From contig CAKKNE010000005.1 in assembly GCA_918797485.1 (NCBI GenBank), forward strand, positions 3,038,001 through 3,102,000: DNA of 64,000 nt. The letters are read 5' to 3'. The stretch is from Pelagomonas calceolata (Eukaryota; Sar; Pelagophyceae; Pelagomonadales; Pelagomonadaceae). Shown piece by piece: positions 1-64,000 of the stretch. A model generated the notes under the pieces. That model did not search any database and was not told where the DNA came from. It worked only from the letters and a program-made list of their open reading frames with translations. How positions within the stretch are numbered: position 1 is the first letter of the stretch; each line of letters opens with the position of its first letter. The position numbers and the translations under genes are program-made.

Positions 1-947
1 CGCTGCTTCTTGGCCTGCTGCTCGCCGGCGCGCGGGAAGTTCACGGGGCGGCCGTGGGCGCGGGCCTTGTCGTCGTAGGCCCGCGCCGCGGCCTCGGGCG
101 AGTCGTAGGTGCCCAGGTGCATGCGCTCGCCGTTCACCTTGATGCCGGCCTCCCAGTTCGCCGTCTTGCTCTTGCGGTAGATGCCCACGAAGTCGTCCTC
201 GCCTGCAGCTTCCACGGCCGGCGGCGGCCGCGGCGGCTCGGGCGGCATCTCGACAAATTCCCGGATGATGGGCCGGATCAGCTCCGCGGCGACGCCCGAC
301 TCGCGGTCGCCGTCATCATAAACCACGTCGTAGCCGATCAACGCCGACCCGCCCGTGATGCGGCCGCCGTACCACTGCTTGCCGAAGCCGAAGCGCGCCT
401 CGACGCGGTCGCCGTCCTCGAACGACTGCGCCGGTGCGGGCGCCGGCGCCGGCGCCGGCGCCGCGGCGGGCGTCGCGAGGGTCACTTCGAGCGACGGCGC
501 GGGCCCGACCCTCGTGATTTTGACGTCGGGGTCCGGGAAGCGCACGGCCTCGCTCTGGCCGTCGTCGTAGAGCACCATGGCGCGTTGCTTGTCCAGCAAT
601 CCCGTGATGGTGCCCCCGTAGTCCTGGCCGTCGCTGAAGCGCACGGTGATGCGGCTCCCGGGCGGCGGCGGCGGCGGCGTCGGCTCCGTCTCCATCGCCG
701 CGGGCTCGGGCGGCGGCGGTGCCGCCGCGGGCTCGGCCGGCGCTGGCACCGCCGCGGGCTCGGCCGGCGCTGGTGCAGCGGTCTCCATCGCCGCGGGCTC
801 GGCCGGCGCTGGAGGCGCAGCGTTTGTTTCTTCGGAGCGGGCGCGCTTGACGGCGCGGCGGGGCCCGGACGGAGCCTGCCACAACGACTTCGGGCCCATG
901 GCGTCCGGTCGGGAGGGTCCGAGTCCCTTGGGAGCCTCTTCGGCCAT
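1..947 (-). CDS. AP2-domain regulator with two Tudor-like modules (partial)
   Basis: The frame is open from an ATG at 947 to the window edge, so the C-terminus is missing. After an Ala/Pro/Glu-rich N-terminus come two similar modules, one with DGQDYGGTITG and one with GKQWYGGRITG followed by YDDGDRES. These resemble Tudor or SGF29-type folds that read methylated histone tails. Next is an AP2-like domain: FVGIYRKSK, NWEAGIKVNGER, HLGTYDSPEAAARAYDDKAR, then GRPVNFPRAGE. The AP2 domain binds DNA in plant ERF-type factors. A nuclear chromatin-reading transcription factor is inferred. It is the first of three minus-strand paralogues; PVNFPR followed by a Gly-Glu occurs just after the AP2 core in all three. 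Confidence 0.75.
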   Translation of the reverse strand, partial: MAEEAPKGLGPSRPDAMGPKSLWQAPSGPRRAVKRARSEETNAAPPAPAEPAAMETAAPAPAEPAAVPAPAEPAAAPPPPEPAAMETEPTPPPPPPGSRITVRFSDGQDYGGTITGLLDKQRAMVLYDDGQSEAVRFPDPDVKITRVGPAPSLEVTLATPAAAPAPAPAPAPAQSFEDGDRVEARFGFGKQWYGGRITGGSALIGYDVVYDDGDRESGVAAELIRPIIREFVEMPPEPPRPPPAVEAAGEDDFVGIYRKSKTANWEAGIKVNGERMHLGTYDSPEAAARAYDDKARAHGRPVNFPRAGEQQAKKQ

Positions 948-1258
948 TCTTTCGCTGTTTTCCGACGGCTTCGGCTCCTCTTGTGGTTCGCCGCTATTCT
1001 TTGTGATGATTGTGGTCGCCGGCAGTGGCGCTCTGGGTGCCTGAGCCGGGGTTTGAGAACTTGCGCTCTCGCGGCTTGACACTGTGCCTGTTGGAAAAAA
1101 CGCGTGTTTCACTAGCTTACTGGGGGCTGTGCAAAGCTGAAATGCGCTCGCTTCTCAGCGCTGCTCTGCCGTAGGTTAGCTTGCTAGTGTCTTACAGCCG
1201 CTAGCAATTTCCCTCGCGCCGGAGCCCTGGAACCGGCAGACAGTTGAAAAACCGCTAC
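948..1258. other. Intergenic spacer between AP2 genes
   Basis: No gene is seen. It holds one copy of the recurrent intergenic palindrome at 1183-1205, about 240 bp upstream of the first AP2 gene's ATG. Confidence 0.6.
1183..1205 (-). repeat. Intergenic palindrome motif, copy 1
   Basis: On the minus strand it reads GCTAGCGG, one base, then TGTAAGACACTAGC. It points toward the AP2 gene starting at 947. Confidence 0.75.
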
Positions 1259-2830
1259 TTAGTACTGCTGCTCCTTGAGGACCTGCGCGAGCATGTCGTT
1301 TCGCGCGGCCAACTGCTTCCGGGCCGCGTCCCGCTCCCGGAGCGCCTCGTCGCGTTCGCGTCGGAGCGTCGCGACTTCTGCGCGCGCGGCGTCGCGCTCC
1401 CGGCCCCTCTGGCGCAGGCGCGCTCCGGCGTCCTGCAGCTGCTCCAGGAGGTTGTCGTCGGGATCGCGATCGCGGAAACGCCAGTGCCCCCGCCGCGGCG
1501 CGGGCGCCTCAGGCTCCGGCGGTCGCGGTCGTGGCGGCGCGGGCGCTCGAGGCTCCGGCGGTCGCGGGCGCGGCAGCGCGGGCGCCTCCGGCACTGGTGC
1601 TCGCGGTCGCGGCGGCGCGGGCGCCTGAGACGCTGGAGGTCGCGGCGGCGCCGCGGCAGGAGCCGGAGAGTTGGTCGTGCGGGCGCGTTTCGCGGGCGGC
1701 GGTCCCGTCGAGCTCCTTCTCGTCTTCGGCACCGCCTGCTCTTCCCCCTCGCGCGGGAAATTCACCGGCCGATTCAACTCCCGTGCTCGCTTGTCGTAGG
1801 CTGCGGCGGCTTCTACGGGCGAGTAGTAGTTGCCCAAATACTCCGTCTCGCCGTCGACGCCGATGTTCGCGGACCACGACGTGTTTTCCCGACGAGCATC
1901 AATGCTCACACCGACGTACTTTTTATGTACCGTCTGGGGCGTGCAACTCAGCGCAGCCGGCGGCCCCGTGAACTCAACACCGTCGAAGCATTGCTCCTCC
2001 GGCGGCACGGGCTCTTGCTTCACCACAGGCGGCGGAGGCAGGTCGTCGTCCGTGTCGTCGTTGGCCGGCGGCCGCGCGTCGTCCTCCGATGAGCGCGCCG
2101 CCGCCGCGATTTCGGCAGCGGACACGGGCGGCCCCCGCGGCGGCGCGCGCGCCGGCGGCCGCGCCTCGTCGTCCGTGTCAGATTCGGCCGGCGGAGTGTC
2201 GCTGTCCGACGAGGAGGACACGGTGCTCGGCGGACTCGCGCGGCGCACCGGCGCCCCGTCCGGAGAGAAGTCATCGTCCGTGTCTGAGTCCGACGAGGAG
2301 GACGAGGTGCTCTCGTTCCCGGCGATCATTTGGGTGATCTGCTTCCGAGTTGGCGTTTCGGCGTATTCCGGCCTTAGACTCGAGGACGGGAGGTAGGTCG
2401 AGGTGCGCACCGGCGGCGGCGACGCGGGCGCTGGCGCGGGCGCTGGCGCGGGCGCCGCCGCAGCCTCGCGCGCCTCGGCTGCCGCGACCGCCGCAACCGC
2501 GAGCGCTTTGGACGAGACCTTTTTTGGTCTTTTGCGCGGCGACTGCGGCGAGGCCGGGGGGCTTCGCGGGACGGTTGCCTCCCACTGGTGGCCGGCGAGC
2601 GGCGGCGCCCGGTCCAGCACCATGACGAAGCCTTGCTCAATGTCGTATTTCAAGTCCTTGCGCGCGGCGCCCATCGCGAGATACTGCCCAGTTGTGGTCG
2701 CAGTCGTACATCGCTCGAAGTTCTCACTTCGGCGCTTGCGCGTGCGCGCGATCGGCGCATTCCTCGCGATGAGGCTGTCGACGTCCTCGAGCGGCGGCAA
2801 CGTAGCAGGCGGGCGCGGTGGTTGGTCCAT
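1259..2830 (-). CDS. AP2-domain protein with coiled-coil tail
   Basis: The 523-residue product starts at ATG 2830. The N-terminal half is low complexity with Ser/Asp runs and Pro-rich stretches. An AP2-like domain lies at about residues 295-360: KKYVGVSIDAR, TSWSANIGVDGE, YLGNYYSPVEAAAAYDKRAR, then RPVNFPREGEEQA. A basic Pro/Arg-rich linker leads to a C-terminal coiled coil rich in RERDAAR-type heptads (about 450-520), which suggests dimerisation. The order AP2 then coiled coil is repeated in the next paralogue, so the pair arose by tandem duplication. DNA binding and nuclear location are inferred from the domain. Confidence 0.75.
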   Translation of the reverse strand: MDQPPRPPATLPPLEDVDSLIARNAPIARTRKRRSENFERCTTATTTGQYLAMGAARKDLKYDIEQGFVMVLDRAPPLAGHQWEATVPRSPPASPQSPRKRPKKVSSKALAVAAVAAAEAREAAAAPAPAPAPAPASPPPVRTSTYLPSSSLRPEYAETPTRKQITQMIAGNESTSSSSSDSDTDDDFSPDGAPVRRASPPSTVSSSSDSDTPPAESDTDDEARPPARAPPRGPPVSAAEIAAAARSSEDDARPPANDDTDDDLPPPPVVKQEPVPPEEQCFDGVEFTGPPAALSCTPQTVHKKYVGVSIDARRENTSWSANIGVDGETEYLGNYYSPVEAAAAYDKRARELNRPVNFPREGEEQAVPKTRRSSTGPPPAKRARTTNSPAPAAAPPRPPASQAPAPPRPRAPVPEAPALPRPRPPEPRAPAPPRPRPPEPEAPAPRRGHWRFRDRDPDDNLLEQLQDAGARLRQRGRERDAARAEVATLRRERDEALRERDAARKQLAARNDMLAQVLKEQQY

Positions 2831-3265
2831 GTGAATACGCGTAGCAATTGAGCGCCTATCCGTTTAACTATTCACGCCGCGTCCCGCTTGGCGACCATAA
2901 TAAACCACTTGCAGCAAAATGTAAGTTTTTGTGGTACCAGTTGCGGGTCTCAGGCCGCCGCTCCAACAGTATATATCGAAACGAGACCGGCGCGCGCGTT
3001 TAGCGCCTGATGTCGCCGCTCGGCGCACATATATAGACGGGACGACCTCGCCTAAAGGTTACCTACGAGACCCCCCTACTGCTACGCTAATTAAAAAAAA
3101 TAATTAATTTGTAAGGCTGCCAAGCAAGAAATATAACATAGTATATTCCAAAAAAAAGAAGACACGCAAGGTACTTTTAAGATCTATGCAACCGCAGGGG
3201 CGAGGCCCGCGCGGCCGCGCCGCAAATAATTACTTGTAGTACATAGAAGCTCATACAAGCCATTC
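2831..3265. other. AT-rich intergenic spacer
   Basis: No gene is seen. It is far more AT-rich than its surroundings (around 3090-3180), with tandem AATTAA tracts and two TATATA stretches near 2970 and 3030. It shares GACCCCCCTACTG and a CCGCAAATAAT stretch with 41600-41740. Confidence 0.5.
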
Positions 3266-4351
3266 TTATTGCGCCCCGCGAACCCCATTTTTGCCTGGTT
3301 TGGTCTGGTTCGAGGTTTGGTTGTTCGACATCGTCGGTGACATTTCGATCGTATTGTTGCTGATGGCGACGCTTGCCGTCACGTTTGGTGGGCTACTCGC
3401 CGGTCGCTGCTTCAGCAACGCCGCCAGGAGCTGGTCCTTGAAGGCCGTCGTGGCTGAGAGTTGCCCCCGGAGTGTGTCTCTTTCCGACCGCAATGCGTCG
3501 CGTTCGATCAGCAGGGAGTCCCTCTCCGCGCGCATGGTGTCGCGTTCGAACATCAGCTGGTCGTACGAGAAAGTCGTCTCCGGCGGGTCGACGCGCGGCG
3601 GTGGCGTCGCTCGCGCCCGTTTCTTCGGGGGCGCTCGTCGTTGGCGTATCGCCTGCTTCTCGCCGGCCCGCGGGAAGTTCACCGGCCGCCCGAACTCGCG
3701 CGCCTTCGCGTCATACGCCCGCGCCGCAAGCTCAGGCGTTTCAAATGTACCAAGGTCGAGCTCTTCGCCAGCATGCTTGATCCGCGCCCTCGCGTGGCCG
3801 TGCGCGGTCGTCACGCCGACAAATTTTCTCGAAGACAGGTCGGCGTCGCTCACGTCCTCCTCCTCCTCTTCCTCGCTCGAGCTCTCGCCGGGGTATCGGC
3901 GTGGCCGCGTCGAAGCGGCGCGGCGTGGCGGACGGTTCGTCGGCTCGTCTACTACTGCCGTTTCGTACAACGTCTGGGCGTTCTCCGACGCCACGCCCAC
4001 CGCCGGGAGCTCCGACGGATCCAGCGGCTCGAAGCGGCGATCCTCTGGCTCCGTCTGGGTTGGCTCGCCGTGCAAGCTCTGGCGCGGCGGCGGCGCCCGG
4101 CCGCACCCACCAAACAAGCGCTGCGCCTCGCGCTGGGCGGCGGTAGCGTCGACGGGTGGTGGTGCTCCAAACATCCGCTGCGCCTCGGCGTGCGCGAGCG
4201 CAGCATCATCGTCGCCCGACGAGCGCCGCCCAAGTGATGGGGCAGCCTGTTGGCCGCCGAGCACCACCCTTATTGATCGATCCTCCACTGGCACTGCGGC
4301 CCGCGGCCCCGGCGCGTTGTGCTGGGCTATTTGCTTCAGGAGGTGACTCAT
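3266..4351 (-). CDS. AP2-domain protein with coiled-coil tail
   Basis: About 361 residues from ATG 4351 (MSHLLKQ); the frame stays open upstream to a GTG at 4381. An acidic Ser/Glu run precedes an AP2-like domain: SSRKFVGVTT, ARARIKHAGEELDLGTF, TPELAARAYDAKAREF, then GRPVNFPRAGEKQA. A basic stretch (KKRARATPPP) could be a nuclear signal. The coiled coil that follows has repeated ERDxxRxER units. The layout matches the neighbour at 1259-2830. It is divergent from BUD13, sharing a promoter region of about 225 bp. Confidence 0.72.
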   Translation of the reverse strand: MSHLLKQIAQHNAPGPRAAVPVEDRSIRVVLGGQQAAPSLGRRSSGDDDAALAHAEAQRMFGAPPPVDATAAQREAQRLFGGCGRAPPPRQSLHGEPTQTEPEDRRFEPLDPSELPAVGVASENAQTLYETAVVDEPTNRPPRRAASTRPRRYPGESSSEEEEEEDVSDADLSSRKFVGVTTAHGHARARIKHAGEELDLGTFETPELAARAYDAKAREFGRPVNFPRAGEKQAIRQRRAPPKKRARATPPPRVDPPETTFSYDQLMFERDTMRAERDSLLIERDALRSERDTLRGQLSATTAFKDQLLAALLKQRPASSPPNVTASVAISNNTIEMSPTMSNNQTSNQTKPGKNGVRGAQ

Positions 4352-4404
4352 TTTGGCGCCTAAAGCAGCCTCAAGTCGCACGCTGCGTTTGCACCCGCAC
4401 TGAC

Positions 4405-4425
4405 CTAGCGTTGTAAGACACTAGC
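4405..4425 (+). repeat. Intergenic palindrome motif, copy 2
   Basis: CTAGCG, one base, then TGTAAGACACTAGC, continuing GAGC. It points toward BUD13 (ATG 4578). Confidence 0.75.
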
Positions 4426-4577
4426 GAGCCTGCGGCGCGGCGGCGCCGCTTTACAACCGCATAGTCGCTCGCATTGCTCGCTTCGCGCGGCGAAACGTAA
4501 ACTCCGACAGCCAGTCATACGCACTGCACGCAGCGAAGCTCTTGCAACCACAAATCGCTGCGGCGCGCAACGAAGCC

Positions 4578-6086
4578 ATGTCGTCGCGCGCCGACTACCT
4601 TAAGAAATACACGAGCGGCGGCAAGAAAGACAAGAAAAAGAAGAAGCGCAAGCGCGAGAAGGCGTCGGCGGCGGCCTCGGGCATGCGCCTGGTCGAGTCG
4701 GACGACGAGTGGGCCGCGCCCGCGCCCGGCGGCGCCGGCTTCGACGCCGAGGCCGACGACGAGGCGCCCCAGGTGGTCTTCGACGACGCCGAGGGTGCCG
4801 TCAAGCCCGAGGAGGTCGTGCGGACGCGCGGCGCGTGGGCGGCCGTCGGAGGCGGCGGCGGCGGCGGGTCGGACAGCGACGCGTCGCCGCCGCGGCGCGG
4901 GCGCGCGGGCTCCGACTCGGACGCCTCGCCGCCGCGGCGCGGGCGCGCGGGCTCGGACAGTGACGCGAGCCCACCGCGGCGGGGGCGGGCCGGATCTGAT
5001 AGCGACGCGAGCCCTCCGCGGCGGGGGCGCGCGGGCTCTGATTCGGACGCGTCGCCTCCGCGACGAGGCCGCGCGGGCTCTGACTCGGACGCATCGCCAC
5101 CGCGACGAGGTCGCGCGGGCTCTGACAGCGACGCCTCTCCGCCAAGGCGGGGCCGCGCGGGCTCCGATAGCGACGCGAGTCCTCCCCGACGCGGCCGAGC
5201 TGGATCCGACAGCGACGCGTCTCTGCCGCGACGGGGCCGCGCGGGCTCGGATTCCGACGCATCTCCGCCGCGACGAGCACGCGCAGACGACAGCGACGCC
5301 AGCCCGCCGCGCCGGCGCGCGCGCGCAGACGACAGCGACGCGAGCCCCCCGCGCCGGCGACGAGCCGACCCCGACGCGAGCCCGCCGCGCCGCCCGCCGA
5401 AGACGGAGCGCGTCGCCTTCGCGCCGGCCGACAAGAAGGCCAGCCAGCGCGGCGCGCGAAAAATGGCCGACGGCCATTCGGCCGGCGTGCTGTCGGGCGC
5501 CGAGTTCAAGGCCGCCGAGACCAAACTGAGGGAGGAGCGGCGGCGCGAGGCCGCGGCCATGGACCCGAGCGAGTCGGGCGCGCACGCCGCGACGGTCTAC
5601 CGCGACCGGCGCACGGGCAAGGCCATCAACCTCGCGGACGAGGCGGCGCGCATCGAGGCGGAGCGCGAGAAGAAGGCCCAGGAGGCGCGCGAGCAGTTCG
5701 AGTGGGGCCGAGGAACGAAGCAGAAAGAGGCCGAAGCGGACGCGAGGGCGGAGCTCAAGGCCGTGGCGAACGAGCCCTTCGCGCGGCGCGCCGACGATCC
5801 CAAGCTGGAGAAGATGCGGAGGGATGTGATTCGGGACGGCGACCCGATGGCCGACTACATCCGGCAAAGCCGAGCACAGGAAGAGGAGAAGGCGACGCCG
5901 GCGGAATCAAGGCGCCCAGTCTATAAGGGCCCGCCCCCGCCGCCGAACCGGTTCGGCATCCGGCCAGGCTACCGATGGGACGGCGTCGACCGCGGCAACG
6001 GCTGGGAGCAGAAGCTCCAGAACCACGCGGCACAACAGGTCGGCCTGAGGAACGACCGGTATGCCTGGTCATGCGCAGACATGTAG
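4578..6086 (+). CDS. BUD13: BUD13 pre-mRNA splicing factor (RES complex)
   Basis: About 502 residues. BUD13 is a subunit of the nuclear RES complex that helps activate the spliceosome and retain unspliced RNA. The start MSSRADYLKKYTSGG at 4578 fits the family's N-terminus better than the upstream TTG at 4542. A Lys-rich patch follows. Residues about 97-275 hold about ten copies of a GSDSDASPPRRGRA-type unit and three degenerate ones; animal BUD13 has comparable DSPPRR repeats. The conserved C-terminal domain (about 330-485) includes GAHAATVYRDRRTGKAI, EKKAQEAREQFEWGRG, DGDPMADYIR and PPPPNRFGIRPGYRWDGVDR. No intron is visible. Confidence 0.95.
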   Translation: MSSRADYLKKYTSGGKKDKKKKKRKREKASAAASGMRLVESDDEWAAPAPGGAGFDAEADDEAPQVVFDDAEGAVKPEEVVRTRGAWAAVGGGGGGGSDSDASPPRRGRAGSDSDASPPRRGRAGSDSDASPPRRGRAGSDSDASPPRRGRAGSDSDASPPRRGRAGSDSDASPPRRGRAGSDSDASPPRRGRAGSDSDASPPRRGRAGSDSDASLPRRGRAGSDSDASPPRRARADDSDASPPRRRARADDSDASPPRRRRADPDASPPRRPPKTERVAFAPADKKASQRGARKMADGHSAGVLSGAEFKAAETKLREERRREAAAMDPSESGAHAATVYRDRRTGKAINLADEAARIEAEREKKAQEAREQFEWGRGTKQKEAEADARAELKAVANEPFARRADDPKLEKMRRDVIRDGDPMADYIRQSRAQEEEKATPAESRRPVYKGPPPPPNRFGIRPGYRWDGVDRGNGWEQKLQNHAAQQVGLRNDRYAWSCADM

Positions 6087-6169
6087 GTTTAGTAATAACA
6101 GATTTAACGAATTTCCCCGTGCGCCGTCGATGGGGGACCGCGCCGGCCGGTCGCCGCGCGCGTATGAAT

Positions 6170-9100
6170 TTAGTGGCCCGGCGCGCGTCGAGCCGGTCCC
6201 TTCTTTTTCCTGCGAGCGCCGCCCCGCAAAGAAGAGGCGTGTTGCCCGCCCCGCGAAGAGTGGTGCTGCCCGCCCCGCGCGGGCGAGGCGTGCTGCTCGA
6301 ACGCCGGCGCGAGGCGCCGCGGGCCCGTCGCGGACGGTTGGGGCGGCGCCTCGACGTCCTCCTTGGACTCCTCGTGCGCGGCCTGGAACGACGCCATCAT
6401 GGCCTCGGCTTCCCTGCGAGCCGCCTCCATCTCCCGGGCCATCTCCTCCTCGGCGCTTAACAAGGGCGCCGCCTCCTCCGCCTTCGCGGCCTCGGCCTTC
6501 GCGGCCTCGCGCTCGGCCTTCAGCTCCGCCACTCGCTGCGACGTCGTCCGGGGCAGCTCCGGCTTCGTCTCCGGGCTCGGTTCGGGCACGACCGGCGCGT
6601 CGCCGGTGCGCCTTAACGACATGAGCTTCAGCTTGGCCTTCTGCGCGTCGGTCAATCCCAGATCCTTGGGCCCGAGCTCGGCCTTGCCCACGGCGTGGGG
6701 GTGCTGGAAGGCCCGCACGACGCGGTTTTGTAGCATAATCATGCGCGCTACGTCCGGCATGGGCGGCGGCGGTCTCTTGGGTCGATGCGGCAGCGGCTTG
6801 AGCCGGGGCGGCGACGCGACCATGACCGGCGGCCCCTTAACTTCGTGCGTCATGGGTCCGCGCGAAAGCCCCAACCTTTGCTCCTCGATGCGCGCCTGGG
6901 CGCTCACGAACAGGTCGTTCTCCCGCGCGACGGCCGCGTTCGGGTCGTCTTCCACATGCGCCAAGAGTGAGGACAAATCAGTAGCCGAGGGCGCCATGCC
7001 CCGCGCATCTTCCAACATCGTGGCCTCCTCGTAGTCGTTCCATAAAGCTTCCAAGGCCACGCACCGCTCTCGTACTTCATGCCTGTGCAACCGCTCCTCG
7101 AGGTCCAGCGCCGTGTCCTTCAACCGCAGATGCTCCTTGTGCACGACGATGAACGCGTTTAACTTTTCCACCGCTTCAATCAGGAAGAGCAATAACATGA
7201 CGATGATCACCATCGCCACCCAGCACACGAGGACCACCACCAGCCCGGGCACTAATCTATTGGCCTCGAACATGAGTCTTTTGCCTCCGCCGAAGGACGA
7301 ACCGACGCCCACAATCGCAAACACCAGGGCGATGATGTTCTCCTCCAAGAACGTGTCCCGCGGCACGGGCGGCGTCCACAGCAATAACTCGCCGATGATC
7401 GACAAAGGAAGCTGGTACCACGCCGGGTGGAAGGCGATCGTCGACGCCACGCGCGTCAATGCCTGGCCCCGCCAGAGCGTGCAGGACCCGCCCTTCGCCC
7501 GGAACTTCGCGTTTTCTTTGCGCTCGTTATCTTCGTGCTTGTGGAGCGTCGCGAGCCAGGCCTTCATCTCCTTGGTCGCGTGTAACACGAACTCGGCCTC
7601 CTCGACCTTTTGCGAGTGGAAGATCCTGTGCTTCACCTCCTCGATCTCCTTCGTCTCGCCCTCGTCGTGGGCCCGGTGCGCCGCCGCCTTCACGGCGTCA
7701 TCCCTCATATGCTTGAGGCGCCGCGGCTCCGGCAGGCCCAGCCGGTCGAAGGCCAGGACCTTCTCGTACGAAACTAAGGCAGAGGGGTCCACGGGCGCGG
7801 CCGCCCGGAACGGCAGGTGCCGGTTCCGCGGGTTCTCCAGGAACAGGAGCTTGTCCCGCACCGCGAGCGGCACGACGATCATCGTGATCAGGATGACCAT
7901 GGGCTCGATCGTCAGAAACGAGAAGCAGATGAACTGGACCGTGCTGTAGAACCAGGCCCGCTTCATCTTCTTGCCCGTCGCGCCCTCCTGGTCGAGGCGC
8001 TGCGCGAACTGCAACGTGAGCCACAGCGGGTAGAGTAACGCAAACAACCACAGGAACGTCCCCACGGCCTTGGGCAGGTCGTCGACGGGCTCGGGCCCCA
8101 CCGCGTCCTCGCCGAACATCTCCAGCCGGATCACCTCCAATTCAAACAGCGTCAGGTCGTCGCACCTTAATAAAAAGTAGTACAAGCCGCACGCCGTGCC
8201 GTCGTCGGCCTCCGCGATCCTCGAGTCGACGCGCGCCGCCAGGTCCAGGTTCGCGCTCAGGCGCCGGTGCGCCCGCAGCGCGAAGAGCTCCAAATCGGGC
8301 GTCGTCCAGTTCTTCCAGGGCGTGTGCGGCACGCCCCACTTGTTGCTGAACTCCTCCCTTATGGTCTTCAAGGCCCGGCGCGTCGACCGATCCAGGGGCG
8401 TGTGGTCGTGGTCCGCGAGCGCGTGGTCTAGTTCCCTTTTTCGCCTAACCATGGCGCGCATCGCCGGCACGACGGCGTCGCGCGCGCCGCGATACACCAC
8501 CTGCTTCGCCTCCAACCCATTGAGGTCCGTGCCGTCGCCCTCGAGCCTCAAATTGCGCCGGAGGCGCCGCACGGCCCGCCGCGCCGCCGCGCTCCTCTGG
8601 CACGCGCCGGCCGGCGCCACCTTCCGCGTGGACTTGCGCGGCGCGCTCACATACGTAAAAAAGAGCCAGTTGTGGAACTTCAACGCCGGCAGCGTCAATA
8701 AAACGACCACCAGCTCCAGGAAGAGCGTCCGCGGGTTGACCGCGCCCGCCTCCTGGACGTCCAGCTCGCAGGGCTTGTTGTCCGGGTCCAGGGGCCCCAG
8801 CGTCCAGGAGCAGGCCTGCTTCGTCTCGCCGCCGACGACGGCGACCCAGACCTCGTCATACAATAGGGTTTTCGCGAGGCAGGACGCGCGCGTCTCGGCC
8901 GCCCGGCAGTAGCCCAGGGGATACTTGAGCCAGTGGCACATGGCCTCGGCCGCGATGATCACCAAAATGTTGAAGAAGCAGACCATGCACCGCGCCGGCC
9001 GCGGCGCCGCGGGGTCGTAGACGCTGTAGAGCGACGTGAGCGAGTGGTTCTCCCAGATGAGCTGGAGGCCGAAGCGCGGCGCGTTGTACAGGCCCAATAC

Positions 9101-12100
9101 AAAATCGGGCAGCGACGCCCGCACCAACTCCTCCTCCGAGGGCGCGTCCTTCCCAAAGTCCTCGACGCGGAGCGGCGACGTCGCCGTGTCCTTCTCCTCC
9201 AGCAAGGCCTTGGCGGCGTCCCGCTTGTCCGCGTAGTACCCGTACAACGCCGCCAGCGCGAAGAGCCCCGCCAGCGTCGCGACGAAGCTCAGCAGCACGA
9301 CGTTCTGCGCGAGCGTCCGGAACGTGATGGGCTCCATGAGCGCCTCCGTATAATAATCGACGGCGCTCTCCGAGAAGTCGCGGCCGCCCGCCGCGGCGAG
9401 CGGGCAGGCGCACGTGTGGGCGACGCGCGTCAGGTTGATCGTCCGGCAGCCGCGCGCCGTCCACTCGCCGAGCGCGAAGTTGTACCAGATGCAGCTCCCC
9501 GTCAGGTTGTCCCGCGGCTCCGTGAGGGGGAAGACCAGAATCGCCTCGAGGCCGTCGGCCTCGGGGTCGTACCGCGAGTCGCTGCGCTCGCCGTGGTCCG
9601 CGGCCGAGCCGCCGCCGCCCGAGCTCCGGCGCCGCGCGAGGCGCCTTCTTCCATTCGTCATGTTCGCGGCGTCCTCGACGCGGGCCCGGACGACGCGCGC
9701 GCCGAGGGGCGCCGACGCGTTGCGCCGCGGCGTCATGGCGAACGTCGCGAGCGCGACCGCGAAGTCGCCCGCGCCCTCGACCGTGAAGGTCGCCGCCGGC
9801 CCGAGACCGGCGTCCCAGCCCGGCTCGCAGGCCGTCGCGTTGGGCGGCGGCACGCACTCCCTCGGCGGGTCGCCCAGCAGCGCCGGCACGGGCTCCGCCC
9901 GTATTTCGCGCCGGCGCATGCCCGTGACGGCGAGGCCGGCCCCGCGGACCGCGTCGGCGGCCTGGCCCGGGACCTGGTCCTTCATCAGCGCCGCCGCCAC
10001 GTCGTCCGCGACGCCCACGACGACCTCGTCCGTCACGTTCGGGACCGTCGCGTCGCTCGGCAGCGTGGCCAGGAGCGACGACGCGGCGCCCACGAGCGCC
10101 CGGGGCGCGTCGAGCCGCCGCGCGTCGTTCGAGAGGCCCGCCGCCTCCATGTCGACGGCGACGGCCGCGACGAGCCCCAGCGCGTGGCGCGCGTCCTCCG
10201 GCGCGAGCGCGCTCCGCGCCAGCGCGTCGAGCGTCGTCGCCTGCTGGCGCACGTTCGCGTCGTCGACGGCCTGGAACCGGCGCACGTACTCCAGCTCGTC
10301 CAGCAGCCGCCTCCTATATGCGCTGACGTTGCGCGCTGCCTCCGTACTGAGCTCGCACGCGTCGCCGCCGAAGCCCGAGCTGTTCCCCTGCGCGCCCCGG
10401 CACGCGCACCGCCCGGGCGTGACGGCCCGGTCCCGCTCGTAGGTCTCGCGGCCGGCGCCGTCGAGGTAGACGCACGTGTCCAGGGCACCGGCGCCGCAGT
10501 GGACGCCGCCGCAGACGACCGGCCGGCAGCGCCTCACCGAAGACGCGTTCGTGGCGTTCGCGCCGGTCGTCGCGGCGATCTCGACGGTCTCGCAGCGCAA
10601 CGCCGCCGTCCCGTTGGCCCGCGAGGCGTTGCGCAGCAGCAGCTCGTTCGCGGCGGCGACGTTGAGCGTCGCGAAGGTCCGCTGCACGTTCGTCGTCGCG
10701 CGGGCCTCGGCGAGGCGCCGCTCCGTCGCGTTGCGCAGGGCCGGGGGGTCGTCCGTCGAGGGGGACACGTCCACGGCCGCCGACGCGCGCGTCGCGGCGC
10801 CGAAGGCGTCGCGGACGTCGACGTGGAGCGCGAGCGGCGCGCCCGCGGGCAGCTCCGTGCGGAAGCTGGGCGACGACGCGCCGCTCGTCAGCGGCGTGTC
10901 TTTCTGGTAGAAGTCGTAGGTCAGGGGCAGGTCGAGGTCGACCCACGACGTCGCGAAGAGGTCGAAGCGCGTCAGGAAGACGATTCCCGCGGCGGGCTCG
11001 GCCGTGAAGAGGCCCGACGTGGGCGCCGCGTTGCACGCGACGACGACGTCGGCGAAGCTCGCGGACGGGCCCAGCTGCGCCGCGAGGCGGAAGTTGTAGG
11101 TCGAGCCCGGCACGAGGCCGCCCGTCGCGCCGAAGACGAGCGCGAGCGCGCCCCGCGCGCCCGCGGCGACGGCCGCGGCCGTGGGCGCGAGGGCCCGCGC
11201 GAAGATGTCGTCGGACGCGCCCTCGCGGCCCCACGCGAGCGAGTAGTTGGACGCCGCGGCCGCGGACGACGCGGGCACGACGACCCTCGACGTGCAGTCG
11301 ACGCGGCCGGCCGGCGCCTCGATCGTCACCGCGGGCCCCGACTCCGGCTCGGCGATGCCGTAGAGCGTCGTCTCGTACTCCGCCGACCGCGCGGACGCGT
11401 CGTTCGTGGAGGCCCGGACCTCGTACGTGACCACGGCGCCGACGGCCGGCGCCTCCGCGGCCAGGGTCGCGCCGGCGCCGACGGGCAGGCCGTCCCGCTT
11501 CCACACGAAGGTCAGCTCGGACCCGTCCGGGTCGTAGGACCGCGACGCGTCCAGCACGACCGTCGAGCCCGCCGCGGCCGACCGGCCGCCGCCGTCGACG
11601 ACGGCGACGACCTCCGACGCCACGACCTCCATTCTCGTGCGCGCCGTGTTCGTGGCGAAGCGCGTGTCCGTGACCGTGACCACGATCTCGTACACGCCGC
11701 CCGCGTCGAGGGCGTAGGGCGCGAGCTCGAAGTACCGCGGGTCGAGCGACGCGCTCCAGACGGGCGTCCCGACGACGTACCAGTCGTACTCGAGCTCGAC
11801 GCGCGCGCCGTCGCACCGCTCCGCCTCGGCGTAGGCGAAGACCCGGAGCGCCTGCCAGCGGAACATCGTGCGGTCGTAGCCGGCCTCGATGTACACGTTG
11901 GGCACCGCGAGCTGCGTCGGCTCGATGCGGATCAATTTCCACTTGCTGGACCCGAGCCAGTTCGTGGCGGTCACGCGCACGTTGAACGGGTCGATGTACT
12001 GGTCCTCGATCTCGACGTCGGGGTCGAGGTTCCACTCGGGCCGGTTCGAGAGCGGGTAGCGCAGGATGATCTCCGTCGAGTCCACCTGGGTGGCGGCGTC

Positions 12101-15100
12101 GTCGTCGACGTTCCACTCGAAGCTCAGGGCGCGGCCGCCGCCGCCCGTCGACGCGGCCGCGTCCACCACCAGGTCGCCCGCGCAGTAGCTTACCACGAGC
12201 GGCGACGCGGGCAGCGCCAGCACGACTTCCACCGGGTTACCCGGCGGCTGGACGCTCGCCACGGCCGTCGCACCGGGCTGCCCGTCCTCGTTCCGCGTGA
12301 TGTCGCAGTCCCGCACGTCCCGCGGCCGCACGACGTGCTCCCTCAGTTGCGCGCGCGTGTTCGGCTCGAGCAGGGACGCCTCCCCGAGGAGCGTCATCAC
12401 GAACTCGTTGTCCGCGGTGAACTGGCAGCTCTCGCCCGCGTTTTGGGTGGCGCCGTTCGTGTCCTCTAATACGACGACGTCCTCGCACAGAAACGCGGCG
12501 TCGTCGTGGCCCGCGCGGTCGCTGGCGTCCGAGAGCCGGAACGTGACGGTCGCGCCCGTGTCGTCGAGGCGCGCCCCGTAGATGGTATATTCGAGGGAGA
12601 TCGTGGCGCAGACCGTCGTCGGCGCCGCCGTCGTCGGCACGGCCGTCGTCGGCCCCGGGGTGGGTGCCGGGGTGGGTGCCGGGGTGGGTCCCGAAGTGGG
12701 TGCCGGAGTCGGATCGGGGACCGGCACTTGGGTCGGAGCTCCCGCTTCGTACACGCTCGCCTTGAATGGCCACGATCCGGGTTGCCCGTCGTTGCCCCGC
12801 GGGATGTCGCAGTCCCGCACGTCGAGCGGCCGCAGGACGTGCTCCCTCAGGTACGCGCGCGTGCCCGACCGGACCACGGAACTGGACGGCGACGTCCCCA
12901 TAATGACCGTCATCACGAACACGTCGTCCGCGGTGAACTCGCAGCTCTCGCCGTTGTTGTGGCTGATGGTGTCGTCGTGCTCGTCGTGTAATACGACGAC
13001 TTCATCGCAGTCAAACACCTGATTTAAATTGTAGCCCGCGCGGTCGCTGGGTTCCGTGAGCCGGAACGTGACGGTCTCGCCCGTGTTGACGAGGAACGCC
13101 CCCTCGATCGAGTCCATGAGGGAGATCGTGGCGCAGTCCGTCGTCGGTTCCGACGACGGCGCGGCGGTCGGCGTCGTCGTCGGCAGGGGCGTCGGCTCCG
13201 ACGAAGGCACGCTCGTCGGCGCCGACGACGGCACGGACGTCGGTGCCTCCGTCGGCGCGCTCGTCGGCACGTAGGTCGGCTTGCCCCAGATGTCGCAGTC
13301 GTTCACGTACCACGTCACGGGGAACGATGGCGACTCCGCGCCCTCATTTGCCGCGAGCACGTCCACGTCGCCGTCGCCGTCCATGTCGACGGCGTAGATC
13401 GAATTGACGCTTGTATCCGTCCCCTCCACATCCTCGATCACGCGCTCCGTGAAACCGGGCGCCGCCGTCGAGTTCTCGTACCACGCGACGGTGTCCGCGT
13501 AGCCCGCGAGCAGGTCGACGTCGCCGTCGCCGTCGACGTCCGCCGCGAAGACGGCGTACGCGGCGGCGGCCTTGATCTCGGTTTCGTCGAAGCCGGGAGG
13601 ATCCTGTCCGTTATTCCGGTACCACCATGCCTTGTCGCCGCCCGCGAGCACGTCCACGTCGCCGTCGCCGTCGACGTCGAGGGCGTAGACGGCGGTCGCG
13701 CCGTTTGCCGCGCTGGATATCACGTTTTCGGCCTCCCAGGAGCCAATCACGCACCGCACCGGCACCGGGCTGGGCGTCGGGCTTAGCGCCGGGCGCGGCG
13801 GGCAAGCGCTGCTCTGGATGACGCCGCACAACGGCCACTCGCACCAGGTGTTGTCGAAGGCTTGGTTCAGGTCCACGCTCGTGTCAACGCACCAGCTGAG
13901 GTCCTGCTTGAACGACGTGGCGCTGACGAACATATATACCATTGAAGTGACCTTGTCGACGTTCCAGCCGCCGAGGTCCTGGTTGAACGCCGAGGACTGG
14001 CCGAACATCTCCCGCATATTCGTGACCTGGCCGACGTCCCAGCCGTTAATGTTCTGGTTGAAATTCAATGTGAGGTAGAACATGGCGCCCATATCCGTGA
14101 CCTTCTCGACGTTCCAGCCGCCGATATTCTGATTGAACTCCGAGGAGTGGAACATCCAGCTCATGCTCGTGACGCCGGAGGTGTCCCACGCGCTGATGTC
14201 CTCGTTGAAGGACGCCGCGGCCGTGCAATTGTCCGGGGGACCAGCACATGGACATGAAGAACTTGCGCAAAACAACTCCTCCATGTTCGTCACCCCCGAC
14301 GTGTTCCAGATAGAAATGTGGCCGTATGTCGACTCGGCAGCAGTCGGGTCGTCAAACCAAGCAAGGACGGCATCTTCAATCGTGCTGTCATCCATCACGC
14401 AGACACCTTGTACGACGCCGCACGACGGCGACGCGCATGAGTTACTAGGAGCTGATGAATCCCCATCCGCGGTGCCGTCGAATGCATTTTCTTGGTCGAC
14501 GGCGCCGTTTAAGCACCAGCCGAGGTCCTGGTTGAAGGCCAAAACCGGAGCGTCGAACCTATCGAACATGTATCCCACGTCCTCGAGGCTGTCAATCCGC
14601 CAGTCGCTGATGTCTTGGTTGAACGATGAGGCTGCGTAGAACATCGCGCGCATACTCGTGACCTTGTCGACCCGCCAGTCACCGATCGGCCGGTTGAACG
14701 CCGAGGCGCGTTCGAACATCCGGTTCATAGCCGTGACCCCGGAGGTGTCCCACGCGCTGATGTCCTCGTTGAAGGACGCCGCGGCCGTGCACACGTCCGG
14801 GGGACCAGCACATGGACAATCACTTTGTGCGCAAAACAACTCCTCCATGTCCGTCACCTCCGACGTGTCCCACGTAGAAATGTGGCCGTACGTCACCTCG
14901 GCAGCAGCCTGGTTGGTGAGCCAAGCAGTTACGGCCGTTCTAATCGTGGTGTTGTCCAGCTTATTCTTGCAGACGCTTCGGTACCAGGCGACCTTGTCGC
15001 CGGTGCTGGCGCTGGACGCCGAGATCACGTCGATTCGGCCGTCGCCGTCCACGTCGGCCGCGTAGACGGCCGGAGCAGTGTCGGAAGCACAGGCCGCGAC

Positions 15101-18100
15101 GGTCTCAATGTCGCGCTTCGTGAAGAACGACGCGTCTTGCTCGTACCAGGCGACCGTGTCGTCGTCGCAGGACGCCGAGAGCAGGTCCACGTCGCCGTCG
15201 TCGTCGAGGTCGACCGCGTAGACGGAGCGGGCGGCGGGCGCCGCCGCCGTGATCTGCCGCCGGCGAAAGTGGGTCCCGTTGCCGGCGAACCAGTTGTGCT
15301 TGTACCAGTAGACGGCGCCCGGAGTAGACGACGCCGCGACGACGTCGACGTCGCCGTCCGCGTCGACGTCGACGGCGTAGACCGCGTCGAATTCGGCGTC
15401 GTCGTCGAGGTCCGCGTCGAGCTCGTGATCATGAAAAGTGTCATCATGTTCGAAATCGAGCTCGAACCAGTCCAGCACGTAGTTGCTGCTGGAGCCGCTG
15501 TTGTGCCCCGCCACGAGCGCGTCCATGTCGCCGTCCGCGTCGAGGTCCGCGGCGAAGACGCAACGCGGCTTGTTATTGGTGTAGTCAGGCTGGACCTCCC
15601 GTGCCGTGAATGCCACCTCCTGGCACCGCTCCGTCGGCCGCGGCGTCGGCGCCGGCACGGGGTTGAAGGATGCTCTTGTCGGCGGCGAGGTGACGCAGTC
15701 GCTCCCGTACCAGGCGACGCCATTATCATTCCAAAAGGCCGCTACGACGTCGATGGCGCCGTCGTTGTCGAGGTCGGCCGCGGTGACGTCCATGGGTTTG
15801 CCCCGCTCGAAGCCGCTCGCGGCGCGGCCCCCTCCGCACTCGCAGCACAGAGAACCCGCCGTGAAGTACGCGTTGTCGTAGGACCCGCAATATACGGAGT
15901 TACTGGGTACGAGGTACCACGAACAGCTGTTCCCTTGGTCGTCTTTTGTTTTTGGTTCCTTGTCCTCGCACGTGGTCATGTCCCTCGCGACAATGAGGTG
16001 CTGCGCGAAGTCCACGCGCGGCGTGTAGCCGACCCGACCGAGGTTCTCGTACCACGCGACCGTGTTGTCTTTCCTCGAGGTTGCCAGCACGTCCACGTCG
16101 CCGTCGCCGTCCAGGTCCCGGGCTTCGACGGAAAAGGCGCCATCCGCCGACGCCGTGACGACGTGCGCCTCGAAGGTCACCTCCGAGGTAGTCTCCCGGC
16201 CCCAATTGTGTTCTTCTCGGTTCTCGTACCACGAGACCGTGTCCGCTTGATAGGACGCGTCCAGGACGTCCACGTCGCCATCGCCGTCGAGGTCGAGCGC
16301 GAGGACGTCTTGCCGGCCATCGTCCGTCTTCCATAGAATCACTCTAGTCTCGAAGGCCGGGGTCGCGGCGCCGTCGTTTCTGTACCACGCGATGTCGAAT
16401 TCTCTTGCGTCGGCCTCGCCGCCCGACAGGACATCCATGTGGGCGTCGCCGTCGACGTCCGCAGCGTAGACGGCGATGGCATTAACATCATCGCGCGAGC
16501 CCTCGCCGTTGTGCACCTCCTGCCTATCAAAGGAATTGCCAGTGTTCCGGTACCAATACTGCCTGCAATCGCCCCGTTCGGCCGAGAGGATGTCGACCGC
16601 GCCGTCGCCGTCGACGTCGGTCGCGTAGACGGCGGCGGCGCTTTTTTTGTCCTGGCCCGGGACGACTTCATGTCTGCTAAATGTCTCGTCCCCGTCGTTC
16701 TCGTACCAGTAAATTTTATGTCCGAGGAAGTCCGCCGCGAGGACATCGATGTCGCCGTCGGCGTCCAAATCGGTCGCGTAGGCGGCGCGCGTGGTGCCCG
16801 AGCTTCCAGGCGCCCAGGAGGTCTCCCCGAGCGACGCGTCGATGAGCGAATCCACAAAGCCCGGAGTCGTCGCGCCGTTGTTCTTGTACCACTTGACCCC
16901 GTCTACTGTGGCGTCCGTTTCGTCCCGTGCTGCCACGAGCAGGTCCATGTGGCCGTCCTTGTTGATGTCGACGACCTGCGTGCAAATCAACCGGTGCCGC
17001 GCCGTCGAGCAGATGGGCGTGGAAGGCGCCGCGCGACTTTGATTTTCGCACCGTCGACCACGTGGACGTTCACGTAGTCCCCCGATGCCACGACGTGCTC
17101 CGTCGAGAAGGCCACGCCGGCGGAGCACCTGACGGAGGGCCGCGGCGTCGGCGCCGGCGTCGGGATCGGGGCGGGTATGGGCGTCGGCGGCACCGTCGGC
17201 ACCGAGGACGGGAGCGTCGTCGGGACGCCCGTCGGCAGGGCCGTGGGCGGCACCGTCGGGCGCCCCGTGGGCTCCGACGTCGGCGCGCCCGTCGGCACGG
17301 CCGTGGGCGGCACCGTCGGCACCGGGGACGGGGGCGTCGTCGGCGCGCTCGTCGGTAGGGACGAGGGCGGCACCGTCGGCACCGAGGACGGGAGCGTCGT
17401 CGGGACGCCCGTCGGCAGGGCCGTGGGCGGCACCGTCGGGCGCCCGGTGGGCTCCGGAATCGGCACGGCCGACGGATATGATGTAGGGATCCCGGTCGGC
17501 ACCGACGTCGGGACGTCGGCCGTGGGCGCGGGCGTCGGCTCCGCCGCGCAGTCGTTTTGGTAGTAGTCGAGCCAGGTGTTCTCGTAGGAAATGATAACCG
17601 CGTCGACGTCGCCGTCGTCGTCGACGTCGGCGATGTCGACGTAGTACTCGGGCGAGGAGGAGGTCCCCAAATCACCGAGCTGGTGTTTCTCGAAGGTGCG
17701 CTGGCCCGTAGCAAGGTTCTCCAGCCAGACGAGCTTCTGCTTCCTACCGCCCGCGGCCAGACTCGCGCCGGCGAAGAGCACGTCTTTGTCGCCGTCGCCG
17801 TTGAAGTCGGCGGCCCGCACCGAGCAGGCCCCCTTCGCGTTGTTATTCGTGATGTCGCCATCGTTATTGTATTCCGACTGGGTGAGTAAGACCTCTTCGC
17901 TCGTGCCGTCGGGCGGGGGCTTGTACCAGAATTCGTGGCCGTCGTTCTCGTACAGCGCCACGAAACCGTCCGTGTTCGAGGCCGCGAGCAGCTCCAGGTG
18001 GTCGTCGCCGTAACCTAACTTGGTCGCATACACGTACCTGAGATCGGTCAGCGTCGTCGTGACCGTCCTCTCCTCGAAGTCCTGGGACCCGTCGTTCTGG

Positions 18101-18870
18101 TAGAACGTGATGCCGCTCTTGGCCGCCACGAGCACGTCCACGTCGCTGTCGCCGTCGACGTCGACGGCAAAGACGGACTGGGGTTTATGCATGCTGCCTT
18201 CTTGGAGTTCTTGGTACGTGGCCGTCTGCGTGTTGGCTGGGAAGGGTTGCATGCACGGTAATGAGGAGCAGTCGTTCATGAAAAGCAACACATTGTGGGT
18301 GCCTTCGGCCACCACCGCCACGTCAACGTAATTGTCGCCGTCGATGTCGACCCCGTGCGCCATTTTTGGGTCAAAACACCAGATCCCGGCTGAAGCTGCG
18401 TTTTGATCGGAGATGGTGTGCAGGAGGGCGCCGTCGTCGTAGGGGACGCCCCCTGCCGCTTCATCGTTCTCGTACCATTGGAGAAAGCTACTGGTGCCTG
18501 TACCGTACGACAGCAGGAGGTCCACGTCGCCGTCGCCGTCGATGTCCGCCGCCTGGACCCCGCTCGGCGAGGTGATCGCGGACGTGGTCACGACGTCACG
18601 GGCCGCAAACGAAATGTTGCCATTTGTACCGTTGAAGAGTTTGTTCTTGTACCACTTGAACTTGTTATCGCCCTGAATGGCCGCGGCGATGTCGATGTCG
18701 CCGTCGCCGTTTAGGTCCGCCGCGAGAACCGCTTTGCCATTCGAGACCGCATCATCGATCCTATGCTTCCTAAATTTTACCTCGGGTTGGGCCGGATCGC
18801 ACTGCTTGGTCTGCCCCGCGACGCGCGCGGCCAGGCAGGCCAGGGCTGCGAGGGCAGCCCTCACAATCAT
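6170..18870 (-). CDS. Giant FG-GAP / BspA-like / GPS multi-pass surface protein (polycystin-like)
   Basis: Two exons (18870-17062 and 16975-6170) splice in phase 0 to about 4,204 residues. Residues 1-20 are a signal peptide (ATG 18870). Long tracts of FG-GAP/VCBS repeats (DLDGDGDVDVL followed by WYENN-type strands) fill about 25-440, 580-1270 and 1690-1820, broken by PTxxPT spacers. About 1280-1650 are BspA-like DUF285 repeats (SFNQDISDW, VTSMxxMF). A duplicated module beginning CATISL lies at about 1880-2180, then Ig/PKD- and REJ-like sequence, an EGF-like Cys cluster near 2750-2810 and a GPS-like motif near 3095 (CIWYNF, then HTCACPL). Seven or more membrane segments span about 3150-3870, followed by a coiled cytosolic tail. 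REJ plus GPS plus many membrane passes recalls polycystin-1; a mechanosensing or adhesion role is inference. Confidence 0.8.
16976..17053 (-). mobile_element. Introner element forming the only intron of the surface protein
   Basis: The excised intron is 16976-17061 (86 nt). Its left end CGGTGCGAAAATCAA and right end (reverse complement CTGCGTGCAAATCAA) match the terminal repeats of the two VMP1 elements. The 8-bp duplication is GTGGTCGA (17061-17054) versus GTCGTCGA just after the intron. GT of the first copy is the donor and AG of the right end the acceptor. Splicing restores an unbroken FG-GAP repeat (VNVH then VVDINKDG). The inner part is a shortened version of the hairpin in the long copies. 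Confidence 0.85.
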
Positions 18871-19259
18871 CGCGGCGCGCGCAGCTTAATAGGGTTCATC
18901 GCATGGGTGCCGTTTCGGGGCGGCCGGCAGCCCGGCGGTGGCTTCGGTCGCTTTCCCCCGCCGTCGGAGGCCCTTGCGCTGCTCACTGGCCGCTGCCGCA
19001 AAACCACTTATTCTGTTTTTTGTGGAAGCACGCCGCCGCGGAGCCATGCGTCGGGCGTCGGGACGCGGTGCCGGGAGAGCGGTGGGTATACTTTTGTTTT
19101 CCAGACGCGCTAAGGTGACAAAACGGGTTTTCCGGACCAACAAACTGAGATAACATGAGATAAAACATGAGCTACCAAGGAATCATAGCTAGTTACCTCT
19201 TTTGATTATTGCTCAGCGCATTGGCTACCTTGCTGCACGAGCATGTCTCCGCATCAATA
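18871..19259. other. Intergenic spacer, divergent promoter region
   Basis: It lies between the surface-protein start and VMP1. No gene, RNA or repeat is recognised; it presumably holds both promoters. Confidence 0.5.
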
Positions 19260-20999
19260 ATGGTCTTCAAGTTCGAGTCGCGCGCCGAGGCGACGGCGCT
19301 GCTCAGGCGCCGCTCTCGGGACGCGGCAGTTGCATTGCTGAATAAAGAGTTTACTGCGCAGCGCTGGACGCTGCGCAAAGAGCTCAAGCTGTCGGTGCGG
19401 CCGCTGGTAACCCTGCGCTACTTCCGCAGGGCCGTGGGAGCGGTGCGCGCGCCGGCGCCCGGCGCGCGCGAGCTGTGCGCGGGCGGCGCGGTCCTGGTCG
19501 TCGCGTACGCGGTCGCGCTCGTGGCGCGCGGCGCCGTCGGCGCGCGAGCGGCCGGGCACGCGGCGCGCGCGTTGGCCGCGGCGAGCTACTGTTTGTGGTG
19601 GTTCCTCTGCGGCGTGCTCTCCTGTGTGGAAATCAAAATTTTACGGCGCGTTCTGCTGAATCGTCGCGTCCTGCTGAATCGTCGCGTCGTCCTCCACGCC
19701 ATCGACGCGACGCCTGCTCGACGGCGTGGCGGTGTGAATTCCTCACCGCTCGATCGAGCCAGGACGGCCGCGTCATCGCCGAGAAATGACTTAGTGAAGA
19801 ATTGTCGGGTGCACCCGACACACTGGTTGATTTCCACACAGGTCCTCTCCACCGCGGGCCTGGGCACGGGCATGCAGACGGGCGCGCTGTTCCTGTTCCC
19901 CCACTGCGCGCGCCTCGCCACGGACTGGCGCAACCTCGGGCCTGCGTCAGCGACGACGCGCGCCCTCGCGGACCGTTGGCTCGCGAAGGGGGCGCCGGCC
20001 AAGGACGCGGGACGCCCCGCGGGCGGCGACGCGGGCCCGGGCGCGAGCGAGGCGCCGGCGGCCCGCGCGGCGCCCGCTTCCTCGTTCCTGGGGGGCTTGA
20101 GGCGCGGCGCCGGCGGCGTTTCCCTGGGCGCCGCGCGCGGCGGCGAGGCCGACGCCGCGCGCGCCGCCGCCTCGTTCCGCGCGCGGTCGCGCGACGGCCG
20201 CGCGGCGCTGGCCCTGCGAGCGGCGGTGCCCGGGTTCTTCTCCGGTGCGGGCTCGGCGGTGGGCGAGCTCGTCCCCTTCTTCCTCGCCCGCGCCGCGAGG
20301 CGCGCCGGCGCCGACCCCTTCGCCGTGATCGAGGAGGAAGAGGCGGCGGCGGACGACGGGGCGCCGGCGCGGCGGCCGCGGCTCCCGCTGCTGGCCGCGC
20401 GGACGCGCGCACGCCTGTGTGGAAATCAAATTTACGGCGCGTTCGTTCGCGTCGACCTCCACGCCATCGACGCGACGCCACCTCGATGGCGTGGCGATGT
20501 CGGTTCCTCACCGCTCGACGGAGCCAGCGCGGCCGCGTCATCGCCGAGAAATGACTTAGTGAAGAATTATCGGGTGCACCCGACACTGGTTGATTTCCAC
20601 ACAGGTGATCGCCTCGAGGCGGCGCTCGCGGACGGCGCGTTCTGGAAGATCTTCGTCCTCGCGGCCCTGCCGAACCCGTTCTTTGATTTGTGCGGCCTCG
20701 TGTGCGGCTCGCTCGACGTGTCGCTCGGGACTTATTTCGGCGCATGTTTCGCCGCCAAGGCGCTCGTCCGGACGCCGCTCCAGACGTGCGCCGTCGCGCT
20801 CGCCGTGCACCGCGTCGGCGGCGCGCCGGCGCCGCCGCGGGCCCTCGCCCGCGTCGCGCGCGGCGCCTTCCTGGCGCTGTCGTCGCTCCTGTTCGCGTGC
20901 TTCCTCGTGAGCGCGCTCGAGCAGATGGCGCAGCAGCGCGCCATAGCCGAGCTCCGGGCGGACTACGACAGCATCCTCCTCGCTGGCGAGGACGCGTAG
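19260..20999 (+). CDS. VMP1: VMP1-like ER membrane scramblase (autophagy)
   Basis: VMP1 is a multi-pass ER protein with a VTT/DedA-type core that scrambles lipids and supports autophagosome formation. Exons 19260-19613, 19842-20406 and 20605-20999 give about 437 residues. Family motifs are STAGLGTGMQTGALFLFPH, PGFFSGAGSAVGELVPFFLA and LPNPFFDLCGLVCG followed by TYFGACFAAKAL. Both introns are introner elements. Splicing at the duplicated GT of the first one gives WWFLCGVLSTAGLGTG, the same spacing as animal VMP1; splicing at the inner GT would add four residues. The frame is also open through both introns, so a simple ORF call would wrongly include them. An upstream in-frame TTG at 19209 is less likely as start. 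Confidence 0.9.
   Translation: MVFKFESRAEATALLRRRSRDAAVALLNKEFTAQRWTLRKELKLSVRPLVTLRYFRRAVGAVRAPAPGARELCAGGAVLVVAYAVALVARGAVGARAAGHAARALAAASYCLWWFLCGVLSCVEIKILRRVLLNRRVLLNRRVVLHAIDATPARRRGGVNSSPLDRARTAASSPRNDLVKNCRVHPTHWLISTQVLSTAGLGTGMQTGALFLFPHCARLATDWRNLGPASATTRALADRWLAKGAPAKDAGRPAGGDAGPGASEAPAARAAPASSFLGGLRRGAGGVSLGAARGGEADAARAAASFRARSRDGRAALALRAAVPGFFSGAGSAVGELVPFFLARAARRAGADPFAVIEEEEAAADDGAPARRPRLPLLAARTRARLCGNQIYGAFVRVDLHAIDATPPRWRGDVGSSPLDGASAAASSPRNDLVKNYRVHPTLVDFHTGDRLEAALADGAFWKIFVLAALPNPFFDLCGLVCGSLDVSLGTYFGACFAAKALVRTPLQTCAVALAVHRVGGAPAPPRALARVARGAFLALSSLLFACFLVSALEQMAQQRAIAELRADYDSILLAGEDA
19622..19841 (+). mobile_element. Introner element 1 in VMP1
   Basis: A 220-nt element with ends CTGTGTGGAAATCAA and TTGATTTCCACACAG (perfect 15-nt inverted repeat), flanked by GTGCTCTC (19614-19621) and GTCCTCTC (19842-19849), 7 of 8 matching. 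Intron 19614-19841 is 228 nt with no in-frame stop. Inside are a CGCCATCGA/TCGACGGCG hairpin (about 19700-19732) and the palindrome TGTCGGGTGCACCCGACA (19804-19821). Confidence 0.92.
20415..20604 (+). mobile_element. Introner element 2 in VMP1
   Basis: A 190-nt element with the same perfect 15-nt ends and clearly the same inner sequence as element 1, in the same orientation. Flanks are GCGCACGC (20407-20414) and GTGATCGC (20605-20612), 5 of 8 matching. Phase requires the donor at 20407 (a GC donor, intron 198 nt) or at the inner GT at 20419 (186 nt). Both keep frame and neither intron has an in-frame stop. Confidence 0.9.
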
Positions 21000-21501
21000 T
21001 GTTCTACTCTAACGGTTTGTTGTGAAGTCAATCTAGCGTTCGGGGGTTCTTCGGAGCTTCATATCCCGGGATACGTCCGGACGACAGTGCATTGGTGGGC
21101 ATTGTCTTCCCTAAAAGTATTTTTGGTCATGTTCTATTAATCAAAACGGGTAAAGGCTTAGCATGGTATGCCTGGCGATGCGTCAGTTCGGCGTTGTGTA
21201 GTTATGTGTGCTCCGAGCAAGCGGTGTAAGACACTAGCGCGAGGCCGACGACTCTCGCGCCTCCTCTGGATATCGACGCGCCTCGGTGCGACGTCCAGGG
21301 CAACAGCAGCGAGCGTTCTCCGCTGCGCGGTCGGCAACAGCAGCGTTCTCGCTGCACGACTGACGGCGCCCGGATCCGGTGACCCGGGGCCAGCGAAGGC
21401 GCGCAGCGTGACCCGAGAGCCGCAAGGCGCGCGCAGCCGCGAAGGCGCGCAGCGTGGCCCGAGAGAGCCAGCGACGCGCACGCCAGCGACCAATAATAAA
21501 A
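21000..21501. other. Intergenic spacer upstream of CAND1
   Basis: It holds one copy of the intergenic palindrome (21219-21238) and short imperfect direct repeats of GCGCGCAGCGTG-type between 21395 and 21460. No gene is seen. Confidence 0.5.
21219..21238 (+). repeat. Intergenic palindrome motif, copy 3
   Basis: AAGCGG directly followed by TGTAAGACACTAGC, 260 bp upstream of the CAND1 ATG and oriented toward it. Confidence 0.7.
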
Positions 21502-24500
21502 ATGGCCTCGCCCGCCGCGCTCAACGCGCTCCTCGACAAGACGAGCGACTGGGACAAGGATGAGCGCTACATGGCGACGAACGACTTGATCCAGGAGCTC
21601 CAGAAGGACGCGCAGCTCGACGCGGCCATGGAGCGGAGGGTCTGCGCGGCGGTGCTGCGGCAGCTGGACGACAAGAGCACGGACGTCCAGTCCATTGCGG
21701 TGAAGTGTTTAGGGGTATTACTCAAAAAAGTGCGGGAAGCTCAAGTCGGCGAGATCTCGGACAAGCTCTGCTCGTTGATCTTGGACGGCACGGACGAGCT
21801 GAGGGACGTATATAGTATCGGCCTCAAAACCTTATTGAGGGACGTGCCGCGCGCGTCGGGCGAGGCCGTCGCCGGCAGACTGGCGGCGCGGCTCGTCGGC
21901 GGCGTCCGCGACGACGCCAAGGCCGAGAGTAGGGTCGAGGCCCTCGAGAACCTGACGGACTTGCTCAAGCGCTTCGGGGCCGCCGTCGCCAAGGACCACG
22001 GCGCGGTGTTGGATGCGGCGTTGCAGCGCCTGGACGACCCGAAAAATGTGGTAAGGAAGCGCGCGGCGCACTGCCTCGCGGCGCTGGCCCTGACGTGCTC
22101 GGAGCCGCACCTCGAGAAGCTCACGACGACCTTGTTACGAAGGGTCGACGCGGCGGGCCGCGACGCTTCCAAGGCGCGGACGCCCGTCGCGGCGATTGGG
22201 ACCGTGGCGCGCGGCGTCGGCCAGCGGCTAGGTACACACTTAGATAGGTTGGTGCCGGCGCTCGTCGCGCCTTTAGGTGACGCGGACGACGCCGAGTCCA
22301 ATGATCCGGAGAGAAATGAACTCAGGGAGACGTGCCTCCACGGCCTCGAGGAGCTCGTGAGGCGGTGCCCGGCCGAGGCCGAGGCGCACGTCGACGCTTT
22401 GTTAGAGACGGCTTTGGCCTTCGCGGCTTTTGATCCGAACTACTCGTATGGCGACGAGGACGAAGAAATGGACGCCGATGATGAGGAAGAGGACGAGGAG
22501 TACGAGGACGATTATGGCGACGAGGACGACGACGACGACACGTCCTGGAAGGTGAGAAGGGCGGCGGTGCGCGTTTGTGGGGCCGTTGCGGAAGCCAAAC
22601 CGAGGTCGTCGCTGGTTGATCTAGCCACGGCGTTGGTGGGGCGGTTTAAAGAGCGCGAGGAGAACGTGCGCGTCGACGTCGTCGAGACGCTTACCAAATT
22701 AGTGAAGACGATGGCGCAGACGGACGCCCTCGCTGCATTGGCTCCGCAGGCCTGCCGCGCGTGCAAGAAGCCCATCTCGGGCAAGGTGGGGGACAACCTC
22801 AAAACAAAATCGGCCTGCTTCGGCTTGCTGCGGGAGTTGTGCGTGAGCGCGCCGCCGGGTGCCTTGGGCGAGGAAGATGTGCGGCTCGTGGCCGAGGCTT
22901 CGGGGCGGGGCCTGGCCGAGAAGTCGCAGTCCCTGAAGTTGGAAGGCGCTAAACTCTTGAGGAGCGCCCTGGCTCGCGGCGAGGAGGCGAAGTGTATCGT
23001 CGACGACGCGGTGCCGAGGGCGATCGACGCCGTCAAGGCCGAGTGGTACAAGTTGATTGAAGAGGGGTTGCGACTATGTGTGGCCGTGGCGGAGTTGGTG
23101 AGGCCCATCGACGCGGACATGGCCGAGGGCGAAGGCATGGACGTGGCGTCGAAATTACTGGAGGCGGCGCGGCCTCGACTCGTCGCCGGCGCCGTCGACC
23201 TGGAAATAAGAGAGCGGGCCATCGAGTGCGTGGGGGACGTGACGGCGCGGTTCGCGGACGTCATGGACTCGGAATTGCTCAAGGGCGCCGTTTCTGATTT
23301 GGTCGAGCAGCTCGACCGCGAGGCGACGCGCTGTTCCGCATTGCGGGCGCTCGCGGTTATTGCGAACTCGCCCCGATCTTCAGCAACGGCTACCCTAGTC
23401 CTCGAGAAGGGCGGCCTCGGTACGCTCTCATCTTTCTTGGAACACCACGCGCGCCCGCTGCAGCAGGCGACTTTGGAAGCTCTCGGGGCTTTGTTACGCA
23501 CCCTGCCTCCGAAATCGAAACTAAAAGCCGGCGACGTCGCGTGTACCTTGACGAATGCGTCAACCTTGGCCAAGGACTCGGATTTGCACCTGGCCCATTT
23601 AGCCACCAAAAGCATCGCGGCGGCCGTATCTCAATGTACGTTGGACAAAAAAGCGAAAACAGCGTGCGAGAACGACGTCCTGCCGGCGGCGTTGACCTTA
23701 GCGGCGTCTCCACTCTTGCAAGGCGCACCTTTGGACGGTTTGGCGGACGTCTTCGAGGCCATTGCTCTGAAGGGCGGCGGCGGCGCCCTGGGCTTCGACG
23801 CGTTGTTAAGCGCGTTACCGGACGCCGCGCGCGTCGCCAAGGAGGAGGATCCGGTCCGCGGCTCGCGGCAGGCGCGGAAAAATGTGGCCGTGGTGATCGC
23901 GCGGTTGTGCGCCGCGGCGGACGCTTCCACGTTAAAGAAGGCCGTGGCCAACTTAGTGAACCAAGTAGGCGACGAGAACAAGCTCCTGGCCGTCACCGCT
24001 CTCGGGGAACTGGGCAGGAGGTGCGACTTGTCGAAGCTCGGCGCCATCAGCACGCTGACGGCTTGTTTAGGCGCGGGCGACGTCGGCGACGCCGACGAAG
24101 CGAAGACCGCCGCCGCCGCGGCTTTAGGAAGTTGTGTGGCGGGCGCGCCGCACGAGCTTGATGGTTTATTAGATGCTTTGGACGAGGACCCCTGCCCGCG
24201 CGAGTACCTCTTACTGATCGCGTTGAGAGAAGTCGTGGCCCACGCGCCGTCGGATCGGATTAAAAGTGTCGCGCTGCGTCTGGTCCAGCGCCTGTTGACA
24301 GCGGTGCAGGGCAACCAGGAGGCGGTGGCCGACTCGGCGGCCGAGTGCGCCGGGGCGCTTGCCGCGATTGCGCCGGAGGCCGTGGCCCAGCACTTCTTGG
24401 ACCCTCTCCTAAATGCGTCGGACGTCAAGCACAAGGCGTCGGCGGCGGCCTGCGCCAAGGCGGCGACGTCGGCGAAATTGGCTACTGATGCGTCCGTCGC

Positions 24501-25134
24501 CGCGGCTTTGGTCGATCGGTTGGAACCGCTGCTGAAATTACTAGATGATGAGGATCTGGACTGCAAGAAGAAGTCGCTTGGGTTAGTACATGCGGCGGCG
24601 CACAACCGCTTATCTCTCCTCGAGGCGCACTCGGGATTTGTCGAATCGAGACTCGCCACTTTAGCGGCGCTGAAGATCGAGCACGTCGTGGACCTGGGCC
24701 CCTTCAAGCACAAGGTCGATGACGGTTTGCCTTTGCGGAAGGCGGCGCTGGCCGCTTTGGCCACGCTCGTCGACCGGAAAGCGATCCAGGACACGGCGGG
24801 GTGCGTCGACGTCGTGGCCGGCGCGCTCGCGGACAAGAACGCCGACGTCCAGGCCCAGGCGCACCAGCTCCTCGTGAAGCTCTGCGCGCTCGACGCTGCT
24901 TCCGTGTTGGCCAAGGCCGACGCGATCTGCGAGCCCCTCGACAAGGCCGTCCACAAGAAGATCAAGGAGGGCACGGCCAAGGACGACCGCGCCTGGGATT
25001 TGGTAAGGAGCGCGCTGCGCGCGGTGCTCGCCGTGAAGGAGCTCCCGGGCGGCTGCCCGCGCGCCGACGCGCTCCTCGAGAAGGCGCGCGCCAAGGACAA
25101 GCTCGCGGCCGAGCTTGCGGCCTTGGCGAAGTAG
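21502..25134 (+). CDS. CAND1: CAND1, cullin-RING ligase exchange factor
   Basis: About 1,210 residues, close to the roughly 1,230 of animal and plant CAND1. CAND1 wraps un-neddylated cullin-RBX1 and swaps substrate adaptors such as F-box proteins. The start MASPAALNALLDKTSDWDKD at 21502 matches the family's opening; an in-frame upstream codon at 21454 is less likely. HEAT repeats run the whole length. Diagnostic stretches are KSTDVQSIAVKCLGVLL, a HEAT domain broken by an acidic loop at about residues 313-346 (DEEEDEEYEDDYGDEDDDDD), SWKVRRAA after it, and a TIP120-like C-terminal region. No intron is visible. Two F-box-like genes and two proteasome ATPases lie in the same window. Confidence 0.96.
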   Translation: MASPAALNALLDKTSDWDKDERYMATNDLIQELQKDAQLDAAMERRVCAAVLRQLDDKSTDVQSIAVKCLGVLLKKVREAQVGEISDKLCSLILDGTDELRDVYSIGLKTLLRDVPRASGEAVAGRLAARLVGGVRDDAKAESRVEALENLTDLLKRFGAAVAKDHGAVLDAALQRLDDPKNVVRKRAAHCLAALALTCSEPHLEKLTTTLLRRVDAAGRDASKARTPVAAIGTVARGVGQRLGTHLDRLVPALVAPLGDADDAESNDPERNELRETCLHGLEELVRRCPAEAEAHVDALLETALAFAAFDPNYSYGDEDEEMDADDEEEDEEYEDDYGDEDDDDDTSWKVRRAAVRVCGAVAEAKPRSSLVDLATALVGRFKEREENVRVDVVETLTKLVKTMAQTDALAALAPQACRACKKPISGKVGDNLKTKSACFGLLRELCVSAPPGALGEEDVRLVAEASGRGLAEKSQSLKLEGAKLLRSALARGEEAKCIVDDAVPRAIDAVKAEWYKLIEEGLRLCVAVAELVRPIDADMAEGEGMDVASKLLEAARPRLVAGAVDLEIRERAIECVGDVTARFADVMDSELLKGAVSDLVEQLDREATRCSALRALAVIANSPRSSATATLVLEKGGLGTLSSFLEHHARPLQQATLEALGALLRTLPPKSKLKAGDVACTLTNASTLAKDSDLHLAHLATKSIAAAVSQCTLDKKAKTACENDVLPAALTLAASPLLQGAPLDGLADVFEAIALKGGGGALGFDALLSALPDAARVAKEEDPVRGSRQARKNVAVVIARLCAAADASTLKKAVANLVNQVGDENKLLAVTALGELGRRCDLSKLGAISTLTACLGAGDVGDADEAKTAAAAALGSCVAGAPHELDGLLDALDEDPCPREYLLLIALREVVAHAPSDRIKSVALRLVQRLLTAVQGNQEAVADSAAECAGALAAIAPEAVAQHFLDPLLNASDVKHKASAAACAKAATSAKLATDASVAAALVDRLEPLLKLLDDEDLDCKKKSLGLVHAAAHNRLSLLEAHSGFVESRLATLAALKIEHVVDLGPFKHKVDDGLPLRKAALAALATLVDRKAIQDTAGCVDVVAGALADKNADVQAQAHQLLVKLCALDAASVLAKADAICEPLDKAVHKKIKEGTAKDDRAWDLVRSALRAVLAVKELPGGCPRADALLEKARAKDKLAAELAALAK

Positions 25135-25194
25135 ACGACGTATCATCTGTGCCCCCCTTCCCCCTGCGTCCGCGTAAGGACGTCACATTATACA

Positions 25195-26208
25195 TTAGCT
25201 CCACCCGACGAGCTTCAGGTCCGGCGCGAGCCGGCGCAGCGCCGCGTTCGGGCCCCGGTAGACGTCGTCGAGGCGCCGGCGCGTCGCGGGCAGGAGCGGC
25301 TCGGGCGCGTCGACGTGGGACGGCACGTACGGTTCGAGATGACGCGGATAGAGGGCCGCGTCGAGGCGCAGCCCTCCGAGGACCCGCCGCGCGACGGCGC
25401 CCGCGTCGCTTCGCAAGTCCGCCGCGTCGACGAGGGTCACGGCGCCGCCCAGGGGTTGTAAGAGGTCGGCGTAGCGGCCCGCGCCGAGTTCCGTCCACTC
25501 GCCCTCGGGCGGCGAGGCCGCCAGGAAGCGGTCGAAGTGCCGCGCGGCGCAGCGCCCGAGGACGCGGTACGTGCCCTTGTTAAGGATCCAGGCGGGGTTC
25601 TCCTCTTCTCTCAGTTTGTACAATTCATCTAACTGCTTCTTCCGCCCGCGCGCGCCGTAGCAGATGGCCGCCGCCGCGAAGCGGCCGCCCCGCAGCGCGT
25701 CGCCCCGCAACACCGCGCCGGCGCGGAGCGGGCCGACTCTTTTGGTGACCTCGACGACGCGGCCTGCGCGGCAGTGGTGGAAGAACTCGCTGTAGGCGCG
25801 CTGGCCCGGTTCCCGCAGGACCGCGACGATGTGGGCTCGGGGTAATAATGTTCTGAGCGCGTCCATATTGCCCGTGAGGTATTGAGCGGTCTTGTCGAGG
25901 GTCTGGACCGTCGTCGCGGCCACGGGAAACCGCGCGGCGTACGTCGGCCAGGTCTTCAGGAGCGATCGCGTCGGTTCGAACGGGTCGCTGAAGTAATGTA
26001 CTTCCGTGCCATCGGCATTCCGAATTAAATGAGGGTGCTGCAAAAGGTAGTGGGTCAACGCGGACGTGCCGGCGCGCATGGCGCCGATGACGACGACGGA
26101 CGGGAGGCAGAAGCGGCCGCGTCGGTTCCTTAACCGCACGCAGGCTCCGGCAATTGGTGTGGCGGACGCGTTGCGCAGTTGCGGTGGATCCGGGAGCAGC
26201 CAGGTCAT
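25195..26208 (-). CDS. Sulfotransferase (heparan-sulfate/NDST-like)
   Basis: 337 residues. PAPS-dependent sulfotransferases move sulfate to glycans in the Golgi. The phosphosulfate-binding loop is VVIGAMRAGTSALTHYLLQH (about 38-57); HYFSD follows, and the 3'-phosphate site is VAVLREPGQRAYSEFFHH (about 130-147). An N-terminal membrane anchor is not visible, so it may be missing an upstream exon or be soluble. The ATG at 26208 sits inside a 40-bp tandem duplication (26202-26282); a second ATG in the upstream copy opens a 14-codon reading frame that stops before the gene. Confidence 0.85.
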   Translation of the reverse strand: MTWLLPDPPQLRNASATPIAGACVRLRNRRGRFCLPSVVVIGAMRAGTSALTHYLLQHPHLIRNADGTEVHYFSDPFEPTRSLLKTWPTYAARFPVAATTVQTLDKTAQYLTGNMDALRTLLPRAHIVAVLREPGQRAYSEFFHHCRAGRVVEVTKRVGPLRAGAVLRGDALRGGRFAAAAICYGARGRKKQLDELYKLREEENPAWILNKGTYRVLGRCAARHFDRFLAASPPEGEWTELGAGRYADLLQPLGGAVTLVDAADLRSDAGAVARRVLGGLRLDAALYPRHLEPYVPSHVDAPEPLLPATRRRLDDVYRGPNAALRRLAPDLKLVGWS

Positions 26209-26282
26209 CTTACTCTATCCGTGCGCATTTTTATGGCATCAGAGGTCATCTTACTCCATCCGTGCGCATTTTATGGCATCAG
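26202..26282. repeat. Tandem 40-bp duplication over the sulfotransferase start
   Basis: Units 26202-26242 and 26243-26282 differ at few positions. Each contains AGGTCATCTTACT and ends ATGGCATCAG. Confidence 0.9.
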
Positions 26283-26321
26283 AGACCATGGTGGCTTAAG
26301 CCCTGGGGCAGCCCTTTAGCC

Positions 26322-26560
26322 TGCCCACGCGTTAGCAGCGCTCGCCGCGGGTTACAAAAGGAATGCATTTCAGCGAATTTCGCCGAGTGCGGGCCAAGGA
26401 CATTGCCTGAGAGCGCAAAAGCCGAGGGGCTTGCTAGTACGGTACGGGACGCTAGACCTTGCTCGTCGGCCTGCGCTGTTGAACAGGTTTCACGCGGCTG
26501 ATAAGCAACAGCGCACGTACCGCAGTTGTATTGACGCAAGTACGGTCAAACATAACGCGC
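26322..26560 (+). repeat. Dispersed 240-bp repeat, copy A
   Basis: Similar along its length to 30158-30408. Shared blocks include CCCACGCGT, GCAGCGCTCGC, GGAATG, GAGTGCGGG, CCAAGGAC, TTGCCTG, TTTCACGCGGCTG, TAAGC and CGGTCAAAC. It contains a degenerate copy of the intergenic palindrome. No protein is encoded. Confidence 0.75.
26433..26455 (-). repeat. Intergenic palindrome motif, copy 4 (degenerate)
   Basis: It keeps the outer CTAGCG and ACTAGC with an altered middle. It lies in repeat copy A, 225 bp upstream of the sulfotransferase start. Confidence 0.5.
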
Positions 26561-26669
26561 TCGCCGCCGTTCCGAGGGGGGGAGTAACTCGTCGATACCT
26601 ACTTACTAGTACTTCCTTCTTGAATATTACACAGGCGCCGACGAAGGGCGCGAGCTATGAATTGGCGAG

Positions 26670-28139
26670 CTAGAACCCTTCCTTCGCCATCCACGACTCC
26701 GGCCGCCCCTTCTTGATCCACTCGTCGCGGACGTCCGCGGCGGCCTTCTTGGACGCGTAGTAGCCGTCCGTGCCGGGCTTGACGACGCTCATCATCTTCT
26801 TTGCCTTCCGCCCCTTGCGCACGAGGACCGAGACCCTGACGTAGTACTGGCCCGCTCGCGACTTCGCCCTCGAAGGACGGACGTTGTCCGGCAAGCCGCC
26901 GGCGCGTCGGTCCGCCGCCTTCTCGGCGAGCGTCTTCTTTCCCTTCTCGGCGCGATGCTCCACGGCGCGCGCCGCCGCCTCCTCGGCGATGAGAGGCCGA
27001 TTGTCACGCCCCTTCGGCACGAGACGTGAATCGGTACTGAAGAGCGGCATGCCGTCGCCTCGAACACCCCGCGGCCTGCAGAACTGCGGCGTGGCGACGG
27101 CCTTGGCGTTTTGGGCGCACGCGAAGCGATGGCTGCGGTTCTTCGCCCGCTTTTTCCTATGGGCCAGATCAATCCTGTGCGCCCGCGTGTGCGTCGGCTC
27201 CGTTGCCGACGACCCGTACCGCGGCTTGCGCTCCCCGTTCGCCAATGCGCGCCGGCGCTCCGCGCCGGCCTCGCGAATCGCTCGAGTCGTCACGGCGTCC
27301 ACCCTAATATCTCTGCCTTTGGTGTCGCGGCCGCCGCGGCCGTCCGTCGCCGTTTGGAGGAGGTAGGCGTCGCGATTCTCGCGCTTCTTCGTGATCACCT
27401 CGAGGTGCTTGTCGAACTCGGCCAGCGCCTCTTTCGGAGAGAAGCCGCGCCGCGACGCGCCGGAGAGGACCGAGATGGCCTCCGCGAAGTAGCCGCCCGT
27501 CATGCGGTTCGACGCGACGGCTTTCGCCGCCTCGGACAGGTGCAACGCGCACTTGGTGATGTTGGCGAGCCGCTCGTCCGTCGGGTGGACCTCGTCGACC
27601 TCGGCCAGCGCCCCGTGCAGCTCTTTAAAGGCGCCGAACAGTCCCTCGACGAGCAGCCTCGTCTCCTCGTCCAAGGTGAGGTCGCCCTCGACGACCTCGA
27701 CGTACAGCCGATACATGCGCTTGAACTCGTCGTCTGAGGCCCTCAAGAAGAGGTACGCCGCCTTCTCCTCCTTCGTTTTGCCGGTTTCGCGCTTCCATCC
27801 GGTCTTCGTGCGCCGCGGGTGCTTCACCACCGGGAGCTTCGGCTGCTGCAGCAGCGACGCGGGCTGGGCGGCATCGGCCGCGGACTCGACGGTTTCGTCC
27901 GTCGATTCTTTTTTCTTGAGCGCGCGCCGCGGCGGCGGCGGCGGCGGCGGCGGGCTGACGAGGGACTTCGCTAAGGCGGCCGAGCGCGCGGCGAGCGTGC
28001 TGGCGCGCAGCTTGCGGCGCGACGGCTGTTGCGGCTCGGGCGCGGTCTTCTTGGCCGCCTGCGGCAGCAGCGGCGGCGGCGCGGTGGTGGTGGTGGTGTC
28101 CGCGGCGTCCGCGTCGTTCAAGGATTGTCCAGCGCCCAT
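26670..28139 (-). CDS. Unrecognised basic protein with possible N-myristoylation start
   Basis: 489 residues from ATG 28139. MGAGQS fits an N-myristoylation signal, so membrane tethering is possible. It has Thr, Pro and Gln/Lys-rich low-complexity stretches (TTTTTAPPPLLPQ, PPPPPPPPRRALKKK), then a helical region at about 150-290 (KTKEEKAAYLFLRASDDEF, LTLDEETRLLVEGLFGAFK), then a very basic tail. The last 60 residues (GQYYVRVSVLVRKG, GYYASKKAAADVRDEWIKKG) loosely recall an AP2 or integrase-arm three-strand-plus-helix fold; this is weak. The frame continues upstream to 28379, but codons there look non-coding. I do not recognise the family. Confidence 0.6.
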   Translation of the reverse strand: MGAGQSLNDADAADTTTTTAPPPLLPQAAKKTAPEPQQPSRRKLRASTLAARSAALAKSLVSPPPPPPPPRRALKKKESTDETVESAADAAQPASLLQQPKLPVVKHPRRTKTGWKRETGKTKEEKAAYLFLRASDDEFKRMYRLYVEVVEGDLTLDEETRLLVEGLFGAFKELHGALAEVDEVHPTDERLANITKCALHLSEAAKAVASNRMTGGYFAEAISVLSGASRRGFSPKEALAEFDKHLEVITKKRENRDAYLLQTATDGRGGRDTKGRDIRVDAVTTRAIREAGAERRRALANGERKPRYGSSATEPTHTRAHRIDLAHRKKRAKNRSHRFACAQNAKAVATPQFCRPRGVRGDGMPLFSTDSRLVPKGRDNRPLIAEEAAARAVEHRAEKGKKTLAEKAADRRAGGLPDNVRPSRAKSRAGQYYVRVSVLVRKGRKAKKMMSVVKPGTDGYYASKKAAADVRDEWIKKGRPESWMAKEGF

Positions 28140-28529
28140 AAAATCACGTGCAATTGCTCGAGGCCAAAGCTGAACGTCGAGGCCGCGCCGACAAAAACGA
28201 GGCAACTCTGGTGCCGCGGACGTTTTTGGGCTTCGCGGCGACGGGTCGAGAGCGCTGGAGACGTCCGACGCGGACCCGCACGCTGAAAAAAAGCTGGGAG
28301 AGCAGCAGACAAACGCAAGCCGCACGATCGAAAGACGTGCTCCCACCGCGGTAGAGCTGCCGCGAGCTGCATATCTCACGAATAACTACTGCTGGAACGC
28401 TTCTGCGCGATTGCTGATGGCGACAGCAGTGCGAGATATAGAGAGAGCAAAACCAGCCCTGCAGCACGGGCTCGACGACGCCCCCGCGTCACGTGCTAAG
28501 TAGCTGAGCAAAGCGACGCGCCGCACAAA

Positions 28530-29025
28530 ATGGGAATAGCAGACCCGGACATGCCCGAGCTCGAGGGCCAGCACCCTTTCGGCGCCGTGGCCGCATGACG
28601 CTGTGTCTCGCGCGCTCGTCCCTCGTACAACACCAACCCCTTGTTCACAGGTCGAAGAAGCGACGATCGCTGTGCCCGAGTCTGTCCGTAGCGCCACCGC
28701 GACGCCAGCCGAGGCTGCAGCCGCGGCGGCCGCCGCCACAAAGATTGCGGCGATAGCCCGCGGCGTCGGCGCGCGCGCCCGACGTCGTCACGCGCGCGCG
28801 CGTCGTCGACGGGCTGGTTCGGGCGTCGCGGCCCCCCAGCCCCTCGCGGACGCCGCTGAACAGTCCCTCACTGACATCTCCGGGCTCGTGGAGGATGTAC
28901 ACTACATGCTCTTATCTAGTGGCATGACGGTGAGCGATGTGGTCAATCTCGTCGACTTATCCTCCCGCAATCACCACGCGAGAGACGAGCACGGCGAGAA
29001 TTTGTACTACGGCAGCGTCCTATAG
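28530..29025 (+). CDS. Small IQ-motif protein, two exons proposed
   Basis: Exon 28530-28586 starts at an ATG (MGIADPDMPELEGQHPFGA). A 64-nt intron (28587-28650, GTGGCC to TTCACAG) joins it in phase 0 to VEEATIAVPES; the product is 143 residues. An IQ-like calmodulin-binding motif, TKIAAIARGVGARARRRHAR, sits in the middle. An acidic/hydrophobic C-terminus follows (DISGLVEDVHYMLLSSGMTV, DVVNLVDLSSRNHHARDEHG). Without the intron the first frame stops after 22 codons. The exon join is inferred from phase and splice signals only. Confidence 0.5.
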
Positions 29026-29836
29026 AGTACGCGCGAAAGTCGCCGACATACGTTCCCCCGCAGGGTCTCCGACGTCTCGTAACAGCTATAAGACCATGGG
29101 CATGACGCTTGTGGATCTCTAGATATTAAAGGAGAGGACGGTACTGAAACCATCGAGGCGAGGGCCGGAAGCCCTCAGCTGTAGACCGCCGCCGTGTACT
29201 CGTGTTCTGGGACTCGCTGCCGCGTCGAAGGCGTCCTCGTGGACCAGTAAAGCGGGAGTCAGCGACGTACGTTGGCTGCGGCGGGGGGCGGAAACTGTAC
29301 GGGATCTGTTCTCCCGACCTAGCAGCCCCTCGGCGACCTACCGTGCCGGCGACGCTCTTTTCAGCACGCGCCGACGACGTGCGGGACGGCGTTGCCTCAC
29401 GCCATCGACCAGACGCGGCGACGGGGACGACGTCGCGTCGATGGCGCGGGAGGCCAACGCGAAGGGACCGCGACGTTCTGGCGCGGAAACACTCTGAAAA
29501 GCGGTACTTCCGACGGTATTGGAAGAGTAGGACGGCGCCGGCGTGGGCGGGAGCGACTGTGATGCGGCGGCGCCGACTGCCTTCCAGCTATCGATACAAG
29601 CGCGCCGCGCTCGGCCGGGACGACGCGGCGGCCGTGACACGTCCGGTGCAACGGTCACGTGTTCGCCTTGCAGCTAGGGCACCCTTAATGTTCGTGGATT
29701 GTATTTCAGTTGCATCTGTGGTGGTCGAGGCCGCCAGCCGCCCGCGGCACCTACGGGCGTGGTAGATGCAAAAAGCGGCAGCATCGTACGGCTCCTGTAT
29801 CCCTCAAGCTCGCGAGGCGACCACTAACCGCATGAG
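29026..29836. other. Uninterpreted stretch before an orphan exon
   Basis: No reading frame is convincing on either strand. It carries one CGCCATCGA/TCGATGGCG hairpin (29401-29451) like that inside the introner elements. It may hold upstream exons of the frame at 29837. Confidence 0.4.
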
Positions 29837-30043
29837 GCCCTGGAGAACCTCTGGAAGGTCACGCTCGAGGGCCGGGAGAACCGCGAGCACGGCCCGCTCG
29901 TCTTCCGCGCCATGCAGGGCCAGAGCGACGCCGTCCGGGCGTCCATGATGAAGCACATGGTCCTCCTCAAGCCGCAGCTCTTCTCGGAGGAGGTCAAGCG
30001 CGACGTCCGGCGCCTGCGCTACTCCTTCCGCCTCTACGACTAG
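29837..30043 (+). CDS. Orphan terminal exon, unknown protein
   Basis: After a likely branch point and acceptor (CTAAC, then CATGAG) an open frame of 68 codons ends at TAG 30043. It includes ALENLWKVTLEGRENREHGP, MMKHMVLLKPQLFSEEVKRD and RRLRYSFRLYD. Composition is protein-like and clearly better than its surroundings, but no start codon fits, so it is probably the last exon of a gene whose earlier exons I cannot place. Confidence 0.45.
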   Translation, partial: ALENLWKVTLEGRENREHGPLVFRAMQGQSDAVRASMMKHMVLLKPQLFSEEVKRDVRRLRYSFRLYD

Positions 30044-30157
30044 AGGCCTCGCGCTGCGCGCGATTGATCGTCTTACCCGTCCTTCGAGGACGCTGGGGGA
30101 ATTATAAGAATTCCGAACACGCAAAACTTGGTCGCGCGAACGGGCACTCGCAAAAAC

Positions 30158-30408
30158 CGCCCACGCGTCGGCAGCGCTCGCTGGGGGCTACGAAAGGAAT
30201 GATTTTCGACGAATTTTGATGAGTGCGGGGCCAAGGACGACTTGCCTGCAGCGGCACAAGGACCCGCCGCAAAAACCATTCTGCTTGCTAGTGTCTTACT
30301 GGACGCTAGCCCAAGCCAGCTCGTCGAGCGCAGTTTCACGCGGCTGCTAAGCCAAGGGCGCAGTTATCGATCTCTCACTTGATGCAACAAGTGCGGTCAA
30401 ACGCACCG
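30158..30408 (+). repeat. Dispersed 240-bp repeat, copy B
   Basis: Diverged partner of 26322-26560 in the same orientation, with a good copy of the intergenic palindrome in its centre. I cannot identify terminal repeats or target duplications. Confidence 0.75.
30287..30310 (-). repeat. Intergenic palindrome motif, copy 5
   Basis: On the minus strand: GCTAGCG, four variable bases, then GTAAGACACTAGC. It points away from syntaxin-5, the nearest downstream gene. Confidence 0.7.
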
Positions 30409-30737
30409 CTGGCAGCGCTAAAAACTCAGGGCTCACCACATCGCACCCCAGCCAAAAAACCGCTGCTGCCGCTTTGCGTGCGACCCCAGCGTACGCGAGG
30501 CCATACACGACACCACTCGTCGCTTCTGACCACGCAACGCCCCATCTTCACTTTCGACGGCCGCACGCCACCCGTGGCACTTGCCGTGGCGGCCGATCGC
30601 ATTCACGGGGCGGAGACATAAAGCGGTCGGGGCACGCCCGTGCGGCGGCCGGGGCACCCCTCTCCGATCGCGTCGCCGACCGCGCACAAACGCAGGCCCA
30701 CGCCGCGCGTAGAGGCTAGATAGCTCTAAAAACCTCG

Positions 30738-31622
30738 ATGGCGCGCGACCTCACAAGCGACGTCAAGGCGCTCTGCCGGTCGATGCCGCGCGGCGGCGGG
30801 CCGCCCGCCGCGGCAGCGGCGCCGCCGCCGCCCTACGTCGCTGCGTTCACCGCGGCCTGCGCCGACGTCGCGGCCGACGCGCGGAAGGCGCGCTCGAACC
30901 TCGCGCAGCTCGAGACGCTGGTCCGGGGCGCGTCCATCTTTTCGGACCCCGCCGAGAAGATCGCTCATTTGGTGCACGCGGCGTCGGATCGGCTGGGCCG
31001 CGCCGCCGCGGCGCTCGCGAACGCGCGGCGGCGGCACCTCGACGCGCACCGGCCACGCCCCGGCAGGGAGGGCCCCCTCGCCTACAAACACTGCGCGGCC
31101 ATCGAGGCGGCGCTCGCGGCGGACCTCGACAAAATCTCGCGGGACCTGCGCGCGGCGACGCGGTCGCGGGCCGAGGCCGTGAAGCAGCACGCCGAGCGGC
31201 GCGAGATGTTCGGCAAATCCGCCGACCGCGAGGCGGCGCCGCGCGCCCGCGCGCCCGTCTTCGACGCCCTGCCGCGGCCGGACGACACGACGCCGGGCTC
31301 GGGCGGCGTCTCCGGCGCGCGGCAGCAGCATCTTTTAATTCCGGACCAGTACGTGACGCAGCGCGCCGACGCGGCGCAGCGCGTCGAGGCCCAGGTCCAG
31401 GAGGTGTCGCAGATCTTTGGAAGGGTCGCGGACCTCATCAAGGACCAGGGCGAGTCCGTCGAGCGCATCGAGATTAATGTGGAGAGCGCCGCGGCCGACG
31501 TCGAGGCGGCCGAGGGCGAGTTGATGGACCGGCTCGACAGCATGGGCGGGAACTTGGTGATCGGGCTGAAGGTCGGCGGCATCGTCCTCGCGACGATGGT
31601 CGCGTACGTCATTCTGGTCTAA
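30738..31622 (+). CDS. STX5: Syntaxin-5 / SED5 (Qa-SNARE)
   Basis: 294 residues. Syntaxin-5 is the Golgi Qa-SNARE for ER-to-Golgi and intra-Golgi fusion. The N-terminus (RDLTSDVKALC) resembles the SED5 start region. A helical Habc-like region spans about 30-150. The SNARE motif runs at about 205-262 and includes YVTQRADAAQRVEAQVQEVS and IFGRVADLIKDQGESVERIE, with the central Gln of the zero layer in KDQGE. A single C-terminal membrane anchor follows (about 272-293, VIGLKVGGIVLATMVAYVIL). No intron is visible. Confidence 0.9.
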   Translation: MARDLTSDVKALCRSMPRGGGPPAAAAAPPPPYVAAFTAACADVAADARKARSNLAQLETLVRGASIFSDPAEKIAHLVHAASDRLGRAAAALANARRRHLDAHRPRPGREGPLAYKHCAAIEAALAADLDKISRDLRAATRSRAEAVKQHAERREMFGKSADREAAPRARAPVFDALPRPDDTTPGSGGVSGARQQHLLIPDQYVTQRADAAQRVEAQVQEVSQIFGRVADLIKDQGESVERIEINVESAAADVEAAEGELMDRLDSMGGNLVIGLKVGGIVLATMVAYVILV

Positions 31623-31815
31623 GAGAGGTACTCTAGTGTTCTTCCACACTGTGTTACCCGCGAGCCCCTCGGCACCGTCGACGAAAAGGTCGCGCAGTTG
31701 ACGCATTTGAGCGCCCGGCGCCCGCGGCTGCGACCACCGGAACAACTGGTGCCCCCCGTACGCCATCGACGCGACGCGCCCCAGCTGCTGCAAATAAGTC
31801 TAAGTTACCCAGGGC

Positions 31816-33120
31816 CTAGGGCTTCGCGTACTCCGCCTTGGACTCGAGCTTCTTCACCTCGGCGATCTTGCGCGCCGCCTTCATGAAGTCCTCCTCCAAG
31901 ACATAGTCGCGGTCGGACCGAATCGCGAAGAGGCCCGCCTCCGTGCAGACGTTTCGGAGGTCGGCGCCATTAAACCCGTCGGCCAGTTTGCAGACGGACT
32001 CGTAGTCGATCTCGCCGCGCTTCGTGATGGGTCCCGCGTGGATCTTGAGGATATCTAAGCGCGCGGCTTCGTTCGGCAACGGGATCTCGATCTTCCGGTC
32101 TAGTCTGCCAGGTCTGAGCAAAGCGGGGTCCAGGATGTCCGGGCGATTCGTCGCCATGACCATTTTCACCTGGCCCAACTGCTCAAACCCATCTAATTGA
32201 TTGAGCAATTCCATCAACGTCCGCTGGATCTCTCGATCGGCGGAGGTACCTTCACTAAAACGACTGCCACCGATCGCGTCGACCTCGTCCATGAAGATGA
32301 CGCACGGCTGGTGGTCCTTGGCGAAGCCGAACATCTCCCTCACTACTCTCGCGGACTCGCCGATGTACTTGTCGACGATCGCGGAAGCTACCACCTTCAA
32401 GAAAGTAGCGTTGATGTTCGACGCCAACGCTCGTGCGAGTAGTGTCTTGCCCGTGCCGGGCGGGCCATACAGTAACACACCTTTCGGGGGCTTGATGCCG
32501 ACTCGAACAAATAATTCAGGATTTGTGAGAGGCAATTCAATGACTTCCCGCAATTCTCGGACTTGTTCACCGAGACCACCGATCTCCCCGAAACTTATCC
32601 CACCGGGATCTTCGTTGAGCATGTGGTAGACCGTGGGATCGACCTCGCGAGGTAAAGCGCGCATGATCGTGAGCGTCGTCATGTCCAAGGTAACACGAGT
32701 ACCAGGCTTCAACTTCTCTTTGTCTAATTTATTCCGACAGCCTACCACGTAGCGGGGACCGCTCGACGCCTTGACGATGAAGCGCTCTTCGTCGAGTCTT
32801 CGCAAGACGTCTCCAATAATTTGACCGACGGACTGTAGGGCGTTGAGGGCGTTCTCCGTATCTTCAAATTCTTTGACTAAGTCTTTCGTGGAAGCGCGCG
32901 CCTCCTTGAGCTTGGCTTCGACCTCCTTGTGCTCGGCGATCTTGGCTCTCAACCCGTCGAGGGCTCGTAGTCGCTCCCGCGTGGCCTCGTCGACCTCCTC
33001 CTCCGGAGCAGCGGGCGCCGGGGCCTCGGACGGCGGCGCGTCGGTCATGTCGGCGTCGGCGTCGGGCGGCGCCGGCGTCGACGGCGCCTCGGCGGGCGCG
33101 GGGGCCGCGGCGTCGCTCAT
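31816..33120 (-). CDS. RPT4: 26S proteasome regulatory ATPase RPT4 (PSMC6)
   Basis: 434 residues. RPT4 is one of six AAA+ ATPases in the 19S base that unfold substrates. After an Ala/Pro/Asp-rich N-terminus come a coiled coil (about 45-95), an OB domain ([20 protein letters not shown]) and the AAA+ core with Walker A GPPGTGKT, Walker [13 protein letters not shown], sensor [12 protein letters not shown] and arginine fingers [32 protein letters not shown] and the end [12 protein letters not shown] are RPT4-specific. No intron is visible. Confidence 0.97.
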
Positions 33121-33436
33121 TCTGTTGTGGGCGCGGCTGGCACGCGGCGCCGGCGCGCTAGCTCAGCTAGGCTCAGTGGTCGTCTACTCGCTGCGGAGCG
33201 TGGCCGAGCCCGCGCGTTGCTCAGCGCTCGCAGCGCTTGAAACAGATGGACGAGCGACGCTCGTTTGAGGCGCAGCTTGCCCCACAAAGACAAAGGCGCG
33301 GCCCGCGAGCGGCCCGATGATTGCTAGTGTGTTACCGCTAGCTGCTGAATCGGGGGAGCTGTTTATGCACGTACAGATGGGTCTGTATGCATGGAAGTAC
33401 AAACAAGCGCCTCTTAACCCTACAGAAGCGATGTAT
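33121..33436. other. Intergenic spacer upstream of RPT4
   Basis: It contains one palindrome copy (33323-33342) about 200 bp from the RPT4 ATG. No gene is seen. Confidence 0.5.
33323..33342 (-). repeat. Intergenic palindrome motif, copy 6 (shortened)
   Basis: On the minus strand: GCTAGCGGTAACACACTAGC, a 20-nt version, oriented toward RPT4. Confidence 0.6.
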
Positions 33437-35031
33437 TCACGCCTCGGCGACGACGCGGTCCATGACGGCATCCGCGAGCGCGTAGACCTTCTCGAAGTTC
33501 TCGTCCCAGAGATCCGCCGTCGCGACCTTGTCGCCGCCGGCCGGCGCGAGCGCCTTGGCGAGGTCCGCCGCGAGGCGCGTCGACTCCGCGTCACCCGCGT
33601 CACCAGTCTTTGCGTAGACGCGCATGACGTCCCGAGCCATCTTCTGGGCGAGCACGCGGCTGTCCCCCTCGGCAAATTTACAGCAGTTCAGGAAGTCCAG
33701 GTGCTTGAACCCAGAGTCGCCCATGAGCGCGTAGGAGCCGACCTCCTGCTTCAGCTGCCAGCAGGCGTCGATGGAGTCCTCGACGGCGCGGACCTTCGCC
33801 GTGGCGATCGCCAGAGCCAGTCCGGCGTCGGGCACCGCGCCCGTTTTGAGCAACGGCGCGAGACGATCTTCGCACGTCCCCACGAACGCCTCGAGCGCGT
33901 CGGCCCGCTTCGACGCGTCGGCGAACAAAGCTCGGAGCTGCGGGATGTCCGCCAGCACGCGGCCCTTGCGGCCGGCGACGTCGGGAATCGGCTTTTGCTT
34001 AGCGTAGGCTTCAGTGACTTCGAAGACCTGGCGGCGGAAGGCTAGAGCGGCTTGCGCGACGGCGACGCGGCCCGTGTAGAGGCGCTGGCCGATCATCTCG
34101 AAAGGCGCCTGCGGGTGTTACCCTCACGCCATCGAGCAGACGCGTCGATGGCGTGTTCGAAGCGATATAATGCAGCACCGGACCGCGCGATGCCTTCGGT
34201 AGTGCGAGCATAGGTGCCATCGGCAGAGACATCGCAGTGGGCGTCCAGCAGCGCCGAGCGCGGCACGCGCACGTCGTCGAAGGCAATCCAGGCATTGTCC
34301 AGATCGTTACCCGTGGTCTTGACGCCCATGTCTCCGGTGCTGATGCCAGGCGAGGCCATGTCCACGAGGAACGCGTGTGGCCCGACGCGCTCGGAACCGA
34401 CCGTCAAGTCGGCCAGCACGACCGCCTGGTCCGCGACGTGACCCTGCGAGATCCAGTTCTTGAAGGCGCCCTGGTTCGGCGAATTGAGCACGAACTCTCC
34501 GTTATCGTAGGTCGCCGTGGTCTCGACAACTAAGCCTGATTGAACGCCCGCCCGCTTCTCGGTGAGGGCAAAACAGCCAAGCATACCGGCTGCCTCAACA
34601 TTATCCAACGCCGCGATCTGGTCGTCATTCCCTACGGCGAGGACCGTGCCGTAGCACAGGTTGTAGTGCACGGTAAAACGAATCCAAAATCCAGGCCCTT
34701 CCGAGACGGCTCTACGAGCCAGCAATCTATGGGCTTCGAAGAAGCGGTCCGGGCGATCTCTTAGATCCGTGTGGCGTAATAAACCGCTCTTCACGAGCTC
34801 GCGCATGCGCTGAGCCGAAGTTTCGTGACCATCTTCGCCCGAGAACGCGTCCGTCGCGTCTTTGAAGGCGGCCGCCCACTCGGCTTCCTCGTCAATCGCC
34901 GCGGCGGCTGTCGACAGTGTGCGCGGCGATAGCGTCGAGAGAGCCTGGACGCGCAGCGGGAGAGCACGCGTGCAGAGGCGGCTGTGTGCCGGTCGAGCTA
35001 GGCCCCTTACGGCGCGTGCGAGAGTTGCCAT
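33437..35031 (-). CDS. Acyl-CoA oxidase-like flavoenzyme
   Basis: Exons 35031-34177 and 34108-33437 give about 508 residues. Acyl-CoA oxidases carry out the first, FAD-dependent step of peroxisomal beta-oxidation. Family stretches are GCFALTEKRAGVQSGLVVET followed by TATYDNGEFVLNSPNQGAFK and NWISQG, then AFLVDMASPGISTGDMGVKT and the helical C-terminus from MIGQRLYTGRVAVAQAALAF. The two reading frames are separated by a 68-nt stretch with a hairpin; joining GGT to GCG gives ARSGAPFEMIGQ in frame with a GC donor. The N-terminus (MATLARAVRGLARPAHSRLC) could be an organelle-targeting peptide. No SKL-like peroxisomal end is present. Confidence 0.8.
34109..34176 (-). other. Proposed 68-nt hairpin intron in acyl-CoA oxidase
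   Basis: The stretch is dominated by CACGCCATCGA and TCGATGGCGTG, which pair with a 9-nt loop, and ends CCCGCAG. The same stem is found inside the VMP1 introner elements. No GT donor in the required phase exists nearby, so a GC donor is proposed. The 15-nt introner ends are not recognisable, so it is a decayed or different element. Confidence 0.55.
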
Positions 35032-35143
35032 TGCTCCGTAGCGTGAGACAGGAGTTACTAAGGGCCAGAAAAACGCGAGATCGCGTCGAATTAGCACAGA
35101 TGCGCTGTTTTTGGCGTGTTCTGATTTTTTTGTCAATAATCAT

Positions 35144-35165
35144 CTAGCGGCATGAAGACACTAGC
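35144..35165 (+). repeat. Intergenic palindrome motif, copy 7
   Basis: CTAGCGG, then CATGAAGACACTAGC. It is the left end of the leader shared by the genes at 35232 and 37037. Confidence 0.72.
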
Positions 35166-35231
35166 AAACCACTCGACACTGGCTGCAAGACGCTGCCCCC
35201 GCGCAAAATAATCGTGTACACTGCCGCACAG

Positions 35232-36567
35232 ATGCGATTCTTCATGGTGCTGCGGCGGGCAGCTTTGAAACCATGAATAGTCCCATAATATTATGATGTA
35301 CCTTGCAATCACATTATAGCTGACACTGCCGCTAATCGCTGCCGAGCCTGAGAAAGACTCAGATGCCCCTCCTTGTAGTAGCCGTCGTGACCCTTGTAGA
35401 GTCGTGACCCAAGCCCTCGAAGGCGGGCGGCCGCGCACGCCGCCGAGGGCCGTCGCGCCAGGCTTCGTGAACGACGAGCCGGCCTCTCCGCTGAACGGCA
35501 GCCTCTTCGTCGCCGTCGCGTGCTACGACGAAGACGAATTTCTGGCGGCGTGGGACGAAACGATGCTGCCGGCGTCGCAGGCGCTGGTGCGGGGCGTCGC
35601 GGACCTTCGCTTCTTCACCTCCAACGCGGCCTTTGGCGCGAACCGCACCCGGAGGGCCCGCGAGCTGGCGCCGATCATATACCTCGACGACCCGACGATC
35701 TCGCAGGAGGGCAAGAACCGGACGGCACACCCCTACTTCTGGCGCGATTTCGTGCTGTGGATGTTCCGCTGGAGTCTGAAGAACTCGAACTTCGAGTACC
35801 TCGTGCGCTCGGAGCTCGACGCGCTCCTGTGCGTGGACACCATATATCGCGCGCTGCCCGGGGGCGTCTGGACCCTGGGCCTTGCCAGGAAGTGCGGCTA
35901 CGACGACACGTTCTTGCTGGCGAGCCGCAGGGTCATCGCGTCCCTCGCGCGGAACTGGAAGCCGTTCCTGCGGCGCGTGGCGCTGGTCGAGTCCGGAGGC
36001 GACCCGGAAGATCCGGAACACAAATCCGGCTGGCCGATGCTCGGCCCCCTCCTGCCGCGCCTCATCACTGTCCTGACCGAGCGGGACCCGGCGTTCAAGA
36101 ACAGCACGGTCCACGTGGTGTCCACGGAGTGGCCGCGGCCCACCAAAGCCGACGAAGCGGCCCCCTGGTGGAAGGCCGTGCGGCACCACCCGGGGAAGCG
36201 ACACTGGGACGGACCAGCTCACGACTGGGCGGACGCGCGCAATAGGGAAGACAATGAGCACTACCTCGGGACCAAGGACGCCCCAGACGAGGCCATCTGC
36301 CGCGGGCACTTCTATTTGCACAAGATCAAAGCCGTTGACGGAATCCGGAGCGGATGGGGCCTGGTGGTGGAGGCGCGCCGCGACGAGACGCGGATCGGCT
36401 ACGGGCCGCCGCTCCCGTCGGACCCCCGGCCGGAGGCCCTTCTCCCGAATTTCTGGCCCGCGTTTTGGGAGCGCGCCGAGGAGAAAGAGCTGAGCTGCCC
36501 GCTCCAACATAAGCCGCTGACCCGCCGGCGCCTGGAAGGGCTCTTCCTCGGCCGAGGTGCAAGCTAG
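35232..36567 (+). CDS. Putative secreted or Golgi glycosyltransferase-like protein
   Basis: The frame 35320-36567 has no usable ATG. I propose a five-codon first exon (35232-35246, MRFFM) and a 73-nt intron (35247-35319, GTGCTG to TTATAG), giving the signal-like start MRFFMLTLPLIAAEPE and about 420 residues. An alternative start at 35293 reads MMYLAITL and then meets a TAG in frame. The core has FVAVACYDEDEFLAAWDETM, ELAPIIYLDD, FWRDFVLWMFRWSLK and YLVRSELDALLCVD, a layout like GT-A glycosyltransferases of the galactosyltransferase type; the SELDALL stretch could be the metal site. The family call is tentative. Confidence 0.55.
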
Positions 36568-36665
36568 TTGTCTAACATGTTGTGTCACGCGCTCGTCGTG
36601 CAGGGACTAGTCGCCCTAAGAAACATGTGTCGTGAGTAGATAAGAGACAGAACGTTAAACGGCGG

Positions 36666-36709
36666 CTAGTTGTACGTCAGGTACTTCGGCGTCGAGGAGA
36701 ACTTCTGTA
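36666..36709 (-). pseudogene. Remnant of the RPT1 3' end
   Basis: The minus strand encodes [13 protein letters not shown] and a stop, nearly the same as the end of the intact RPT1 at 38625 ([13 protein letters not shown]). Upstream coding sequence is absent. It marks the edge of a segmental duplication. Confidence 0.85.
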
Positions 36710-36923
36710 TCTGAGAGTTTTTTAGCTATAATCGATGTTACGGTGCTAGGACTAGTGGGCGGAGCCCCTGGGGGGGAGACACCGCGCGTCGCCGATTCAT
36801 CGGCGGCGGGCGCGGGCCGCTTCTTTCATAACAGCGTACCTCCTTCTAAGCAGAACCGCCTCGGCAAACCCCCCCGAACAATGTGCAACGTTCGCCCGTT
36901 CAATCAACTTGTTTAGCTACGCA

Positions 36924-36945
36924 CTAGCGGCGTAAAGACACTAGC
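36924..36945 (+). repeat. Intergenic palindrome motif, copy 8
   Basis: CTAGCGG, then CGTAAAGACACTAGC and AAGC, 92 bp upstream of the ATG at 37037 and oriented toward it. Confidence 0.72.
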
Positions 36946-37036
36946 AAGCATTTTTCGCATCCGCGTTTTGGGGCAAGGCTAGGCTAGGCATGCGCAAACC
37001 AGCTGCAAGACGCTGCCCCCGCGCAAAATAAATCGT

Positions 37037-38500
37037 ATGCTGGGGCAGCTCTTATGGTATGCATCAGTGGCAGTGGCTGCTGCTGCTGCCCGCAGCCCCG
37101 GGCGCGAACTCTACGAGCAGTTAGAATATGTAAATAGTGGCGGCGGCGAGTGCTTCGTGTCTCAGGAGACCGCGGACCTACCGGCGTGTAGCGCCGTCGT
37201 GTGCTCGGGATTGATGGCGGCGGCGCTGCCCGTCGGGTGGCTGAAGACGCTCGGCGACATATTCGGGGAGGTGCGATGCGTCGCGCGGCCGCCGCGCGGC
37301 AAGAAGTGCGCCTGCAAAGCCGCGGCCGCGACGCGGTCTTTGAAAGACCAGGTCAGCGCGACGTCATACGTTTTCCACGGCGACAGCACGACGCGCAACA
37401 TGCAGGAACCGTTCGCGGACATGGCTATCCTGGCAGCATCTGGCGCGAGAGGAGAAAAATACTGGCTCGACCAAGTCGTGAAGGCGAGCCGGCGCGCCCT
37501 CGCCGCCGCGAGGCTCGGTAACCGCGCGGCGCTCGCGCAAATGTACCCGGGCGACAGCCGGGTGGCGACCCATTTGCGTCAGATGGACACCGGCCGCAAC
37601 AAAGAGTTGGAAGCTCTCGTGAAGGCGGCGAAGGAACGTGTCGTCGAGCGGCCGTGGGAAGACCCGAAGTCGACGTTGTACCACAACGGGCCGAACCCGC
37701 GGCTCTCGATACTCCGTTCGCTCCGGGCGTCGAACGCCTACGACGATGCGACGTACAAAGGGCTCCGCTACGCCCGGATCGATTCCTTCAACCACGAGTC
37801 CGTCCAGGGCTTTCCGGTGTGGGACGGCGAGGAGGACGTGCGGCGGGCCTGGGTCGTCAACTACGGGTTGCACGCGTTCCACGCGTGGCCGAGTCGCGAT
37901 CTGGAGCCGGAGGATGCGAATTACGTCGGGGACCTGATTGACACCTTCCATAAAATACTCCGCGACGCCCTGAAGCGAGGCGTGCTGGAGAGCACCATAT
38001 TGGTCTGGCGACATACGAGCTTCGTCTGTAGGAAGAACGTGCGAGGGCGCTGGAACGCTGCCCTCCTTTCGCTCGAGGCGGAGCCGCGATTGGCCGTCGC
38101 GCCGATCGCGCGCGAGTGCATCGAAGCGCGCCGGGCCAACTTTTCGTCCGTGACGCCGAAGAAATGGGGCGTGCTGGGCGTCGAGGACTTCTGCGTGAAC
38201 GGCACCATGGACGCCTACGGCACGCGCTGGCTCAACGGCGTGGCGTCTCGGGCCGTGACGCGATTGAACGCGTGCTACCTCGCCGGCGAGAGCGAGGACG
38301 GCTTCCCGTGCCCGTCCGACGTGCGCGGCCTCGCCGCGCGGTTCCCGAAATGGCGCCTACCCGGCGTCCGCATCCTGCGCGGCGACGCGATCTCGGAGGC
38401 GTTCTGCGGGGCCGTGGACGGGGACGGCATCCACGCGCCGCAGAGCTGGGTGCTGCTGGCGCGCTGCCTGCACGCGCTCGCCGCGCCGGGCAGGGACTAG
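37037..38500 (+). CDS. PC-esterase/SGNH-like secreted protein
   Basis: 487 residues with a signal peptide (MLGQLLWYASVAVAAAAA). VFHGDSTTRNMQEPF (near 113) resembles the GDS block of PC-esterase and trichome-birefringence-like proteins, which add or remove acyl groups on glycans. GDGIHAPQSWVLLARCLHAL near the C-terminus supplies the Asp-His pair expected of this hydrolase fold. Several Cys in the N-terminal third suggest disulphides and an extracellular or Golgi location. The last codons (GRD and stop) lie in the trailer shared with the previous gene. Its sequence is unlike the gene at 35232. Confidence 0.65.
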   Translation: MLGQLLWYASVAVAAAAARSPGRELYEQLEYVNSGGGECFVSQETADLPACSAVVCSGLMAAALPVGWLKTLGDIFGEVRCVARPPRGKKCACKAAAATRSLKDQVSATSYVFHGDSTTRNMQEPFADMAILAASGARGEKYWLDQVVKASRRALAAARLGNRAALAQMYPGDSRVATHLRQMDTGRNKELEALVKAAKERVVERPWEDPKSTLYHNGPNPRLSILRSLRASNAYDDATYKGLRYARIDSFNHESVQGFPVWDGEEDVRRAWVVNYGLHAFHAWPSRDLEPEDANYVGDLIDTFHKILRDALKRGVLESTILVWRHTSFVCRKNVRGRWNAALLSLEAEPRLAVAPIARECIEARRANFSSVTPKKWGVLGVEDFCVNGTMDAYGTRWLNGVASRAVTRLNACYLAGESEDGFPCPSDVRGLAARFPKWRLPGVRILRGDAISEAFCGAVDGDGIHAPQSWVLLARCLHALAAPGRD

Positions 38501-38624
38501 TCGCCCTAAGAAATATGTAGCGTGATAGATAAGACTCGCCGCGCCCGGCGCGCCGGGCAGGGACTAGTCCGAGTCGCCCTTAGAAACCGTGAGTAGATAA
38601 GAGACAGAACGTTAAAGGCGACGA

Positions 38625-39941
38625 CTAGTTGTACGTCAGGTACTTGGGCGTCGAGCTGAACTTCTGGTAGCCCTTGATGACCTTGTTGACGGCGTCGATC
38701 ATGTCCTTCTCCGTGATGGACTTGCGGCGCCCGCGGATGGCGAACATGCCCGCCTCCGTGCACACGCTCCTTAATTCCGCGCCCGTCGTGTTCGGGCAGA
38801 GCCGCGCGAGCAGCTCGTAGCGGATGTCGCGGTCCGCCGCCATGGTCTTGGCGTGGATCCGTAATATATGAGTCCGGCCCTCTAAATCTGGTAAACCGAA
38901 CTCGACCTTCCGATCTAATCGACCAGGTCGCAATAAAGCTGGGTCCAATGTATCAGGTCTATTGGTCGCCATGAGCACCTTAATATTACCGCGGGGATCG
39001 AAACCATCCAGCTCCGTCACGATCTGCAACATCGTGCGTTGGACCTCGTTGTCGCTCCCGCCATCACCGTCGCCCGACGTTCTACTTCCACCAATGGCAT
39101 CGACCTCGTCGAAGAAAATAATGCAGGCCTTCTTCGACCGCGCCATCGTGAAGAGCTCCCGGACCATCCTCGCGCCTTCGCCGACGTACTTTTGTACGAG
39201 CTCCGAACCAATAACTCTGATAAAACAAGCGTCCGTCCGGTTGGCCACCGCTCGGGCCGACAGCGTCTTGCCCGTGCCCGGCGGGCCGTACAACAACACT
39301 CCCTTCGGGGGATCGATCCCCAGCGTCAAAAACCGCTCCGGATGCAACAGGGGCAATTCTACCACTTCCCTGAGCTTCTCCAGCGAGTCCTTGGCGCCTC
39401 CTACCTCATCGTAAGTAACGTCCGGCTTATCTTCGACGGTCATTAAGCTGACAGTGGGATCGATCTTCGGCGGCAAGGGGATCTGGATGGCGTACTTCGT
39501 GCGGTCGACGCCGACGCGCATGCCCTCTTCGACGTCCGTCGGTGCTACTTTTTCGCCCAAGCCGACGACGAATTTGGCAATTTGTTTGACGTTGATCACG
39601 TACTTGCAGTCCTCGCCCGTGCCCGACTCGTCTATTATTTTGGTGCACCTTGCTACTTGCAAGGGCTGTTCTTCCTGGATGGCCTGCTTGTCGGCCACTA
39701 AGTCCCACTGCGACGGTATACATAAGCCCGTGTCGCTGTCTTTGATACCTATCAACTCCTTGACTTTCTTCTCGTGCTTTTTTATTTCATCTTCGCAGTC
39801 CTTAATCTTCAAAGTATAAGGGCCATTCCCATACGTCTTCAGCAATTCAATATCGCCGGCGTCGAGCTCGGGCGGCGTCTCCTCCTGCTCGTCCGGATCA
39901 TACTCGTTCATGTTCTTCGTTTGACATTCTCCCGCGACCAT
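38625..39941 (-). CDS. RPT1: 26S proteasome regulatory ATPase RPT1 (PSMC2)
   Basis: 438 residues from ATG 39941; a second ATG (MNEYDPDEQ) ten codons in is also possible. RPT1 is an AAA+ subunit of the 19S base, next to RPT2 in the hexamer. RPT1-specific stretches are [78 protein letters not shown] and the end [12 protein letters not shown]. Walker A is GPPGTGKT and Walker [14 protein letters not shown]. Its 3' end overlaps the duplicated trailer (see 36666). No intron is visible. Confidence 0.97.
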
Positions 39942-40582
39942 CTTTGCGGCGGCGCGGGCGCGAGCGGGTTACGCGCGGCGCGCGGCCGTGGAGCCCGGTG
40001 GGAGGACCTCCTTAGGCCGTGGCGCTGCGGCGGCGCGCTGGCGTTGCAGCGGCGGCTGCAGGGAGCCTTTTATAGATGCGCGCTGAGCTCTGTGGCTGCG
40101 CGCTGCAGAGAACGCGGACAAAGCGGGGTGACTAACCACTCGCGTAAAACCCGTGATTTACTTTAGCAAATTCTCGCCGAGGCCAGTAACATAGCCAGTA
40201 ACGCCCGTCGACGAGAGGGAGGAATCAGAAGAGGCCGCGGGCGGCGCAGCTTCGACTCCGCAGGCCGCTACGACGACAGGCGTCCGGTCGCGCGGCGTCG
40301 CCGGGGCCCCACAACGAGCCTGCAGACTAGCGTAGCAGCAGCGAAACCCAGACAACACGAAGTACGGGAATGTCTTAGTCAAGGGGAGGAGAGGGGGAGA
40401 GGGACACGTTGTGTACGCGCACGTTACCGGCCGCCGCGCGCGCACGAGAGGGGGGACCGACGACGCCAGCGCTCTTGCTTGGTTGTGAAGGATACCCCGC
40501 GACGCATTTACTTTACCAAGATGACGTAGCGGTGGCAACAACATGACAGATGGAACCCCTTCCGGGGGACGCGGCGCCGCAG
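39942..40582. other. Spacer between RPT1 and the phosphatase gene
   Basis: There is one ATG-started 128-codon frame on the minus strand (40158-40544, MLLPPLRHLGKVNASRG to GYVTGLGENLLK). It is Cys/Pro-rich in the middle and matches nothing I know; it may be chance. Nothing else is recognised. Confidence 0.4.
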
Positions 40583-41380
40583 CTATGATGAGTCCTGTCC
40601 CACAGCTACAGGTTTATTTAACGTCACATTGTTGTCGCTCAGCGATTGTATCTTTGCCTTCTTCGCCCCCCCTGGGTCCTCGGCCGAGAGCGCTCGCTTC
40701 AGGTCCCGCTGCGCGGGGCTCTGCTCCAGGCTGAACGACGCGGACCGCCGCGGCGCCTGGGCCTCGGACCCCGCGTCGGAGGCGGCGTCGTCGTCGAAGT
40801 CGATCTTGGCCACATCAAAAAACGACAGCAGGCTCTCCCTTATGGACGTAAGGTACCCGAGCTCCGTGTCGACCTTGGCGTCGCCCTCGTCCGTGTCCTC
40901 GTTCAGGAACCCGGCCAGGGCTTGGACATCATACCGCAACGCTTCAAAGACGAACTCCTGGTCCTCCGGGACCCACGCGTTCAGCGAGTCGTCGAAGATC
41001 ACCACTTTACTTCTTTTGAGACCTAGCGTCTTCAAACACTTGGCGCCCTTCTCCCGGCTTTCAATCACGTGCACGGGCACATCTTCAAACACGTCGCACC
41101 TTTCACCTAACGCGGTCAGGATCTCGTCGCCCATCAAATTACACGTGACGACCGCAATATCGACACCCTTCTTCCGTAGTGCCTCGAAGAGCGCCGTCGT
41201 GCCCACCCTTACTGAGATCGCATACTCCACATCATTGACTTCGAACGTCACGACGTCCTCGCTGAGCTCCTTGGCCTCGTCGGGCACATGGTTCGCGGCG
41301 AGCATGTGGAGGATCGTGTGGTCCAGGTCGAAGGCGGCGATGGGGCGCTCGCCGCTTGGGGTGGTTGGGGGGTCGCCCAT
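40583..41380 (-). CDS. FCP1/SCP-like HAD phosphatase
   Basis: 265 residues. The HAD motif I AAFDLDHTIL (about 14-23) is the DxDxT nucleophile of CTD/SCP-type protein phosphatases. VVTCNLMGDEI is motif II. VVIFDDSLNAWVPEDQEFVF supplies the motif III/IV region with two acidic residues. The C-terminal 90 residues are low complexity and acidic/basic, with a possible nuclear signal (GGAKKAKI). Dephosphorylation of RNA polymerase II tail or related substrates is inferred from the motif. Confidence 0.7.
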   Translation of the reverse strand: MGDPPTTPSGERPIAAFDLDHTILHMLAANHVPDEAKELSEDVVTFEVNDVEYAISVRVGTTALFEALRKKGVDIAVVTCNLMGDEILTALGERCDVFEDVPVHVIESREKGAKCLKTLGLKRSKVVIFDDSLNAWVPEDQEFVFEALRYDVQALAGFLNEDTDEGDAKVDTELGYLTSIRESLLSFFDVAKIDFDDDAASDAGSEAQAPRRSASFSLEQSPAQRDLKRALSAEDPGGAKKAKIQSLSDNNVTLNKPVAVGQDSS

Positions 41381-41785
41381 GGCCGCGGGGGGCGAAACAG
41401 TGGGGACTGTACTAATTGCCTTAGAACTATGCGGGCGCCGGCTGGCGGCGGCTGCGCTGCGGCGTGGAGTTAGCTGACTAAAGGGGAGAGGTGCGGCGGC
41501 CGGCGATCGTCGGCTCGCACACTCCGCGCGTTGTTACGGGGCCGCGGCGGCGACGTCTCCTACGCAGCTGAAGTATGGTACCAGGGACGCGATGGTCCTA
41601 ACTTATGTTACCGACCCCCCTACTGGTAATAATAATAAATTTGGAAATTGAGGACGGAGGAGGCAGGGCTCCACATCACGCCGCTTGGAGGCTTGCCCCG
41701 CAAATAATAATAAAAAAATAAATTCAGGATGACCTAAAGTAGGGTACAAACCGCTAGATATTCGTACAGGAATACAACAACAACC
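41381..41785. other. Intergenic spacer with AT-rich repeat remnant
   Basis: Sequence 41600-41740 has GACCCCCCTACTG, several ATAATAATAA tracts and GCCCCGCAAATAATAATAA, similar to 3060-3240. No gene is seen. Confidence 0.5.
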
Positions 41786-42748
41786 TCACTTATTCTTCTC
41801 CGCCCTCTCAACCCGGCACCGCACGTGCCGCCGCTGCGTCAACGGCGCCGCAGACCCAAAGTGCTCGTCCGCCGCTCGACGCGCGGCGTCGTACGCGGAC
41901 CGGTCGCCGGCGCGCGGCTCCAAGACGGCGTCGTCGGCCGCCGCGTGGAACAATACGATTGAATCGCGTGGAGCGGATGACCGGACGCGGTGCCTCGCCG
42001 CGCGCACGGCACCGCCCGACACATATTCGACGGCGTCGCCCGCGAGAAGGACACAATGCGAGTCGTCGGCCGAAGCCGCCAGACGCCGCCAGACGCCGTC
42101 GACCTGAACCTCGAGCCCGGCCACGCGCTGGTGCACGAACGTGAAACATTCAAAATCGCTGTGCGCAGAGAGGTCGCCACCCGCTACCGGGTAGCGCAGG
42201 AGTCGCAGCATCGACGGCGTCGCCTCGAGCGCTTCAGCACGCCGGCGGCGCTTCTTCGTCGGCGCCAGGACGCTGCCGAGCGCATCGCGGACAACCTGCC
42301 CCGCGGCGTCGGCGACGTCCAGGTAACTCAAAGCAGCGTCCTGCAGCGCGTCGCCTCGTTCTCCCTCCGGCCAGATCTGGTCGTCGCCCGTCGACACGAC
42401 AGAGAAGTCTTCCACGCCCGAGACTGGGTCCGACTGGTCATAGGTCGGCTCTTCGCCGGCTTTGTAATAGCCGCCGCGTTTCGTCGGCTGGTGCTGGGCG
42501 AGGGCCTTCCAGCCTTCGTCGGCGTCGTGGAACGCGGCGGCGGCATCAAACAGCTTCTTGGTTGCGCGTCGTTCGGCGCTCGACAGCTGCAGGTAGCAGT
42601 AGCCTCTCGTCCGTAGTGCTGCCGCTACGGCTGCCGACGAGCGACAAGGGGACGCGTCGTCGGCGTCCGCTGCAGCCATTTGGAGTCCGTGCCCAATTGA
42701 TGCGGTCGCGCACGAGCCCCGCAATGCGTTTGGGCAGCCTCTCCCCAT
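41786..42748 (-). CDS. 2-oxoglutarate/Fe(II) oxygenase-like protein
   Basis: Up to 320 residues from ATG 42748; MAAADADD at 42679 is an alternative start. Plants and algae use this family for hydroxylation in small-molecule metabolism. Residues RTRGYCYLQL begin the N-terminal helix region; RLLRYPVAGGDL, SAHSDFECFTFVHQ (HxD iron ligands), GLEVQVDGVWRRL, LLAGDAVEYVSGGAVRAARH (distal His) and RSSAPRDSIVLFH (Arg-x-Ser for 2-oxoglutarate) follow in the isopenicillin-N-synthase order. GGYYKAGEEPTYDQSDP is typical of the substrate lid in this group. Confidence 0.8.
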   Translation of the reverse strand: MGRGCPNALRGSCATASIGHGLQMAAADADDASPCRSSAAVAAALRTRGYCYLQLSSAERRATKKLFDAAAAFHDADEGWKALAQHQPTKRGGYYKAGEEPTYDQSDPVSGVEDFSVVSTGDDQIWPEGERGDALQDAALSYLDVADAAGQVVRDALGSVLAPTKKRRRRAEALEATPSMLRLLRYPVAGGDLSAHSDFECFTFVHQRVAGLEVQVDGVWRRLAASADDSHCVLLAGDAVEYVSGGAVRAARHRVRSSAPRDSIVLFHAAADDAVLEPRAGDRSAYDAARRAADEHFGSAAPLTQRRHVRCRVERAEKNK

Positions 42749-43049
42749 CTCATGCAGAGCAAAAAAAAACGCGACGGGAGCACGGGGGCTGCGAGGGGTC
42801 TACACTGTCCCGGAGCATTACAGTCGTACGCAACGGGCTGTGGAGAAGACCGGGGCTAGTGCGTTGCCCTCAAGCCCCTAGGAGATGGTCTGGCAGGCGG
42901 TGAGTTGGGCTCCAAGCGCTACACCACCAAGCGCTTAGGTTCAGCAGAACTCCACAAAAGTCCAGTACATACCCCTGACGACAACCTCAGAAATTTTCGT
43001 GGTCGGACATGGCCGCCAGCCGGAGAACAGCAAGCTGCCCCATCGAGTG
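42749..43049. other. Intergenic spacer
   Basis: No gene or repeat is recognised; it presumably holds the promoters of the divergent genes on either side. Confidence 0.45.
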
Positions 43050-44135
43050 ATGACAGAGATCGTGGAGCTGACGCCGGGCCAAAGCGTCAAGGTCGCGACG
43101 AAGGAGCTGGTCGTGCGCGTCAAGGTCCGCGGGTACGGCCGCGGCCGGCTGACCGTCGAGGCGGTCGCGACGGGCGGACTGTTCGCCTCCGCGTCAAAAT
43201 CGGGCCCGGATGCATGCGATTGGACCGCGAGTCAACGAGCTGTTGGCTGGCGGGTTGTGATCGAGCCGCAGTGGTGGGTCCACGCGAGCGACTTCTGTTT
43301 CGTGCGCTTCGGGTTTGCTGGTCCGTCGCCGGTGTCCCTTCAAACGCCATCGACGCGACTCGTCACTCTCACCGCCAGTTTTCGCGCAGCTCATGCCCGC
43401 GACCCGGCCGCGCCGGACTATCTTGGCGTGGAGTTTGAACCACTGACGTTGGAAGCAACGCAGTTCTCCGTGGCCGTGGCATACGAGTCGGAGGAGTCTC
43501 AGATGCCGGCGGACCTCCGAGAGGCGTATCGCGCATGGCACCAAGCCGTGACTGAGACAGAGATCGTCTCCTCGACGCTCGTGCTCGCGGGCCGGCGCGC
43601 CCTGGGACGGGAAAAGGACCAGGAGCTGACGTACGGCGAAGTCTTGTTCCGGCCCTTCCACCGCCTGCTGGATGAAGTCGTGAAGCCGCGGCCGGGCGAG
43701 GTCTTCGTGGACCTCGGGTCGGGCACGGGGCGGGCGGTGTTCGTCGCTGCGTTGTGTTGGCCCGCGCTCGCCGCGTGCAAGGGCTACGAGGTCTCGCCGC
43801 CGCTTCATTCTGATGCGGCGCGGTGCCACGGGGAGCTCTCAGGTTCGGTGATGGCGCCGGTCGAGCTGCACTGCGCCGACGTCCTACGAAGAGACGACTG
43901 GGCGGCCGCGGACATCGTGTGGATCGCGTCCGTCTGCCTCTCTGATGGGACGCTGCGGGCGATCGCCGCGCGGCTCGTCTCCTTGAAGCCCGGCGCGCGC
44001 GTAGTCCATATGACGGAGCACTTCCTCCGCGACGACGACGCCTTCGAACGCGTGGCGGAGGATCCGATCCTCGTGGAGATGAGTTTCGGCGTGACGGGGG
44101 TGTTCGTGGCGCGGCGGCGCGGGCCGAGTGAGTGA
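43050..44135 (+). CDS. DOT1-like SAM-dependent methyltransferase
   Basis: 361 residues from ATG 43050; upstream GTG at 42999 is not a likely start. The C-terminal half has the DOT1-type layout: ELTYGEVLFRPFHRLLDEV, then motif I VFVDLGSGTGRAVFVAAL, then GYEVSPPLHSDAAR, HCADVLRRDDWAAADIVWIA and ALKP-like SLKPGARVVHMTE. DOT1 methylates histone H3 Lys79; whether this one does is not known, because the family is wide in algae. The N-terminal half (VELTPGQSVKVATKELVVRV) is unrecognised. A stretch near 43330-43375 with ACGCCATCGACGCGAC looks unlike the rest and might be a retained or unspliced element. Confidence 0.7.
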   Translation: MTEIVELTPGQSVKVATKELVVRVKVRGYGRGRLTVEAVATGGLFASASKSGPDACDWTASQRAVGWRVVIEPQWWVHASDFCFVRFGFAGPSPVSLQTPSTRLVTLTASFRAAHARDPAAPDYLGVEFEPLTLEATQFSVAVAYESEESQMPADLREAYRAWHQAVTETEIVSSTLVLAGRRALGREKDQELTYGEVLFRPFHRLLDEVVKPRPGEVFVDLGSGTGRAVFVAALCWPALAACKGYEVSPPLHSDAARCHGELSGSVMAPVELHCADVLRRDDWAAADIVWIASVCLSDGTLRAIAARLVSLKPGARVVHMTEHFLRDDDAFERVAEDPILVEMSFGVTGVFVARRRGPSE

Positions 44136-44670
44136 TTCCCGCATCACCCGCCACGCCATCGAGCAGGCGCAGGCCCGGGGGCAACGTCGCGTCGATGGCG
44201 TTGCGGTTTAAGTAGCTGTTTGTTGCACTTTGGTTTACCGCGGTCTAGCGCGTCGCTGCGCGTGCCCGCCATCCACGTTCAGCTGTCCGCAGGCATCCAG
44301 GATGCGGGCACGGGGTCCTGTTTCGGTACAAGGGGGCTATTGTGGCCCGTTTGGGGAAGTTGTTTCATGTTCAAAATAGGGGTGTTCTTTGGAGTTCGAT
44401 AAGATTTCTCCAAACTCTAGAGCTCGAACCTAGCTGAAGCAAGAGCATTACCCAAACAAGTGAAGCACATCGCATCGCTGCATTTGAACGTCGCACGCCT
44501 TCGCGTTACACGACCAACAACATTGCAGCGAGGACTATCGCTGCGGGCCACGCGTACGCTCGCGACAAAAAATTTGGCTGCGAGCTCTCACAACAGTACA
44601 TTGCTGCGAGCACACGCGCAGCACCACAAACAGCAAGAAGCACAACAAAAACTACTCAAGAGGATAAGAA
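44136..44670. other. Region upstream of HSP101
   Basis: It holds a CGCCATCGA/TCGATGGCG stem (44152-44200) just after the methyltransferase stop. Between 44355 and 44430 are many TTC and GAA triplets (GGAAGTTGTTTCATGTTC, GTTCTTTGGAGTTCGA), which could be imperfect heat-shock elements for HSP101. That is suggestive only. Confidence 0.35.
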
Positions 44671-47226
44671 ATGGCCGCAAACAACTTCACCGAAGCCACG
44701 TCGAAGACGCTGAACGCCGCCGTAGAGCTCGCGACGAGCAAAGGCCACGCCCTCGTCGAGCCGGCGCACGTCGCGGCGAAACTATTCGCCAGCGGCGAGC
44801 TGGGCGACCGCGTCGCGAAGAAGGCCGGCGTCGACGCGGCCGCGCTGCGCGACCGCTTGGCCGCGGCCGTCGACGCGCGGCCGGCGCAGTCGCCGCGGCC
44901 GCCCTCGGCATCGCCGTCCACCGATTTGCGCAAGGCGCTGGAGAGCGCAGCTAAAATAGCTGAAAAACAAGGCGACACCTTGATTGCGCAAGACACGCTC
45001 GCGCTGGCGCTCTTCGACGACAGAAAAGTGAAACAAGCAGTAGGCGACGTCGCCGCGATGCGCGAAGCGATCAAGGCGATGCGCTGCGGCCGCAAGGTCG
45101 ACTCCGAGCACGCCGAGTCGTCGTTTGATGCCTTGGAGAAGTACGGCTACGACCTCGTTGCGGCGGCGGCCGACGGCAAGATCGATCCCGTCGTGGGGCG
45201 GGACGACGAGATCCGCCGCGCGGTCCAGATTCTGGCGCGAAGAACTAAAAATAACCCATGCCTCGTGGGCGAGCCGGGCGTCGGCAAGACGGCCATCGCC
45301 GAAGGGCTGGCTTTGCGCATCGTCGAGGACGACGTGCCCGAGAGCCTCAGAGGCGTCGGCCTGCGGACGCTGGACCTCGGCGCGCTCGTGGCTGGAGCTA
45401 AATATAGAGGCGAGTTCGAAGAGAGGTTAAAGTCCGTGCTCGCGGAAGTGAAGGCCGCGCCGGCGCCGGGCGTCATTCTGTTTATTGATGAAATTCACAC
45501 GGTGCTCGGCGCTGGAAAGACCGACGGCGCCATGGACGCCGCGAACTTATTGAAGCCACTCTTGGCCAGAGGTGAGCTGCGCGTCGTGGGCGCGACGACC
45601 TGCGACGAGTACCGCGAGCACGTCGAGAAGGACTCGGCCTTTGAAAGGCGCTTCCAGAAGGTGTCCGTCGGCGAACCGTCGGTCGACGCGACGGTGTCGA
45701 TTTTGAGAGGCCTCCGGGAGCGCTACGAGGCGCACCACGGCGTGTCCATTCACGACGCTGCTCTTGTGTCCGCCGCCCAACTTGCGGGCCGCTACATCAC
45801 GGGCCGCTTCCTGCCTGATAAGGCAATTGACGTCGTCGACGAGGCCGCGGCCGCGCGGCGCGTCCAGCTCGACTCGAAGCCCGAGGAGCTCGACGCGCTT
45901 GAAAGACGCGCTGCCGCTTTAGAAGTCGAGGCCGTGTCGCTGAAGCGCGAGAAAGATAAGGCGTCGAAGAAGCGCCTGTCGGAGGTGCAACAGCTCCTCG
46001 AGAATCTGAGAGACGTGGAAATTGCACCCTTACAGGCGCGCTGGGACGCGGAGCGCGCCAAAGCTGATGAACACAAGGACGCGCAAGAAAAGCTCGAGCG
46101 CCTCAAGGCGAAGGCCGCGGCGGCGCGTAGACAAGGCGACTACGAACGGCTCGCCGACTTGGAGTACGGCGCGATCCCCGAGCTCGAGAAAAAATTACAA
46201 CAGCTCGCCGAGAACGCCATGGACGTCGACTCCGAGGACAAGATGGTGTCAGATGTTGTTACTGTGGATGACGTCGCGGCCGTGGTCGCGCGCTGGACAG
46301 GCGTGCCCGTTTCTAAATTAGCCGAGAGCGAGCGGTCCAAGCTACTCGCTTTGGCGCATCGCCTGAAGGAACGGGTCGTGGGCCAGGACAAAGCATTGGA
46401 AGACGTGTCCGCGGCGATCGTGCGCGCCCGGGCTGGTTTAGCACGGCCCGACGCTCCGCTGGGCTCGTTTCTGTTTTGCGGGCCGACCGGAGTAGGAAAA
46501 ACGGAAACGGCCAAGGCCCTGGCGTCGGAGCTGTTTGATGACCCGAAGCATGCTTTGGTGCGGCTCGACATGAGCGAGTACTCGGAGGCGCACTCCGTCA
46601 GCCGCTTAGTCGGGGCTCCTCCCGGATACGTGGGCCACGACAAGGGCGGGCAGCTCACGGAGGCCGTGCGCAAGCGGCCCTTCTGCGTCGTGCTGCTGGA
46701 CGAGATCGAGAAGGCCCACTCTGCCGTTATTAGGGTGTTGTTACAGTTGCTCGACGACGGTAGGCTGACGGACTCGCGCGGCCGCGTCGTGGACTTCACC
46801 CAGTGCGTCGTTATTATGACTAGTAATGTTGGAGCTACCGGCGACCTCCAGAACGCGTTGCGAGCTGCCTTCCCGCCGGAATTCATCAATAGGCTGTCCT
46901 CCGTTTGTTCGTTCACGTCTCTGTCGAAGGCGAACCTGAGGCTCATTGTGCACAAAGCCGTACGTGCAACGCGGGCGCGGCTCGCGGCGGCGGCGGACGC
47001 CGACCTACGCCTCAGTGATACTGCGGCGGACCACATCCTGAGAGAGAGCTACGACCCGGCCTACGGCGCGCGGCCCGTCGAGAGATATGTCGAGACCGTT
47101 TTGGTCACGGAATTGTCGCGCCTGCTCCTCGGCGGAGGCGTCCCGAGAGGCTCGGTCGTCCACGTCGACCACGCCATGGGCGAGCTGACCTACCTGGTCC
47201 GGACCACGTCCACGGCCGGCGGCTAG
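44671..47226 (+). CDS. HSP101: HSP101 / ClpB-type disaggregase
   Basis: 851 residues. HSP100/ClpB hexamers thread proteins out of aggregates together with HSP70. The start [20 protein letters not shown] is a Clp-N repeat and lacks a clear targeting peptide, so a cytosolic/nuclear form is likely. Nucleotide domain 1 has [15 protein letters not shown] (about 200) and [14 protein letters not shown]; the middle coiled-coil domain spans about 405-525 (RREGDYERL-like [15 protein letters not shown]); domain 2 has [24 protein letters not shown] (about 605), [20 protein letters not shown] and [20 protein letters not shown]. The C-terminal [15 protein letters not shown] is conserved. No intron is visible. 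Confidence 0.96.
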
Positions 47227-47388
47227 GGAGCTGCCACCCCATGTCCCCTGTCCCCAGAGAGAGACCCATTCCCTGGATTTTGTGAAGCCCCGCCCCAAGT
47301 TCATAAGAAACACGAAAATCTAGTAGTCTTCGCGGCGACTCGGACACAAGGAACTTGGAAAAGAAGAGCATAGTTAGTAGAAGTGAGC

Positions 47389-48483
47389 TCACTTGCGCTC
47401 GCGGCTGCGCGACCGCGACCGCGAACGAGAACGAGAGCGCGACGGCGAGCGGCTGCTCGAGTCGTCGTTGGACGCGGCCTTGACCTTGGCCGGCGTGAGC
47501 AGCGAGGGCTCCTTGCCGGGCGGCGGGGGCAGCGACTGGAGGCTGTCCAGCGGCGCCGGCTTCTTCGCCGCGAGCGCCGCGAGGAGGGCCTCCTTCGTGG
47601 ACGGGGCCTCGGCCGCCGGCGCGGGCGCGGCGGCCGGCGCCGGCGCCGCGGGCGCCGGAGCCGCCGCGGGCACGAACGTCGGCGCGGACGGCGCGGGCGC
47701 CGGCGCGCTGATCGTCGAGTCCTTGCCGATCGTCTGGGCGTCGGCCGTCCGCGGCGCGTTGCAGCGCTTGCACTCCGTGCGCCACTGGAAGTTGTGGTTG
47801 CCGCAGCTCGCGCAGAGCCAGTCGCCGGGCACGTACGCCGCGGCGCCTCCAGCAACAGGTCCGGACGGCGCCGCGGAGATCACGAGGTTCCCGCCCGGCG
47901 GCGCCGCGGCGCCCGGCGGCAGCGCCAGGGGCGTCAGCGCCGGCGCCGCGCCCGCACTTTGACGGCCGCGCGGCACCCACTGGCCCTGGCTCCGCTCGTC
48001 GATCGTCGTCGACGTCGTCGACCGCGGCGTGCCGCACCGCCGGCACTCGCGCCTTCTGGCAAAGTTGTTGTTCTCGCACACGTCGCAGATCCAGTCGCCG
48101 GGCATGAGGCTCGTGTTGCCGCCGGCGCCGCCCTGCATGGGGTTGACGCCCGTCGGCATGCCGAACTGCTGGTTCGTCGAGGGCCCGCTGAAGCGGTTGT
48201 TGGGCCGCGGCCAGGCGGGCTGCATGCCGTACATCGGCGGCGGGTAGCCCATGGGCGCGTAGCCGTAGCCCATCGGCGGGCCGTACTGGCCCACCTGCAT
48301 CGGCGGCATGCCGTAGCCATATCCCTGCGGTTGTCCGTAAGCCCCCGCGGGCGCCCCGTACCCATACTGCGGCGCCCCGCCGCCCTGGCCGTATTGTCCC
48401 GGCGCCCCGCCCGGTCCGTACTGCCCCGACGCCCCGCCCTGGGACGCCCCGCCCGCCCCGCCTCCCCCAGGAGGCTGCTGCAT
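47389..48483 (-). CDS. RanBP2-type zinc-finger RNA-binding protein with RS tail
   Basis: 364 residues from ATG 48483 (MQQPPGGGG); the frame continues upstream only to a GTG. The N-terminus is Gly/Tyr/Gln/Pro-rich (GQYGPGGAPGQYGQGGG), a prion-like low-complexity region. Two RanBP2 zinc fingers follow: about 129-158 PGDWICDVCENNNFARRREC and about 216-243 PGDWLCASCGNHNFQWRTEC, each with four Cys and the DW/NN pattern that reads single-stranded GGU RNA. The end is an Arg-Ser repeat (SRSPSRSRSRSRSRS). The plan resembles ZRANB2 or FUS/TAF15 proteins, so a splicing role is likely. Confidence 0.8.
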   Translation of the reverse strand: MQQPPGGGGAGGASQGGASGQYGPGGAPGQYGQGGGAPQYGYGAPAGAYGQPQGYGYGMPPMQVGQYGPPMGYGYAPMGYPPPMYGMQPAWPRPNNRFSGPSTNQQFGMPTGVNPMQGGAGGNTSLMPGDWICDVCENNNFARRRECRRCGTPRSTTSTTIDERSQGQWVPRGRQSAGAAPALTPLALPPGAAAPPGGNLVISAAPSGPVAGGAAAYVPGDWLCASCGNHNFQWRTECKRCNAPRTADAQTIGKDSTISAPAPAPSAPTFVPAAAPAPAAPAPAAAPAPAAEAPSTKEALLAALAAKKPAPLDSLQSLPPPPGKEPSLLTPAKVKAASNDDSSSRSPSRSRSRSRSRSRSRERK

Positions 48484-48907
48484 CCTTGTCTGATGTGCTC
48501 TGGGAAGCCCTCCCTGGGGCCCCTGTCTTGGAGAAACCCTCGCCTTGAGAGCTGCTGGACCCTGGCGCACGCACGCGCTGTCCGCAACTCAGGATTGATG
48601 TACGAGCTAGCCTTTGCGCCGAGCTATTCCAGCGCGCGTCGATATAGCGCGCTCGAAATCGCGCGACGGGGCGAAGAACCTAGATGATAGACACTAGACT
48701 CGATTTTCGGATCGCTGGCACCACTACACAAGTCGGTCGGCGGCCCAGGGCGACGAGTCGAGGAGGCGTGCCCCATCCTCGCGATCTCCAGGAGCGCGGG
48801 AGAGGAAGGACTTGGCTTCGGTCACTCCGGGAAGGGCGGCGGCGCGGGTTCCGCGCGTCTGGGTTGCAATCCGGGCTGCCGGAGGCTGCCCCAAGGCTGT
48901 GCGCAGC
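48484..48907. other. Divergent intergenic spacer
   Basis: It lies between the zinc-finger gene and the small gene at 48908. A TATA-like GATATAGCGCG occurs near 48640. Nothing else is recognised. Confidence 0.4.
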
Positions 48908-49381
48908 ATGCCTTCGCAAGAGTACGCCTACGACCCCACCTTAAAACGCGTCGTCTCCCAGGACAGGGTGGACAAGCAGAGGGACTGGCTCACGGCGACG
49001 ACCGAGGGCCTGAGCCGCGCCGGCGCCGACGCCCTCGACGCCGCGGGCCAGTCGATCAACCTCGCGCCGGCCGCGCACCGGCGCCACGAGTCGACGCCCG
49101 AGGTCCACGCCGACGACGAGGTCGAGGAGGACGACTACGCGCCCCTCTTCCCCGCGACGACGCAGGCGCTGGACGAGGCCGTCGTCGCGGTCGGCGACCG
49201 CGCGGCGCGGACGCGGCGCTGGCTCTTTCCCCCGAAGAAGCTCGACGAGCCGCCGCCGCCGCCCCAGTTAAAGCACGCGCAGCCGGCGTGGTGGCCGCCC
49301 TCGTCGCCGCGCGGGCTCCACGCCGCCGAGGCGCCCTCACCAGACCAGTCGTGGTGGTGGGAGCGGCGGGGCCTCGCCTAG
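48908..49381 (+). CDS. Hypothetical 157-residue acidic/Pro protein
   Basis: ATG 48908 begins MPSQEYAYDPTLKRVVSQDR. The product has a helical N-terminal third (VDKQRDWLTATTEGLSRAGA), an acidic stretch (DDEVEEDDYAP) and a Trp/Pro-rich end (QPAWWPPSSP, DQSWWWERRGLA). No membrane segment or known domain is seen. Codon composition matches neighbouring genes, so I think it is real, but I do not recognise the family. Confidence 0.5.
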   Translation: MPSQEYAYDPTLKRVVSQDRVDKQRDWLTATTEGLSRAGADALDAAGQSINLAPAAHRRHESTPEVHADDEVEEDDYAPLFPATTQALDEAVVAVGDRAARTRRWLFPPKKLDEPPPPPQLKHAQPAWWPPSSPRGLHAAEAPSPDQSWWWERRGLA

Positions 49382-49657
49382 CTGTGTAAATTCCTCTCAA
49401 GTTTAGAAAACCACAATGATCTTATTTGCACTATACAACTCTCTGGATAGGCAGCTGTTGCGGGGTGGTCGTTGGTCGGGGATGTTTTTTTCCAAAAAGG
49501 GGGATTGCGATGGTTGCCGAAAGGCGCCGTGGTAGGTCGGCGCCGCGCCGCCGCCCGTCGGTGAGCTCGGGGCGGGGGCGCGGCATCAGCACGTAGAGAG
49601 CTTGGGGTCTCAGCGGGGGATGTCATTCGAAGGGGAAGGGAATTGGTTCTGAAAAAT

Positions 49658-51274
49658 TCAGACGGCCGCCGCGGCGTCGGCGGCGGGAGCAGCATCGGGC
49701 GGGCCCTGGGCCGCGTCGCGGTCCTTGGCGAGCTTGTTGACGGCGCGCAGGATGGCGCGCGCGTCCTCCTCGGGCACGCCCATCTTGACGTAGTCCTCGA
49801 CGCCGTAGTGGAGGCGGCTCAGGTCGACGGGGTCCTCGGCCGGCTCCGCGGGCGGCGGTTCCAAGCCCGGCGGCGGCGGCGTCGGCGGCGACACCGTCGT
49901 GGGCGGCTCCTTGGGCGCGGGGACCGGCTTCTCCGCGGGCGGCGGCGCGGCCGCCGGCGCGGGCGGCGGCACGGCCGGCGGCGGCGCCGAGGGCGCCGGC
50001 GGGAAGGCCTGGGGCTGCAGCAGGGCCGGCGGCGACAGCGGCGGCACGGGCGGCGGCGCGCCGGGCTGCCAGGGCGGCGCGCCGCCCGAGAGGTCGAGGG
50101 TCCCCATCATCGCGCCCATCGCGTTCATCGGCGCGAAGGGCCGCGGCGGGCTGCCGGGCTGGCCGGGGTAGGGCGGCCGCGGCGGCGGCGGCCCGCCCTG
50201 CTGGCGCATGGCGTGCTGTAAAGCAGCTAGACCCGGCGACGGCATCTGCCCGGGGTACTGGTTCGGGAACGCCGGCGGGATGGCCGTGAGGCGCGGCGCG
50301 TTGTAGTGCGGAATGGTCAAACCTTGGGCCGCGGCGGCCTCGACCTGGCGCTGCGTCGTCTCATTCGCTCTTCGAGAGACGTACTGCTGGAACTCCGTGT
50401 GGTAGCGCGTGTCGTGCGACGTCTGGCCGCACAACGCGCAACAAACTAAAGCAGAGCAGCGCCGCGGGTGGACCCTCCGGCAGTTGCGCCAGCCGCACTT
50501 GAAGCACATGGCGACGATATCATTATCGTCGCCCGGTCTTACGGAGGCCCAGTCGTGGACGCCGATGCAGCCGCCGTCGTACCTCGCGCACGGCGAGTCG
50601 CGCGGTCTTATCAACGCGAGCTTGAAGCCCCGCTCCGCCAGGCGCGCGAAGGCTAAACCGAACTGCTCCCGGGGCGCGCCGCCTAGAGCAACGACTAAGA
50701 TCGGAGCCTTCTCGTCCTTGCGGTTCGTGGCATGATCTAAAGCGTAGTCGAAGAGGTCGACAATAATAGGCGAGCGGTCCGTCATGCCCGCCGGGCCCGT
50801 GTCGATCAATAGCACACCAGCAGCTTGGAGGCCGGCTCTCGTGATGGCCGGCAGCGCCGCAACGTCCCCATAGGCCCGCGCACTTCTCACGTCGCCGTAC
50901 AACGATCTAACAGATTGTTTCACGCCCTTGCCCGCGTCCGTGCCGCCCGGCCGGCACCCAGCTAAATCCCAGAACAGGACGCAGCCCGCGCCGCCCGGCG
51001 GCGGCCCCGGGCCCAAGGCTTGGGCGTCGGGCACCTGGTTGGGGCCGATCCATTGGTTCGGTTGACTGCCCATGGGCGGCGGGCCGCCGACGGCGAGCGT
51101 CGGGTCGGCCGAGGGCTTCCACTCCTTGTCGGGGCCGGGCGCGTCCTTGGGCGGGGGGAAGCTCGAGAAGGCGCCGCCCGCCACGCCCGGCGGTAAAGCA
51201 GGCGCAGGCGCGTCCTCGTTCTTGGGCGCGTCGCCCCAGAGGCCCTGGCCCGGGACGAACTCGCGGGCGTACAT
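49658..51274 (-). CDS. NYN-domain (PIN-like) protein with Cys cluster and SAM-like end
   Basis: 538 residues from ATG 51274. An NYN (PIN-like) ribonuclease domain spans about 100-220: VLFWDLAGCRPGG, then VLLIDTGPAGMTDRSPIIVD, ILVVALGGAPREQFGLAFAR and RGFKLALIRP. The acidic metal-site positions are partly kept (WDLAG, IVDLFD), but the canonical SGDxDF is replaced by LGGAPREQF, so activity is doubtful. A Cys/His cluster follows (about 255-291, MCFKCGWRNCRRVHPRRC). After a long Pro/Gly-rich linker, a SAM-like helix pair ends the protein (LHYGVEDYVKMGVPEEDARA). RNA regulation as in MARF1/limkain proteins is a guess from the NYN domain. Confidence 0.6.
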   Translation of the reverse strand: MYAREFVPGQGLWGDAPKNEDAPAPALPPGVAGGAFSSFPPPKDAPGPDKEWKPSADPTLAVGGPPPMGSQPNQWIGPNQVPDAQALGPGPPPGGAGCVLFWDLAGCRPGGTDAGKGVKQSVRSLYGDVRSARAYGDVAALPAITRAGLQAAGVLLIDTGPAGMTDRSPIIVDLFDYALDHATNRKDEKAPILVVALGGAPREQFGLAFARLAERGFKLALIRPRDSPCARYDGGCIGVHDWASVRPGDDNDIVAMCFKCGWRNCRRVHPRRCSALVCCALCGQTSHDTRYHTEFQQYVSRRANETTQRQVEAAAAQGLTIPHYNAPRLTAIPPAFPNQYPGQMPSPGLAALQHAMRQQGGPPPPRPPYPGQPGSPPRPFAPMNAMGAMMGTLDLSGGAPPWQPGAPPPVPPLSPPALLQPQAFPPAPSAPPPAVPPPAPAAAPPPAEKPVPAPKEPPTTVSPPTPPPPGLEPPPAEPAEDPVDLSRLHYGVEDYVKMGVPEEDARAILRAVNKLAKDRDAAQGPPDAAPAADAAAAV

Positions 51275-52047
51275 GCCGTTTATTAGTATGGGTGTGGCAC
51301 CACCGACGCCTCGGGGCTGCCTCGCCCTTCGCGCGGCTGCGGGCCCGCGCGCCTTCGGGCGCCGGGAACACGCGGCGGCGGCTTCGGGGCTGCCTTGCCC
51401 TTCGCGCGGCTGCGGACCGCGCCTTCGGGCGCCGGGAACACGCGGCGGCGGCTTCGGGGCTGCCTCGCCCTTCGCACGGCCGCGGGCCGGCGCGCCTTTG
51501 GGCGCCGGGGGCGCGGTGGCGGCGAGCGGGGCTTCCGCGGGCGCCGGGGCTCCGCGGGGCGGGACGGGGCTGCCTACGCTGGATTGCGGGCGCTCGCAAG
51601 CGCAAAGCTCACCCAGGTCCTAGTAGGTAGAAATCGAGGCTGATGCGAACTTGAGCCCCAACTTGAGGTTCTGGCATCAGATCGATGGTGTGCGTCCGGC
51701 CGGGGCGCACGGCGGTTCGCGGACGCCTCCGGAGCCGGTGATGGACTTTTTCGTCTGCTGGTTGGTTCCGAGGAGACTCCGGGCCCAGAGCCCTCCTGCC
51801 TCTCGCGATCGACACGTCTCCCGGCCGTGCTCGGAGGCTTGCAGACGCTTCCGAGGGTGCCCGGGTGCCTGTGCCGCAGAGCGCCGCAGAGTGGCAGCGC
51901 CTCCCAATCGGCTGCCCAGCGAGGACTGTGATCGTCCGGGAGTGACGCATCACAATATACAATCCATGACTCCTTTCCCAGCATTCGCGCCGGAACGGCG
52001 ACGAGACCGGACTCCGCACTGAGCCCCCTCCCTGCCTCTCACGGAGC
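51275..52047. other. GC-rich spacer with tandem repeat
   Basis: It holds the 70-bp tandem repeat (51313-51527). Frames are open on both strands over the repeat, but none looks like a conserved protein. 51606-52047 shows nothing recognisable. Confidence 0.5.
51313..51527. repeat. Tandem repeat, about 70-73 bp, three units
   Basis: Units begin at 51313, 51386 and 51456, each with GGGGCTGCCT(C/T)GCCCTTCGC; a fourth partial unit starts near 51528. Confidence 0.85.
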
Positions 52048-52785
52048 ATGGCTACTACTGCCGACGCGCGGGCGGCCGCCGCCCTCTTCCAGGCGCGGCT
52101 GAAGCCTGGCACCCGCGTCCAGGCGCGCTACAACGACGGCTCCGGCAAACTCCAGTGGTACGATGCTGTGGTCGTCGTCGGCAGCGCGACGAACGGCAGC
52201 GACGTGCGCGTGCGGTGGATGGGCTATGGCACCGTCGACGCGGTATCCGCGGCGGCCGTGCGGCCGCCGCCGCCGCTGCCGGCCGGCTGGCTCGAGAGCA
52301 CGGACGAAGAGAGCGGGTTCCCCTACTACGAGAACGCGACGACGGGCGAGACGACGTGGGCGCGGCCGGCGCCGCCGCGGCGGCCGGCGCTGCCGAAACG
52401 CGCGGTCGTGCCACACCTACGCGCGGCGGCGGCGGTGGTCGGCGGTGTGCGCGCCGGAGCCGCGGCCTCGCCTTACGCTGGCGCCGCGGCGACAGCGCCG
52501 CGAGCGGGCGCGCGTGCCGTGGTCACCTCGCCGGAGCCCGTGGCGACCGTCGGGGGCTTCGCTTCCAAAAAGAATCGCCGGGCCATTACGAGTGCCGCGG
52601 CGAATTCGCCCGTAGCAATCGTGGGCGGATTTGCGTCGAAGGCGAACCGCCAGGCGATCCGCCGGTCGCGCGCCCTGACTTCGAACATGACTCCCGAGCA
52701 AATCGCGGCCATGGTCGACGCCGCGCGGAGCAATGGGTTCGCGGGCGGCTGTGGCGGCTGCGACTGCGGGGTCGCGGGGTGTTAA
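52048..52785 (+). CDS. WW-domain protein with Tudor/agenet-like N-terminus
   Basis: 245 residues. The N-terminus has KPGTRVQARYNDGSGKLQWY followed by VRVRWMGYGTVDAV, a small barrel of the Tudor or chromo-barrel type. The WW domain (about 79-107) is LPAGWLESTDEESGFPYYEN, then ATTGETTWARP, with both Trp and the YY pair that bind Pro-rich ligands. A duplicated VGGFASK(K/A)NR(R/Q)AI motif follows, and the end is Cys-rich (GGCGGCDCGVAGC). The pairing suggests a nuclear adaptor for splicing or transcription; this is inference. Confidence 0.7.
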   Translation: MATTADARAAAALFQARLKPGTRVQARYNDGSGKLQWYDAVVVVGSATNGSDVRVRWMGYGTVDAVSAAAVRPPPPLPAGWLESTDEESGFPYYENATTGETTWARPAPPRRPALPKRAVVPHLRAAAAVVGGVRAGAAASPYAGAAATAPRAGARAVVTSPEPVATVGGFASKKNRRAITSAAANSPVAIVGGFASKANRQAIRRSRALTSNMTPEQIAAMVDAARSNGFAGGCGGCDCGVAGC

Positions 52786-52928
52786 GATGAACTGTGTGTT
52801 GAAAACCCCACTCCAGGCTCTTACCCTATCCTCACCATCCGACCCGCACGGAGTCTCGCGCTCACATTTGATTTCATTCTGCCTGCTCACATAGGCGCTG
52901 CCCCCCCGTGGCATTTGTGGGTTTCAGC

Positions 52929-53327
52929 ATGTTTCACAGCGGCTTTGGCTACGGCTTTGGGTGCTTCGATGACAGAATCGACCGCAGTGGCTTTGCGGAG
53001 AAGTCGGCAGCGGCCCAGCGGCGAGAGGACGCGGCCAAGGAGGCGTTCAACAAGATCCGCGCCGAGACAGAAGCGAGCGCCACGAAGGACACCATCGTCG
53101 TCCAGCTCCTGAAGCCGTCGACGCACCTGACGCAGCCGTGCTGGTCGGCCTTCTCGAAGCACGTCCGCAGCTTCCCGGGCTGGACGCCGAAGCGCCGCGT
53201 CACGACGGCCGAGGAGAAGCGGCAGCACGGCGAAACGCGCCAAAACTTTATTATGCTCGATCACGCGCGCCCAAAAAAAGGCGGAAAAAATGCACAACGC
53301 CTGGGCGGTGGCCGTGGGCGAGCCTGA
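52929..53327 (+). CDS. Hypothetical small protein overlapping the GT8 gene
   Basis: 132 residues from ATG 52929 (MFHSGFGYGFGCFDDRIDRS), ending in a different frame 38 nt into the next gene. It contains AFNKIRAETEASATKDTIVV and QPCWSAFSKHVRSFPGWTPK, which look protein-like. Two A-runs (A7 at 53274-53280, A6 at 53285-53290) sit exactly where the frame would have to change to fuse with the GT8 protein, so a single longer protein (or sequence error) is possible. Function is unknown. Confidence 0.4.
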   Translation: MFHSGFGYGFGCFDDRIDRSGFAEKSAAAQRREDAAKEAFNKIRAETEASATKDTIVVQLLKPSTHLTQPCWSAFSKHVRSFPGWTPKRRVTTAEEKRQHGETRQNFIMLDHARPKKGGKNAQRLGGGRGRA

Positions 53328-54006
53328 TTTTGTCGCGATGGTCGCGGGGGACCTTGACGTCCAAGCGATCCGAAAGCGAATCGAAGGAATACCGTACGGC
53401 GGCGCCGTCGTCGTCAAACCCGTCGCGGACGTCGCGGGCCCGACCTTCGAGGGCTCGGAGCGCTTCCGGCACACCTACGCGAAGCTCCACGTCTTCAATC
53501 TGACGGCCTACGAGCGAGTCGTCTTCGTGGACGCCGACGCGGTCGTGCTCCGCGACGTCGCGGCGCTCTTTCTGCTCGACCGCGCGAGGTGGTGCGCGGC
53601 CGCGCCCGACCACGGCAATCGCCTCCGGGACGACCCGGTCGCGAAGTTTAACACGGGCGTCCTGTCCGTGGCGCCGAGTGCCGAACGATTCGCCAGGCTC
53701 CTCGCGCGCCTGAAGCGCTTCGAGCTCACGACCGGCCACGCCGCGGCCGGCTCCGACCAGGGCTTCCTCCAGCAGTTCTTCCGCGAAAATGAGGGCTTCC
53801 TGTTGCTCCCGCACGCCTACAACGTCCTCAAGCGCCGCGAGAAGAAGCTCGGAAAGTCGTTCCGCATCCAGGACGTCTTCGTCCTGCACCTCGTCGGCGG
53901 AAAGCCCTGGGAGCCGGGCGACCCGGGCGCGGGCGAGTACCCGCTCTCGCACGGCGCGTGGCACGCGATCCGGCGCGAGTGCGGGTTGCCGGACGACGGG
54001 TATTAA
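53290..54006 (+). CDS. GT8 (glycogenin-like) glycosyltransferase
   Basis: 238 residues. GT8 enzymes transfer sugars from UDP-sugars with a DxD-bound metal. RHTYAKLHVFNLTAYERVVF leads into the DADAVV site; KFNTGVLSVAPSAERFARLL, AGSDQGFLQQFF and VLHLVGGKPWEPGD (the family's HxxGxxKPW) follow in the expected order. The N-terminal strand region is short compared with typical GT8 proteins, so part of it may lie upstream in the frame at 52929 or in a missed exon. No membrane segment is visible. Confidence 0.8.
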   Translation: MHNAWAVAVGEPDFVAMVAGDLDVQAIRKRIEGIPYGGAVVVKPVADVAGPTFEGSERFRHTYAKLHVFNLTAYERVVFVDADAVVLRDVAALFLLDRARWCAAAPDHGNRLRDDPVAKFNTGVLSVAPSAERFARLLARLKRFELTTGHAAAGSDQGFLQQFFRENEGFLLLPHAYNVLKRREKKLGKSFRIQDVFVLHLVGGKPWEPGDPGAGEYPLSHGAWHAIRRECGLPDDGY

Positions 54007-54028
54007 TTCACCACAACTTAGAACACAC

Positions 54029-55693
54029 TCACATCATATTCGGCCGTCTTCCTCCCCGGCGCCGCCTCCGGCGAGGTTGCTGCTCGTCTTCCGCGAGGAC
54101 GAGCTCCTTGACGCGCCCGGCTAGGAAGTCCTGCATCAGCGCCTTCTGCGCGGCGAACTCGTCCCTTCCGGCGGGCGGAGGACACGCCCTTTCGCACGCC
54201 GCCCGCGACGCGAACCGGTTCGCGGTGCCGCCACACCCACCATAAATAAACTCCTCGCACCGGTGCGTCACGGCGTTGTGGAACCAGCTCGGCATGTGTG
54301 CCTTGCACATACCCGTGGCCGCGTGCAAGGAACACACATCCTCCGCACCGTCCGCCACGCCGTCGACGCGACGGTCGCGGCGTGCCGGCGACGCCGTTGC
54401 GCCGTCGACGCGACCCCTGCACAGCGCGTACGCCGCCTCCGCCGTTTCAGGCAACTCCGACGCCACGTCGCCGCTCCCGCCCACATGATTCCCGATGAAG
54501 CTCTTGGCGTAGGGCGTCACGAAGAGTTTGACAGGTCGTTCGAGGCCGCCCCACGCTAGAGCTTGCTCGGAAAAGCTCGAGCCGGCCGTCCCGACAAACG
54601 TATGCGCAGAAGCCAGCAGCAGGAGGTCCACGAGCGGGCCGAGCGCACCGCCGTGGCCGAAGCTCACGCCCTTGTCTCGCTCCGTCTCCAGCTGCTTCGC
54701 CGGCCGTGTAAGACCGCTGTGGTGCAGGTGGTCTTGTGGCGGCGATCCGACCGACGCGAAGTGCATCTTCGCATGTCGCGCTGCGGCCTCGACAACGGTT
54801 GTATCGTCGGCCGTGACGAGTATTGAGCTCGTCTCGCCCAGCCCGCGCGCGCACGCCACAAAAATATCCGAGACGCGCGCCCAACATGCTAAATCCGTGC
54901 AGTGCCGAGCGCGCTTGTGCCGTTGGAGGTACTGCGCCTCGTACTCAATGTTCGTCCGCAGGTGGATCGCCTGTGCACAAACCAACCAGTGAGTCGGGTG
55001 CCCGTGAAAGCTTTTGATTCATGCACCGTGGCTCGCGCTCGCGATACTAAACACCGGACGGTCGAACGCCCGCCGCCTCGCGTCCGCCAGGGCCACCCTC
55101 AGCTGGCCCGACGGCGCGAAGAGCGCCCTTAGCCCGCACGACGCGACGTCCGCGTCGTTGCCAAGGCCCGCCTCGTTCACGACGTCTCGCAGCTTCGGGT
55201 TCTCGCGCCAGCGCACGGACGGGTCGTGGTTCCAGCCGCTTACCACAAGAGCGACGCTCGCGTCGTCGAGCACGTTCCGCAGGTTCATGCCGCGGGCATT
55301 GTTCGCGAGGGGGCGGCGCTTTCCAGGCGTTCGCTCCAGCAGGTCGAGGCGATCCCACCGTATCAACGCCGGCTTTAAGAAAGCGAGCTCGGCTTGACTC
55401 TCTCCATAATCAAGGAGCAATGAACGCTTCGTCAGCGCGGCGAGCGTCAGGCCCGCCCGCACGGAGCGCAGCCGGTTGCCGAGGCCCGCGCGGCCGTGCG
55501 GCTTGACGACGACGAAGCGCGGCGCCACCGCTCCGTCGTGCATGGCGTGCTGCGTCGCGTTTAGCTTTCGAAGCCATGGCTGCGTCGCGCAACTCGTGCT
55601 GCGGAGGCCGCCGCCGAGCCAGCGGAGGTCGTCCCACTGCTCGCGCAGGGCGCTGGCGGCCAGCGTTGTTAGGGCTGCGAGCAGCGGTCGCAT
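54029..55693 (-). CDS. Fucosyltransferase-like protein fused to a Kunitz domain
   Basis: Exons 55693-55037 and 54970-54029, in phase 0, give about 532 residues. A signal peptide starts it (MRPLLAALTTLAASA). GRAGLGNRLRSVRAGLTLAA resembles the nucleotide-sugar loop of GT10/GT11/GT23-like fucosyltransferases; AIHLRTNIEYEAQYLQ and FGHGGALGPLVDLLLLASAH, VGTAGSSFSEQAL are the matching second half. Between about 427 and 481 lies a full six-Cys Kunitz/BPTI pattern (CSLHAATGMC, CEEFIYGGCGG, FASRAACERAC). A glycosyltransferase with a C-terminal protease-inhibitor module is unusual. The intron is an introner element and uses a GC donor. Confidence 0.75.
54971..55028 (-). mobile_element. Introner element forming the fucosyltransferase intron
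   Basis: Intron 54971-55036 (66 nt). Left end CGGTGCATGAATCAA and right end TTGGTTTGTGCACAG match the 15-nt introner ends, and GGGCACCCGACTCACTGG matches the inner right part of the VMP1 copies. The 8-bp duplication is GCGAGCCA (55036-55029) versus GCGATCCA after the intron, so the donor is GC. Splicing gives SIAS joined to AIHLRTN, the normal family sequence. Confidence 0.85.
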
Positions 55694-55956
55694 GGGCTCA
55701 GTTATTCATGCATGTGCCGCGCGTACGAGCTTTTTAGGCTCTTTTGCGGCCGCGGCTTTAGCTAGCGGTATGTAAGACACTAGCGAGCTTTGGCACGGTC
55801 TCTTGGCATGGGCACAGCTATCGCAGACATCCTCACGGCGTGCTCTCACGCTTGACAATAGCCACCCTTTGTTGTGAGTTTCAGTCTCCGGAGCGCCAAC
55901 TCGCCTCCGTCGCCACAAAACCAAGTGCTGCACCGCGCGCGTGCTGCGCAAACTGC
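55694..55956. other. Divergent promoter region
   Basis: It contains a full-length palindrome copy (55761-55784) between the fucosyltransferase and the small membrane gene. No gene is seen. Confidence 0.5.
55761..55784 (+). repeat. Intergenic palindrome motif, copy 9
   Basis: GCTAGCGG, TA, then TGTAAGACACTAGC; the sequence continues GAGCTTTGGCACG, partly shared with 62681-62697. Confidence 0.8.
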
Positions 55957-56133
55957 ATGCAGGACTACAACGGGAAGATCACGTATACCGCGTTCGCGCC
56001 GTTGTTCGTAATCCCGACGCTGCTCGTCGTCGTGCCGCGCTGCCCGGCGCGCTTTCGGTTACCACTGTTCGGAGGCGTCGTCTCGGTCTACGGCTCCTTC
56101 TCGCTCTTCAAGTACTTTGCCAGCGAAGGATAA
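55957..56133 (+). CDS. Small membrane protein, 58 residues
   Basis: MQDYNGKITYTAFAPLFVIP begins a frame with two hydrophobic stretches (FAPLFVIPTLLVVVP and PLFGGVVSVYGSFSLFKYF). The stop TAA overlaps the ATG of the next gene (TAATGATG). The N-terminal charge then two helices would suit a small organelle-membrane subunit, but I recognise no family. It could also be an upstream exon of the dehydrogenase. Confidence 0.45.
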   Translation: MQDYNGKITYTAFAPLFVIPTLLVVVPRCPARFRLPLFGGVVSVYGSFSLFKYFASEG

Positions 56134-57701
56134 TGATGCTCACGCTACTCCTCCTTGTGCGCTGCGCGAGCGCTGACTGGGCCGTCGTGACCGGCGCGTC
56201 GTCGGGCATCGGCGAGCAGCTGGCCCTGCAGGCGGCGCAACGCGGCTACGACGTCGTGCTGCACGGCCGCCGCCGACGAGCGCTGCATCGTCTCAAGAAG
56301 GCCATCGAAGCACAAACAGGACGCAGCACGAAGATGGTCGTCGAGGATTTGTCGTTGCCGCGAGGAGCGAGGCGGCTCCACGAGGCCTGCAAGGGCCTCG
56401 ACGTGCGCCTACTATTCGTCAATGCCGGCGTTGCGAGGGTTCAGCCGTTTATAGGCGATGACGCCGTCGATAAGATGCTCGCTCTGAACGTGCGCGCATC
56501 CACCGATCTTTGTCGGCGCTTCGGGCGCGACATGGCCGAAGCGGGCGGCGGCCGCGTCGTGCTCACGTCGTCGCTCGTGGGCGTCCCGGCGCACGGCTGC
56601 GCGGGCGCCGCGGCCTACGCCGCTTCTAAAGCTTATTTAAGGTCCTTCGGCAACGCGCTGCATGACGAGCTCAAGTCGCAGAAGGTGTCCGTGACTACCG
56701 TGCTGCCCGGCGCCGTCGACACGGCCTTCGCGAGGGCGGCGGACATGGAACGAAGCCTGGTCTTCAGCGTGCCGGGAGGCCGCGCCCTGGGCGTCGTGTC
56801 GGCGCCGGACGCCGTCGCGCGCGCCGCGCACCGCGCGGCGGCTCGGAAGCGACGGGAAATTGTCCCAGGGCTCGCGAACAAGGCTTACGCGCTCTGCGCC
56901 GAGGCCTGCCCCAACATATTGGGCCGCGTCGTGGCAAAGGCGACGTTCGCCCCGGCGCCGCGGGGCTTGGCCCCGCGCAGCAGCGCGGCCTTTATCGCGG
57001 CGCCGGCGCGCTCAACAGCACCGCGGCGCCCGCCATCCCGCTCTGTTCCTGGTAGGGCGGTCGGCTACGGCCTCCTGGGGGTTGTTGGAGGCCTGTCGGT
57101 GGCGAACGCGCTCCAGGACGGCTCGAAGCCGCCCCTGGCCACTGCACCGCCCTACGCGTCAAAGGCCGACTTTTACGCGGCTTGGCGGGCCTCTATAGCG
57201 CCCGAGGCGAGTACGCTGCCGGGATCGGTCTGGGACGGTGAACTTCTCTTCCTGGGGGCGCTCGCGCCGGCAGGAAGCATAGTCACGCACCGCCTATTCC
57301 CGGTGAAAGGTGCGGAGCGCAAGTGGCTCGGCAAGCGCTTCGACCAGCGCGGCGACGTCGGAACGAATCGCTTTCGCCGCAGCGACGACGACGAGGCCCT
57401 CGGCCGCGATTTCTCGTGGTCGATATCGACGTCGCGGCGCGACGGTGAGGAGGCGCTCGTACTGAACTACGCAGCGGCCCCGACGCCGGACCGGCTCTTC
57501 GGCACCGTCCTACGCATGCGCGACGAATTGCGTGAGCTCGAGCCCGGAGTGTTGCTCGGCATCGGATCCATGGCGGCCACGGGTGGGATGCGAAATGGGG
57601 CGCCCTTCATTCTACGGCGGCGCTCCGGCGGCGACGACGCCTCCTCCGAGGACGCGGTGGAAGCGGACGAAGACGTCCTTGTCGACGACGCCGCTGACTA
57701 A
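56133..57701 (+). CDS. Short-chain dehydrogenase fused to a second, plastid-type domain
   Basis: 522 residues from the first of two ATGs (MMLTLLLLVRCASADW, a signal peptide or anchor). The SDR domain has TGASSGIG (20-27), NAG (FVNAGVARVQPF), a catalytic Ser (VVLTSSLVGVPAH) and YAASK; ER-type ketoreductases of the 17-beta-HSD12/KAR group are similar. From about residue 270, FAPAPRGLAPRSSAAFIAAP looks like a plastid-targeting leader, followed by a hydrophobic stretch (GYGLLGVVGGLSVANAL) and an unrecognised domain with GSVWDGELLFLGALAP and GMRNGAPFILRRR. It is either a true fusion or two genes whose border I cannot see. Confidence 0.7.
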   Translation: MMLTLLLLVRCASADWAVVTGASSGIGEQLALQAAQRGYDVVLHGRRRRALHRLKKAIEAQTGRSTKMVVEDLSLPRGARRLHEACKGLDVRLLFVNAGVARVQPFIGDDAVDKMLALNVRASTDLCRRFGRDMAEAGGGRVVLTSSLVGVPAHGCAGAAAYAASKAYLRSFGNALHDELKSQKVSVTTVLPGAVDTAFARAADMERSLVFSVPGGRALGVVSAPDAVARAAHRAAARKRREIVPGLANKAYALCAEACPNILGRVVAKATFAPAPRGLAPRSSAAFIAAPARSTAPRRPPSRSVPGRAVGYGLLGVVGGLSVANALQDGSKPPLATAPPYASKADFYAAWRASIAPEASTLPGSVWDGELLFLGALAPAGSIVTHRLFPVKGAERKWLGKRFDQRGDVGTNRFRRSDDDEALGRDFSWSISTSRRDGEEALVLNYAAAPTPDRLFGTVLRMRDELRELEPGVLLGIGSMAATGGMRNGAPFILRRRSGGDDASSEDAVEADEDVLVDDAAD

Positions 57702-57717
57702 ATGTGTAGCTAACTAA

Positions 57718-59799
57718 TCACTTAAGCCCCGCGTCCAGCACCGCGTCGCACACGTCCGCCGCCGTCCCCAACTCAATTAAATCAACGAGCCGCGGGTCCG
57801 CGGCCAGCAGGTCGCCGAACGCGTAGGGCCGCTTCCGCTTTGCTGAAGACGGCGCGCGGACGACGACCAGGGGCGCCGCCCGCGGCGCGGCGCCCAGCGC
57901 CGCCGGTTCCTCAATCGCTGATGCTTGCGAGAGGTGGAGGTACCGCCCCGCCGTGCGCACGAAGACGTTTTGTGGAGAGGGCGCCGCGAGGAGCGTGACC
58001 TCCTCGACGGCCCAGGCGAAGACACACGCGTCGGCGTCCGCTCTGAACACCTGCACGGCGTGCCGCGTCGCCGCAATAATACAATCCGATACTACAGCTC
58101 CCGCCGTGCACCTCTCGTCGATGCTCCACGCGGCCTCGGAGTAGAGGCCCGCGACATACAACCCCTTCGCGTCCACGGCGCCCAGTGCGTTACCATTGTC
58201 GACAAAACCGACAGCCAGAGGCGTCCGTTTTTCATCAAACGCGCCGTGCGTCTCCAATAATATGAGTGAGGACGCGTTCCACAACGTGACACAACCGGCG
58301 TGGTGCGCCGCGAGGACGTCTTCGGAAAAGGCGAGTTGTTGCGGTGGTGCCAAGTCATGAGACGCCCTTCCTAAACACACCCAGCCCTTCTGGCTCATGC
58401 CCCAGGTGCGGATGCCTTCCGAACCGGACGACGCCGCGACGACTAAGGACGGGTGGAAGGCCACGCAGTCCACACCAACACCGCGGCCGTGCGGGTGTCG
58501 TACCAAAGCGGCGCAGGTCCACCCTGATTGTTTTCTACTCCAAAATTTGAGTTCAGGGGACGGCGTCGCCTTCGGCCGCCACTCGTCGCACGTGACCAAG
58601 TGTTGTGCATCTCTAGAGAAAGCACACAGTGTCACGACGGGCGACAAGATCGGATCGTCGCCGACGCGCTCCTTGACATTCGTCCTATTGTGCGGTACCA
58701 CACTTATGGTATCTGATACTCTACTCCCATCGTATACTTGTAATGAGCCGGGCAAGCCGTTCGAGGCGACTCCTGTTCCAGAGGGGAATAGTACTGTTGA
58801 AAGGGGGCAGTGCAGCGACGACGACGTCCACAGCACCGCTAACCTACCTTCGCCCACGCGACACAAATGCAGCGCGCCGTCCACGCAACTCACGAGGCAC
58901 CGGTCCTCTTCTGCTGATGACGCACTGACGACCCTGGCGACGGGCCCACCTAACCTAGGGAGGAAGTCGCGCCGCCGCTCGCCGTCCTCCCTGCCTAAAC
59001 GCCACACGACCAACGTGGCCTCCCTACCACCGGACAGCATCGTCTCCGGGAGCAAACAAACGGAAGAACAGGCCGACGCGTGCCAGTGGTGTTGTGAATA
59101 CGTGTGGAAGCCGTGTCCTTGTCCAACTCGTTCCACGTCATCCAACCCGCGCCAGACCTTGATCAAGCCGTCGCGGTGCGCCGTCGCACACAATCGATTC
59201 GCACAAGCTATACACTGCAGCGGGTTCTTGGACTGGTCGCTTTGCGAGTGCGCGAGGCCTCCCTTTTTCTTCTTGCCGACGGCGTACGCGCGGAGCATGT
59301 GCCGCCCTCCCACGACGATGACGTCTCCCAAACATGATAGTCCTGCACATAGGTCGGATCCTTTCGGAGCGCTGGCGTCGACGTGGGTCCACTTGTTCTC
59401 CGCGCTTCTCCATAATACCTCGACGGGCGCATTATCATTCTTTCGCCGCGCGACGAGGATGATGCCGTCGCCTTTTGGAGCCGTGGCGATGCCGTAGCAC
59501 GCCGAAAACTTCTCGTCGTCAATTTTGCGTTCCTGGATGGCTCCCTCGTCGCAGGTTAGATCGGCTACCAACCCGTCCGCGCGCGCCACAGTAACTAAAT
59601 TGTCATGGGCACAAAGTACGGTATTCTGCGGCGCGTCGTCGCCGCGCCAGCTTGATAGCGTGTGTCCAGTACTAAGGTCGACGCTGCATATACCAGCTCC
59701 GAGGCTCCCGACGGCGACGCGGCCCTTGTCGAGCGCGGCGGCGCCGGTGCAGCAGCGGGGGAGGCCGATGACTTGGATTGAGCCTTCTTCTGCCGCCAT
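57718..59799 (-). CDS. WDR75: WDR75 / UTP17-like U3 snoRNP WD-repeat protein
   Basis: 693 residues from ATG 59799 (MAAEEGSIQV). WDR75/UTP17 belongs to the t-UTP subcomplex of the small-subunit processome in the nucleolus. WD-like blades run throughout. The diagnostic middle blade is HHWHASACSSVCLLPETMLS, then GGREATLVVWRL and FLPRLGGPVARVVS, as in WDR75. CANRLCATAHRDGLIKVWRG and SSGSEGIRTWGMSQKGWVCL are further blades. The C-terminus has a basic KRKRPYAFGDLLA stretch. The upstream codon at 59892 is TTG, so the ATG is preferred. No intron is visible. Confidence 0.85.
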   Translation of the reverse strand: MAAEEGSIQVIGLPRCCTGAAALDKGRVAVGSLGAGICSVDLSTGHTLSSWRGDDAPQNTVLCAHDNLVTVARADGLVADLTCDEGAIQERKIDDEKFSACYGIATAPKGDGIILVARRKNDNAPVEVLWRSAENKWTHVDASAPKGSDLCAGLSCLGDVIVVGGRHMLRAYAVGKKKKGGLAHSQSDQSKNPLQCIACANRLCATAHRDGLIKVWRGLDDVERVGQGHGFHTYSQHHWHASACSSVCLLPETMLSGGREATLVVWRLGREDGERRRDFLPRLGGPVARVVSASSAEEDRCLVSCVDGALHLCRVGEGRLAVLWTSSSLHCPLSTVLFPSGTGVASNGLPGSLQVYDGSRVSDTISVVPHNRTNVKERVGDDPILSPVVTLCAFSRDAQHLVTCDEWRPKATPSPELKFWSRKQSGWTCAALVRHPHGRGVGVDCVAFHPSLVVAASSGSEGIRTWGMSQKGWVCLGRASHDLAPPQQLAFSEDVLAAHHAGCVTLWNASSLILLETHGAFDEKRTPLAVGFVDNGNALGAVDAKGLYVAGLYSEAAWSIDERCTAGAVVSDCIIAATRHAVQVFRADADACVFAWAVEEVTLLAAPSPQNVFVRTAGRYLHLSQASAIEEPAALGAAPRAAPLVVVRAPSSAKRKRPYAFGDLLAADPRLVDLIELGTAADVCDAVLDAGLK

Positions 59800-59974
59800 G
59801 TTTTGCAGTGCAGTGCAGCCGGCGAGGGGCTTGCACGGCTGTTTGGCCGTCTCCGGATCGCGAGTCTTTTGTTGTCGCAGCAATGACAGCAAGAATTAAC
59901 AGTAATGTGCTCAGCAGTGTGTCCAGAAAGCTAGTTATCGCCGCGATACGCGGACGCTGCACTTTTGCTCGCTT

Positions 59975-59998
59975 GCTAGTGCCTTACGGTCCGCTAGC
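59975..59998 (-). repeat. Intergenic palindrome motif, copy 10
   Basis: On the minus strand: GCTAGCGG, ACC, then GTAAGGCACTAGC, oriented toward WDR75 (ATG 59799). Confidence 0.72.
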
Positions 59999-60187
59999 TG
60001 ATTATGCCGCGGCCTAGCTGGCTTGCGCGTGCTCGGCCAGCCGTGCCTTAGAGTGCAAACAAAATAGCGTATCCGACTCATTCGCAAGTCTTTTCCTGGC
60101 ATCGACGCAAGCGATTGCTCTCCGTGGTCGCAAAGGGACCTTCACACGCTAATCCCCACAGCTGCGGATCCACCCTTTCTGCCAGCC

Positions 60188-61330
60188 ATGTGGCGCGCGG
60201 CACTCGTCGTCGGCGCCGCGACGAATGCATTCCTCGCACCGATTCCAAACCAAAAACACATCCTGCGCGCCGAGCCGCGCTGGGTCGACGGCCCGACGGA
60301 CATCGGCGAGGCCGGCGCGATGAGCCGCCATATTGGAGGAGCCGTCTGCGTGTTGTATTTCAACCCCATGGGCGAGGGCGGCGCCGCGGCGTTATCGACC
60401 GTCGAGTTCGCGGGCCAAGCCCTGCCGCAGTGCGAGTTTCTGCTGGCGTCACAGGACAGAGATAAAGAGTGCTGGGGCGCGTTCGATGCTTTACCGGAGG
60501 GCCAGGCCCTGCCCTGCGTCGAGGTTTTCGACGGAGGCGTCTCGCAGGGCATCGTCGCCGCCGGCGACCTCATCGCGACATTAGCATCACTAGGGTACAA
60601 GCCCGGTGGAGGCGCGGCGCCGTCACAAGGTTCGGTCGACTCGGATCAATTCTTCAACCTCGCTGATGATTTATGGTGGCGTTCAGCTGAATCTAGAAAT
60701 CAACCTAGACCGAAGACGCCGCCGCCGACGAACCGCCGGCAGGAGCAGCGCCAGCAGGCGGGCATGAAGCCGCCGCGGACGACGGCGCGCTTCTTCCCCG
60801 GCGCCGGCATGGGCCAGGCGCCGCCGCCGGGCATGGGCGACGAGATCAAGAGGCAGCAGGACCTCGAGAAGCAGCTCGGCGGTGCGTTACCGCCGGGCGG
60901 GCGGGTGGTGGAGGGCGACGATGGTCAGAGGAAGCCGCCGCCGAAGAAGCCCGAGGGCCCCGACCCCATCAAGGACCTCAAGAAGAAGATGGACGGGTTT
61001 GCTAGAGAATTAGGGAAGGACACGGAGGCCGTCCGGAAGAAGCTGAGCGAGCAGGCCATGGAGGCCCAGGTCAGTGCCCAGAAGGCGGCCGACGACGCGG
61101 TCCGCGCCGCTGGGGGAGAAACGAAGCGCGACAAGCTCGAAAGGTTGTTCGCTTCCGACGCCGAGGAGGTGCCGACGGACGAGAACCTGTCCGAGTTCGA
61201 GCGCTTCCTGGAGAACCGGAGGAAGGGCGGGACGGACGCGGACTTCTACGCCTCGAAAGAGAAGGCGAAGAAAGACTCGGACGACGACGACTGGTTGGGC
61301 GCGATCAAGTACAAGCCGCCGCCTAAGTGA
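60188..61330 (+). CDS. Plastid-targeted thioredoxin-fold-like protein
   Basis: 380 residues. The start MWRAALVVGAATNAFLAP is a short signal peptide directly followed by NA-FLAP, the heterokont signal/transit boundary with the conserved Phe, so import into the four-membrane plastid is likely. Residues about 48-140 (GGAVCVLYFNPMGEGGAAAL, ALPCVEVFDGGVSQGIVAAG) have a thioredoxin-like strand pattern but no CxxC. A Pro/Gln-rich linker and a charged helical C-terminus follow (IKDLKKKMDGFARELGKDTE, ENLSEFERFLENRRKGGTD), ending WLGAIKYKPPPK. A copy of this 3' end lies at 62721. Confidence 0.7.
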   Translation: MWRAALVVGAATNAFLAPIPNQKHILRAEPRWVDGPTDIGEAGAMSRHIGGAVCVLYFNPMGEGGAAALSTVEFAGQALPQCEFLLASQDRDKECWGAFDALPEGQALPCVEVFDGGVSQGIVAAGDLIATLASLGYKPGGGAAPSQGSVDSDQFFNLADDLWWRSAESRNQPRPKTPPPTNRRQEQRQQAGMKPPRTTARFFPGAGMGQAPPPGMGDEIKRQQDLEKQLGGALPPGGRVVEGDDGQRKPPPKKPEGPDPIKDLKKKMDGFARELGKDTEAVRKKLSEQAMEAQVSAQKAADDAVRAAGGETKRDKLERLFASDAEEVPTDENLSEFERFLENRRKGGTDADFYASKEKAKKDSDDDDWLGAIKYKPPPK

Positions 61331-61346
61331 GAGGTATACTATGTAA

Positions 61347-62459
61347 TTATAACCACGGGGGCGGGTGCGCGACGAGGGCCTCCTTCATGTTGAGCCTACC
61401 GGGCGGCGGTTTGGTGGAGCCCCAGCATGGCAGGTTGCGTCGGAGCCATAACCTGGTCGGATCGGTCAGGCGGTGGTAGCGTTCCCATTCGTCGTCATCG
61501 TATGTCATCACATCGGCGGAAAAATTCCATAGAAGCGGACAATGAGCCGCGAGGGCGGCCACCGCCGCGTCGCCAAACCAGGGACAATTATCGACGTGGA
61601 CGCGTTCCAACAAAGGACAGCCCCTGGCGAGGGAAAGCACCCCAGCGTCAGTAAATCGCTCGCAGTTCGACAGTGTGAGGGACTTCAGGAGACCACACCG
61701 CTCGCCGACCGCAATCAGAGACGCGTCCGTGAGGGCTGGAGCCGGCGCATCCGAGTCGCTGCAGGAACTGTGGAGGTCGAGCGTCTCGAGCAGAGGACAG
61801 CCGTTCGCGAGCGCTACTATCGACGCGTCCGTGAGTTCCGCTCCATATAAATCGAGCTTCTTGAACGACTTGCAGTGACGGGCGACGGCCAGTACGGTTT
61901 TATCCCTCACCAACGCTTCGTCACCGCCCCCGGGGCCCCTTGGAGAAACCCGGAGGGTCGACAGCGCCGGAAAGCGCTCGAGAGCATACACGAGCCCGTC
62001 TTCGGTCAACTCATCCCCCGGGTCAGTATAAAACTCGAGCACCTTGAGCCTTGGGCAGCCGTTTCCGATAGCCCGCAGACTGTCGTCAGTGAGGCCATAC
62101 ACCTTCAGCACCGTCAGATTTGGGCAGTTGGCACCGATGATTTTGATCGACGCCTCCGAGAGATCATTAGGAATCAGGCTCAAACATTTCACCCAAGACA
62201 GCCGCGGGGCCTTGCGCAGGAAGGCCCGAAAAAATAATGTGTCGTTGATAATTACCTCTCCACGGGAGGGACGGGTGAAATCCTTTCTAGCGTCAAACTC
62301 CCTCCAAAGCAAAGGCGCGCGCGTCGCGTGCAAAAAACCGCGCGACACCGCCTCCGCGCGTGCTCGGTCAGGCAAGGCCAGGAAGGACAGAGGACCCGCG
62401 GACGCGTCCAGATCAATGGTAAGGTACGGGAACGCGCCGCCGCTGGAGGCGGCATTCAT
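61347..62459 (-). CDS. F-box/LRR protein
   Basis: 370 residues from ATG 62459 (MNAASSGGAFPYL). F-box/LRR proteins bring substrates to SCF ubiquitin ligases. The N-terminal F-box-like stretch is LSFLALPDRARAEAVSRGFL. Cys-containing leucine-rich repeats follow from about 110: NDLSEASIKIIGANCPNLTV, TDDSLRAIGNGCPRLKVLEF, LTDASIVALANGCPLLETLD, FTDAGVLSLARGCPLLERVH, of the FBXL2/20 type. The F-box is weak but the repeats are clear. Its upstream DNA (62460-62600) is duplicated upstream of the next gene. Confidence 0.85.
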   Translation of the reverse strand: MNAASSGGAFPYLTIDLDASAGPLSFLALPDRARAEAVSRGFLHATRAPLLWREFDARKDFTRPSRGEVIINDTLFFRAFLRKAPRLSWVKCLSLIPNDLSEASIKIIGANCPNLTVLKVYGLTDDSLRAIGNGCPRLKVLEFYTDPGDELTEDGLVYALERFPALSTLRVSPRGPGGGDEALVRDKTVLAVARHCKSFKKLDLYGAELTDASIVALANGCPLLETLDLHSSCSDSDAPAPALTDASLIAVGERCGLLKSLTLSNCERFTDAGVLSLARGCPLLERVHVDNCPWFGDAAVAALAAHCPLLWNFSADVMTYDDDEWERYHRLTDPTRLWLRRNLPCWGSTKPPPGRLNMKEALVAHPPPWL

Positions 62460-62656
62460 TCGCGTTGCTATCGCTGCGGTGGATTGAGCAGCGGAGCACA
62501 ACTGACCCTGGTGGCGCACGGCGGCGTGTGATGAAGTGCTGCGGCTACCGATGCACAGCGTGCAGATCGCAGTCGTACAAGTTCACTGCTATATTTCTAG
62601 CTTGTGAGAGGAGCGGTAACCACCAATTTAGCCCAAAAACTTTGCAAGGCAGAGGG

Positions 62657-62680
62657 GCTAGCGGCATGTAAGACACTAGC
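62657..62680 (+). repeat. Intergenic palindrome motif, copy 11
   Basis: GCTAGCGG, CA, then TGTAAGACACTAGC: the best match to the consensus. It lies just left of the duplicated gene end at 62721. Confidence 0.8.
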
Positions 62681-62720
62681 GAGACTTGGCACGAGTCTAG
62701 CACCGTAACAATACCATCGC

Positions 62721-62866
62721 ACGAGAACCTGTCCGAGTTCGAGCGCTTCCTGGAAAATAGAAGGAAGGGCGGGACGGACGCGGAGTTCTACGCCGCGAAG
62801 GAGGCGAAGAAGGACGACCCGGAGGATGACTGGCTGAGCGAGATCAAGTACAAGCCGCCTAAGTAA
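62721..62866 (+). pseudogene. Duplicated 3' end of the plastid-targeted gene
   Basis: It encodes ENLSEFERFLENRRKGGTDA, then EFYAAKEAKKDDPEDDWLSE and IKYKPPK, ending in TAA, against ENLSEFERFLENRRKGGTDA and WLGAIKYKPPPK at 61181-61330. There is no start or upstream coding part. Reading frame and wording are kept, so the copy is recent or under constraint. Confidence 0.88.
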
Positions 62867-62894
62867 GTAAGAGGTTGTATACAAAAGGGTCTAG

Positions 62895-63809
62895 TTAAAA
62901 TGCTCCATCGAGTCCTTCAAGTTGGCGTTGGACAGACTCTCCGACAGAGCCCGGGAGCGCAAGCTCCACCTGCTGGACAAGCTCACAAGACAGGAGTCGC
63001 GCTTCGAAGGCGCGCCTGAGACTCGGGAAGGTCGCGCGCCCGCGGTACCTTCTCGAGGGGGCTTGCGAATCCCACGTCCGGTCCCACGCCCAAGAAGAGC
63101 CCCCCTGGCTTTCGACGAGCGCAGATAGAGCCGCGCCGTCTGCAGGAGTGTTCGTTCGTGTGTATATGATGACACCGCAAAGGCCCCGCCGCGCGAGGAT
63201 GGCATCTCGCCGGGCGCGAAGGGCGTCGGCACGAACCTCATCGCCCCGCGGCCGGTTCTCTGGCGGGCAGGTTCGCATGGCCTCGACCGCCAACTGAAGA
63301 ACGGCGCTCGCGGCGGCCCACGCGGCCGCCGGTCCTGCTTCGAAGGCATCGCAGGCGTGGAGAGCAGTTGCGAAGCCTCGCCGCTGCGGCCAGCGGGGCG
63401 GCCAGCGAGGCGTCGTGCGGCCCTCTGGCGGAAACAAGAGCTCTCCCTCCTGCGCTAGGTACTCGTAACACCGCGTAAGGAAGTTCTGGTTGAGCCGTTC
63501 GGCGTTCCCTCCGATACTGCGCACCCCCCCGAGATGCGCGCGCATCAAGGGTAAGACCCGCTCTCGCGCCACGTTCTCGCAGAATGAGCGCCCAGTCTCG
63601 TCCCTCTTGCCGAATGCCCGTGCGCACGCATTCAGACGAGCTAAAGACCTACCGTCGAGAAGCGGCATCAGCGCTCGCCGAGACGGAAACAGTGCGTTGG
63701 ATATGATGATTTGCGTCAGTACCTCCGGTTCCGCCGCGGCGCCGTCGAGCCTGATTCCAGAGAGATCACCGCTCAGAGCACCGCCAGAGGCTTGGTTCGT
63801 ACGTGCCAT
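62895..63809 (-). CDS. F-box-like protein, unrecognised C-terminus
   Basis: 304 residues from ATG 63809. ALFPSRRALMPLLDGRSLAR, LNACARAFGKRDET resembles an F-box helix set. There are no leucine-rich repeats; the remainder (FLTRCYEYLAQEGELLFPPE, LCGVIIYTRTNTPADGAALS) is unrecognised. It is not similar in sequence to the F-box/LRR gene on its left although the DNA before and after the two genes matches. A role as an SCF adaptor is inferred from the N-terminus only. Confidence 0.65.
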   Translation of the reverse strand: MARTNQASGGALSGDLSGIRLDGAAAEPEVLTQIIISNALFPSRRALMPLLDGRSLARLNACARAFGKRDETGRSFCENVARERVLPLMRAHLGGVRSIGGNAERLNQNFLTRCYEYLAQEGELLFPPEGRTTPRWPPRWPQRRGFATALHACDAFEAGPAAAWAAASAVLQLAVEAMRTCPPENRPRGDEVRADALRARRDAILARRGLCGVIIYTRTNTPADGAALSALVESQGGSSWAWDRTWDSQAPSRRYRGRATFPSLRRAFEARLLSCELVQQVELALPGSVGESVQRQLEGLDGAF

Positions 63810-64000
63810 TGATGCAAAGCGTGAGCTACGTTACGCGGTGGATTGACAGCGGAGCACAAACCGTAACAAGTGGCGCACGCGGCGTGTGATGGAGTGCTGG
63901 GGCTACCGAGGCACAGGCGTTTCGATCGCTTTCGTTCCACTTCACTGCTATATTTCTAGCTTGTGACAGGACCGGTAAGGCCACCGCTGACCCGCAAAAC
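63810..64000. repeat. Duplicated upstream region
   Basis: Matches 62465-62625 over most of its length: GCGGTGGATTGA, CAGCGGAGCACAA, GTGGCGCAC, GGCGTGTGATG, GGCTACCGA and TTCACTGCTATATTTCTAGC, then TTGTGA are shared. Confidence 0.88.

Follow-up and report, generated by a model that had tools for sequence, protein, structure and literature searches.

Burst-like intron gain has long called for an explanation, and among those on offer introners are a leading one. In Aureococcus anophagefferens, Huff, Zilberman and Roy in 2016 reportedly described introners that carry one splice site, take the other from the duplicated target and lie in both orientations. The account of the Aureococcus-type mechanism used here comes in part from passages of a review (PMC10228655). 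The main-text sections considered of a further paper give 548 introner families, some with this split of splice sites (PMC9860276). For Pelagomonas calceolata, main-text passages of Guerin et al. (2022) state that introners were suspected and show an intron length peak near 210 bp (PMC9481584). Here we describe two element copies in a VMP1-like gene of this alga which, judged from the sequence, are very probably non-autonomous DNA-transposon introners, with the acceptor supplied by an inverted end and the donor by the duplicated target.

Two element copies in the VMP1-like gene

The gene lies in the window, the whole 64-kb stretch of DNA that was analysed (C5:3038001-3102000), and encodes a VTT-domain (VMP1-like) protein. 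It is broken twice by the same element, in copies of 220 and 190 bp. The features are as follows, in window coordinates.

19260-19613, 19842-20406 and 20605-20999, plus strand: exons of the VTT-domain (VMP1-like) gene, 437 aa when spliced, relatives aligned end to end
19614..19621, plus strand: 5' target-site copy of element 1, GTGCTCTC, predicted source of the donor GT
19622..19841, plus strand: putative introner element 1, 220 bp, from sequence reading and copy table
19622..19636, plus strand: left terminal inverted repeat of element 1, from the 15-nt end search
19827..19841, minus strand: right terminal inverted repeat of element 1, bearing the acceptor CAG, from the 15-nt end search
19842..19849, plus strand: 3' target-site copy of element 1, GTCCTCTC, exonic
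19614..19841, plus strand: predicted intron 1 (5' target copy plus element 1), 228 nt, GT-AG
20407..20414, plus strand: 5' target-site copy of element 2, GCGCACGC, predicted source of the donor GC, fitting the Ala codon of close relatives
20415..20604, plus strand: putative introner element 2, 190 bp, from sequence reading and copy table
20415..20429, plus strand: left terminal inverted repeat of element 2, from the 15-nt end search
20590..20604, minus strand: right terminal inverted repeat of element 2, bearing the acceptor CAG, from the 15-nt end search
20605..20612, plus strand: 3' target-site copy of element 2, GTGATCGC, exonic, giving Asp against the Ala of close relatives
20407..20604, plus strand: predicted intron 2 (5' target copy plus element 2), 198 nt, GC-AG, from splicing and relatives

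A sequence-only reading of this DNA had claimed perfect 15-nt inverted ends for both copies and flanking 8-bp duplications matching at 7/8 and 5/8, and the sequence confirms this: the ends are perfect at all four places, and the 8-mers GTGCTCTC and GTCCTCTC agree at seven positions and GCGCACGC and GTGATCGC at five. Allowing at most three mismatches, the 15-nt end has six matches in the 64-kb window, compared with 0.42 expected, and none of 100 shuffles reached six. The exonic target copy at 20605-20612 has three changes within five bases, which may be the result of faulty gap filling during insertion. By eye, element 1 contains an 18-bp internal tandem duplication.

A family of elements across the genome

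The search covered 32,445,274 bases in 8 contigs; main-text passages of the genome paper give 32.4 Mb and six chromosomes, contigs 7 and 8 being those of the chloroplast and the mitochondrion (PMC9481584). The 15-mer end (introner ends are CTGTGTGGAAATCAA) has 790 matches on one strand and 772 on the other, a total of 1,562 perfect ends, compared with none for a reversed-pattern control, and 179 copies of 185-215 bp have both ends perfect. The family is estimated at roughly 1,100 copies, based on 84 ends in the first 1.75 Mb of C1 that represent 61 elements (both ends perfect in 23, one in 32, and 6 unpaired) and extrapolate to about 1,130 elements. Combined with the gene count of 16,667 and the figure of 0.45 introns per gene given in the passages considered (PMC9481584), this yields a rough estimate that introners are about 15% of P. 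calceolata introns.

We examined 114 perfect ends, drawn from 100 places on C1, from the window and from nearby sequence. Paired copies account for 104 of them, and 10 have no partner by the pairing rule. Of the 72 paired copies, C1 holds 68, C5 three and C4 one; they were chosen for a perfect 15-nt end, and the rules given below rest mostly on chromosome C1. Tabulating the flanking 8-mers of end-search hits, as the earlier reading had proposed, gave matches of 8/8 in 34 copies, 7/8 in 22, 6/8 in four and lower in 12, so that an 8-bp target-site duplication matching at 6/8 or better is present in 60 of 72. Many similar copies with terminal inverted repeats form predicted introns in unrelated genes, and the inverted ends, target duplications and many intron-forming copies bear out the DNA-transposon type of introner to which the two elements had been assigned.

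The consensus of the 33 copies of at least 165 bp is 203 bp long, with two inverted repeats (12 and 11 bp) in its interior and a 16-bp palindrome close to one end. These long copies have a median identity to the consensus of 95%, in partial support of the recent activity that had been suggested. Element 2 is closer to the consensus (97.4%) than element 1 (94.1%), and a younger age for element 2 would fit. Two further copies lie in the window.

16976..17053, minus strand: third family copy, 78 bp, in a neighbouring gene, flanks TCGACGAC/TCGACCAC (7/8), predicted intron 17061-16976
54971-55028: decayed 58-bp copy, flanks TGGATCGC/TGGCTCGC (7/8)

By eye, excision of the 78-bp copy from the minus-strand neighbour joins a VVDINKDGHMDLL stretch, which we take to be FG-GAP-like, and this joining extends the gene past its listed ORF end. 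Elsewhere in the genome, C1:5117624-5117822 and C2:276052-276243 have the family ends with a different interior (ATTCGG-like on the left, AGTGAG-like on the right) and are perhaps a second subfamily. Two introners in one gene at C1:602991-603522 stand 143 bp apart, roughly the length of a nucleosome; spacings in further close pairs are 70, 573, 589 and 618 bp.

Donor rule, coding direction and reading frame

All 60 copies with flanks matching at 6/8 or better have a target 8-mer with GT or GC as its first two bases or AC or GC as its last two, compared with 32.6% of nearby 8-mers. Read on the coding strand, the upstream 8-mer starts with GT in 45 copies and GC in 15 (60/60); element 2 of the VMP1-like gene, with its 5/8 flanks, is outside this set. 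Splicing from the far end would also be possible in 16/60, and the other 44 are one-directional. For these the splice-capable direction is the coding direction in 39/39 copies above the score threshold and 44/44 when no threshold is applied, coding direction being scored by a codon model for which 27 long window ORFs, with 16,694 codons, served as training set. Ten of the 12 poor-flank copies are also one-directional; nine agree with the coding direction and one, C1:317333, runs against it, with negative coding scores on both strands. The orientation of the element relative to its gene is random (22 against 19 among 41 classable copies).

In 39 copies the frame is clear to either side of the element; excising the element together with one 8-mer preserves it in every case, compared with 8/39 for retention, and all 31 copies whose length is not a multiple of three break the frame when retained. 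With thresholds removed, excision is frame-compatible in 57/60 by row count; the 21 weak-frame copies comprise 18 that fit excision and three that do not (C1:293788, 723384 and 1736972). On this test, a partial stand-in for RNA, the predicted proteins are encoded as though the elements were excised exactly there. The earlier proposal, in which the intron joins one target copy to the element, the element end supplying the acceptor and the target copy the donor, would thus hold across the sample (60/60 donors, 39/39 frames). Among 17 loci fetched from end-variant searches, one of which is in the first set, 16 have a GT/GC donor in the coding sense, and locus L145, with neither, is the sole exception.

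Predicted spliced products were also submitted to a domain search. The spliced XRN_N exonuclease (C1:616890) matches over 1-200 with its GC junction at residue 195, and five of nine aligned relatives cover this junction well (P0038, P0039, P0041, P0043 and P0044), all continuous with the product. A zf-CW protein (C1:350766) matches over 487-533 with a GC junction inside the domain at 497, and a PDEase_I protein over 94-345 with a GT junction at 332; a fourth spliced protein (221 aa) had no family match in this search. The donor rule, the frame kept on excision and the random orientation together point to transposon-made introns.

A GT or GC start in every one of 60 copies might also arise from an insertion preference, either of the transposase or linked to transcription, in place of selection for splicing. 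The targets are mildly enriched in C at position 8 (27/60) and in purine at position 7 (41/60), which hints at a weak palindromic target taste. We nevertheless consider such a preference an unlikely source of the rule. GT/GC is found in 60/60 copies at the donor end compared with 16/60 at the far end, and because the two ends are identical a symmetric transposase would be blind to the coding strand, so that the one-sided rule speaks against preference. The element ends argue in the same direction. The acceptor-side end reads CAG in 72/72 copies, and as copies were chosen by their ends it is the contrast between sides that counts: the donor and acceptor sides have 23 changes each, none of them in the last three acceptor-side bases. 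The A of the acceptor-side CAG is position 2 of the inverted end, and this position is changed in 7/60 copies on the donor side and 0/60 on the acceptor side. Genome-wide, among copies of 185-215 bp, position 2 is changed in seven, all on the donor side (7/7), and position 4 in 15, of which the 10 fetched comprise eight donor-side and two acceptor-side changes. Selection for splicing is the reading we prefer for the donor rule.

The seven donor-side changes at position 2 had also prompted the idea, for which folds were examined, that selection unpairs the acceptor from a hairpin formed by the two ends. It was not upheld, as position 2, free to change on the donor side only, has seven changes compared with 15 at position 4, which is free on both sides.

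The host gene and its relatives

Searches with the 437-aa product found 37 relatives, 24 of which were aligned with it. P0001-P0016 are 434-438 aa long and 96-98% identical to the spliced product over its whole length. The alignment included 11 of these 16 close full-length proteins, P0001-P0010 and P0016, each of which is continuous across both sites with no insert; they may come from spliced RNA or from empty-site DNA. P0021 and P0022 come from contigs of 364 and 317 kb, and so from genomic DNA; both lack the two elements, and part of each is frame-shifted. P0019 (JGI, contig of 1,345 bases) and P0020 (ENA, contig of 1,282 bases) start within element 1, with LISTQ and VHPTHWLISTQ, respectively, preceding VLSTAG, and are insert-free at site 2. 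From these two metagenome proteins, as opposed to DNA, alleles carrying element 1 and lacking element 2 seem to exist.

At site 2 the spliced reference has Asp, compared with Ala in the 17 close relatives that reach the site (P0001-P0010, P0016 and P0019-P0024); the residue varies among the more distant P0018 and P0025-P0029. The Ala codon fits the intronic upstream 8-mer GCGCACGC and not the exonic GTGATCGC. By eye, the frame-shifted P0021 likewise fits the upstream target copy at site 1.

The shared gene, the shared orientation and the strong internal similarity noted at the outset, here 93.2% identity over aligned bases, could suggest an origin of the pair within the gene, through local duplication or gene conversion. 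Such an origin is very unlikely. The identity of the pair ranks 128th of the 528 pairs among the 33 long copies (median 91.5%), so that their similarity is ordinary within the family and the gene conversion put forward by the sequence-only reading is not supported; in addition, each element has flanking 8-mers of its own, and P0019 and P0020 carry the first element and not the second. Separate insertions of a dispersed element remain our reading of the pair.

Introns 1 and 2 are both multiples of three (228 and 198 nt) with no in-frame stop, and the unspliced gene is one open frame of 579 codons, so the frame of this gene is by itself no proof of splicing and the elements could be thought in-frame coding insertions retained in the protein. 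That they are such insertions is extremely improbable, because retention would disrupt the conserved CGVLSTAGLGTG stretch that removal of intron 1 restores in the alignment with relatives, both inserts are absent from 11/11 aligned close relatives, and the VTT profile matches the spliced product over positions 24-112 of 123 (32.1 bits, cut-off 33.9) compared with positions 61-112 (24.1 bits) for the unspliced product. The 31 copies elsewhere whose retention breaks the frame speak against it as well.

Spread of the copies as RNA by reverse splicing, for which the many introns of similar sequence could be cited as in fungal introners, is hardly conceivable given the inverted ends and 8-bp target duplications, both of which fungal introners lack in the passages considered (PMC9860276), and the nearly equal orientations, where reverse splicing should yield one.

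Excision as an intron is thus the preferred reading, and for element 2 two pairs of junctions had been offered. The pair 20406/20605, with the GC donor, matches the length of the close relatives and was retained; the pair 20418/20605 was not, as by hand-worked comparison it would add 12 nt encoding four residues found in no aligned relative. The NCBI model of the gene (P0017) has other donors at both introns and maps to 19433/19842 and 20490/20605. It is missing 60 residues that are present in the 11 aligned close relatives and has 28 extra, mostly from element 2. P0017 disagrees with these relatives, yet it could rest on other evidence; it appears to be a gene model that missed the GC donor, with the gene mis-spliced at both introners. 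GC donors, a quarter of those in the sampled introners, may for the same reason be missed in other genes too.

Search for a mobiliser and carriers

No autonomous partner combining introner ends with a transposase was found in the genome, in a six-frame family search too insensitive to establish absence. It returned one hAT dimerisation match, on C4, and one DUF659 match below its cut-off, on C5. KDZ and P-element families had no genome match and none in the control genomes either; MULE and IS1595 had no genome match, with matches in three controls and one control, respectively. The two hits lie in the following transposons.

C4:4499549-4503199: complete-looking hAT transposon, 3,651 bp, ends CAGGGCAGCAGAAG (14/14), exact 8-bp duplication TTGCTCGC
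C5:1220521-1223389: second, hAT-like transposon, 2,869 bp, ends CTAGGTTGCCATTA (13/14), exact 8-bp duplication ACACTCGG

In the first, a transposase ORF matches the hAT dimerisation domain slightly above the cut-off; the second has an 832-aa ORF with DUF659 and hAT dimerisation matches below the curated cut-offs. Searches with both proteins returned the proteins themselves and one short relic, from a relative of the C5 transposon, at C3:5199540. The ends of both transposons differ from the introner ends: they start CAGGGCAGCAGAAG and CTAGGTTGCCATTA, compared with CTGTG for the introners. The introner family shares the 8-bp target duplication of hAT DNA transposons. It does not have hAT-type terminal bases; the usual hAT terminal bases differ from CTGTG. 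As to the mobiliser, a duplication of 8 bp points to hAT or a different family with duplications of that length, and no further.

Two of the 10 unpaired ends, C1:795352 and C1:999105, have by eye a degraded partner with matching flank 8-mers. Five others showed no far partner making a long element in the stretches read (four of 2.9-8.8 kb, one of them less 421 bases). For the remaining C1:287642, 1530649 and 1762115, about 330 bases were read, and the loci were also scanned by the pairing rule. Among possible carriers, 43 viral stretches contain the 15-mer, each with one match; by the filter applied, none of these has a partner end together with a flanking duplication. A longer end pattern gave no match in prokaryote genomes. 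Mirusvirus introns, in the passages considered, have no match to a eukaryotic introner database (PMC12768974).

Proposed mechanism and significance

In the mechanism we propose, a short non-autonomous DNA transposon would be inserted by a transposase acting in trans, with duplication of 8 bp of target; its structure is visible in the copies, and the transposase is presumed. Both ends are one inverted repeat, ending ...TTGATTTCCACACAG, so that in either orientation a CAG stands at the downstream boundary as the probable acceptor. The first bases of the upstream target copy, GT or GC, would serve as donor. The spliceosome would then excise one target copy plus the element and leave the mRNA unchanged save for later mutations, as the frames and relatives suggest. 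Insertions at targets without a GT/GC start on the coding strand would not be removable and would be lost by selection, as the one-sided rule implies.

We lean slightly towards the view that intron gain is still under way in wild Pelagomonas and that individual introns, VMP1 element 2 for instance, exist in ocean populations as segregating presence and absence alleles. If so, the fate of newborn introns, including many with GC donors, could be traced in a widespread picoalga. P. calceolata has a chromosome-scale genome and ocean metagenome coverage, and with roughly a thousand target-marked introns and a clean donor rule, selection on new introns would become measurable in natural populations.

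Comparison with known systems

The introners suspected by Guerin et al. are very likely the elements described here: their intron peak lies near 210 bp, and the 203-bp element plus the 8-bp target copy gives 211. Of the points considered here, the main-text passages of that paper contain the length peak, with no account of ends, target duplications, donor rule or segregation (PMC9481584), and Pelagomonas is unmentioned in the main text of PMC9860276. The mechanism is the known Aureococcus one; for the anatomy in Pelagomonas and the sign of segregation at element 2, we found no description in the literature examined.

The Aureococcus anophagefferens introners are likewise short DNA transposons of about 200 bp in a pelagophyte host; they bring one splice site with them, obtain the second from the target duplication and occur in both orientations. 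Host and sequence differ from those of the Pelagomonas family; the likeness drawn here is one of mechanism. Introners of Symbiodinium microadriaticum, as described in the sections considered, also have inverted ends and target duplications, with the acceptor in the element and the donor from the duplication; their duplication is 4 bp, compared with 8 bp in Pelagomonas (PMC9860276).
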